Source: Planctomycetota bacterium
Lineage (GTDB): Bacteria; Planctomycetota; Planctomycetia; Pirellulales; Pirellulaceae
DNA: 34,897 nucleotides
NCBI GenBank assembly: GCA_024276655.1
Contig: JAJRWU010000241.1
Location: 1 to 34,897 of the forward strand
Direction of reading: 5' to 3'
The translations under genes and the position numbers were made by a program. The notes below the pieces were generated by a model, which was given only the letters and a program-made list of their open reading frames with translations, had not been told where the DNA came from and did not search any database. Shown here one piece after another: positions 1-34,897 of this stretch (the first letter of the stretch is position 1; every line of letters begins with the position of its first letter).

Positions 1-132
1 AGCGACGCCCATCGCCGTTTCGTCCAATCCCTTGAGGGAAACTACTAACTGGAGAGCCGTATGCGGGAGAACCGCACGTACGGTTCGGAGGGAGGGGGAA
101 CCGGAAATTCAACCGGTTCTCCCTACCCCTAT
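1..132 (+). mobile_element. Group II intron, 3' end (domains V and VI); rest lies off the left edge
   Basis: Domain V is at 54-86. Its 7-bp basal helix pairs GAGCCGT (54-60) with ACGGTTC (80-86), and an upper GCGG/CCGC stem is capped by a short loop. Domain VI follows at 91-127: 91-104 pair with 113-127, leaving A125 as the single bulged base, the expected branch-point adenosine. It lies 7 nt before the likely 3' splice boundary (intron ending in AT near 132). This arrangement is diagnostic of bacterial retroelement introns. The reverse transcriptase ORF normally in domain IV would lie to the left of the window, so it is unknown whether the intron is complete. The flanking 3' exon (133 onward) shows no recognisable gene until 341. 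Confidence 0.88.
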
Positions 133-340
133 CTTGGCTTGATGTGCAAGCGGAGCGTAGCAAAGCCGGGCAGGCGGTGTTGAGTTTGCAGCGACGTAGG
201 GTCCGCTGTGCGGACCGTTTCGTCTCATTGGGCGACTTCGGCTAAACAATACATTGCAACACGGCGGTGGCGTGGTTTACAACGTCGAAGTGTAACCCCG
301 GTCCGCTACGTCGCTCGATTGGCTTTGAGGCTGCCATTCC

Positions 341-706
341 ATGTCATCCGAAAACAATTCTTTGGATCCGTACAAGTCGCCGCAAAGCGGCGGGTCGGCG
401 AACAGGGCTCCTGATGCGGCGTTTGTCGCCTGTTGGATGGTTGCGGCCGTAATTGGAACCTGCGGCGTGTTTACGGTTACTTGGCTTATCATCGGGTTGT
501 TGATCTACGGATTCTTTGGCGGCGATGATTTACGTTACCCTGGGCTTTACGCTATGCCACTTGCCGCAATTCCCACATTTTTCGCCGGCTGGTTCCTTGT
601 TCGCGACGCGCTGCGGCGAAGATACATCTGGATTCTCGTGACGTTGGTTGTCACGGCGCCCATGCTGATGTGGTTCGTCGGTAATTTGATTCGTTATGGA
701 TTTTGA
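341..706 (+). CDS. Small multi-pass membrane protein of unknown function
   Basis: A 121-residue protein with a short polar N-terminus containing DPYKSPQ, followed by about three hydrophobic segments (roughly residues 28-58, 68-85 and 96-115). The proline/serine-rich N-terminal tag followed by membrane helices is common among small uncharacterised planctomycete inner-membrane proteins. No catalytic motif is visible. Codon use (GC-rich third positions) fits a real gene. No strong Shine-Dalgarno sequence is seen, as for many genes here. It stands alone on the plus strand, just downstream of the intron end, so whether it belonged to the intron's target locus cannot be told. The reading frame is the only one of several overlapping ones here that gives a sensible protein. 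Confidence 0.6.
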   Translation: MSSENNSLDPYKSPQSGGSANRAPDAAFVACWMVAAVIGTCGVFTVTWLIIGLLIYGFFGGDDLRYPGLYAMPLAAIPTFFAGWFLVRDALRRRYIWILVTLVVTAPMLMWFVGNLIRYGF

Positions 707-1119
707 GTGACGCCGTACGATGTGATCGTGAACGCCATGAACAACCAAGGAACACCCTGAACTTCCCCAGTATTGGTTGGCGCGGGGTTAAGGTTGATTG
801 AATTATTGAATTATTGAATTTGTTTGAGGTTGGCGGAGGGCGCGGAGAAGAAATGACGACGGTAAAGAAATGTTTTGGGGTTCTTCTGTTTTGCCCCAGT
901 TGGACGTTGAGTTTCTTGTCTGGAGGATAAGCTAGTCGCTAGAACGAGCACTGCGGCCGGATTGCGCCAGGAATGCACCGCGATTTTTCGAGAAATGGCG
1001 GTTTGGACTAAAGGATTTGCCGCCGTGTTACCGATGACGCGGCAGACACGCCTTTACGGGCGCTGTGTCATGCATTTGCAGGGGGGCTGCAATTCGGCAT
1101 GAAACCCTTGATCTGATTC
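707..1119. other. Non-coding spacer, 413 bp
   Basis: No convincing gene. The only structure noted is a short tandem run of GAATTATT-like units at about 795-822. AT content is higher than in the flanking genes, so promoters for the lipoprotein gene may lie here, but no clear -35/-10 pair stands out. Confidence 0.5.
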
Positions 1120-2130
1120 ATGTTACGCATCGTTGAACCCAATTCGATCGGCCCTGCCAGCGCTCCGCCCGCCAGAGTGGCTGTTGGTTCGGCGCTGCAT
1201 TTGACAACCCTGCCGCGCTGCTTGGCGGCGGTCGGCTTGCTGCTGTTCTTCGCGGGCTGTTCCGCCTGGCCCGATGTGGTTTATGAACCGCAGTATCACA
1301 ATCCTTGGCCACAGTTGAGCAAGGTGGCCGTTTTGTCGTTCAATAATTTGAGCGACGAACCGACGCTCGACGGCGAGCAGGTGGCCGAAGCCTATTACAA
1401 CGAATTGCAACAGATTCCTGGCTTTGAGGTCGTTCCGGTGAATGTGACCGAGCAAGCCGTCATCGCACACGAAATTCTGTTGGAAGGGTCTTTAGACCAA
1501 TTCCGCGCGGAGGTTCGCCGACTGGCCGAGGCGCTCAATGTCGATGTGGTGGTGGTGGGCGCCATCACCGACTACTCGCCTTATTATCCGCCGCGGATGG
1601 GGTTGGCCGTCGATTGGTACGCCGCCAACCGAGGTTTTCATCCCATTCCCGCTGGTTATGGCCTGCCGTGGGGCACCGCCGATGAGGAATATATTCCCAG
1701 CGATCTTGTTCGCGAGGCGGAGTTCGAATTGGCCAAGGCCCAACTTGAAACACAAACGCCCATCGCGCCCGAGCAGACGCCCCAAGGGGAAAACGCGAAC
1801 GACGCGCTGCTAGCATGGCCCGATCCTAAAGGCTTCGCCCCGGCGCCGCCCAGCCCGGTTCGGCCAGACTATCTTCCCCAAGACAAACCGATCATTTCGC
1901 AAGTGAGAAGCTACAACGGTCATGACGCTGATTTCACCGAGGCCCTGGCGAATTATTTCTACTTCCGCGACGACGCCCGTTACGGAGGATGGAAATCGTA
2001 TCTTCAACGCACCGACGATTTTATTGCCTTTTGTTGCCACATGCACGTGACCGAAATGCTCGCGGCGCGCGGCGGCGCCAGCGAAACCCGAGTGGTGTGG
2101 CGCTGGCCCATCGACCGATATGAAAGGTGA
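1120..2130 (+). CDS. Predicted lipoprotein with a CsgG/LpoB-like N-terminal region
   Basis: 336 residues. A lipobox LFFAGC with Cys47 follows a hydrophobic stretch (residues 35-45), so the protein is probably lipidated and anchored in a membrane. The segment after it (KVAVLSFNNLSDEP, then VAEAYYNELQQIPGFEVVP and a DVVVVGAITDY strand) resembles the alpha/beta fold of CsgG/LpoB/FlgO-type envelope lipoproteins, which bind partners rather than catalyse. That assignment rests on pattern only. The second half is proline-rich with no known motif. The 34-residue stretch before the hydrophobic core is long for a signal peptide; a GTG at 1177 would give a normal 27-residue signal sequence, so the true start may be there. 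It is the first of two plus-strand genes before xerC. Confidence 0.72.
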   Translation: MLRIVEPNSIGPASAPPARVAVGSALHLTTLPRCLAAVGLLLFFAGCSAWPDVVYEPQYHNPWPQLSKVAVLSFNNLSDEPTLDGEQVAEAYYNELQQIPGFEVVPVNVTEQAVIAHEILLEGSLDQFRAEVRRLAEALNVDVVVVGAITDYSPYYPPRMGLAVDWYAANRGFHPIPAGYGLPWGTADEEYIPSDLVREAEFELAKAQLETQTPIAPEQTPQGENANDALLAWPDPKGFAPAPPSPVRPDYLPQDKPIISQVRSYNGHDADFTEALANYFYFRDDARYGGWKSYLQRTDDFIAFCCHMHVTEMLAARGGASETRVVWRWPIDRYER

Positions 2131-2268
2131 GGCGGTTGGCCTGCAACACATGTTTCTCCGCTGCGAAGCATGTTGGCCGAAACGCCGGCGGGCGGCTATC
2201 GAAGACCAATTCATTATTTCCGGACGGTTTCTCACTGAGCGCCCCGGTTCCAAAGGAGATGCTCCATC

Positions 2269-2517
2269 GTGTCGAAAGACATCAACGTATTGGCGTTGGT
2301 CAAGGGACCAGAACGGTATATTTTTCTGTTCGACGATTCCAACCGCTCTGACACACTCAGAACACTGGGCCGCTACGCTTCCGACCCAGACCTCAGCTTC
2401 AGTTGGTACGACGCCGCCGTGCTGAGTCAAAAGGTGCGCCGAGCGGAGTTCGACGAAGTCGGGTCGGACCGCCGTTTCGAGTTTCCGCTGCCCACCGACT
2501 CAGACGACCTCTTCTAG
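2269..2517 (+). CDS. Small soluble protein of unknown function upstream of xerC
   Basis: 82 residues starting at GTG, with a good ribosome site (AAAGGAG at 2252-2258, 10 nt before the start), which supports a genuine gene. The protein is acidic and soluble: MSKDINVLALVKG, then a YIFLFDD strand, a short helix around LRTLGRYA, and an SFSWYDAAVLSQ region. I recall similar short proteins in planctomycete genomes but cannot assign a function. Its stop lies 43 bp before a perfect hairpin (2561-2593) that could end its transcript, so it is probably transcribed separately from xerC. Confidence 0.7.
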   Translation: MSKDINVLALVKGPERYIFLFDDSNRSDTLRTLGRYASDPDLSFSWYDAAVLSQKVRRAEFDEVGSDRRFEFPLPTDSDDLF

Positions 2518-2560
2518 CGTTGAGGCGTCGTGTCGGAACAAGCGAGCGGATGTAACGGGA

Positions 2561-2593
2561 AAAAGCCCGGCATTTTGAAAATGCCGGGCTTTT
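2561..2593. terminator. Perfect 16-bp hairpin with A/T tails (bidirectional terminator-like; core of the local MITE family)
   Basis: Arms 2561-2576 (AAAAGCCCGGCATTTT) and 2578-2593 are exact inverse complements around one central base. The A-run on one side and T-run on the other would give a terminator in both directions. The same core recurs at 3596-3629, 13226-13258 and, in mutated form, 34587-34619. The flanking GCCGAATT motif also matches the 13.2-kb copy in inverse orientation, so this is probably a decayed copy of that element that now works as a terminator between the 82-residue gene and xerC. Confidence 0.75.
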
Positions 2594-2630
2594 AATTCGG
2601 CAAATACGTTTCGGGAAGATCTTAGGTGCG

Positions 2631-3539
2631 ATGGTCAGTCTCAAGGCCGCGATCGGCCGTTTTCTACGATATTTGCTGGTCGAGCGCAATGCGTCCGACC
2701 TGACGATCAAATCGTACCGAGAAGACCTCACCTCGTTGGCGGAATATTTGGCCCTTGATGTTCCGCAGCCGCCCGCCGTCGAGGAGATTTCCCCGCTCGA
2801 CTTGCGCGGTTATGTGGCCGCTCTGCACGAAGCCGGCTACGCGCGCTCTTCGGTTTCGCGGCGTCTGGCCTCGCTGCGCAGCTTTTTTCGTTTCGCCCAG
2901 CGCGAAGGAATCGTCGATTCCAACCCCGCCAAGCCGCTGCGAAATCCTCGTCCGCAACGCAAACTGCCGCACTTCCTCACCGCCGACGAGATCAACCGTT
3001 TGCTCGAAACGCCGCCCGCCGATACCGCGCCGGGCCTGCGCGACCGAGCCATGCTCGAATCGATGTATTCCGCCGGACTGCGCGTCAGCGAAGCGGTCGG
3101 TCTGAACGATGGCGATATCGATTTTGACGACGGCCTGATCCGCATTCGAGGCAAGGGCCGCCGTGAACGATTGGGGCCGTTGGGTTCGTACGCGATTGCC
3201 GCACTCAAGAAATGGCTGCATTCGCGCACCCTGGCCGATGGCGAACAACATGGTGAGTTGGCGCCTGTGTTCGTCAACCGTTTTGGCCGCCGCCTGACAA
3301 CCCGCAGCGTGGGCCGGATGTTGGAAAAACACATCAAATCGGCCGGGCTTGATACGCGAACGTCTCCGCACACGCTGCGGCATTCCTTCGCCACCCACCT
3401 GCTCGATGGCGGAGCCGACATCCGCAGCGTGCAAGAGTTGCTCGGGCACAAAAGCCTCACCACGACGCAAATCTACACCCATGTGAGCACGGCTGGTTTG
3501 CGAGAGGCCTACAAAAAATCGCACCCGCGCGCCGGCTGA
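2631..3539 (+). CDS. xerC: Tyrosine recombinase XerC/XerD type
   Basis: 302 residues, the usual XerC/XerD length. An N-terminal SAM-like core-binding domain (about residues 1-90) is followed by the catalytic domain. All expected active-site residues are present: Arg151 (in GLRVSEA), Lys175 (in GKGRRERL), His247 and Arg250 (HTLRH), His273 (LLGHKSL) and the nucleophile Tyr282 (IYTHVS). Such enzymes resolve chromosome dimers at dif sites with a partner Xer protein. A chromosomal rather than element-borne role is favoured by the canonical length and the lack of phage or island genes beside it, although many elements near here would be mobilised by this class of enzyme. It starts at ATG 2631, just after a GGTG sequence, and ends facing the convergent anti-sigma gene across a MITE. 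Confidence 0.9.
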   Translation: MVSLKAAIGRFLRYLLVERNASDLTIKSYREDLTSLAEYLALDVPQPPAVEEISPLDLRGYVAALHEAGYARSSVSRRLASLRSFFRFAQREGIVDSNPAKPLRNPRPQRKLPHFLTADEINRLLETPPADTAPGLRDRAMLESMYSAGLRVSEAVGLNDGDIDFDDGLIRIRGKGRRERLGPLGSYAIAALKKWLHSRTLADGEQHGELAPVFVNRFGRRLTTRSVGRMLEKHIKSAGLDTRTSPHTLRHSFATHLLDGGADIRSVQELLGHKSLTTTQIYTHVSTAGLREAYKKSHPRAG

Positions 3540-3564
3540 ACGAGCCACGGGCCTGGAAAGCACT

Positions 3565-3668
3565 ACGGAACAGTCTTGAAGTTACATGCCGAAATAAAAG
3601 CCCGGCATTTTTGAAAATGCCGGGCTTTTCTGGACGACAACCGGTAACTTATTTCAGGACTATTCCTA
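3565..3668. mobile_element. MITE-like element, copy B (104 bp) with terminal inverted repeats and central hairpin
   Basis: The left end (GGAACAGTCTTGAA from 3567) is the inverse complement, with few differences, of the right end (TTTCAGGACTATTCC ending at 3666). The centre (3596-3629) is the AAAAGCCCGGCATTTT hairpin with one extra T. It matches the 13195-13297 element over its whole length in the same orientation, including ATGCCGAA left of the hairpin and ACAACCGGTAA right of it. CTACG occurs just outside both ends and may be a 5-bp target duplication. No protein is encoded, so it would depend on a transposase elsewhere. It lies between convergent xerC and the anti-sigma gene, where the hairpin may terminate both. 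Confidence 0.78.
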
Positions 3669-4319
3669 CGTGGCGCCAGGATGTGTTGGCGGCGGAGTCT
3701 GCCAACCCAAGGAACGGCGGAGCACGTCGAACAGCACGACGAAGGGGTCTGCCAGCGGGCGAAAACGGCCGGTGAGCAGAAGCAGGGAGTTCGCCGTGGG
3801 GACATATTCCAACTGCGCGGTAAGTTCCGACGACGCCAGCACCGCCCAACGATCGAGAACAGCGGTTATGTCGTCGCCCGTTTCCAGCGGAGATTCATCG
3901 GCAATGTCGGCCGGCCGCAATTGGCGCTCGTCAGCCAAACGAGCCGGGTGTACTAGTTCCAGATCAAGGCGGGCGGCGGTGGGTGTTTGCACCGGGTCGA
4001 GCCGTAACAAGAACGCGATCAGGGCGATTGAGGCGGCCAGCCCGACCAGCGTCGCGGCGCGGTATGGCGTTCCTCCGAAGCGTTGCTCCGTTTCGGCGCG
4101 CGGAGTTGTTGTTCGCGCGGCCAGTGAAGCCGCCACGATTCGCTTTGGTTTGGCGCGGCTGCGGGCGGTTAGCCCTAGAGAGAGCGCATCTTCTCCTTCG
4201 AGCAGGTTTTGGCAGTCGGCGCACATTGCTGCGTGAGCCAGCAGAGCGTCGTCTTCCTGCGGCCTTTGGCGTTGATCGAGAACGGCGTGAAACCGTTCTT
4301 CAAACTGAATGCACTGCAT
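3666..4319 (-). CDS. Anti-sigma factor, zinc-finger (ZAS) membrane protein
   Basis: 217 residues. The N-terminal cytoplasmic part carries the HxxxCxxC zinc-binding signature (His29, Cys33, Cys36) of ECF anti-sigma factors. One membrane segment follows at about 87-106 (LVGLAASIALIAFLL), then an extracytoplasmic domain of about 110 residues. The start at 4319 is chosen because GGAGG sits 8 nt upstream; it overlaps the end of the sigma gene by 20 bp, the usual coupling of sigma/anti-sigma pairs. The longer start at 4361 has no such support. It presumably holds the adjacent sigma factor inactive at the membrane until an envelope signal arrives. The stop codon (TAG, 3668-3666) lies inside the terminal repeat of the downstream MITE, so the last residues may differ from the ancestral protein. 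Confidence 0.83.
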   Translation of the reverse strand: MQCIQFEERFHAVLDQRQRPQEDDALLAHAAMCADCQNLLEGEDALSLGLTARSRAKPKRIVAASLAARTTTPRAETEQRFGGTPYRAATLVGLAASIALIAFLLRLDPVQTPTAARLDLELVHPARLADERQLRPADIADESPLETGDDITAVLDRWAVLASSELTAQLEYVPTANSLLLLTGRFRPLADPFVVLFDVLRRSLGWQTPPPTHPGAT

Positions 4320-4938
4320 GAGGCGCGCCTCCCACAACACCGCGTTCTTGTAAACAGGCAATGAGTTCCCTGCGAGCCCGATGAACCCATGTTTTCACGG
4401 TGCCCAACGGGCATTGCATTTCGCCAGCGATTTCCGCGTACGACATTTCATGATCGTGAAACAAGATGAACGCCCGACGGTACTCCATTCGCAAGCCCCG
4501 CAGAGCAAGACGCACTTCCTCAGCCAATATTTCCGCAGCTTGCAGATCGGGGCCGTCGTCGGCCAATTGCTCCTCAATGAGCGGTTCGTGGGCAGGACGC
4601 TTGTAGCGTTTAGCCAGTAGCGTTCGGCAACGATTTCCAGCGATGGCCAATAACCAGGGTTCAAAATCGCGGGTGGAGTCCCAGCGAGCGAGGCTCTTGG
4701 CCACGCGAAAGAAAGTTTCCTGAACGGTGTCCTCGGCATCTTGCAAATGGCCCAGCATCTTATAGCAGAGCGCGAACACGCGACTGCGGTAGCGGCCGAT
4801 CAACTCCTGCATCGAGATCGGATCGCCCTCGAGGCAGCGTTCCACCAGTTGGCGAATATCGAGTATTTCAGGTGAAGACACGTCAAACCTCGGTTGATGA
4901 ATGTCGGGGTGTGGGCGAAGTTCAAAACAGCGATGCAT
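4300..4938 (-). CDS. ECF RNA polymerase sigma factor
   Basis: 212 residues. Region 2 is recognisable around residues 45-105 (LIGRYRSRVFALCYKMLG, DAEDTVQETFFRVAKSL, WLLAIAGNRCRTLLAKR). Region 4 with its helix-turn-helix is near 165-200 (MSYAEIAGEMQCPLGTVKTW, VHRARRELI). It directs RNA polymerase to a dedicated promoter set and is most likely controlled by the overlapping anti-sigma gene. The N-terminal 25 residues before LDIRQLVERC are not typical of the family, so an internal start is possible; only a weak GACGGG lies upstream of the ATG at 4938. No matching autoregulatory promoter was recognised. Confidence 0.9.
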   Translation of the reverse strand: MHRCFELRPHPDIHQPRFDVSSPEILDIRQLVERCLEGDPISMQELIGRYRSRVFALCYKMLGHLQDAEDTVQETFFRVAKSLARWDSTRDFEPWLLAIAGNRCRTLLAKRYKRPAHEPLIEEQLADDGPDLQAAEILAEEVRLALRGLRMEYRRAFILFHDHEMSYAEIAGEMQCPLGTVKTWVHRARRELIACLQERGVVGGAPHAVHSV

Positions 4939-5011
4939 CGGCCCGTCTATTCTTCATTCGGATCTTGATTCGGAATATTGCTCTGGTATCAAGGAGTTTC
5001 GATGATGCGTT

Positions 5012-5671
5012 TTAGCGTTTGAACATTTTGTTCAGTGTGTCTTCGGCCGCGGAACGGGTGTCCTTGGCTGATTCCTTTTCGATTTTTGGAAGTTTGCCCG
5101 GCTTCTGGTTTTTATCGGGTATGCGGCGTTTCTTCTCTTGAGCAATTTCCTCCGACGGCACCTCCGACGTTTCGTCGACCGCATCGGCCGAGATTTCCGG
5201 CAGTTTGAACTGACGCGTGTCGGGTTCGCTGGCTCGCCGCTCCCGCTCGATGGCATCGTGCTCCATGAGCCAGGAACTAATATCGACTTCGTCCGTTCCG
5301 GTGCTGCTGTTGCCCGCGGTGCGCGAGGCGGCTTCCTGAATGTCTTGCACTTTGGGCTTTTTCGAGGCGCCCAGCGTGTGGTCGATCAAGACTTCAAATT
5401 CGAGAGGACCAATGCGAAGTTGGTCGCCCATTTTCAGAACTTGCTCGGTCTCCACTTTTTCGCCGTTCACAAGGCAGCCATTCTTACTTTTCAAATCTCG
5501 AATCGAGACCTGCGTATCGGTAAGGATAATGGCGCAGTGCCGGCGACTGATCATATCGCTCTTGGCGCGCAAATGACACTCTTCGCTTCGGCCAATCAGG
5601 AAATGAGGACCGGATATTTGCAATTCACGACCGGCGTTCTTTCCGTGGAGCACTTTGAGCTTCACTTTCAT
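5012..5671 (-). CDS. FHA-domain protein
   Basis: 219 residues from ATG 5671 (MKVKLKVLHGKNAGRELQI); the longer frame to 5737 adds an unlikely leader. The N-terminal 95 residues form a forkhead-associated domain with the phosphothreonine-binding signatures in order: GR (FLIGRSEECHL), SRRH and NG (LKSKNGCLVNG). The rest, about 125 residues, is charged, rich in Lys/Glu/Pro and probably disordered. FHA domains read phosphothreonine, usually from Hanks-type kinases; planctomycetes carry many such proteins. No kinase gene is adjacent, so the partner is unknown. It lies 73 bp upstream of the sigma gene on the same strand and could share its transcript. Confidence 0.85.
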   Translation of the reverse strand: MKVKLKVLHGKNAGRELQISGPHFLIGRSEECHLRAKSDMISRRHCAIILTDTQVSIRDLKSKNGCLVNGEKVETEQVLKMGDQLRIGPLEFEVLIDHTLGASKKPKVQDIQEAASRTAGNSSTGTDEVDISSWLMEHDAIERERRASEPDTRQFKLPEISADAVDETSEVPSEEIAQEKKRRIPDKNQKPGKLPKIEKESAKDTRSAAEDTLNKMFKR

Positions 5672-5877
5672 GACAGATTCTTTCTCGCTAAAGTGATGCG
5701 GTACGACCTCGAGAAGAACACAAACCTCACGCTGCAAACAAACGCGGAAAGGCGCCTATTAACCACGTCTTTATCATAACGGAACATCGCTTCGGCGTCA
5801 AAATCGATTCGCGGCATTCGGGGGGGGCGCGGTTCCTGCGCCCCGCAGTGTGTTTCCGCTTTTTTTGTAACAAATCC

Positions 5878-6585
5878 TCAAAGCCGCTCGCCTTGGCATC
5901 GAACGGGGCGTTTGGCGAGCAGCAGTTGTTGGGCGCGGGCGAAAACCGCGTCGAACATTTCCTCGGTCAGCCGGCCGGTAAATGTATTCTGCTGGCTGGG
6001 ATGGTAGCTTCCCAGCAGGTGCGGCCCGGCGTCGGAGGCCACTTCCACCGCGTGGCCGAACTTCGGCCGCTTGCCCGAAAGCCACTCTCGCTCATAGGCT
6101 TGATCAAGCACCGCTTTGAAGGCGACTCGCCCCAGAGCAAGGATCACGCGCGGTTGTAAATCGTCGATCACTCCAGATAACCAAGGCCGGCAGTTGCGAA
6201 TTTCCTCGGGCGTCGGTTTGTTGGCCGGCGGCGCGCAATGACAAACCGCCGTGATCGCGCAGTTGATGAGTTGCAGGCCGTCGGTCTGTGAAACGGCTTC
6301 CGCCTGATTGGCGAAGCCAGATTTGTGCAGGGCGCGAAAGAGCCAATCGCCGCTGCGGTCGCCGGTGAACATGCGTCCTGTCCGATTGGCGCCGTGGGCG
6401 GCGGGCGCTAGTCCGACCAACAGCAACTGCGCTCGTGCATCTCCAAAGTCAGGCACGGGCGCGCCCCAGTAGGTCGAGTGGCGAAAGGCGCGGCGTTTTT
6501 CCTCCGCCACTTGTTCACAGTGCGCGCGGAGTCGGGGGCAGGCGGTGCAGGCGATAATTTCTTCGTTGCGTTTCCGCCATGCCAT
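5878..6585 (-). CDS. Uracil-DNA glycosylase, family 5 (UDGb) type
   Basis: 235 residues from ATG 6585, 4 nt after the mnmA stop; the frame upstream of this ATG overlaps mnmA and is not protein-like. The N-terminal CTACPRL pair (Cys13, Cys16), with further cysteines at 109-132, fits the [4Fe-4S] cluster of families 4 and 5. The uracil-pocket motif GLAPAAHGANRTGRMFTGD (about 58-76), with Ala-His rather than an acidic residue, and the C-terminal HPSQQN motif point to family 5, which removes uracil and other deaminated bases from DNA. Likely co-transcribed with mnmA. A GC-rich hairpin just after the stop (about 5823-5845) lacks a U-tract. Confidence 0.88.
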   Translation of the reverse strand: MAWRKRNEEIIACTACPRLRAHCEQVAEEKRRAFRHSTYWGAPVPDFGDARAQLLLVGLAPAAHGANRTGRMFTGDRSGDWLFRALHKSGFANQAEAVSQTDGLQLINCAITAVCHCAPPANKPTPEEIRNCRPWLSGVIDDLQPRVILALGRVAFKAVLDQAYEREWLSGKRPKFGHAVEVASDAGPHLLGSYHPSQQNTFTGRLTEEMFDAVFARAQQLLLAKRPVRCQGERL

Positions 6586-6589
6586 CCGA

Positions 6590-7699
6590 TTATTCAATCC
6601 AGCCGCCGCCCAATACGCGCTGGCCCCCATAACAAACGACTGCCTGCCCGGGCGCCACGCCATAACGCGGCTGCTCGAAATCCAAGCGGAATCGATCGGC
6701 TCCCAGCCATTGCAGCACGGCCGGCGCCGCTGGCGCGTTGTAACGAATTTTGGCCTGGCAATGCAACGGCGCCGAAGGTTGCTCGACCAACCAATGCGCA
6801 CGGTTCGCCGTGAGCACGCGCCGCGCGAGTTCCTGTTTTTCACCAATCACGACGCGACGCGTTTCCGGCTCTATTCGCACCACGAAACGTGGTTCGCCCA
6901 AGGCCACGCCCAACCCCTTGCGTTGGCCGATGGTGAACCGCTCGATGCCGGGGTGTTCACCCACGACGCGCCCCTCGGTGGTGACGATTTCACCCGAAGT
7001 GTCGACCGCGCCCGGTCGTTGGCGGATGAATTCGTCATGTTGGCCGGAAGTGACGAAGCAGATTTCCTGGCTATCTTTGTTGTCGGCCACGCGCAAACCC
7101 AGTTCGCCGGCCAGGGAGCGGATCTCGCTTTTTTTATATCGCCCGACCGGCAGCAGCATGCGGGAAAAAAGTTCGCGTTGCACGCCGAACAGAACGTACG
7201 ATTGGTCCTTGGAGTCGTCGAGACCGCGAAATAGGCCGGGGCCATCGGCGGTGGGCAGAATTTGTGCGTAGTGCCCCGTGGCGACGAATTCGGCGTTCAC
7301 GCTGTCGGCGTAATCGAAAAGTTTGCCGAATTTCAACCAGTGGTTGCACACCACGCAAGGATTCGGCGTGCGGCCGGCGGTGTATTCCTCGACGAAATAG
7401 TCGATGATTCGCCCAAATTCACGTTGTAAATTCAGCGCGTAAAAAGGGATCTGCAAACGGTCGGCCACGCGGCGGGCGTCGGCGGCGTCGGCAGCGCTGC
7501 AGCAGCCTTGTTTGTGGTCGGCGCGGGGTGAGGGAATCACGGGTAGCTCGGCGCCGGACGATTCCGACGCACAAGCCACCGGCGATTCCTCGCCATGGCG
7601 CATGAACACGCCCACCACTTCATGCCCTTCCTGGAGCAGCAAGCTGGCCGCGACACTGCTATCAACGCCACCCGACATTGCCAGAACAACCCTTGCCAC
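6590..7699 (-). CDS. mnmA: tRNA-specific 2-thiouridylase MnmA
   Basis: 369 residues. The enzyme activates uridine 34 of Lys, Glu and Gln tRNAs with ATP and inserts sulfur (s2U34). The PP-loop SGGVDSS is at residues 9-15. The catalytic cysteines are recognisable as Cys118 (NPCVVCN) and Cys214 (SQEICFV). The ATGHYAQ and GQRKGLG motifs are in their usual places, followed by the C-terminal beta-barrel domain. The region at about 36-70 (with two adjacent cysteines, GCCSAADA) is longer than in E. coli. The start is a GTG at 7699 with GGAGG 7 nt upstream. The following glycosylase gene begins 4 nt after its stop. Confidence 0.95.
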   Translation of the reverse strand: MARVVLAMSGGVDSSVAASLLLQEGHEVVGVFMRHGEESPVACASESSGAELPVIPSPRADHKQGCCSAADAADARRVADRLQIPFYALNLQREFGRIIDYFVEEYTAGRTPNPCVVCNHWLKFGKLFDYADSVNAEFVATGHYAQILPTADGPGLFRGLDDSKDQSYVLFGVQRELFSRMLLPVGRYKKSEIRSLAGELGLRVADNKDSQEICFVTSGQHDEFIRQRPGAVDTSGEIVTTEGRVVGEHPGIERFTIGQRKGLGVALGEPRFVVRIEPETRRVVIGEKQELARRVLTANRAHWLVEQPSAPLHCQAKIRYNAPAAPAVLQWLGADRFRLDFEQPRYGVAPGQAVVCYGGQRVLGGGWIE

Positions 7700-7767
7700 G
7701 AATGAGCCTCCCCGCCGCCTAGGAACGTGTTTTGAAACGAGTGACGGACGTACGAAACCCAGCGCAT

Positions 7768-8374
7768 CGTCGTTCCCGCGCAGGCGGGAATGACGGCACT
7801 ACGTCGTCTGGGCGTTCAGCGGAGCACCTACCCACTGGATTCCCGCCCTGTTGTTTATACATAAGTCAGGCCTTCGACAACCCGCCAGGTTTTTTTCACC
7901 AGGGACGCAAGATTCGCGCCGCCGATTGAAGCAAGATGGCGTTCGCTGCAGGCATGAGTTCGTTGCAAGCCGGAGGCTTGGCAGCCATTAGCCGGCGGTC
8001 AGCGCAGCGCCACCGCCGGTATCGGCCGTGCAATAACTCCCGCATCCCAGCGGGATGCCAGAATGCGGCGGTTGGAACGGCGGCCATCGGCGGCGCCACA
8101 TTGCCGCCGTTCAGACCCCTGCGCTGGCATCCCGCCGGGATGCGGAATTTTCGCATTTCGAGCCTCCGGTGGTGTTCGCTGCGCTCGACCACCGGCTAAT
8201 CGCTTGGATACCGCCGGGATCGATTTCATGCTCGCTCCCGCCGATGACAAATGACTATTGTCAAATAACGATTGACAATTTCCTGCTCAATACGGCCGCT
8301 TGGATAACTGGGGACCCAGAGCCAAAAAACCTATGTATAAACAACAGATTCCCGCCTGCGCGGGAATGACGGCA
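7768..8374. repeat. Nest of palindromic and inverted repeats in a 700-bp gene-free spacer
   Basis: No credible gene lies between mnmA and the DUF1080 gene. The spacer is built of nested inverted repeats. TTCCCGCGCAGGCGGGAA palindromes lie at 7773-7790 and, inverted, near 8348-8366. TGTTGTTTATACATA at 7849-7863 is repeated exactly in inverse orientation at 8332-8346. Inside, the hairpin CCGGCGGT...ACCGCCGG (7992-8019) is mirrored by CCGGTGGT...ACCACCGG (8166-8195), and GCATCCC-GGGATGC palindromes lie at 8042-8058 and 8127-8143. The whole block from about 7965 to 8212 is an imperfect long inverted repeat. GCTTTAGCGTGCTTT at 8392-8406 matches part of the hairpin between addB and addA. These look like REP/MITE-type elements inserted into one another. 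Confidence 0.75.
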
Positions 8375-8415
8375 GTAATTTCCGGATCGATGCTTTAGCG
8401 TGCTTTTTCAGAGCC

Positions 8416-9075
8416 CTACTTCGACAAATCTTGCAACGTAATATTGCGCCAGCGCACTTCATAGGGCCCCGAACCCTTGCCAATGCCGTGAACTTGCAGT
8501 CCGATAAAACCGGAACTCATGTTGCTCTTGGCGTCGTGCAGGTCGGCAATCGCGACGCCGTTGATCCAGGTCTGGATATGATTACCCACCGCACGCACGC
8601 GGTATTTATTCCAGGCGCCTTTTTTGAAGGCGGACTGTTTTTCGGCGCCGGAACGGTCTTCACTCAACCAACCGGTGCCCAAGGCTTCGCCATAGATGAA
8701 GCCGGCGGTGCCGTTGGTGGCGATTTCAACCTGAGGACCGTGAACCCGTCCGTTTTTGATGTCGGGCGAACTGACCGATCGAATCTGCACGCCGGAATTG
8801 AGTTCGTCGGCCACCTTGACTTCAAATTGGAGTTCGAAATCGCTGTAGTTTTTCTTGGTGCAGAGTAACGAGTTGGGGCTTCCCTCACTGGTTTTGCCAA
8901 CGATGCAATCGCCCTCAATGCGGTAAGAGGCGGTTCCGTTGTTCTGTTGCCAGCCATCAAGCGACTTTCCGTCAAACAGCTTGACGGGCTCCGCCGCGTT
9001 GGCCGAGAAGCTTGCGACCAGAATACCGGCGAACACCAACGCTCCCCACGGGCGAAATTTCAATACGTAGCTCAT
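8416..9075 (-). CDS. Secreted DUF1080 (3-keto-disaccharide hydrolase-like) protein
   Basis: 219 residues from ATG 9075, chosen because AAGGAT lies 6-7 nt upstream; an 11-residue longer frame lacks support. A signal peptide ends near residue 28 (SFSANA-AEP). The mature part is a single concanavalin-like beta-sandwich typical of DUF1080: LFDGKSLDGWQ at the start, then DFELQFEVKVADELNSGVQIR, PQVEI, GAWNKYRVRAVGNHIQTWING and the closing GSGPYEVRWRNITLQDL. This domain is greatly expanded in Planctomycetes, and some members hydrolyse 3-keto-glycosides. The substrate here is unknown. It is a single-gene unit next to the palindrome nest. Confidence 0.9.
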   Translation of the reverse strand: MSYVLKFRPWGALVFAGILVASFSANAAEPVKLFDGKSLDGWQQNNGTASYRIEGDCIVGKTSEGSPNSLLCTKKNYSDFELQFEVKVADELNSGVQIRSVSSPDIKNGRVHGPQVEIATNGTAGFIYGEALGTGWLSEDRSGAEKQSAFKKGAWNKYRVRAVGNHIQTWINGVAIADLHDAKSNMSSGFIGLQVHGIGKGSGPYEVRWRNITLQDLSK

Positions 9076-9315
9076 GCTTTTATCCTTTTCAATGGTGCGA
9101 CAAAACAAGAAAGTGCGTGGACGGCGCCGTCGGCTCTATGCCCGTGGGCGGCCACATCCCCTACAATATAACCCGAGCGGCCTGAGTTTGCATTCGGTGG
9201 CGGGAAAAAGGCCAACCGGAAGCCGCGAAGTTATTCGCCGGCGCCAAGCCGGTCGCCTTACACATCTTTTGGGGTCGCGCTAGGCGGCGGCAACGAGCCC
9301 TCTGGGAAACGTTTG

Positions 9316-11544
9316 ATGGAAGAAACCCCACAATTGGCGCCTCTGCGGAGGCGTCCTCGCAGGGCGATAGCGCGACAGGTTCGCCTTTGCATGAAGGAGT
9401 TGCGGGAAATATTACGCGACCGCCGCACCATCGTGACGCTGGTATTGATGCCGCTGTTGGTGTACCCGCTGCTGAGCATGGTTTTCCAGAAAGTGCTCCT
9501 GACCAACCTTTCGCCGAACGCGAAAGTCGCGTGTCTGATTGGGGTCGATTCGCCCCAGACCGCCCAACTCCTGGATGAATTGGTCACGCATGGCGATCGC
9601 ATCCTCACCGCCAGAGAAGCACCCGTTGCCAGAGAAACGCCAGACCGCGAAAACGAACACGCACTTGGCGGGGGGGCGCTGGCCGACGAGCCCTCGGTGC
9701 GCGTGCATGTCGGCGGCGATTTACGGCGGCAATTACGCGATGGCAAAATCGATCTAGCCATTATTCCGCAGCCGAGGAAGGAATCTCTGGAAGGAGTTCG
9801 TCGCCCCATTCGCTGGACATTGCTGTATCGAGAAGGGTCGTCGTTGAGCAACGTCGCGTTGGAATACGTGGAGCGACGTTTACGAATCGTGAACGAAACC
9901 GACACCATGGTGCGTCTGGCGCAGCGCGGCGATACGCGTCCGCCACTGGCCAGGTTCCATCGTGAAGGCGTGAAAGCCGATGGTCTCAACGGCGTATCGA
10001 TTGCAACCTTGGCGCCGCTCATTCTCATTCTGATGACGATCACCGGCGCGGTTTATCCGGCTATCGATCTTACGGCGGGCGAGCGGGAGCGGGGCACGCT
10101 GGAAATGCTGATCGCGGCGCCGATACCGCGTTTGCAGTTGCTCTTCGCCAAGTACATCGCGGTGCTGACGGTCGCACTGCTGACCGCCACGGTCAATATG
10201 GCGGCCATGACGATCACGCTAACGGCTTCCGGTTTGAGTGAAATTGTTTTCGGCCAGCAAGGCGTGACATTGGCGGTGATATCGCCGGTGTTCGCCCTGA
10301 TGGTGTTGTTCGCGGCGTTTTTCTCCGCCATTTTGCTCACTCTGACGAGCTTCGCGCGCAGCTTCAAGGAGGCTCAGGCGTATCTGATTCCGATCATGCT
10401 GATCGCCCTGGCGCCGGGCGTCATGAGCATGATGCCGGGGTTGGAATTCGGCGGCGTGCTGGCCGTGACGCCGCTGGTGAATATCGTGCTCCTGACCCGC
10501 GACGTGTTGCAAGGCGACGTCAATCCCGTTACCGCTTCGGTGGCGGTGCTCTCGACGGCGTTATATGCGTTGGCGTCGCTGGCGCTGGCGGCTCGAATTT
10601 TTGGCGCCGACGCAATTCTCTACGGCAGCGAAGCGAGTTGGACCGATCTGTTCCGGCGTCCTGGCGAAGTCCGACCGGTTTCCAGCGTGGCGTCGGCTTT
10701 GTTTTGCTTGGCGGTCTTGTTTCCCTGCTATTTTCTCGGTTCGAGTTTTCTGGCCCAGTTGGGCGGCGCCAGTTTGGCTGTCCGGCTGGGAGGAGGCGCG
10801 GCGGTGACGGCGTTGCTGTTTGGCGGTTTTCCTTGGCTGTTTTGCCGCGTTGGCCGTGTGGCGTCGGCCACCGGTTTGCGTTTGCGCGGCGCGAATTGGG
10901 CCTTCTTCGCCGCCGCAATTGTGCTCGGCGCCACGCTCTGGCCGCTGGCGCATGAACTGTTCCTGTTCAATGCCTGGCTGGGCCTACCCACGCTCGGCGC
11001 CGCCCAAATGGAAGCGGCTCAAAAAACCCTGGAGCAGTTTCGCGGCGTTCCGTTGGTCTTGATCTTGTCGACGCTCGCGATTACGCCGGCGGTGTTCGAG
11101 GAACTGTTTTTCCGAGGATACTTGCAATCGTCTTTCCTCTCCGCGACGAAACCCCGCCTCGCGATTCTCTACTCAGCGCTGCTCTTCGGTTTGTTTCATG
11201 TTTTTGTCAGCAACGCCTTGGCGATCGAACGATTTTTGCCCAGCGTTTTTTTGGGCCTCGTGCTGGGCTGGGTTTGTTATCGCAGCGGGAGCATTTGGCC
11301 CGGCATACTGCTGCACGCCTGCCACAACAGTCTGATGCTTTCCATGGGGTATTATCAAGACTATCTGGAGGCTTGGGGTTGGAACATGGAAGGCCAAGAC
11401 GGCCACCTGCCGAAAACCTGGATCGCCGCGGCCTGCCTGGGTGCGTTCGTCGGCGGGCTGCTCGTTCTGCTCGGCAGTCGACTCGCCTCGTCGAATCGCG
11501 TTGCAAAAAAAACGCGGCATGAACTTTCGTCAGGCGAAGCATGA
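9316..11544 (+). CDS. ABC-2 type permease fused to a CPBP (CAAX-like) membrane protease
   Basis: 742 residues from ATG 9316; a TTG at 9313 is in frame just before it. The N-terminal half is a NatB/ABC-2 permease: RQVRLCMKELREILRDRRT then a first membrane helix, a large extracytoplasmic loop (about 60-230), and the LTAGERERGTLEMLIAAP segment followed by several helices. The C-terminal half (from about residue 530) is a CPBP glutamic-type protease: EELFFRG with Glu596/Glu597, then FGLFHVF and HACHNS with the metal-ligand or catalytic His/Asn. This two-domain form occurs in other planctomycetes, usually beside a NatA-type ATPase gene; none is in this window, so the ATPase must be elsewhere. Substrate unknown. 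Confidence 0.85.
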   Translation: MEETPQLAPLRRRPRRAIARQVRLCMKELREILRDRRTIVTLVLMPLLVYPLLSMVFQKVLLTNLSPNAKVACLIGVDSPQTAQLLDELVTHGDRILTAREAPVARETPDRENEHALGGGALADEPSVRVHVGGDLRRQLRDGKIDLAIIPQPRKESLEGVRRPIRWTLLYREGSSLSNVALEYVERRLRIVNETDTMVRLAQRGDTRPPLARFHREGVKADGLNGVSIATLAPLILILMTITGAVYPAIDLTAGERERGTLEMLIAAPIPRLQLLFAKYIAVLTVALLTATVNMAAMTITLTASGLSEIVFGQQGVTLAVISPVFALMVLFAAFFSAILLTLTSFARSFKEAQAYLIPIMLIALAPGVMSMMPGLEFGGVLAVTPLVNIVLLTRDVLQGDVNPVTASVAVLSTALYALASLALAARIFGADAILYGSEASWTDLFRRPGEVRPVSSVASALFCLAVLFPCYFLGSSFLAQLGGASLAVRLGGGAAVTALLFGGFPWLFCRVGRVASATGLRLRGANWAFFAAAIVLGATLWPLAHELFLFNAWLGLPTLGAAQMEAAQKTLEQFRGVPLVLILSTLAITPAVFEELFFRGYLQSSFLSATKPRLAILYSALLFGLFHVFVSNALAIERFLPSVFLGLVLGWVCYRSGSIWPGILLHACHNSLMLSMGYYQDYLEAWGWNMEGQDGHLPKTWIAAACLGAFVGGLLVLLGSRLASSNRVAKKTRHELSSGEA

Positions 11545-11577
11545 TCGAAAAAAGATCGCGGCAAGAATCCCCACAAC

Positions 11578-11606
11578 TTACCAACGGCGTACAATTCGCG
11601 TATCTT
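11578..11606 (+). promoter_or_regulatory. Probable rnpB promoter
   Basis: TTACCA (11578-11583) and TATCTT (11601-11606) are 17 bp apart and fit a housekeeping sigma-70 promoter at 4 of 6 positions each. The RNA's 5' end, deduced from the P1 helix, starts about 10 nt further on at 11616. This is the correct spacing for transcription to begin at P1. It is the only such pair in the 70 bp between the upstream gene and rnpB. Confidence 0.6.
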
Positions 11607-11615
11607 GGAAGACGA

Positions 11616-12040
<425 letters not shown>

Positions 12041-12056
12041 TTTTTTTACAACGACA

Positions 12057-12440
12057 TCACACCGGCTGCCTCATGCGGCCCGCCAGCTTTGCCACCACCA
12101 ATTGATTCAGGCTGACGCCTTCGTCCTCCGCTTCAAACGCCAAGGCGGCGTGCAACGACTTGGGAAGCCGCACTACAAACTTACCGCTCACGTCGGCCGG
12201 CCCCTTGATGTCGCCACCCGGCGGAGAGAAGGTGTCAAGCACTCGCCACATCTGCTCGCACTGCGGCGTCTGGCGGTATTTCGCCTTTTCCTCCTCGGTC
12301 GGAAAGAGTGCATCCATCTTGCCGCCCGGCGCGTGGATGGCATTGTGAGCGCTGACGAAATCAGCGCCGGAATCTTTTAGCTCATGCACGAAACTCAATA
12401 ACTCTTTCGCGCGAACAGACACGCTTTTCTTTTTGCTCAT
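12057..12440 (-). CDS. Ribbon-helix-helix (HicB-like C-terminal) protein, probable antitoxin/repressor
   Basis: 127 residues from ATG 12440 (MSKKKSV), with AGGAG about 9 nt upstream; the frame to 12461 is less likely. The C-terminal 45 residues carry the HicB/Arc-type segment KFVVRLPKSLHAALAFEAE followed by GVSLNQLVVAKLA: a DNA-binding beta-strand plus two helices, usually a dimeric repressor. The N-terminal part (DALFPTEEEKAKYRQTPQ) is not a standard HicB fold. The gene lies 40 bp after a frameshifted ~98-codon gene on the same strand, which suggests a two-gene toxin-antitoxin-like unit. Its stop sits 7 bp beyond the end of copy 1 of the rnpB repeat, convergent to rnpB. The 13453-13974 gene is a diverged paralogue in the same position after copy 2. 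Confidence 0.75.
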   Translation of the reverse strand: MSKKKSVSVRAKELLSFVHELKDSGADFVSAHNAIHAPGGKMDALFPTEEEKAKYRQTPQCEQMWRVLDTFSPPGGDIKGPADVSGKFVVRLPKSLHAALAFEAEDEGVSLNQLVVAKLAGRMRQPV

Positions 12441-12500
12441 CGTATGGTTCTCCTCGAACAAGGCCGAGGGGCGAACGCCCTCCGGCCGTGGCTTCTTTCG

Positions 12501-12815
12501 TCAAACGTCGATAATTTCACCACCGTCGCGAATCTCGAAAAACATGGCCAGTTGATGCAACTCCTGGCCCGACCAAATCACGAACTCTCGGGCTTCGGCC
12601 CGCGGCGATCACCACTTCCAGCCGGCAACTGGTTTCGGCGTACCGAACGCCGCCCTCGATCCACGAACCGCTTTCAGGATTGCCGAGCGTGTAGCCCCCG
12701 AAGCGGGCCTCCGCTTCCCGCAGAATGCAGTTAAGCACGGCGGCCGGGATCGGCTGGCCATCGTTGTCGTGCGTGACCAGTCGTCGTGCGTGACCAGTCG
12801 AGTGACGAAAATCAT
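12501..12815 (-). pseudogene. Frameshifted ~98-codon gene, possible partner of the ribbon-helix-helix gene
   Basis: Three frames together give one sensible protein: MIFVTRLVTHD (from ATG 12815), then NDGQPIPAAVLNCILREAEA through GVRYAETSCRLEVVI, then AREFVIWSGQELHQLAMFFE to a TGA at 12503-12501. The first break is an exact 17-bp tandem duplication (12766-12799). The second is consistent with a 1-nt insertion near the GCCGCGGGC stretch (about 12597-12605). Removing both leaves exactly 98 codons and a stop. Translation from an ATG at 12819 would bypass the first break (100 residues, ending at 12517) but gives a scrambled C-terminus. The family was not recognised with certainty. Its position upstream of an RHH gene fits a toxin, but this is inference. 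Confidence 0.65.
12766..12799 (+). repeat. Exact 17-bp tandem duplication
   Basis: The unit GTCGTGCGTGACCAGTC occurs twice in a row (12766-12782 and 12783-12799) inside the coding region of the 98-codon gene. Because 17 is not a multiple of 3, it shifts the frame. The copies are identical, so the event looks recent. Confidence 0.9.
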
Positions 12816-12819
12816 GCAT

Positions 12820-13192
12820 GTTCTCTCAAAACAAGTAGCAACTAATCAACACGTAAAACAGTATCGCATATGATACTACCTGTCAACCGGAAAAGCTGAG
12901 ACATCGCCACGGCGGCGGTGATGCCTTCGGCGCGAATCTGCACTTTCGCCCAGGGCCAGGCGCCGAAATTGCGATGGCAGTTGGCATAGAAGTTATCGAC
13001 GCCGCGCGGCAAATAGATTGAGCACCAAATCACTGCGGCGGTAGCAGGCGCCGGCGTGTGTTTTTCATGGCGATTCCAGCGGCTGCACGCGCAAGGTCGA
13101 AAGCCCCACTTGGTCGGATTGTAAACGCCAATCTCATTCCTGATCGCTTTCGGCTGGCGGGCCTAGCGAATGCCGATCTCCAGCAACACGCT
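12820..13192. other. Gene debris without an intact reading frame
   Basis: The minus strand has protein-like stretches in more than one frame, such as YLPRGVDNFYANCHRNFGAW (part of a 63-codon frame, 13033-12842) and IGVYNPTKWGF further upstream (near 13120). They may be remnants of one or two genes, but none is complete and no family could be named. The MITE at 13195 lies directly upstream of this debris. Confidence 0.4.
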
Positions 13193-13194
13193 CT

Positions 13195-13297
13195 TAGGTA
13201 CAGTCCTGAATAAACATGCCGAATTAAAAGCCCGGCATTTTGAAAATGCCGGGCTTTTCTGAACCACAACCGGTAATTTATTTCAGGACTGTTCCTA
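13195..13297. mobile_element. MITE-like element, copy C (103 bp)
   Basis: The ends are GGTACAGTCCTGAA (from 13197) and TTCAGGACTGTTCC (to 13295), which are inverse complements with one mismatch. The inverted similarity continues into AATAAA/TTTATT. Both ends are bordered by TA (TAGG...CCTA), or by CTTAG/CTAAG if the border is read 5 bp wide. The centre is the perfect AAAAGCCCGGCATTTT hairpin (13226-13258). There is no coding capacity. It sits 16 bp before copy 2 of the rnpB repeat, so it belongs to the inserted segment or landed in it later. Confidence 0.82.
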
Positions 13298-13313
13298 AGC
13301 CGAATAGCCGTCG

Positions 13314-13445
13314 CCGCGACGTTATTACTTCCGGGTAGGCTGCTTGAGGCGACGGGCAATCGTCGTCCTAGATAAATGGCCATCACCCGCCTGTTCAGGG
13401 CGGGCACAGAACCCGGCTTATAGGTCTGCTCCAAGGTTTTTTACA
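13314..13445 (+). pseudogene. Truncated second copy of the rnpB 3' end (direct repeat copy 2)
   Basis: 123 nt (13314-13436) identical to the 3' end of rnpB, followed by six Ts. It contains the GATAAATGGCC region, the CR-V sequence ACAGAACCCGGCTTAT (13406-13421) and the 3' strand of P1, but lacks the 5' two-thirds including the P1 and P4 partner strands. It therefore cannot fold as RNase P RNA. Perfect identity of a non-functional copy implies recent duplication or ongoing homogenisation. The T-run may still act as a terminator for the convergent gene on its right. Confidence 0.92.
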
Positions 13446-13452
13446 TTAGACA

Positions 13453-13974
13453 TTATTCCCCGGAAGTCGAGGGAATTGCGGCTTGAAGTTCCGCCATTTG
13501 CTTGGCCCTTTCCTCGGCGCTTGATTTCTGGGGAATGGCCGACTCTTCAATGGCTTGCAGCAATTTCGAGATACACAATTTGTTCATGCTGGTGGCTAGG
13601 TCGTCGGCCTCCGTTTTCAACGCTTCGTGCAAGCTTTTCGGCAGCCGCACGGTGATGACTCTTGTCGGCTCCAATGATTCGTCCGGTTGTTCACCCCGCT
13701 TGGCGCGCAACTGCACGACCATCTGCTGGAGTCGTCCATATTCTTTTGATTGCTCGAAGGCTTTCATTTCTTCGGCGGAAGGGAAGAGTTGTCGGATCAC
13801 ACCGCCAACGCCAAGCATTTCCCGATGGAAGGCGCCCCATTCCGGTTGGCTGACGAATAGGTCGGCCGCTCGTCGAAAAGCTTCGGCGGCGCGCTCCGCC
13901 ACCGGCGATGTCTGAGAAACCGAGATAGCCGCCTCGCCGTCCTGACTAATCCTCGTATCGAATGAGAATTCCAT
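13453..13974 (-). CDS. Ribbon-helix-helix (HicB-like C-terminal) protein, paralogue of 12057-12440
   Basis: 173 residues from ATG 13974, with GGGAG 10 nt upstream; a TTG two codons earlier is also possible. The C-terminal region VITVRLPKSLHEALKTEADD, then SMNKLCISKLLQAIEE, is the same RHH/HicB-type DNA-binding module as in the 12057 gene. The preceding part (QLFPSAEEMKAFEQSKEYG) aligns with DALFPTEEEKAKYRQTPQC of that gene, so the two are true homologues but clearly diverged. The N-terminal 50 residues are unique. No partner gene is found upstream. Its stop lies 7 bp after copy 2 of the rnpB repeat, just as the other lies 7 bp after copy 1. A role as transcriptional repressor or orphan antitoxin is inferred. 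Confidence 0.72.
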   Translation of the reverse strand: MEFSFDTRISQDGEAAISVSQTSPVAERAAEAFRRAADLFVSQPEWGAFHREMLGVGGVIRQLFPSAEEMKAFEQSKEYGRLQQMVVQLRAKRGEQPDESLEPTRVITVRLPKSLHEALKTEADDLATSMNKLCISKLLQAIEESAIPQKSSAEERAKQMAELQAAIPSTSGE

Positions 13975-14330
13975 TTCCAAATCACTCCCTCAATGAAATC
14001 ACGAAATAACAACAGCCAATCGACGAGTTCTCACCCGTCGTATGCCGCAATCTTTATTCGCAAGTCAAGGCGCAGTTCGATATCGTTGCCATGAAAGCAC
14101 TTACGTCGGCAGCTATCACATGCAAATAAATTAAGCAGTCGTGCCTGGACTTTCAGCCCAAGGGGCAGTGCCTGGTTTTTAGGCAAGGGAAATATTCACA
14201 TTTACTAAAGTGTCCAACGGAAACGTCCGGATAGCGTGGGTTCCGACGGTTTCGGGATGGTTTTGTGACACATGCTCCGGAAGCTAGGCCTGAAATCGCG
14301 CGCCGCCCGGCGAGAAAGAAATACAGACAG
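13975..14330. other. Non-coding spacer, about 350 bp
   Basis: No gene seen. It is AT-richer than the surroundings and should hold the promoter of the RHH gene (minus strand) and the downstream end of the exopolysaccharide operon. CCGTC/GACGG and TTTTTAGGC fragments occur, but no clear promoter or repeat could be defined. Confidence 0.4.
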
Positions 14331-14368
14331 GCCCCCTCTACTGGGAGGCCTATCCAGTGGAGGGGGGC
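14331..14368 (-). terminator. Stable hairpin at the end of the exopolysaccharide operon
   Basis: CCCCCTCTACTGG (14332-14344) pairs with CCAGTGGAGGGGG (14354-14366), a 13-bp stem with one mismatch and a 9-nt loop. It overlaps the last codons and stop of the GT2 gene at 14350 and lies at the downstream end of a seven-gene minus-strand operon. The following sequence on that strand has only a loose U-rich stretch (TATTTCTTTC), so it may stabilise the mRNA end rather than terminate on its own. Confidence 0.5.
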
Positions 14369-15582
14369 GAGTGCTCGGCATCGGGAGAGCCGCCGGTGCG
14401 GCTGGTTCGCACCCATTCGTTTTGGCGACGGGTGAACAGCTTGAGATAGATGGGAATTTTCGACAATGCGTACAGCGGCGCGGCGGCCAGAGCGCTGAGG
14501 TGAATGTCGTGGCGGCAAAAACAAAACCACCCCCAAACAATCGTCAGCCCCAGGAGCGCTCCCATGCCGGCAAGCACAGCGCTCGGCAGCCACGTCGCTC
14601 CGCTGGCCGCCGCAATGAGCGTAATCGCCAAGGCCGCGAGCCAACTGAACACGAGCAGCGAAAGGGGCGGAACGGCCAAGTCGAGCCCTAGGCAGATACT
14701 CGCCCACCGCCGGCGGAGCAGACCCGAAAAGATGAGCCGCGGCGCTTCGGAGAGCATTGTCTGAACATGACCGTGCTCCCAGCGAATCCGTTGCGACACA
14801 AACGCTTCCGGCTCGTCGGGTAGAAGGCTTTCGATGCGAGCTTCGCAGCACAATTGAGGCGGGCGCCGGAGCCGGGTCAGGGCGATTCCAGTTTGCATAT
14901 CTTCGACGATATGTCCGCCCATGAAATGGACGTCTTGCAGGATATCGGCTGGGAACGCCATGCCGCTTCCCGTCAGGTGGCACACTCCTCCCAAGCGAGA
15001 AAGCCCCACGGCTCGGATCAGATTCTTGAAACGAAAAGCCAAACCCGAGATCGTGTCTCGCGTGGCGGGGTTCTCGGGAGGCTGGCACAAATAGATTCCC
15101 TGCACCGGCGATTGCGACGCCGCCGCCCGGGCGCCGAGTTCGTCGAGGCTGTCCGCCGATATTCTGCAATCGGCATCGAGTACGACAATCACGGGATAGC
15201 CTTCGCTGCGAATGTGTTCAAAGCCGAAATTGAGCGCGAACCCCTTGCCGCGTCGCGTTGGGTCGGAACGCTCCAACACGGTTACGCCATTCTCCCGCGC
15301 GATGTTGCCGGTGTCGTCGGTGCAGTTGTCAGCCACGACGAATATTTTGTCGTCCGCGCGAACCGACTGCCGGAGCGCGCGAAGTGTTTCGCCCAACACC
15401 AGACTCTCGTCGTGGGCTGGAACAATCACCGCCAGAGGCGGGCGCTTACCGGCAGTGCGGCGTTCGTTTTTTCGCGGCGGGCAAAGGCAAGCCGCCGCGC
15501 ATTCGAGGCAAAACACCAAGATCGGCAGAGACACGATCGCCGCCACGCACCACAACAGAATTGAAACCAGTAAGGTGAGCAT
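14350..15582 (-). CDS. Family 2 glycosyltransferase, membrane-bound processive type
   Basis: 410 residues from ATG 15582; a longer frame to 15930 adds a non-protein-like leader overlapping the upstream gene. An N-terminal membrane helix is followed by a GT-A domain: PPLAVIVPAHDESLVLGETL, DNCTDDT, the nucleotide-metal motif VVLDADCRIS, the acceptor or base motif VEDMQTGIALT and QRIRWEHGH (QxxRW type). C-terminal helices follow (LAVPPLSLLVFSWLAAL and others). The D, DxD, ED and QxxRW set is typical of GT2 enzymes that extend or transfer sugars at the membrane from nucleotide-sugar donors. Last gene of the exopolysaccharide operon, 29 bp after the CelD-type gene. Sugar specificity cannot be inferred. 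Confidence 0.85.
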   Translation of the reverse strand: MLTLLVSILLWCVAAIVSLPILVFCLECAAACLCPPRKNERRTAGKRPPLAVIVPAHDESLVLGETLRALRQSVRADDKIFVVADNCTDDTGNIARENGVTVLERSDPTRRGKGFALNFGFEHIRSEGYPVIVVLDADCRISADSLDELGARAAASQSPVQGIYLCQPPENPATRDTISGLAFRFKNLIRAVGLSRLGGVCHLTGSGMAFPADILQDVHFMGGHIVEDMQTGIALTRLRRPPQLCCEARIESLLPDEPEAFVSQRIRWEHGHVQTMLSEAPRLIFSGLLRRRWASICLGLDLAVPPLSLLVFSWLAALAITLIAAASGATWLPSAVLAGMGALLGLTIVWGWFCFCRHDIHLSALAAAPLYALSKIPIYLKLFTRRQNEWVRTSRTGGSPDAEHSPPSTG

Positions 15583-15611
15583 GATGTGAAACTCAAGAAG
15601 GGAATTGGAGT

Positions 15612-16766
15612 CTATCGAAAGGAGGCCCACTCCCGGACCGGGCGCACTATTCTGGCTGGGAGATCGGCCAAGCTGGAAAAAGGCGACGTTCGCACCCAGT
15701 TGCGAGCGCCCCGATAACCCCGCCGCACGGTGGTGGCGATACGTTGCCGCTCCACGGCTCCTGTCGCGAGTGGAATTGCGTGGGTCATGAGGCTGCGTTT
15801 GTAGGGCGCCTCGCCTTTGCCCAGATGAAATGTTTTTACACCTCGCTCCGCGGCCGCTTCGATCTTCTTGATCGTCAACAACGCGCCGGGCGAATATTTG
15901 GAGAGTTCCGGGTCGAAAGCGGTGAACCAACCATGCAAGACATCGTCGGTTCGCAAGTCGATGCAGATCGCGGCTGGGCGATTTCCCGCGTATAACACCG
16001 AGAGCACTTCCTCGAAATGGTCGTCTGGCTGCGCCACGATTCGCGTCAAGAGATTACGAACCCACTCGAAGGCGAATACATCGGCAAACCCAGTGGCTTG
16101 AAATTGGCGGCTTTTCCACCGCATTAACAGGTTGAGTGTTTGTAGGTCTTGGGTTCGCCATTCGAATCGCAACTCGCCCACTTCGCGGGCCATCTTCCGA
16201 CCCCGCGCCGCCAGTTTGCTGGCTTGGTGGGAGCCGGCTTTCCGCTTCTGCTCCTGGTAGGCTGAAAAACCCGAGGAGAGGTCGATGTAGGGAGAATTCT
16301 CGACCGACCAGTTATGCGAGGCGAACGTGGTTTGACTCAGCGGCAGATGGTCGAAATCCCAGGCGTTGAGTCCCACGCGTTTGAGCAGTAAATACGGGTC
16401 GATCCGCAGCGGGCGTCGACTGATCAAACCTTGGAAGCAGGAAAGGCGTCCTCCGACGGGTCGGCCAATATGGAAGGCCGACCGCTGGTACGGAAAAAAC
16501 ACGGTATCGCCGCCGGTCGTTTTTCCGACCGCTATCTCGACATCTCTTCGCACCGCCGCGACGGCGGTTGTGAACCCAGGTTGAAAAAACGGGCTATCAA
16601 GCTCAGGATTTTCCTTGAGGGCCGCTCTCCACAGTTCGAAATGCTCGGCCGTAAGATCGGCGGGCGCGAGGCGCCGCACCTCCCGCAGTTCGCATGCACC
16701 GCTCGAAGAGTTTGCCGCAGGCGCGACCATGCGCACATGCTGTTGGTTGCCGGTTTCAATACTCAT
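15612..16766 (-). CDS. GNAT-fold acyltransferase of the CelD/BcsL type
   Basis: 384 residues. The C-terminal GNAT domain (about 200-345) has RWKSRQFQATG, the strand region VLYAGNRPAAICIDLRTDDV, LHGWFTAFDPELSKYSPGALL, and the closing FHLGKGEAPYKRSL. This is the usual layout of CelD/FemAB-related proteins in polysaccharide operons. The N-terminal part (SPFFQPGFTTAVAAVR) is also typical. Such proteins are thought to acylate the polysaccharide or its precursor; the acyl donor is unproven. The start codon directly abuts the stop of the upstream GT2 gene (TAA-ATG), which implies translational coupling. Arg-rich segments near 305-350 may contact membrane lipids. Confidence 0.82.
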   Translation of the reverse strand: MSIETGNQQHVRMVAPAANSSSGACELREVRRLAPADLTAEHFELWRAALKENPELDSPFFQPGFTTAVAAVRRDVEIAVGKTTGGDTVFFPYQRSAFHIGRPVGGRLSCFQGLISRRPLRIDPYLLLKRVGLNAWDFDHLPLSQTTFASHNWSVENSPYIDLSSGFSAYQEQKRKAGSHQASKLAARGRKMAREVGELRFEWRTQDLQTLNLLMRWKSRQFQATGFADVFAFEWVRNLLTRIVAQPDDHFEEVLSVLYAGNRPAAICIDLRTDDVLHGWFTAFDPELSKYSPGALLTIKKIEAAAERGVKTFHLGKGEAPYKRSLMTHAIPLATGAVERQRIATTVRRGYRGARNWVRTSPFSSLADLPARIVRPVREWASFR

Positions 16767-17774
16767 TTATTTGCTGAACTCGCAAGATTGCCCCGCTTGC
16801 ATGGCGGGTCTGGGGGAGGGGGAAATATCTGGCCCTGGGGGACTTTGAACAGCCTTGGGGGCGCTGAAGAGAAGTCGGCTGGCGTCGCATAGATATCGGC
16901 GGGCAATTTCCCAGCGGCAGCGCGCGGCCAAGGTTTGGTCTTTATTTCGCCTCGCCCAATGCCATGCGTAGCGCGGAGTGAGTAGCAACGCGAACTGCAC
17001 GCACCGCGCCGCCGCGACCAGTGGATAAGCCGCCCCAACGCTCGCTTGCTCATTCGCCGCCATGCCAACAGAAATCAGGTTTGCGATTTTTAATAGATAC
17101 CGTGCCGTTAAACGCTCGGGCGGCGTCAGGTGGTCGACGACGGCGGCGGGTTCGTACCAGGCCGCGATGCCGCGCCGGTGCATGCGGAGGAAGAGGTCGG
17201 TGTCTTCATTTCTTGCATGGAACCGTTGGTCGAAACCACCGATCGTTTCAAAAATGCTGCGATGCAACATCAGGTTGCCCGTGCCGGGAGTGAAGCGATG
17301 ATTGTACAGGCGGCTATTTTCCTGGCCGATGGTTTCACCCAACAGCATGCGTGTCACGTCGGGCAGTGTTCGCGGCATGCCGTCGGTGAACAACAAACGC
17401 ACCGCGCCGCCGACGCACAACATGTTTTTCCGCCGAGCGGCGTTGAACAGTTCCGCCAGCCAATGGGGGTCGGCCAATTGGTCGTCGTCGAAGAACGCGA
17501 TCCACTGGCTGCGTGCTTCCGCCACGCCACGGTTTCTCGCCGCCACGACGCCCGGCGTTTTTTCTCGCACGCCTCTGACCAAGGCCGGCCATTTTTCGGC
17601 GGCGCGCGTTATCACATTGGGCGTTTGGTCGGTGGAGGCGTTGTCGACCACCAGCACCTGATAGCGAAACGCGTTGTTTGTTTCCAAACGCGCCAAGCTC
17701 GCCAACGCTTGCTCCAGCATTTCAGCTCGATTAAACGTGCAAACAACGATCGTGATATCAGGTGTTTCAATCAT
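16767..17774 (-). CDS. Family 2 glycosyltransferase, soluble type
   Basis: 335 residues from ATG 17774 (MIETPDITIVVCTFNRAEML). A GTG at 17810 would add 12 residues and overlap the upstream stop by 11 bp; neither start has a strong ribosome site. The GT-A fold shows VVCTFNR, VVDNASTDQTPNVI, AARNRGVAEARSQWIAFFDDD (the metal-binding FDDD), GTGNLMLHRSIFETIGGFDQ and NEDTDLFLRMHRRG (the catalytic ED). It should transfer one sugar during assembly of the repeat unit. The C-terminal 60 residues are amphipathic and may attach to the membrane. It lies between the polymerase and the CelD-type gene. Confidence 0.88.
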   Translation of the reverse strand: MIETPDITIVVCTFNRAEMLEQALASLARLETNNAFRYQVLVVDNASTDQTPNVITRAAEKWPALVRGVREKTPGVVAARNRGVAEARSQWIAFFDDDQLADPHWLAELFNAARRKNMLCVGGAVRLLFTDGMPRTLPDVTRMLLGETIGQENSRLYNHRFTPGTGNLMLHRSIFETIGGFDQRFHARNEDTDLFLRMHRRGIAAWYEPAAVVDHLTPPERLTARYLLKIANLISVGMAANEQASVGAAYPLVAAARCVQFALLLTPRYAWHWARRNKDQTLAARCRWEIARRYLCDASRLLFSAPKAVQSPPGPDISPSPRPAMQAGQSCEFSK

Positions 17775-17799
17775 GTGTTTTGTCTTTCGTAGCCGCCCT

Positions 17800-19224
17800 T
17801 CAAGATCCACTCACGCTGGAAGACAAACCGTTCCGCGTCGTGCGGATCACGCTGCCCATGTGCTGCCGCCCGCCCGCCGCGGCGGGCGAAGTCCGATACG
17901 CCAGGTGCGCTAGGCCGCTGGTGGCGATGAACGGAAAAAAGAGCGGACTCGCCATACCCGATTCCATCAAGCCGTTGACCAAGCCAAAGGCGAACAGTCC
18001 TAGAAAAAAAGCAAAGGCGGGATCCTTTGCACGCCGCAACTCCCTCCAGGCGGTCGCCGCTCCCGCCGCCACGCACATCAGTGCGATGAACAATCCGACC
18101 GCCCCCACTCCGAGCACGGTTTCGAGGTAGGAGTTGTGCGCTTCGCGAATGCCCCAGTAAAGCCGGGAGGAAATTGCGTCGATGGTTTCGGGCGTCCAAA
18201 ACGATTCATAACCGTGCCCCATGATCGGCCGCTCCAAAATGTATCCCGAGACTTCGGTCCAGATGGGCACGCGTCCGCTCAACGACGACGACTGTTCCTG
18301 GCGTCCTAACAAAGCCATGCGAGAAAGGTCTTTTCCGGCGCTATTGATCGAAAGCAGCAGCGCGAACGCGGCTACCGCGCCCAGCCATGCGACGCCGAAC
18401 GCTCCGTACATGCGCTGAGAAACGGTGGCTTTCATAAACCACACAATCGCCAACACGCCGCCCACCGCCGCCACCGAAGTGCGAGATTTTGTCAGCACCA
18501 AAAAACACAGAGCCACGGCCAGCAAGCCGAACAGCAACAGACGCGGCCAACCTCGGTTGGAGCGGTTATCTCCGGCGAGGCATAAACAGCCCAGGCAGAG
18601 CGTGGCCAAATTCAAACCCTGCGAATTGGGATGCACGGTTCCGGAAAATCGGTACTCGCCGCTCAAAGGGTGAAACGTTCCCAAGGCAACTTCCGCCGCC
18701 ACGCCCGCCGCCAAGAAGGCCGACGTGATCATCACCGCCAGTACGCACAGTTCGCGCGCGCTGAACGCTCTCCCCACGCCGAGCGCGCCGATAAAACAAC
18801 AGACCAACACGATCACCCTACGAACCGTTATCTGCGGCGCGACCGACCACAGCACGCTGGCGGCGCACCAGGCGACGAAAGCCAGCATGCACCAACTCAG
18901 AACACTATTTAGCGGGAGCGAGCGGCGGCGTTCTCGCAGCAGCAAGCAGGCGCCCAGCGCGGCCAACGCCAAAAAGGCCGCGCGGCGCGGCGCGTTGCCG
19001 CCGGCGGTCGAGGCCTCCATTTCCTCCCGCGTTTGCGTGTACGATTCCTGGAGCGATATTTGCAAATTGTGCTCCGTGACAAAAAACACGCATCCCAACC
19101 CGAACGCCGCCAGCACTAGCCAGAGGCGCCGCGTGTTTGCAATATCTGGAGGTTGGGCGAGTGGTTGTAACACGATGAAAACCTTGTGCGAGCGATCAAT
19201 CGACGAAACGGCTGCGTTGCCCAT
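17800..19224 (-). CDS. O-antigen polymerase/ligase family (Wzy/WaaL-type) membrane protein
   Basis: 474 residues with about 10-12 hydrophobic segments throughout. A large periplasmic loop near residues 310-385 contains SSSLSGRVPIWTEVSGYI, PIMGHGYESFW and REAHNSYLETVLGVGAVGLF. This RxPIW ... GHGY ... HNSYL pattern is the signature of the Wzy_C/O-antigen ligase superfamily, in which the loop Arg and His take part in glycan transfer from undecaprenyl diphosphate. In this operon it most probably polymerises the repeat units flipped by the Wzx protein encoded just upstream. The ATG abuts the stop of that gene directly. No ribosome site is evident, consistent with coupling. Ligase activity is an alternative. 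Confidence 0.85.
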   Translation of the reverse strand: MGNAAVSSIDRSHKVFIVLQPLAQPPDIANTRRLWLVLAAFGLGCVFFVTEHNLQISLQESYTQTREEMEASTAGGNAPRRAAFLALAALGACLLLRERRRSLPLNSVLSWCMLAFVAWCAASVLWSVAPQITVRRVIVLVCCFIGALGVGRAFSARELCVLAVMITSAFLAAGVAAEVALGTFHPLSGEYRFSGTVHPNSQGLNLATLCLGCLCLAGDNRSNRGWPRLLLFGLLAVALCFLVLTKSRTSVAAVGGVLAIVWFMKATVSQRMYGAFGVAWLGAVAAFALLLSINSAGKDLSRMALLGRQEQSSSLSGRVPIWTEVSGYILERPIMGHGYESFWTPETIDAISSRLYWGIREAHNSYLETVLGVGAVGLFIALMCVAAGAATAWRELRRAKDPAFAFFLGLFAFGLVNGLMESGMASPLFFPFIATSGLAHLAYRTSPAAAGGRQHMGSVIRTTRNGLSSSVSGS

Positions 19225-20580
19225 CTAGGCCGGCGACTTCGCCGTTTCCGGGCAAAGCGAATAGGGGGGTTTTTCCTTGTCCATCCATACCAACAACGAA
19301 TAGCAGCGGACCGCGCCGCCCGCCAAGGAGCCCGCCAAAATTCCGAGCGCGGCGCCGAACGCACCCCAAGCGGCTGTCAGAAAAAGGGATACCGCCACCG
19401 ACACCACCATGGTGCAAACGTCGGCTCGGAAATTTGCCGCGGGCCGATTCATGGCCCACAATCCGTTTCCCGCGGTCATGTTCAAACTGACGGCCCACAT
19501 GCTTAGGGCCAACACAAACACGACAGGACCGGCGCCGGCGAACGAGGCGCCGTAAACCAACTGCGTGAGGCTTTCGCCAACGACCGCCATTGCCACGGAG
19601 AACGCGCCCAGCACCACGCTGAACAGCAACGCATTCTCTCGCAGCACCCGCGCCATGCTTGCGACGCCTCCTTGCGCGTAGACCCGCGCCGTGCGAGGAC
19701 TCAAATAATTGCTCAGGCCAATCAAAAAAGTATTTGAAAGCCCGACCAACGAATTGCAGGCCGCCAGCATACCGGTGGCCGCTTCGCCCGAGAGAAACAC
19801 GACAATCCAGGGCATGATATAAGGAGTGGAGCCGCCCAGCATGTGGCTGGCGAACGTCCATTTGGCAAACGACCAGTTTTGTAACCAGTGGAATCTTGCC
19901 AGCTTCGCACGAAGCGCCAAATGCGGGCGGCGGAGGAACATCCAACCCACCGAAGCCGCAGCGCAGGCCAAGCCAAGCACCGCCAAGGCCGTGTGCGCGT
20001 TGAGCCATCCGTAGCGCGCCAGCAATACTGTTCCGCCGATCTGAACCGCTGTTACGGCGGCGTCCAGATACAACGAAGCTTTCATTTCCAAGTGGGCGAA
20101 CGACCAGTTCCGAATCTGTTCTCTCAACAAGACGAACGGCGCCGCGAATAGCAAGACCGCCAGAATCGATGCGAACGCCGGCGCCGCCAACAACGCCGCC
20201 GCCAACAATGCCGCCAAAGCGAGCGTTGTGGCGCCGGTGAAGATCGCCTGATGGGCGAAAGAACTGCCGGCGTATCGGGCGGCGGTGCGGCCGCGTTTCG
20301 CCTGGCAATACACCATGTACGGCGCCGACAACATTTGTTGTTGCAAACCGCGTGCGAAGTAGGCCAACGAAACGGCCAGGGCAAACACTCCCAGTTCCGC
20401 TCGCGAACCGAACCTGCCCAGACACACGGCGACGAAAAAGTTCCCGCCGTTGACCAACGCCTGGTCGAGCAGCGATGTCAGGCCATTGCGCACGGTGGGG
20501 CTCACGGAGCGCCGCAGTCGCGTGCAGCCGCGTCCAACGGCGGCCCTGAACGAGCGATGTGGGGAGATCTTTTTGCTCAC
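19225..20580 (-). CDS. Polysaccharide flippase, Wzx/MATE-like (MVF superfamily)
   Basis: 451 residues, almost entirely membrane helices (about 12-14). Segments include LVNGGNFFVAVCLGRFGSRAE, VSLAYFARGLQQQMLSAPYM, TGMLAACNSLVGLSNTFLIGL and LLFSVVLGAFSVAMAVVGESL. The helix layout and charged N-terminus are typical of Wzx-type transporters that move lipid-linked oligosaccharide repeat units across the inner membrane. It starts at GTG 20580, with GGGGAG 5-6 nt upstream and a 4-bp overlap (GTGA) with the deacetylase stop. It is followed without a gap by the polymerase gene, which supports the pair as Wzx/Wzy. Confidence 0.85.
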   Translation of the reverse strand: MSKKISPHRSFRAAVGRGCTRLRRSVSPTVRNGLTSLLDQALVNGGNFFVAVCLGRFGSRAELGVFALAVSLAYFARGLQQQMLSAPYMVYCQAKRGRTAARYAGSSFAHQAIFTGATTLALAALLAAALLAAPAFASILAVLLFAAPFVLLREQIRNWSFAHLEMKASLYLDAAVTAVQIGGTVLLARYGWLNAHTALAVLGLACAAASVGWMFLRRPHLALRAKLARFHWLQNWSFAKWTFASHMLGGSTPYIMPWIVVFLSGEAATGMLAACNSLVGLSNTFLIGLSNYLSPRTARVYAQGGVASMARVLRENALLFSVVLGAFSVAMAVVGESLTQLVYGASFAGAGPVVFVLALSMWAVSLNMTAGNGLWAMNRPAANFRADVCTMVVSVAVSLFLTAAWGAFGAALGILAGSLAGGAVRCYSLLVWMDKEKPPYSLCPETAKSPA

Positions 20581-21542
20581 GGTTCTCCCCTTCCGGAATC
20601 CGTGTGACTACAGCTTTTCCAAAGATTGCGAAGCGTCGTGTGCCAGCCGCTCAGTTTTGCCGACAACGACCTTCCGGTGTCGTGCTGATGCGCCGCGAGG
20701 CGTCCCCACTGGAACGGGTCTTGCCGCAAATCGGCGAGTTCGCATTCGGTGCTCAGCGCACAACTCACGCCGGTGTTGCGCACGGCGTCGGTCAGGGCGC
20801 CGCCGGAAAACCCTTGCCGCCGCATTCCGTAGGGAAAGGCAAAGGGCGGCGCCTCGATACCGAAGCGGTTCTGGAGTTCTTGCAAACATGTCGCGACATC
20901 GGACGCCAACACATCAGGCCGCGAGCGAAAATCTTGGTGGGTGTGCGTGTGGCAGCCAAATTCGATGACGCCGCTGCGTTGCATTTCCCGGCATTGGTCA
21001 GTGCTCAGCGGACGCCATGCTTCGGCCGCACTCCGAGAACGCCCGGCGGCCGGCCAGTCGTCAAACGGAAAAGCTTGGGAGGAATCAAGATAGGCCGTGG
21101 CTAAAAAAATCGTGGCGGGGGTCTGAAGCTCGCGCAAAATGGGCCAGGCCTGCGTGTAATTATTTTCGTAGCCGTCGTCGAACGTGATGACAAACGTTTT
21201 AGGCGGCGTGGCGCGGCCCGCTTGTTGGTATTCCAAGACGCGCCGCAACGGCCAGGCCCGATATCCTCGTTTGAGCAGACCTCGCAACTGTGCGCCAAAG
21301 CGGTTGGGCGTCACGCTCCAGGTCGGCGTGGAGGCGTCGACCCGACGCGGCGTCAGACGATGATACATCAAAATGCCCACCGCCATCTGCTGCGGCCGAC
21401 TCCAAGCCTTGGCCAGCGGCCAACTCGCGTTAACGGCGGCGCGCTCCATCCATTGGTGCAGATTTCCCGCGCCGGTTCCTCCGTTCGCATTCCGGAAGAA
21501 GACCAAGTTCGCCGCATCGGCATTCGTGGTTGCGATGTTCAT
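20577..21542 (-). CDS. Polysaccharide deacetylase (NodB domain)
   Basis: 321 residues. The NodB homology domain has the expected motifs: GILMYHRL before it, motif 1 FVITFDDGYENNY with Asp122/Asp123 (catalytic base and metal ligand), and motif 2 FGCHTHTHQDF with His198/His202 (metal ligands). AFPYGMRRQGFSGGALTDAV is motif 3. The family removes N- or O-acetyl groups from glycans such as N-acetylglucosamine polymers. There is no signal peptide in the first 45 residues, so it may act on a cytoplasmic or membrane-attached substrate, or the true start may differ. Second gene of the operon. Confidence 0.88.
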   Translation of the reverse strand: MNIATTNADAANLVFFRNANGGTGAGNLHQWMERAAVNASWPLAKAWSRPQQMAVGILMYHRLTPRRVDASTPTWSVTPNRFGAQLRGLLKRGYRAWPLRRVLEYQQAGRATPPKTFVITFDDGYENNYTQAWPILRELQTPATIFLATAYLDSSQAFPFDDWPAAGRSRSAAEAWRPLSTDQCREMQRSGVIEFGCHTHTHQDFRSRPDVLASDVATCLQELQNRFGIEAPPFAFPYGMRRQGFSGGALTDAVRNTGVSCALSTECELADLRQDPFQWGRLAAHQHDTGRSLSAKLSGWHTTLRNLWKSCSHTDSGRGEP

Positions 21543-21599
21543 TTTGGGATCAGTCGTCAGACGCTGCCTGACGTACGAGCGAGAAATTTGAAACGGCGT

Positions 21600-23201
21600 T
21601 CAGCACGAGAGTTCTTCGGTCATGCCGTGCCGCGGCGCGCCGGCTTGCAGCCGCGCGAGTCTTTCGGAGGCGGCGCCAACTTCGTGCGGCCCAACCGGTG
21701 TGGGAACGCGCTGTTGCGCGGTGGCGTCGCCAAGAAATTCGGCCGCCAACGCCACGCCTACTCCGCTTAATAAGGCCACCACGAAACCACACAACGCCAC
21801 TAGGCGCCGCTTCGGTCCGACGGGCTTTCGATTGATCGTCGGCGACTGCACGATGTTCACATTGGTAATGCGGTCGTTCTCCATCGCCTGTTGGATACGC
21901 GCCTCTTCCAATTTCTGCCGATGGGTTGTGTAGCTGGCTTCCAAAAGAGACGCATGACGCTCCAACTCCTCCACCTCGACTTCGCGTCGGTTGAACAGCC
22001 GCAGCGATTCTCCCAACTTCGCTCGCTGGGCGAGTAAGGCCGCGGCCTCCGCCTCCAAGTAGGCAACGCGAGGCTCCGCGATGAGAAGTTGCAAACGGAG
22101 CGCGCTCCAGGCCGGATTCGTCGTTTGGGTCGACTGCGTGCGATCGCTGGTCTGCCGGTTGAGAATCTTCTGCGACTCCGCCACCTGCTGCCTAATGGCC
22201 AGCACCTCAGGATGACCCTCCGCATATTTCGAGCGCAACTCGCGTTCGCGAATTTCGAGTTTGTAGAGCGTTTCACGCATGGTATCGGCCGCCGCATTGG
22301 CGAAACCCGCCACTTGCAGCGTCAGCACGCGCTCGGGAAGGTCTTTCAAAGCCTCTTGCATGGACGACAGTTTCGCCCGCGACGCGGCCAACTCCTGGTT
22401 GTTGGTCAGAATGGCTATCTCGACTTGGAGAAGCTGTTTCTCCTGGAGTTGACGCTGCCCGCTGATCGAAATCATGCCGTATTTGTTTTTCGTTTGACAA
22501 ATAATATCGCGGGCGGAGGTGAGCTCCGTTTCCAGTAGCTCCGTTTGCGTTTCAAAGAAACGGTACGACCCGTTAATACTATTGACCTTCTGGTGTTGGT
22601 TGCTGTATTCCTCCAAGAACGCCATCGCGATTTCTTGCGCCTGTTCAGGTGTTTTTGCCTGACAATCGAGCGTGATCACGCTCGAACGCTTGGCGGCGAA
22701 CACCATGACGCGCTTCTCCAACGATTCAACCGCCTGCTCGCGCAGCGGAACATCGAGCGCGCCGGTCACTGATTTCGCGGCGCCGCGCACCACGCCCAGC
22801 AGGCTCGAAGCGGCGTCGCCCAGCCAGGAAGATTTGCCCTTGGCCGCGGCCGAAGCAGCATCTGCTTGGCCCAGAATCTTGGCGGCGCCGACGCGGTCGA
22901 CCACCTGTTGGGCAAGTTCGCGGCTTTTGAGAATCTCTAGAATCGAATTAATTTCGTTCTCGCGCGATTCATAAATCGAGATCGTTTGGCTGGTTGTGGC
23001 TGTCGGATCCAGCGAGACGCTTTCTCGCCCAATCCTCACAAAGAGTCTTGCTTCGGAGTGAAAACTCGGCGGCAGCAGCATCGCGACCGCCACGGCGGCG
23101 GCGGCCAACAACAGAGACGTCGCGATTACTTTTTTTCGCTGGCGAATAAGAATCTGCAGAAGTATTGTCGGCGTGAGGCCGGGTTCGTGTCCGGTTGTCA
23201 T
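21600..23201 (-). CDS. Wzz/GumC-type polysaccharide chain-length/export protein
   Basis: 533 residues. The Wzz domain starts with LLQILIRQRKKVIATSLLLA and a membrane helix at about 24-45, followed by the PPSFHSEARLFVRIGRES periplasmic start. A long helical, coiled-coil region spans about 180-440 (repeats of Leu/Glu/Gln-rich heptads; GNVR-like KYAEGHPEVLAIRQQV). A second membrane helix lies at about 475-498 (LVALCGFVVALLSGVGVAL), with a short cytoplasmic tail. There is no attached tyrosine kinase domain. Such polysaccharide co-polymerases set chain length and link export to polymerisation. It is the first gene of the operon; the promoter should be just upstream of 23201, where the divergent addB gene begins 360 bp away. 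Confidence 0.88.
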   Translation of the reverse strand: MTTGHEPGLTPTILLQILIRQRKKVIATSLLLAAAAVAVAMLLPPSFHSEARLFVRIGRESVSLDPTATTSQTISIYESRENEINSILEILKSRELAQQVVDRVGAAKILGQADAASAAAKGKSSWLGDAASSLLGVVRGAAKSVTGALDVPLREQAVESLEKRVMVFAAKRSSVITLDCQAKTPEQAQEIAMAFLEEYSNQHQKVNSINGSYRFFETQTELLETELTSARDIICQTKNKYGMISISGQRQLQEKQLLQVEIAILTNNQELAASRAKLSSMQEALKDLPERVLTLQVAGFANAAADTMRETLYKLEIRERELRSKYAEGHPEVLAIRQQVAESQKILNRQTSDRTQSTQTTNPAWSALRLQLLIAEPRVAYLEAEAAALLAQRAKLGESLRLFNRREVEVEELERHASLLEASYTTHRQKLEEARIQQAMENDRITNVNIVQSPTINRKPVGPKRRLVALCGFVVALLSGVGVALAAEFLGDATAQQRVPTPVGPHEVGAASERLARLQAGAPRHGMTEELSC

Positions 23202-23560
23202 GACGATCCACCCTGTAAATGGCTGCTGTATAAATGGCCTTGCCCTGCTACGCGCGTTACGCGTCGATCAGGTTTGCCAGTCCACGTCTTGTGTTTCAGT
23301 GTAATTACGCCCCCGCGCCGCCCAGGCACCAAGACTCTGGCATTTCCGCCGATCTTTTCCGCAACGCGCCGATTGCGACCGTCGCAACGAATGGGAGGGT
23401 TGGCGCCGTTGCAGGAAGACGGTCGCGAGCGACGACGTAGGCCAAACGCGGGGGGTGGCGGGTTGTTACGCCCGGCGTTCTAATCGAGGTTCCGCCGCTC
23501 CCGCACGATCTTTTCCTCTGCGCCCGCATTACTTTTTTGTCAGGCCGGAACCGACTCGCC
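23202..23560. other. Divergent promoter region between the exopolysaccharide operon and addB
   Basis: 359 bp without a convincing gene; small frames here are shadows. It must hold promoters for both the minus-strand operon and addBA. No confident -35/-10 pair, operator or riboswitch could be identified by eye. A TTG at 23537 extends addB by 8 codons into this region. Confidence 0.5.
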
Positions 23561-26338
23561 ATGCCGATTACCCGCACGTTTCTCGACTGGAGCCGCCCGT
23601 TGCTGGGCCAAGCCGCTGAATATCTGGTGGCGCGTTTTTCCGAACCGGGGCGTTTGGAGTTGAGCCGCGTCGTGGTCGCGACGCCCGGTTCGCGCCCCGG
23701 CCGCACGCTCTTGAACCTCTTGCTGCAACGCGCCCGCCAAGAAGAGTGGATCTTCACCCCGCCGCAAATGTTGACCGTCGGCGCCTTGCCGGAATGTCTT
23801 TACACTTCCCGGCGGCCGCTGGCCTCCGACTTGGTGCAGCAACTCACCTGGGTCGCCGCGCTCCAAGACGCCCGGCCCGCCGACCTCTCCGCCTTCGCGC
23901 CGAAATGGCCGGAGAACAACGATGTGTTGCAGTGGCTCTCGCTGGGCCGTCTGCTCTGGCGCCAGCACCGCGAATTGGCCTCCGACGGACTCGACTTTTC
24001 GCACGTGTGTGCGTCGAACGTCAAGGTGGATGGTTTCCAGGAAGCGATTCGTTGGCGCGCCTTGGCGAAAGTACAAGCGGCGTATTTACAAAAGCTCGAC
24101 GCGCTCGAACTCTGGGACACGCAAACGGCGCGGCTGTTCGCCATCGAACATCGGGAATGCCGCACCGAAAAGGAGATTGTGTTGGTCGGCGCCGCCGACA
24201 TGAACCGCGCCACGCGGTTGATGCTCGATCAGGTTGCTGATCGTGTCGCGACCTTGATCGCGGCGCCTGCGGAGCGGGCCGATTATTTTGACCAACACGG
24301 CTGCATCGCTCCCGCCGCCTGGAAAAACGCCCTGATCGACATTCCGCTGGAGCGCGTGCGGGTGGTCGATACCGCGGCCGACCAAGCCGAAGAAGCCGTG
24401 CGCATTGTCGCCGGTTTTGACGGCCGATTTCGCGCCGAAGAAATCGCGATCGGCGCGCCCGACGAAAGCCTCGCCCCGCGCATACAGCGCTGCCTGTCGG
24501 ATTGCGGCGTCGCCTCGCGCTGGGTGATCGGCCAACGCCTCCAAGACACCGGCCCCTTTCGATTCCTTCAGGCCGTGGCCGACTACGCCAACCGCCGCCG
24601 CTTTAGCGAATTTGCCGCCTTGGCCCGCCACCCCGACGTTTACGATTGGCTGTTGCAAAACACCGGCGGCGCCCATTGGCTGGGCGAACTCGACGCCTAC
24701 CACGGCGAACACCTCCCTCCCCGGCTGGGCCATTGGCTGGGTGACAACAAGCGTTTCGTGCAGCTCAAAAAAGCGTTCGAGAAAGTTGACTCGTTGCTGG
24801 CGCCGCTGCGTTCCAATACGCGCAAGCTCAACCAATGGGCCCAGCCGCTGCAAGAAATGTTAGCCGAGGTTTATGGCGCCTTGCAACTCGACCAACAATC
24901 GGAAGACGGCCACTACTTGGCGAAAACACTACGTGAAATTCGCAACGCCCTGGCCGAACACGCGGCGGGGTCGCCAACGGTTTCGCCCGCCATCAGCGCC
25001 GCCGACGCCATACGTCTTCTTTTAGAAAGCCTCGCAAGCAAAACGCTGGCCCCGCTCCCTAGTGAAGACGCGCTCGAAGTGTTGGGCTGGTTGGAGTTGC
25101 CCTTGGACGACGCGCCGGCCTTGGTCGTGACCTCGTTCAATGAAGGGCGCGTGCCGACGTCGCTCAATTCCGATATTTTTCTGCCCAATCGCTTACGCAG
25201 AAAATTGGGCATCGAAGATAACGACCGCCGCTACGCGCGCGACGCCTACGCCACGAGCCTGCTCTTGGCTGCGCGCCAAGAGGTTTATTTTATCGTCGGC
25301 CGGCGCGATACGGAGGGAAACCCCTTGATTCCCAGCCGGTTGTTGTTTGCCGCGCCCGAAGATCAAATCGCGGAGCGCGTGCGGCATTGTTTCCAAGCCC
25401 AAGATGCAACGCAACAACGGCGTTTGAAGTCGAATGCGCCCCAAGCCGGCGCGGAGTCGCGTTTTTATGTTCCCCGGCCGAAGCCGCTCGAACAACCGAT
25501 CGAATCGTTGAGCGTGACGGAGTTTGGCGGCTATTTGGCGTGCCCCTATCGCTATTATTTGCGGCGTTGTTTGAAGCTGCAAACGTCGGACGATTCCGCC
25601 GAGGAACTCGGCGCAGCCGATTTCGGCAACCTGCTGCACGACGTGCTGGCCCGTTTCGGTTTGAGCGAACAGCGAGACTTGCAAAACGCCGAGCCCATTT
25701 ATCAATTCCTGCAAGACGCCCTGCGCCGCGCGGTGGCCGCCCAATATGGCAAGCATCACCTGCCGGCGGTGAATGTTCAACTGGCGCACCTCCGCCGCCG
25801 ATTGGAGGCCTTCGCCCAATGGCAGGCCGAACATGCACGGCAAGGCTGGAGAATCATACACACCGAAACATCCTCCCAAGACGCCCCCACGCTGCTCAAA
25901 TTAAAAGACCGCTCCATCCTGCTGCGCGGCAGGATCGATCGGATTGATCGTAACGAAGCCAGCGGCCAGTGGCGGATTCTCGACTACAAAACCTCCGACG
26001 CCGCCAAACCACCGGAGCAAACGCACCGCCGCGCCGGCGCCTGGATCGACCTCCAACTGCCGCTCTACCAACTCTTGGCCCGGTCGTTGGGGGTGACCGG
26101 CGAAATCGAACTCGGCTACATCCTACTCCCCAAGGATATCGCCCGCGTGGGTGAAGCGATGGCCGCCTGGGACGATGAACTGATCGCCGCGGCGCAGGAT
26201 GTCGCCCGTTGCGCCGCGGAAGACATACTGGCTGAAACATTCTGGCCGCCGACCGATCCGCCACCGCCAACAATGACGGAATTCTCCGACATCTGCCAAG
26301 ACGCCGCCTTCGAACGCGGCGTTCTCGAAAACGAATAA
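23561..26338 (+). CDS. addB: AddB-like subunit of a helicase-nuclease (PD-(D/E)XK nuclease)
   Basis: 925 residues from ATG 23561 (MPITRTFLDWSRPLLGQ); a TTG at 23537 is in frame. The N-terminal two-thirds is a degenerate, inactivated helicase-like fold typical of AddB (VVVATPGSRPGRTLLNLLL, and the EDALEVLGWLELPLDDAPAL and SFNEGRVPTS segments near 500-530). The C-terminal RecB-type nuclease domain begins with SVTEFGGYLACPYRYYL and has LLRGRIDRID (Asp793) and WRILDYKTSD (Asp808, Lys810), the metal-binding and catalytic residues. With AddA it forms the enzyme that unwinds and degrades double-strand DNA ends to load RecA. The C-terminus GVLENE-stop is duplicated in altered form (GVFENE-stop) just before addA. 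Confidence 0.85.
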   Translation: MPITRTFLDWSRPLLGQAAEYLVARFSEPGRLELSRVVVATPGSRPGRTLLNLLLQRARQEEWIFTPPQMLTVGALPECLYTSRRPLASDLVQQLTWVAALQDARPADLSAFAPKWPENNDVLQWLSLGRLLWRQHRELASDGLDFSHVCASNVKVDGFQEAIRWRALAKVQAAYLQKLDALELWDTQTARLFAIEHRECRTEKEIVLVGAADMNRATRLMLDQVADRVATLIAAPAERADYFDQHGCIAPAAWKNALIDIPLERVRVVDTAADQAEEAVRIVAGFDGRFRAEEIAIGAPDESLAPRIQRCLSDCGVASRWVIGQRLQDTGPFRFLQAVADYANRRRFSEFAALARHPDVYDWLLQNTGGAHWLGELDAYHGEHLPPRLGHWLGDNKRFVQLKKAFEKVDSLLAPLRSNTRKLNQWAQPLQEMLAEVYGALQLDQQSEDGHYLAKTLREIRNALAEHAAGSPTVSPAISAADAIRLLLESLASKTLAPLPSEDALEVLGWLELPLDDAPALVVTSFNEGRVPTSLNSDIFLPNRLRRKLGIEDNDRRYARDAYATSLLLAARQEVYFIVGRRDTEGNPLIPSRLLFAAPEDQIAERVRHCFQAQDATQQRRLKSNAPQAGAESRFYVPRPKPLEQPIESLSVTEFGGYLACPYRYYLRRCLKLQTSDDSAEELGAADFGNLLHDVLARFGLSEQRDLQNAEPIYQFLQDALRRAVAAQYGKHHLPAVNVQLAHLRRRLEAFAQWQAEHARQGWRIIHTETSSQDAPTLLKLKDRSILLRGRIDRIDRNEASGQWRILDYKTSDAAKPPEQTHRRAGAWIDLQLPLYQLLARSLGVTGEIELGYILLPKDIARVGEAMAAWDDELIAAAQDVARCAAEDILAETFWPPTDPPPPTMTEFSDICQDAAFERGVLENE

Positions 26339-26341
26339 CCT

Positions 26342-26437
26342 ATGCGAACCGTTGGAGTTCACGCTTTAGCGTGCTTTCTTTTTCTACACATGCTAAAGCA
26401 TGAACTCCAACGGCGCGGCGTCTTTGAAAATGAATAA
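26342..26437 (+). CDS. 31-codon mini-ORF spanning the hairpin between addB and addA
   Basis: It starts at ATG 26342, 3 nt after the addB stop, and ends with TAA at 26435-26437, 2 nt before the addA start. The first 24 codons are the hairpin repeat and the last seven (RGVFENE) copy the addB C-terminus. Such a frame could keep ribosomes moving from addB to addA after an insertion separated them. It has no ribosome site of its own and probably no functional product. The call as a translated gene is weak; the frame itself is certain. Confidence 0.3.
   Translation: MRTVGVHALACFLFLHMLKHELQRRGVFENE
26349..26413. repeat. Long hairpin repeat inserted between addB and addA
   Basis: CCGTTGGAGTTCACGCTTTAG (26349-26369) is the inverse complement, with one C/T difference, of 26393-26413. 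The loop is TTCTTTTTCTACA-like. A 15-nt piece of it (GCTTTAGCGTGCTTT) recurs at 8392-8406 next to the DUF1080 gene, so it belongs to a dispersed family. It is flanked by two related 25-bp segments (26316-26340 and 26415-26439; 21 of 25 identical). Confidence 0.8.
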
Positions 26438-26439
26438 CC

Positions 26440-29400
26440 ATGTCTAACGAACACGTCCTGATTCGCGCCTCGGCGGGAACGGGAAAAACTCACCAACTCA
26501 CCAGCCGGTACTTGCGTTTGGTCGCCGACGACGCCGCAGCGCCGGAAATTTTGGCCGCCACCTTCACGCGCAAGGCGGCGGGCGAAATTCTCGAACGCAT
26601 TGTCACGCGGCTGGCCGAAGCCTGCTTGCAGGAACGAAAACGCGTCGAACTGGCCCAGCACCTGAGCCTAGAGGTATTGACGCCGCAGCGTTGCCGCCGG
26701 CTGCTCAAATCACTCACCTCGCAACTGCATTGCCTCCGCATTGGCACGCTCGACAGTTTCTTCGCTCAAGTGGCGGGTAGTTTTAGTTTGGAACTGGGGC
26801 TGCCCACCGGTTGGAGCATTGCCGACCCGCTGCACGACGCCAGCCTGCGCAGCGAAGCGATCGAAACAATTTTAAGAGACGCCGAATCGAGCGAAGTCGC
26901 GCGTTTGCTCAACCTGCTCGCCAAGGGCGACGCCGATCGGTCGGTGAGCGAACTGGTGCGTTCGACTGTCAATCGTTTGTATGGCCTGTTTGCCGACACG
27001 CATGAAAACGCCTGGCGAACCTTTCCCCAATTGCCGCTGCTGCCCGATGCGGAGCTTGCCGTGTTGATGGAAGCGTTGCGCACGGCAAAGCTGCCCAAGC
27101 ACAAGTCGATCGCCAAGGCGCATCAAACCAACTGCGAACAGGCGTTATCGGCCGATTGGATGGGTTTTGTCCGGAGCGGGCTGCCGAGCAAGGTTCGCCT
27201 GGGCGAGAATATTTATTACCGTAAGGAAATCCCCGCCGCGACGGTCGCGATTTACGAGCAGCTCATTCGGCACGCGCGGGCTTTTCTGATCCAACAGTTG
27301 GCGTTACAGACCGCCGCCACGTATGAATTGCTGGCGAAGTTTCATGACGTCTACCGGCGGCTCAAACACGATTCGCGAGCGCTGCTGTTCGACGACATCA
27401 CGCGTTCACTCGCTGGCGGAGAGTCGATGCGCGATGTCGAGCGGCTCGCCTTCCGGCTCGATGCGAGTGTGTCGCATCTGCTGCTGGACGAATTTCAAGA
27501 CACCTCCGGCAAACAATGGAGCGTGTTGCGGCCGCTCGCCGAGCGGACGATTCGCCCGGCGGACGGCGGGAGTCGGGCGCCGGCGCGGTCTTCCTTTTTT
27601 TGCGTCGGCGATATCAAGCAAGCCATTTACGCCTGGCGGGGCGGCCGCGCGGAAATTTTCGGCGCCTTGGAGAAGCAACTTCCGGAACTGACCCTCGATG
27701 CACTCACCGCCAGTTACCGTTCCTCGCAGCCCGTGATCGACGTCGTGAACGAAGTCTTTCAGGGGATCGGCCGACACGCCAACCTCGAAACGGCGGAGGC
27801 GGCCGTGAAAGATTGGAGTGAACTCTTTCCGCGACACACCACCGTTCGAACCGATTTAACCGGCCATGTTCAGTTGCTTACCGCGCGCCGCGCCGACCCC
27901 GACGATCAAACTCCGATCGACGCCGTCATCGAAGCCGCTGCCGACAAAGTGGAGGAACTGCTCGCCGAAACGCCAGGATTGGAAATTGGCCTGTTGGTGC
28001 GGCGCAATGCGGTCGTGGCGCGAACGATTTTTGAACTGCGCCAGCGCGGCGTTCGCGCCAGCGAGGAAGGAGGCAATCCTCTGACCGACTCCGCGCCCGT
28101 GCAGCTTGTGCTTTCGGCGCTGCGGCTGGCCGACCATCCCGCCGATACGATCGCGCTGATGCATGTGGCGAATTCGCCCCTGGGGACCGCGCTCGGTTTG
28201 CCGGCTTTCCCGCCCGATGCAAATCAGGAAAATAATTCCAACAACAACACGGAAAATGTTGCCGAAGAGGTCGCGGCTGGGTTGCGGCGGCGGCTCTTGC
28301 AGCAAGGTTATGGACCTGTTCTCGAAAGTTGGCTGGAGCAACTCGCCGAGTGCTGCAACACCCGCGATTTGAATCGGCTGCGGCAACTGGCCGAACTAGG
28401 GTACGCCTACCAAGACACCGCCACGCTCCGCGCGACCGACTTCGTGCGGCATGTCGAGAACCAAAGAGTGGCCGATCCTTCCGCCGCTTCGGTGCGTGTG
28501 ATGAATGTGCATCAGGCGAAAGGTTTGCAGTTCGACGTGGTGGTGCTGGCCGATCTTGAGTCTTCGTTGATCGGCCAGTCGCCGAGTTACGTGATCGACC
28601 AACCCGACCCGACCGAACCGATTGCGCGTGTCTGTTTGTATCGCAACAAGGAGATTCAGTCGCTGCTGCCCGACGACATGCAAACCATGTTCCAGCAAGC
28701 CACGCATGCCAAGGTCACGGAGACGGTGTGTTTGTTGTATGTGGCGATGACGCGCGCCGTGCATTCGCTTTACATCGTGATATCCCCCGCCAATGTGAGC
28801 GAAAAAAAACTGCCGCGCACCTCCGCCGGACTGCTCCGCGCCGCGCTCGCCGGCAATGAACCGGCGGCGCCCGAAGCAGTCGTTTACGAACATGGCGATC
28901 CACGCTGGGCGGCGGCGGTAAAATGGGATTCAGCGGAAAAGCAGCCGGAGCAAGCTTCGGAACAAGCTCCGCTGGAACTGCGTTTCGCCCAGCCCGTTGG
29001 CAAGCGGCGCGGCGTTCTGGGATCGGACAGTCCTTCCAATATGGAGGGCGGACGGCTGGCGGCGGCCGCCGATTTATTGCGCATCGACAACGCCCAGGCG
29101 ATGGCCCGCGGCACGCTGATGCACGCCTGGTTCGAGCACGTGCTTTGGCTGAACGATCCGCCGCCAACGCGGGAAACGTTGGTGCAAATTGCTCGCCAAG
29201 TGGGCGCCGCCAACCTGGATGTCGAGCAGATGATAAAAGACTTCCATCTACTTCTCGGCGCGCGGCAAATTTCAGAGGTGTTATCGCGGGAGTACTACGA
29301 CTTGGTTGCACAACCGGCGGCGTCCGCGACATCTCCCACGCCGTTTTCCGAGGTGTTTCTCCAACGGTTGGGCGGCAAGCGTCTTCGTTTGGACGTACGC

Positions 29401-29694
29401 AATGAGTTCCCCGTCGCGACCTGGGAAGACAACCAAATTCTCAGCGGGTTTGTTGATCGCCTGGTGTTGCTGTATGAAGATGATGTCGTGGTGGGCGCCG
29501 ATATTATCGATTTCAAAACCGATCGCATCGCGGACCACGACCAAGCCGCACTCGCGCAGCGTCTGGAACACTATCGGCCGCAAATCGAGGCGTATCGGCG
29601 CATCGTTTCGAGCATGTTTCGCCTGCCGCCGGAATGCGTGGCGGCGCGCCTGTTATTCCTGACGCCGGTCGTTGTTTCACCGCTGCATGAATAG
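26440..29694 (+). CDS. addA: AddA-like UvrD-family helicase with C-terminal nuclease domain
   Basis: 1084 residues. Superfamily 1A helicase motifs in order: Walker A ASAGTGKT (10-17), motif Ia ATFTRKAAGEI, Walker B LLLDEFQDTS (Asp350, Glu351), motif III GDIKQAIYAWRGG, motif V VMNVHQAKGLQFDVVVLADL and motif VI LLYVAMTRAVHSLYIV. The C-terminal PD-(D/E)XK domain has RGTLMHAWFEH and ADIIDFKTD (Asp1024, Lys1026). AddA supplies the motor and one nuclease, AddB the other. The genes lie in the order addB-addA, separated by 101 bp containing a hairpin repeat. There is no clear ribosome site before ATG 26440, so expression may have depended on coupling to addB. Confidence 0.9.
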   Translation: MSNEHVLIRASAGTGKTHQLTSRYLRLVADDAAAPEILAATFTRKAAGEILERIVTRLAEACLQERKRVELAQHLSLEVLTPQRCRRLLKSLTSQLHCLRIGTLDSFFAQVAGSFSLELGLPTGWSIADPLHDASLRSEAIETILRDAESSEVARLLNLLAKGDADRSVSELVRSTVNRLYGLFADTHENAWRTFPQLPLLPDAELAVLMEALRTAKLPKHKSIAKAHQTNCEQALSADWMGFVRSGLPSKVRLGENIYYRKEIPAATVAIYEQLIRHARAFLIQQLALQTAATYELLAKFHDVYRRLKHDSRALLFDDITRSLAGGESMRDVERLAFRLDASVSHLLLDEFQDTSGKQWSVLRPLAERTIRPADGGSRAPARSSFFCVGDIKQAIYAWRGGRAEIFGALEKQLPELTLDALTASYRSSQPVIDVVNEVFQGIGRHANLETAEAAVKDWSELFPRHTTVRTDLTGHVQLLTARRADPDDQTPIDAVIEAAADKVEELLAETPGLEIGLLVRRNAVVARTIFELRQRGVRASEEGGNPLTDSAPVQLVLSALRLADHPADTIALMHVANSPLGTALGLPAFPPDANQENNSNNNTENVAEEVAAGLRRRLLQQGYGPVLESWLEQLAECCNTRDLNRLRQLAELGYAYQDTATLRATDFVRHVENQRVADPSAASVRVMNVHQAKGLQFDVVVLADLESSLIGQSPSYVIDQPDPTEPIARVCLYRNKEIQSLLPDDMQTMFQQATHAKVTETVCLLYVAMTRAVHSLYIVISPANVSEKKLPRTSAGLLRAALAGNEPAAPEAVVYEHGDPRWAAAVKWDSAEKQPEQASEQAPLELRFAQPVGKRRGVLGSDSPSNMEGGRLAAAADLLRIDNAQAMARGTLMHAWFEHVLWLNDPPPTRETLVQIARQVGAANLDVEQMIKDFHLLLGARQISEVLSREYYDLVAQPAASATSPTPFSEVFLQRLGGKRLRLDVRNEFPVATWEDNQILSGFVDRLVLLYEDDVVVGADIIDFKTDRIADHDQAALAQRLEHYRPQIEAYRRIVSSMFRLPPECVAARLLFLTPVVVSPLHE

Positions 29695-29753
29695 CGGCCT
29701 GCCTGGTGTCCCGCCCGTGCCGGAAGGACGGTGGCGCGTACCTAGCCGCCGCC

Positions 29754-31658
29754 TCACCCGGCCGGGAAGAACGGCCAGATACGGGGAATCAACAAGATGG
29801 CCGCCGTCGCGATAAGTATGGCCAGCGGCGCTCCCACGCGGAAATAGTCGGACGGTTTGTAGCCGCCGGGGCCCATCACCATCAGGTTGGTTTGGTAGCC
29901 GATCGGCGTGACAAACGAGAGCGACGCCGCCAGTGCAATGGCCATCACGAACGGGCGAGGATGATAACCGCCCTCCCAAGCCACGGCCACCGCCAACGGC
30001 AAGAACATTGCGGCCACGGCGTTGTTGGTGATCATCTCGGTGAACAGCGACGTCAGCAAATAAACCACCGTCAGCAACAAAAAAGGATGTTCGCCCACAA
30101 CCGAAATCAGCACCGTGGCGATATTGCCCGCCGCCCCGCTGGTGGTTAAAGCCCGCCCCAAGCCGAGCGCCGCGGCAATGGTCACGATCAATTGAATATC
30201 GATCGCGGCGCGGGCGTCCGACATCCTTAAACATTTTGTCGCGACCATCAGCGCCGCGACGGTAATCGCCGCCAGGGGCGGCGAACCTAATGATGAAAAA
30301 AGGCCGGCGCCGCGGAGAAAATTGGTGCAGACCAACCACACCGCCAGCAGCAACAGCAAGCCGGCGGAAAGCCACATTCGATCGTGCCGCCGGGGCGAGG
30401 AGCCTTCCACGTCGCCGACCAGATAAAAGTCGCGGCTGTTGCGATAGCGAGAGACAAATTCGGTGCGGGTCTGCAGCAGCAGGGTGTCGCCCGGCTCCAG
30501 GCGAATGCTGCCGATTTTGTTCGTCAGGCGAACGCCGTTGCGATGCACCGCCACCACCGCCGCTCCGTAGATCGCGCGGAAGTTGGCTTCGCGAATCGTC
30601 GTGCCGATCAAGGGCGATGTGCGAGAAAGCACTACTTCGGTTAGGTGGCGGCGTTGCCGAATGTGAGGATGGAACTCATAGGTGCTATCGGCGGCGGGGG
30701 CCAAACCCGGAATTTTTTCCAAGTCGACGATCGTGCTCACCACGCCGGTGAAAACGAGGCGGTCGCCGTTTTGAATGGCGTCTTCCGGCGCGACCGGCGT
30801 GATGATATCGCCTCGGCGGTCGATTTCGATCAAAAACAGTCCTGGCAGATGCCGCAGTCCGGCCTGCTCAACCGACTTGCCGATCAGCGGGCATTCACCG
30901 CGGACCAGCATTTCCACCAGGTATTCGCGCCGCTCATCGCCCAATCGCTCCAGCATGTCGGTGCGGTTGGGCAGCAAAAACGGCCCGGCGAAAATCAGAA
31001 ACACCATGCCGATCAGCGCACAAGGCGCGCCCACGCGGCCGATTTCCAACATGCGCATGGGCCGCACGCCATCGGCAAAAGCCGCTTTCGAGAGGGCGGC
31101 GGTTGGCGGCGGCGGGGCGTGTTCAACGGCGGCGTACTCTTGTTGCAGTTGGCGTAATTGCGAGTTGACCACCAGCGAAGTGCTGGTGCCAATCAGCGTG
31201 CAAACGCCGCCCAGAATGGCGAAGTAACTGACCAGCATCAGCAGCCGCGACGGCGCCACATTTCGCTTGCGGCACCAATCGACCACCACCGGCGCCATCA
31301 TCGCGACCAGCGCCGTGTTGAGCAGGAAAGCCGAACTGGCGGTGAGCACGAGGCCCAACCGCCAACGCGCTCCATGTTCGGAATGGACGTGGCCCAACAA
31401 ACGCTCGCCCACCCAATCGAGCAGACCGGTGGCGCGCAAACCGGCGGAAACGGCCAACAGCCCGGCCACCGTGAGCACCGCCGGACTGGCGAAACCGCTC
31501 ATCGCTTCTTCCGGCGAAATCACGCCGCACAACGTGACCGCGACCAGCCCGGCCAAAAAGAGAAAATCGGGCGGGGCGGAGCGTCGTAGTTGCAGGCCCA
31601 GAAACACCAGCAGCGTAACGCCAATCGCGATCCAGGCGTGCAAATCGGACCAATTCAT
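29754..31658 (-). CDS. SLC13-family permease with two RCK-C (TrkA-C) domains
   Basis: 634 residues. The N-terminal half has about five membrane helices (LHAWIAIGVTLLVFLGLQL, PPDFLFLAGLVAVTL, SPAVLTVAGLLAVSAGL and others, including the TALVAMMAPVVVDWCR loop). A central cytoplasmic region of about 180 residues (roughly 215-390) holds two RCK-C-like modules (VRGECPLIGKSVEQAGLRHL and LSRTSPLIGTTIREANFRA with GDTLLLQTR). The C-terminal half repeats the permease fold with EMITNNAVAAMFLPLAVAVA, the SNT/NNA-type ion and substrate site. This layout matches SLC13/DASS-like transporters for sulfate or carboxylates driven by sodium; the substrate cannot be read from sequence. Single gene, 60 bp from addA in convergent orientation. 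Confidence 0.87.
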   Translation of the reverse strand: MNWSDLHAWIAIGVTLLVFLGLQLRRSAPPDFLFLAGLVAVTLCGVISPEEAMSGFASPAVLTVAGLLAVSAGLRATGLLDWVGERLLGHVHSEHGARWRLGLVLTASSAFLLNTALVAMMAPVVVDWCRKRNVAPSRLLMLVSYFAILGGVCTLIGTSTSLVVNSQLRQLQQEYAAVEHAPPPPTAALSKAAFADGVRPMRMLEIGRVGAPCALIGMVFLIFAGPFLLPNRTDMLERLGDERREYLVEMLVRGECPLIGKSVEQAGLRHLPGLFLIEIDRRGDIITPVAPEDAIQNGDRLVFTGVVSTIVDLEKIPGLAPAADSTYEFHPHIRQRRHLTEVVLSRTSPLIGTTIREANFRAIYGAAVVAVHRNGVRLTNKIGSIRLEPGDTLLLQTRTEFVSRYRNSRDFYLVGDVEGSSPRRHDRMWLSAGLLLLLAVWLVCTNFLRGAGLFSSLGSPPLAAITVAALMVATKCLRMSDARAAIDIQLIVTIAAALGLGRALTTSGAAGNIATVLISVVGEHPFLLLTVVYLLTSLFTEMITNNAVAAMFLPLAVAVAWEGGYHPRPFVMAIALAASLSFVTPIGYQTNLMVMGPGGYKPSDYFRVGAPLAILIATAAILLIPRIWPFFPAG

Positions 31659-31723
31659 TGACGTCTTTCGCTGTGCCGTCGCTGGGGAAACACGTATCGC
31701 AATAGTCTAGCAGGGCCGGGAGA

Positions 31724-33349
31724 TTACTCGAGCCAACTCGGTTGTTTACCTGCTGCGGGAAGATCTACCACGCCAACGCTCAAAATATCGGGTTGGGCCA
31801 GCAGTTCGTCGAGCGATTCCGGCGACGGCCGGCTATCGAGGTTGAGAATGCCGATGGCCTTGCCGCCCGGTTGGTTGGCCTCGCGGCCGACGCTCATCTG
31901 CGCGATGTTGATTTGGTGTTTTCCAAACACCGCGCCCACGCGGCCGATGATTCCCGGTATGTCGTTGTGGGTGAAGGTGAGCAAGACGCCGTCGAGGTAA
32001 GCTTCGAGGCGGAAATTCTGTAGTCGAATGAGTCGCACCATGTCGTTGCCGAAGAGCACGCCGCCGGCGGTGAATTCGCCGCCGGCAGCGACCACACTGG
32101 CCGTAATCGAGGAACTGAACGCACTCATTTCACTGGTGGTTTCCTCTTCCAACTCGATGCCGCGCTCCTTCAGCAACATTTCCGCGTTGATAATGTTGAC
32201 ATCTTCGGCGAGCGCGTTTTCAAGCAAGCCGGCGCAAAATGCGGCCGTCAGCATGCGGGTATCCTTGCCGGCCACTTCTCCCTTATATTGCAAGCGGCAA
32301 CGCGAGACACAGCCGCAAGGCCACTGCGCCATCAAACGCCCCAACCGGTAGCTAAGATTCAAAAATCCTCGAAGGCCGGCCAGAGCCTGAGGATCGATCG
32401 AAGCGGTATTCACAGCGTGGCGAATTTCGCCGCGTTGCAGGAAGTTGACCAACAGTTGCACCGCCTCCACCGCCACTTGGGTTTGCGCCTCTTCGGTGCT
32501 GGCGCCCAAATGAGGCGTGCATAACACGCCGGGCATTTGGAACAGCGGGCTGTCGGTGCAGGGCTCTTTTTCATAAACGTCGAGCGCCACGCCGCCCAGT
32601 TTTCCGCTACGTAGGCCGTCGGCGAGTGCTTGTTCATCGTAAATGCCGCCCCGCGCGCAATTCACAAGCCGCGCGCCGGGCCGCAACATTTCGATTTACG
32701 CCGCTCCGATCAATCCCCGTGTTTCTGGAGTGAGCGGCGTATGCACGGTGAGGTAATCGATGTGCGGCAGCATGTCGTGAACGCTTTCGATCAACTCCAC
32801 GCCGAATTCCTCGGCCCGCTGCGCCGAAAGGAAGGGGTCGTAACCCAAGACGCGCATCTGGAAGGCCCGCGCCCGCGACGCAACTTCTTGCCCGATGCGG
32901 CCCATGCCAACTACGCCGAGCGTTTTGTCGGCCAGTTGCGATCCCATATACGCTTTGCGGTCCCAACGCCCTTCTCGCAAACTCTGATGCGCCGGCGCGA
33001 TATTCCGTGAGAGCGCCAGCATGAGCGCGAAGGCGTGTTCGGCCGTACTGAGCGTGTTGCCGGTGGGCGTGTTCATCACAACAATGCCGCGGCGCGTGGC
33101 GGCGGTTTTGTCGATGTTGTCGGTGCCGACGCCCGCTCGAACAATCGCCCGCAAGCGAGGTTTCCCGGAGAGCGATTCCGGCGTGATTTTCACGCCGCTG
33201 CGGCAAATGGCGCCGTCGAATTCACTCAGCGCATCACACAGGGCTTGCCCTTTGAGGCCGGTGCGAACTTCGTACGATATGCCGTCCGCCTCGTCCAGGA
33301 GTTGTAGCCCTTCGGGGGCGATGTTGTCTAAAACGATAACGCGTAACAT
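31724..33349 (-). pseudogene. serA: D-3-phosphoglycerate dehydrogenase interrupted by an in-frame TAA
   Basis: The frame from ATG 33349 (GGAG 6 nt upstream) to the stop at 31724 is the length of a full-size SerA (about 541 codons) with both halves well conserved. Codons 1-217 contain GTDNIDK and the NAD-binding GVVGMGRIGQEVA. Codon 218 is TAA (32698-32696) where a Glu codon (GAA) fits the family context GAA[E]IEMLRP. The frame then continues without loss: NCARGGIYDE (catalytic Arg), VYEKEP (Glu), CTPHLGAS (His), the intervening domain, and a C-terminal ACT domain (GIIGRVGAVFGKHQINIAQM). An ATG lies 3 codons after the stop (32689), so two separate chains of 217 and 321 residues are conceivable. 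SerA catalyses the first step of serine synthesis; serC is just upstream. A one-base sequencing error is possible. Confidence 0.82.
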
Positions 33350-33403
33350 CGCGACTCCAAGTTGTTAATATGGACAGTCATTGTTTGGCCGATGCTTGGC
33401 GGC

Positions 33404-34519
33404 TTAACCGGCATGGCGGTCGCGGAAATCTCGCATGAAGGAACACAACGCGGCAACGCCTTCTCGCGGCATGGCGTTGTAAATGGAGGCTCGTATGCCG
33501 CCCACGCTGCGGTGGCCTTTCAGATCGGTCAAACCTTGGGCCGCGGCCGACTTCAAAAACTCGGCTTCGCATTCGGCGTCGGGCAAGCGGAAGGTGGCGT
33601 TCATCTGCGAACGGCTGTTCGGCCGTGCGTGCCCGCGAAAGAAATCGGGGCTTTCATCGAGCACGTCATACACCAAGGCCGCCTTCTCGCGGTTTCTGGC
33701 TTCCATGTTCGCCAAGCCGCCGACTTCGTCTTGCAGCCACTTCGCCACTAGGCCCATTACGTATATGGCGAAAGTAGGCGGCGTGTTGTAAAGCGAATTG
33801 GCTTCGGCATGCTCGCGATAGTTCAAATAACCAGGAAGATTCGCGCCGCTGCGTTCGAGCAGGTCGTCTCGCATGATGACCATGGTCACTCCGGCGGGGC
33901 CGGCGTTTTTCTGGGAGCAGGCGTAAATCAAACCGTATTGGTCGATCGGCATCGGCCGCGAAAGAATGTCGGACGAACAATCGCAGACCACCGGCGCCTC
34001 CGTGTTGGGCGGCGTGGCGGGAAGTTGCACGCCGTGAATCGTTTCGTTCGACGTAATATGCACGTATTCGGCGTCGGCGGAGAACTCCAACGCGTCTTCT
34101 TCACCGGGAATCCGATCATACGACGTTTCGGCGGCATCCCAAACGACGTGCGTTTTCCCCACTTTGCGAGCTTCTTCGAGGGCCTTGTTGCCCCAGGCGC
34201 CCGTCAAGACATAATCCGCCGAAGCATCGGCCGACCGATAAAGATTCATCGGCGCCATCGAGAATTGCAGCCGGGAGCCACCCTGCAAAAAGAACAGTTG
34301 GTAGTTCTCGGGAATTTCAAGCAGCGACCGCAAACACGACTTCGTCGCCTCCAAAATTTCCAAAAACGCCGGGCTCCGATGGCTGATTTCCAACACCGAA
34401 ACACCCGCCCCCGGCAACAGGAGCAGGTCATCTCGGACCTGCTCCAACACCGAAACCGGCAAAGCGGCTGGGCCCGCCGAAAAATTGAACAAACGCTCCG
34501 CCAGAGGTGAAATGGTCAT
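33404..34519 (-). CDS. serC: Phosphoserine aminotransferase
   Basis: 371 residues, standard length. It makes phosphoserine from 3-phosphohydroxypyruvate with glutamate as amino donor (PLP-dependent, class V). Typical features are RLFNFSAGPAALPVSVLEQV, VLEISHRSPAFLEI, the phosphate-binding FLQGGSRLQFSM, CDCSSDILSRP, the PLP-lysine motif SQKNAGPAG and the C-terminal GIRASIYNAMP (substrate-binding Arg). The start is ATG 34519, with an AGG 5-6 nt upstream. The gene precedes serA by 54 bp on the same strand, so the two form a serine-biosynthesis operon; the enzyme appears intact even though serA is interrupted. Confidence 0.94.
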   Translation of the reverse strand: MTISPLAERLFNFSAGPAALPVSVLEQVRDDLLLLPGAGVSVLEISHRSPAFLEILEATKSCLRSLLEIPENYQLFFLQGGSRLQFSMAPMNLYRSADASADYVLTGAWGNKALEEARKVGKTHVVWDAAETSYDRIPGEEDALEFSADAEYVHITSNETIHGVQLPATPPNTEAPVVCDCSSDILSRPMPIDQYGLIYACSQKNAGPAGVTMVIMRDDLLERSGANLPGYLNYREHAEANSLYNTPPTFAIYVMGLVAKWLQDEVGGLANMEARNREKAALVYDVLDESPDFFRGHARPNSRSQMNATFRLPDAECEAEFLKSAAAQGLTDLKGHRSVGGIRASIYNAMPREGVAALCSFMRDFRDRHAG

Positions 34520-34586
34520 TAACCTGCCGCCGTCTATTTTCTACTTGCTGTCTGTTACTACTTTTGGACCAACCAAATCCCGATTC

Positions 34587-34619
34587 AGAAGCCCGGCTTT
34601 TTCAAAAATCCGGGCTTCT
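34587..34619. repeat. Degenerate copy of the GCCCGGC hairpin (MITE core)
   Basis: AGAAGCCCGGCTTTTT (34587-34602) pairs with AAAAATCCGGGCTTCT (34604-34619), one mismatch. It resembles the 2561, 3596 and 13226 cores in arrangement and length. No clear terminal inverted repeats remain around it. It sits in the 220-bp spacer between the transposase stub and serC, where nothing else is recognised. Confidence 0.6.
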
Positions 34620-34739
34620 CAAGCGTCCATTCAGGAACCAATCGCTCCACGCTTCCCATGTGGCCGCCGGGCTCAAGAAATCTCGCACGTCGCCCAATTT
34701 CCGAATCGGCGCCGGCCCTGATTGTATGCTCCGCCCAAA

Positions 34740-34895
34740 CTATTGAGAAGGACGCCCGCCCAGCGCTTCGGCTCGCTCCAGCTTCATCGCTTCGTTCATG
34801 AGAATCTCGATCGCCTCGGCCATTCCGTCGAAACCATGCTCGCTGAGCAGTTGGAGCAAATCCTCGAAACGGGTAGATTGGTCTTCGTGGGTCAT
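34740..34895 (-). pseudogene. N-terminal stub of an IS256-family (Mutator-type) transposase
   Basis: 51 codons from ATG 34895 to TAG at 34742-34740. The sequence HGFDGMAEAIEILMNEAMKL followed by ERAEALGGRP matches the conserved N-terminus of IS256-family transposases, where a continuing GARPYER-type sequence is expected. Here it breaks off into SQ-stop, and the DDE catalytic domain is absent from the following sequence on that strand. The element is therefore a truncated remnant. The upstream part, including any terminal inverted repeat, is beyond the window. Confidence 0.75.
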
Positions 34896-34897
34896 GG

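Follow-up and report, generated by a model that had tools for sequence, protein, structure and literature searches.

A REPIN-like hairpin flanked by copies of the addB-addA junction in a planctomycete, and long flanking repeats at further members of its family

The junction between addB and addA in a Planctomycetota bacterium of the Pirellulaceae holds a DNA hairpin that lies between two copies of the same short segment, which raises the question of how an element can enter a tightly packed gene pair and leave both genes intact. The window analysed is one whole contig (G000:C168) of 34,897 nt from a 5.96 Mb genome assembled in 328 contigs. An addB-like gene with a PD-(D/E)XK nuclease domain (23537..26338, plus strand, from the ORF list; Pfam PF12705, E 7e-36) ends there with the stop codon TAA at 26336-26338, and an addA-like UvrD helicase gene (26440..29694, plus strand; PF00580, E 4e-36) follows after a spacing of 101 nt. 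The Pfam matches thus agree with the names addB and addA given in the initial annotation. We compared the junction, as had been proposed there, with that of a close relative, G001, the only same-genus genome among 40 searched (addA identity 95%; about 440 contigs). In this sister genome the two genes are 112 nt apart, and the same hairpin and the same duplication are found between them.

A 25-bp repeat pair with four differences had been noticed at the addB end and before addA, and it is indeed present. By comparison with G001 and flank scoring, the full repeat comprises a left copy of 31 nt (26315..26345, plus strand), which holds the addB end, the stop, the spacer and an ATG followed by C, and a right copy of 30 nt (26414..26443, plus strand), which has lost one nucleotide and holds the remnant of a former addB end, the spacer and the ATG of addA. 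In G001 the same hairpin lies between 31-nt copies that differ at 2 of 31 positions, with 78 nt between the copies as against 68 nt in the own genome. The flank-repeat score of the junction was 19 in the own genome and 27 in G001; among 6,806 cross-paired flanks used as a null, the 99th percentile was 12, one value (25) exceeded 19 and none reached 27. The flanking repeat at addB-addA is beyond chance. Alignment of all four copies, two from each genome, revealed nine variable positions, of which eight occur in one copy alone, one is common to the two copies of each species, and none tells the left copies from the right ones. It is therefore probable that the copies did not yet differ when the two species separated, which argues for a simple target duplication and against the earlier proposal that the insert came from recombination with a homologous addB end that had diverged. 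A simple target duplication not long before the species separated would be expected to give this pattern; the one position common to the copies of a species requires either parallel change or gene conversion. An ATG 3 nt downstream of the addB stop (26342..26344, plus strand) had also been pointed out; since the right copy includes the ATG of addA, we read the upstream one as the left-copy relic of the addA start codon.

The state of the junction before the insertion was assessed at 23 of 30 addA loci, namely in the own genome, in G001 and in 21 relatives. In 14 of the 21 relatives (addA identity 37-50%) a long upstream ORF, a candidate addB, ends in a stop whose overlap with a possible in-frame start of addA is exactly 4 nt. 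In one more (G015) the possible addA start lies 2 nt past the stop of the upstream ORF, and the remaining six show other spacing or no long ORF ending at the addA start. The original junction had been reconstructed as a tightly coupled stop-CC-ATG. The overlaps in the relatives bear out the tight packing; the letters, on the other hand, were probably TAA-CTT-ATG, because both repeat copies of G001 read CTT between stop and start.

The element itself had been described as a hairpin inserted between addB and addA and dispersed in the genome, and both its strong fold and its matches across the own genome uphold this. The inserted REPIN-like hairpin of 68 nt (26346..26413, no strand assigned) consists of two inverted REP-like units, and its exact ends are uncertain by a few nucleotides because the ends of the element share letters with the target. 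Its arms of 25 nt are 92% complementary, the DNA fold has a z of -7.1 with none of 200 shuffles as good, and no Rfam family was matched at the gathering score. The left unit (26351..26373, plus strand) carries a GTTGGAG tag and a small hairpin, and the inverted right unit (26389..26411, minus strand) is identical in G001. BLAST with the hairpin spacer gave at least 89 matches in the own genome (40 of 236 candidates scored), which merge by eye into at least about 40 places, and searches with further members list more. The same family search yielded 64 matches in G001 and 69 in the own genome, with further G001 places in other searches, and 16 of 199 genomes of the bacterial family, drawn evenly, matched the hairpin, the own genome and G001 included. 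The fetched sequence contained 122 doublets of inverted units (39 own, 83 from G001), mostly 59-73 nt across, and singlets are also present. Across the 244 units of these doublets the consensus is 23 nt long, GTTGGAGTTCACGCTTTAGCGTG, with the conserved GTTGGAG end and a small stem; since a doublet was picked when positions 1-8 fitted a pattern and its arms agreed at 14 or more of 23 positions, the conservation of positions 1-8 is partly built in. Positions 12 and 21 of the unit pair in 233 of 244 units (C-G 123, T-A 74, G-C 17, T-G 10, A-T 9), whereas the two arms of a doublet agree at position 12 in just 76 of 122 cases. Pairing is thus kept within units while the arms differ, and the conserved structure is a small hairpin per unit, as in the architecture of REP sequences, not one long stem.

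We looked for flanking repeats at other hairpins of the family as well. Apart from another repeat, a first test of 30 own-genome hairpins brought out addB-addA alone. Once G001 was included, 83 hairpins were set against the 6,806 cross-paired flanks, and the top scores of 28, 27 and 24 compare with a null maximum of 25. The widest test started from 124 hairpins (40 own, 84 from G001), 120 of which were left after dropping those whose best alignments were REP units. Scores of at least 18 were reached by 12 of the 120 hairpins versus 41 of 3,720 random holes; at a threshold of 12 the counts are 22 and 576, and the excess is nearly gone. The other 108 hairpins show no long flanking repeat at a score of 18 or above. 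Three repeats, at L020, L108 and L206, proved to be another palindrome (GGCATCCCGSCGGGATGCC type) and were left out of the locus count after scoring. The nine rows left represent eight loci, addB-addA (two rows), L100, L240, L114, L210, L212, L111 and L187, and a ninth locus, L106, scores 16; all repeat-flanked loci apart from addB-addA are in G001. The flanking repeats at L100, L240, L114, L210 and L212 are strong, while that at L187 is weak, with 11 nt exact at a gene end and an aligned length helped by the outer arms of the element. The lengths of the duplications vary by locus, from about 31 to 56 nt, which rules out a target duplication of fixed length. Among 47 hairpins of distant family members no clear long duplication was found; L283 has one abutting repeat of 16 nt, L276 and L292 are tandem arrays, and some copies in G024 are ringed by a different palindrome (AGGTCCCG type). 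The stop of the upstream gene lies inside the duplicated segment at addB-addA, L100, L114, L212 (after a DAHP-synthase-family gene) and L187 (after a 113-codon ORF, a weak case), and perhaps also at L111, where the contig starts close by. The start of the next gene is inside the segment at addB-addA and L100. This bias towards gene ends may be one of survivorship, in which insertions within genes would be lost and those in junctions would persist only where the duplicated stretch covers the needs of both genes.

Five of these loci were testable against the corresponding sites of the own genome, and three gave a clean result, one (L106) a similar but clouded one, and one (L111) a misfit. L100 (G001:C107) lies where a solute-binding-protein gene and a permease gene overlap, and in the own genome (C262) the ATGA junction occurs once, without a hairpin. 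The copies at L240 (G001:C137) are about 34 nt long and lie in a short spacer, those at L114 (G001:C183) are 56 nt long and hold an ORF end; in the own genome the first site (C167) has one copy and no hairpin, and at the second (C19) the segment occurs once and runs straight through, again without hairpin. Both copies at L106 (G001:C197) align to the same single place in own contig C61, where a different hairpin lies some 50 nt further on, and at the L111 site (G001:C307) own contig C219 shows one copy next to a hairpin unit, with a left flank that is unrelated. For L210, L212 and L187 no flank match was found in the subset of own-genome loci compared, the sites of L199:8368 and L188:2195 are too rearranged to judge, and between L022 and L112 the difference is an additional unit. 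No repeat accompanies the hairpin at three further presence/absence sites (G001:C40:19634, G001:C32 at L196:2337, and the hairpin of own C61), and the duplication is therefore not universal, or is sometimes lost. As the comparison covers two species, the single-copy sites might in principle have arisen by exact deletion from one repeat to the other; even then, an insertion with duplication is needed to account for the repeat-hairpin-repeat form.

Taken as a whole, the findings are likely to be best explained by a REPIN-like insertion with a target duplication of about 31 bp in the common ancestor of both species. This explanation starts from the shared insertion and duplication, the dispersed family and the hairpin-free single-copy sites at three other loci. 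The mobile hairpin would have entered a tight addB-TAA-CTT-ATG-addA junction and the insertion would have copied about 31 bp of target sequence in which addB ends and addA starts, such that the left copy would leave addB its tail and stop, the right copy would leave addA its start, and the gene spacing would have grown from 3 nt to 101 nt (112 nt in G001). Neither gene is broken because the copied junction supplies both stop and start. Some other insertions of this hairpin family would likewise have brought long duplications of varied length, several of them at gene ends, and we infer that the strands were opened in a stagger some 30-56 nt apart, the hairpin captured and the gaps filled in. 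Translation of addA would now begin at the ATG of the right copy, via reinitiation over the spacer or by independent initiation, and its coupling to addB would be looser.

Other routes to the same arrangement were weighed. The 31-nt gene-end segment might have been duplicated in tandem by replication slippage, with the hairpin landing later between the copies; short tandem duplications do occur, and most family members are without a long repeat. Against such a sequence of events, repeats and hairpin core touch at addB-addA, L100 and L240 (the repeats at L114, L187, L106 and L210, read by eye, adjoin longer outer arms of the element), and abutting on both sides at a score of at least 18 was found in 4 of 115 hairpin rows, which represent three loci, versus 33 among 20,000 random holes, for which the set-up differed slightly; the 12 listed of these 33 holes all fall within three repeat-rich loci. 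Because several loci show the repeat-hairpin-repeat pattern, two separate steps would need repeated coincidences, and we consider them unlikely. Recombination with a homologous and already diverged addB end looks plausible within the window alone, where most differences between the copies are silent in the addB frame, but it is very improbable in view of the copies of both species, in which no position separates left from right and those of G001 differ at only 2 of 31 positions. Hardly more credible is an assembly artefact or a chance repeat: although both genomes are fragmented (328 and about 440 contigs), they agree at addB-addA, the copies differ by mutations, unlike assembler duplicates, and the cross-paired flanks and random holes make chance agreement unlikely.

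The remaining alternative concerns the present role of the hairpin, which might have been domesticated as an addB-addA switch, be it an attenuator, an mRNA stabiliser or a coupling device acting with a 15-codon ORF. Three terminator-like patterns were found at 26200-26560 versus 0.6 expected, two of them on the plus strand in the left arm and loop of the hairpin, and by these pattern matches the hairpin may have a regulatory role. The right arm is identical in both species, and the 15-codon ORF that begins in it, MLKHELQRRG(V/A)(F/L)ENE (26390..26437, plus strand), is common to both and ends 2-3 nt before addA. However, divergence has affected the left arm and loop, also in length (68 versus 78 nt between the copies), and that one short arm is identical in species so close is only a weak sign of constraint. 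A bridging 31-codon ORF had been put forward as the coupling device; it does run from the relic ATG to 2 nt before addA (26342..26437, plus strand), but in G001 it meets a stop after 8 codons, which weakens the coupling role. As a conserved peptide the 31-codon ORF was rejected, just the 15-codon piece from the right arm being common to both species. An addA promoter within the spacer, which would have told against the coupled reading, was also sought, and no sigma-70-like match was found there, although this is weak evidence. We judge a domesticated switch to be improbable, and we think that the addB-addA insert is a tolerated passenger that loosened the old coupling.

Several other repeats were observed in the window and in the genomes. 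The RNase P RNA gene (Rfam RF00010) lies at 11620-12040 of the window, and 129 nt at its 3' end (11918-12046) recur exactly at 13314-13442; the pair brackets about 1.3 kb with a HicB-like ORF, and the arrangement resembles an insertion, or an integration, that made use of the RNase P gene end. A terminator-like palindrome, AAAAGCCCGGCAT..ATGCCGGGCTTTT, has several copies in the window (13190-13299, 3560-3668 and 2559-2602), of which those at 3560 and 13190 sit inside a longer repeat; the outer arms at 13193-13299 are inverted (29 nt, 79%), perhaps marking another MITE-like element. A group II intron match (RF00029, 58 bits) lies near the contig start at 52-132, with no link to the hairpin shown. 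Beside the L114 hairpin, a segment of roughly 227 nt (1725-1951) recurs whole or in part at many places of the own genome; it is multi-copy, its longer matches have about 77-98% identity, and several copies lie at contig ends. Among the hairpins themselves, the tandem array at L276 (G141:C116), from a distant family member, repeats its REP-like units about every 98 nt. L111 contains a head-to-tail array of REP-like units (264-364) inside one pair of 43-nt flanking repeats, which suggests local amplification, own contig C219 having fewer units.

REPINs, or BIME-like REP doublets, are thought to be mobilised by RAYT tyrosine transposases. The hairpin family resembles them in its small palindrome (a 23-nt imperfect unit, within the 20-40 nt of REPs), in the conserved tag at one end, in its dispersed inverted pairs (the 122 doublets in two genomes) and in the occurrence of both singlets and doublets, the latter being the mobile unit in REPINs in the excerpted account of PMC3116915. 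The tag differs, as GTTGGAG is neither GTAG nor CGTC, the tags by which two REP super-families are told apart in the excerpts of PMC3733652; the same excerpts place REP families in Planctomycetes and state that GTAG REP ends often give neighbouring ORFs their stop codons. Matches to the Y1 transposase domain PF01797 number two in the own genome and five in G001, both genomes being incomplete. All seven loci (match plus up to 1.5 kb) held only scattered tag matches of 11 nt with at most two mismatches and no unit stem, and hence we claim no link between a RAYT and the hairpin. Known IS200/IS605 members make no larger target site duplications according to the excerpted text of PMC2817692, whereas long repeats flank the hairpins at addB-addA and at further loci, three of which have a hairpin-free single-copy sister site, and duplications so long and so varied do not suit transposition of the IS200/IS605 type; still, three presence/absence sites are without a repeat.

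Known bacterial hairpin elements are not usually marked by long copied borders such as those at several hairpins here, and in the literature searched (also PMC2884548 and PMC12306157, as far as their excerpts extend) we found none described for the insertion of a REP or REPIN. How REPs and REPINs enter new places is still mostly inferred; if the long duplications are true ones, insertion scars could be read from genomes and used to study the chemistry and to search for the enzyme. They also suggest how inserts may survive between translationally coupled genes, as the copied segment can carry a stop and the next start. Bacterial MITEs (ERIC, RUP, Correia and IS630-derived elements) are likewise short, non-coding, dispersed inverted-repeat elements with a target duplication. 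Their duplications, however, are short and fixed (TA for several), while those described here measure about 31-56 nt, and because these lengths vary, a DDE transposase with fixed stagger does not fit. Longer target duplications are known from target-primed retroelements (non-LTR and SINE-like), for which variable length is typical, and from casposon and CRISPR integration; the likeness would be one of outcome only, an analogy of working. A tentative generalisation, possible yet rather doubtful, is that some bacterial REP-type hairpins spread via widely staggered target cuts and fill-in, which would leave duplications that vary between roughly 31 and 56 bp. Such a route would differ from transposition by Y1 or DDE enzymes, would come nearer in its outcome to target-primed insertion, and would let a hairpin land in an overlapping gene junction and break neither gene, each receiving its own copy of the overlap.
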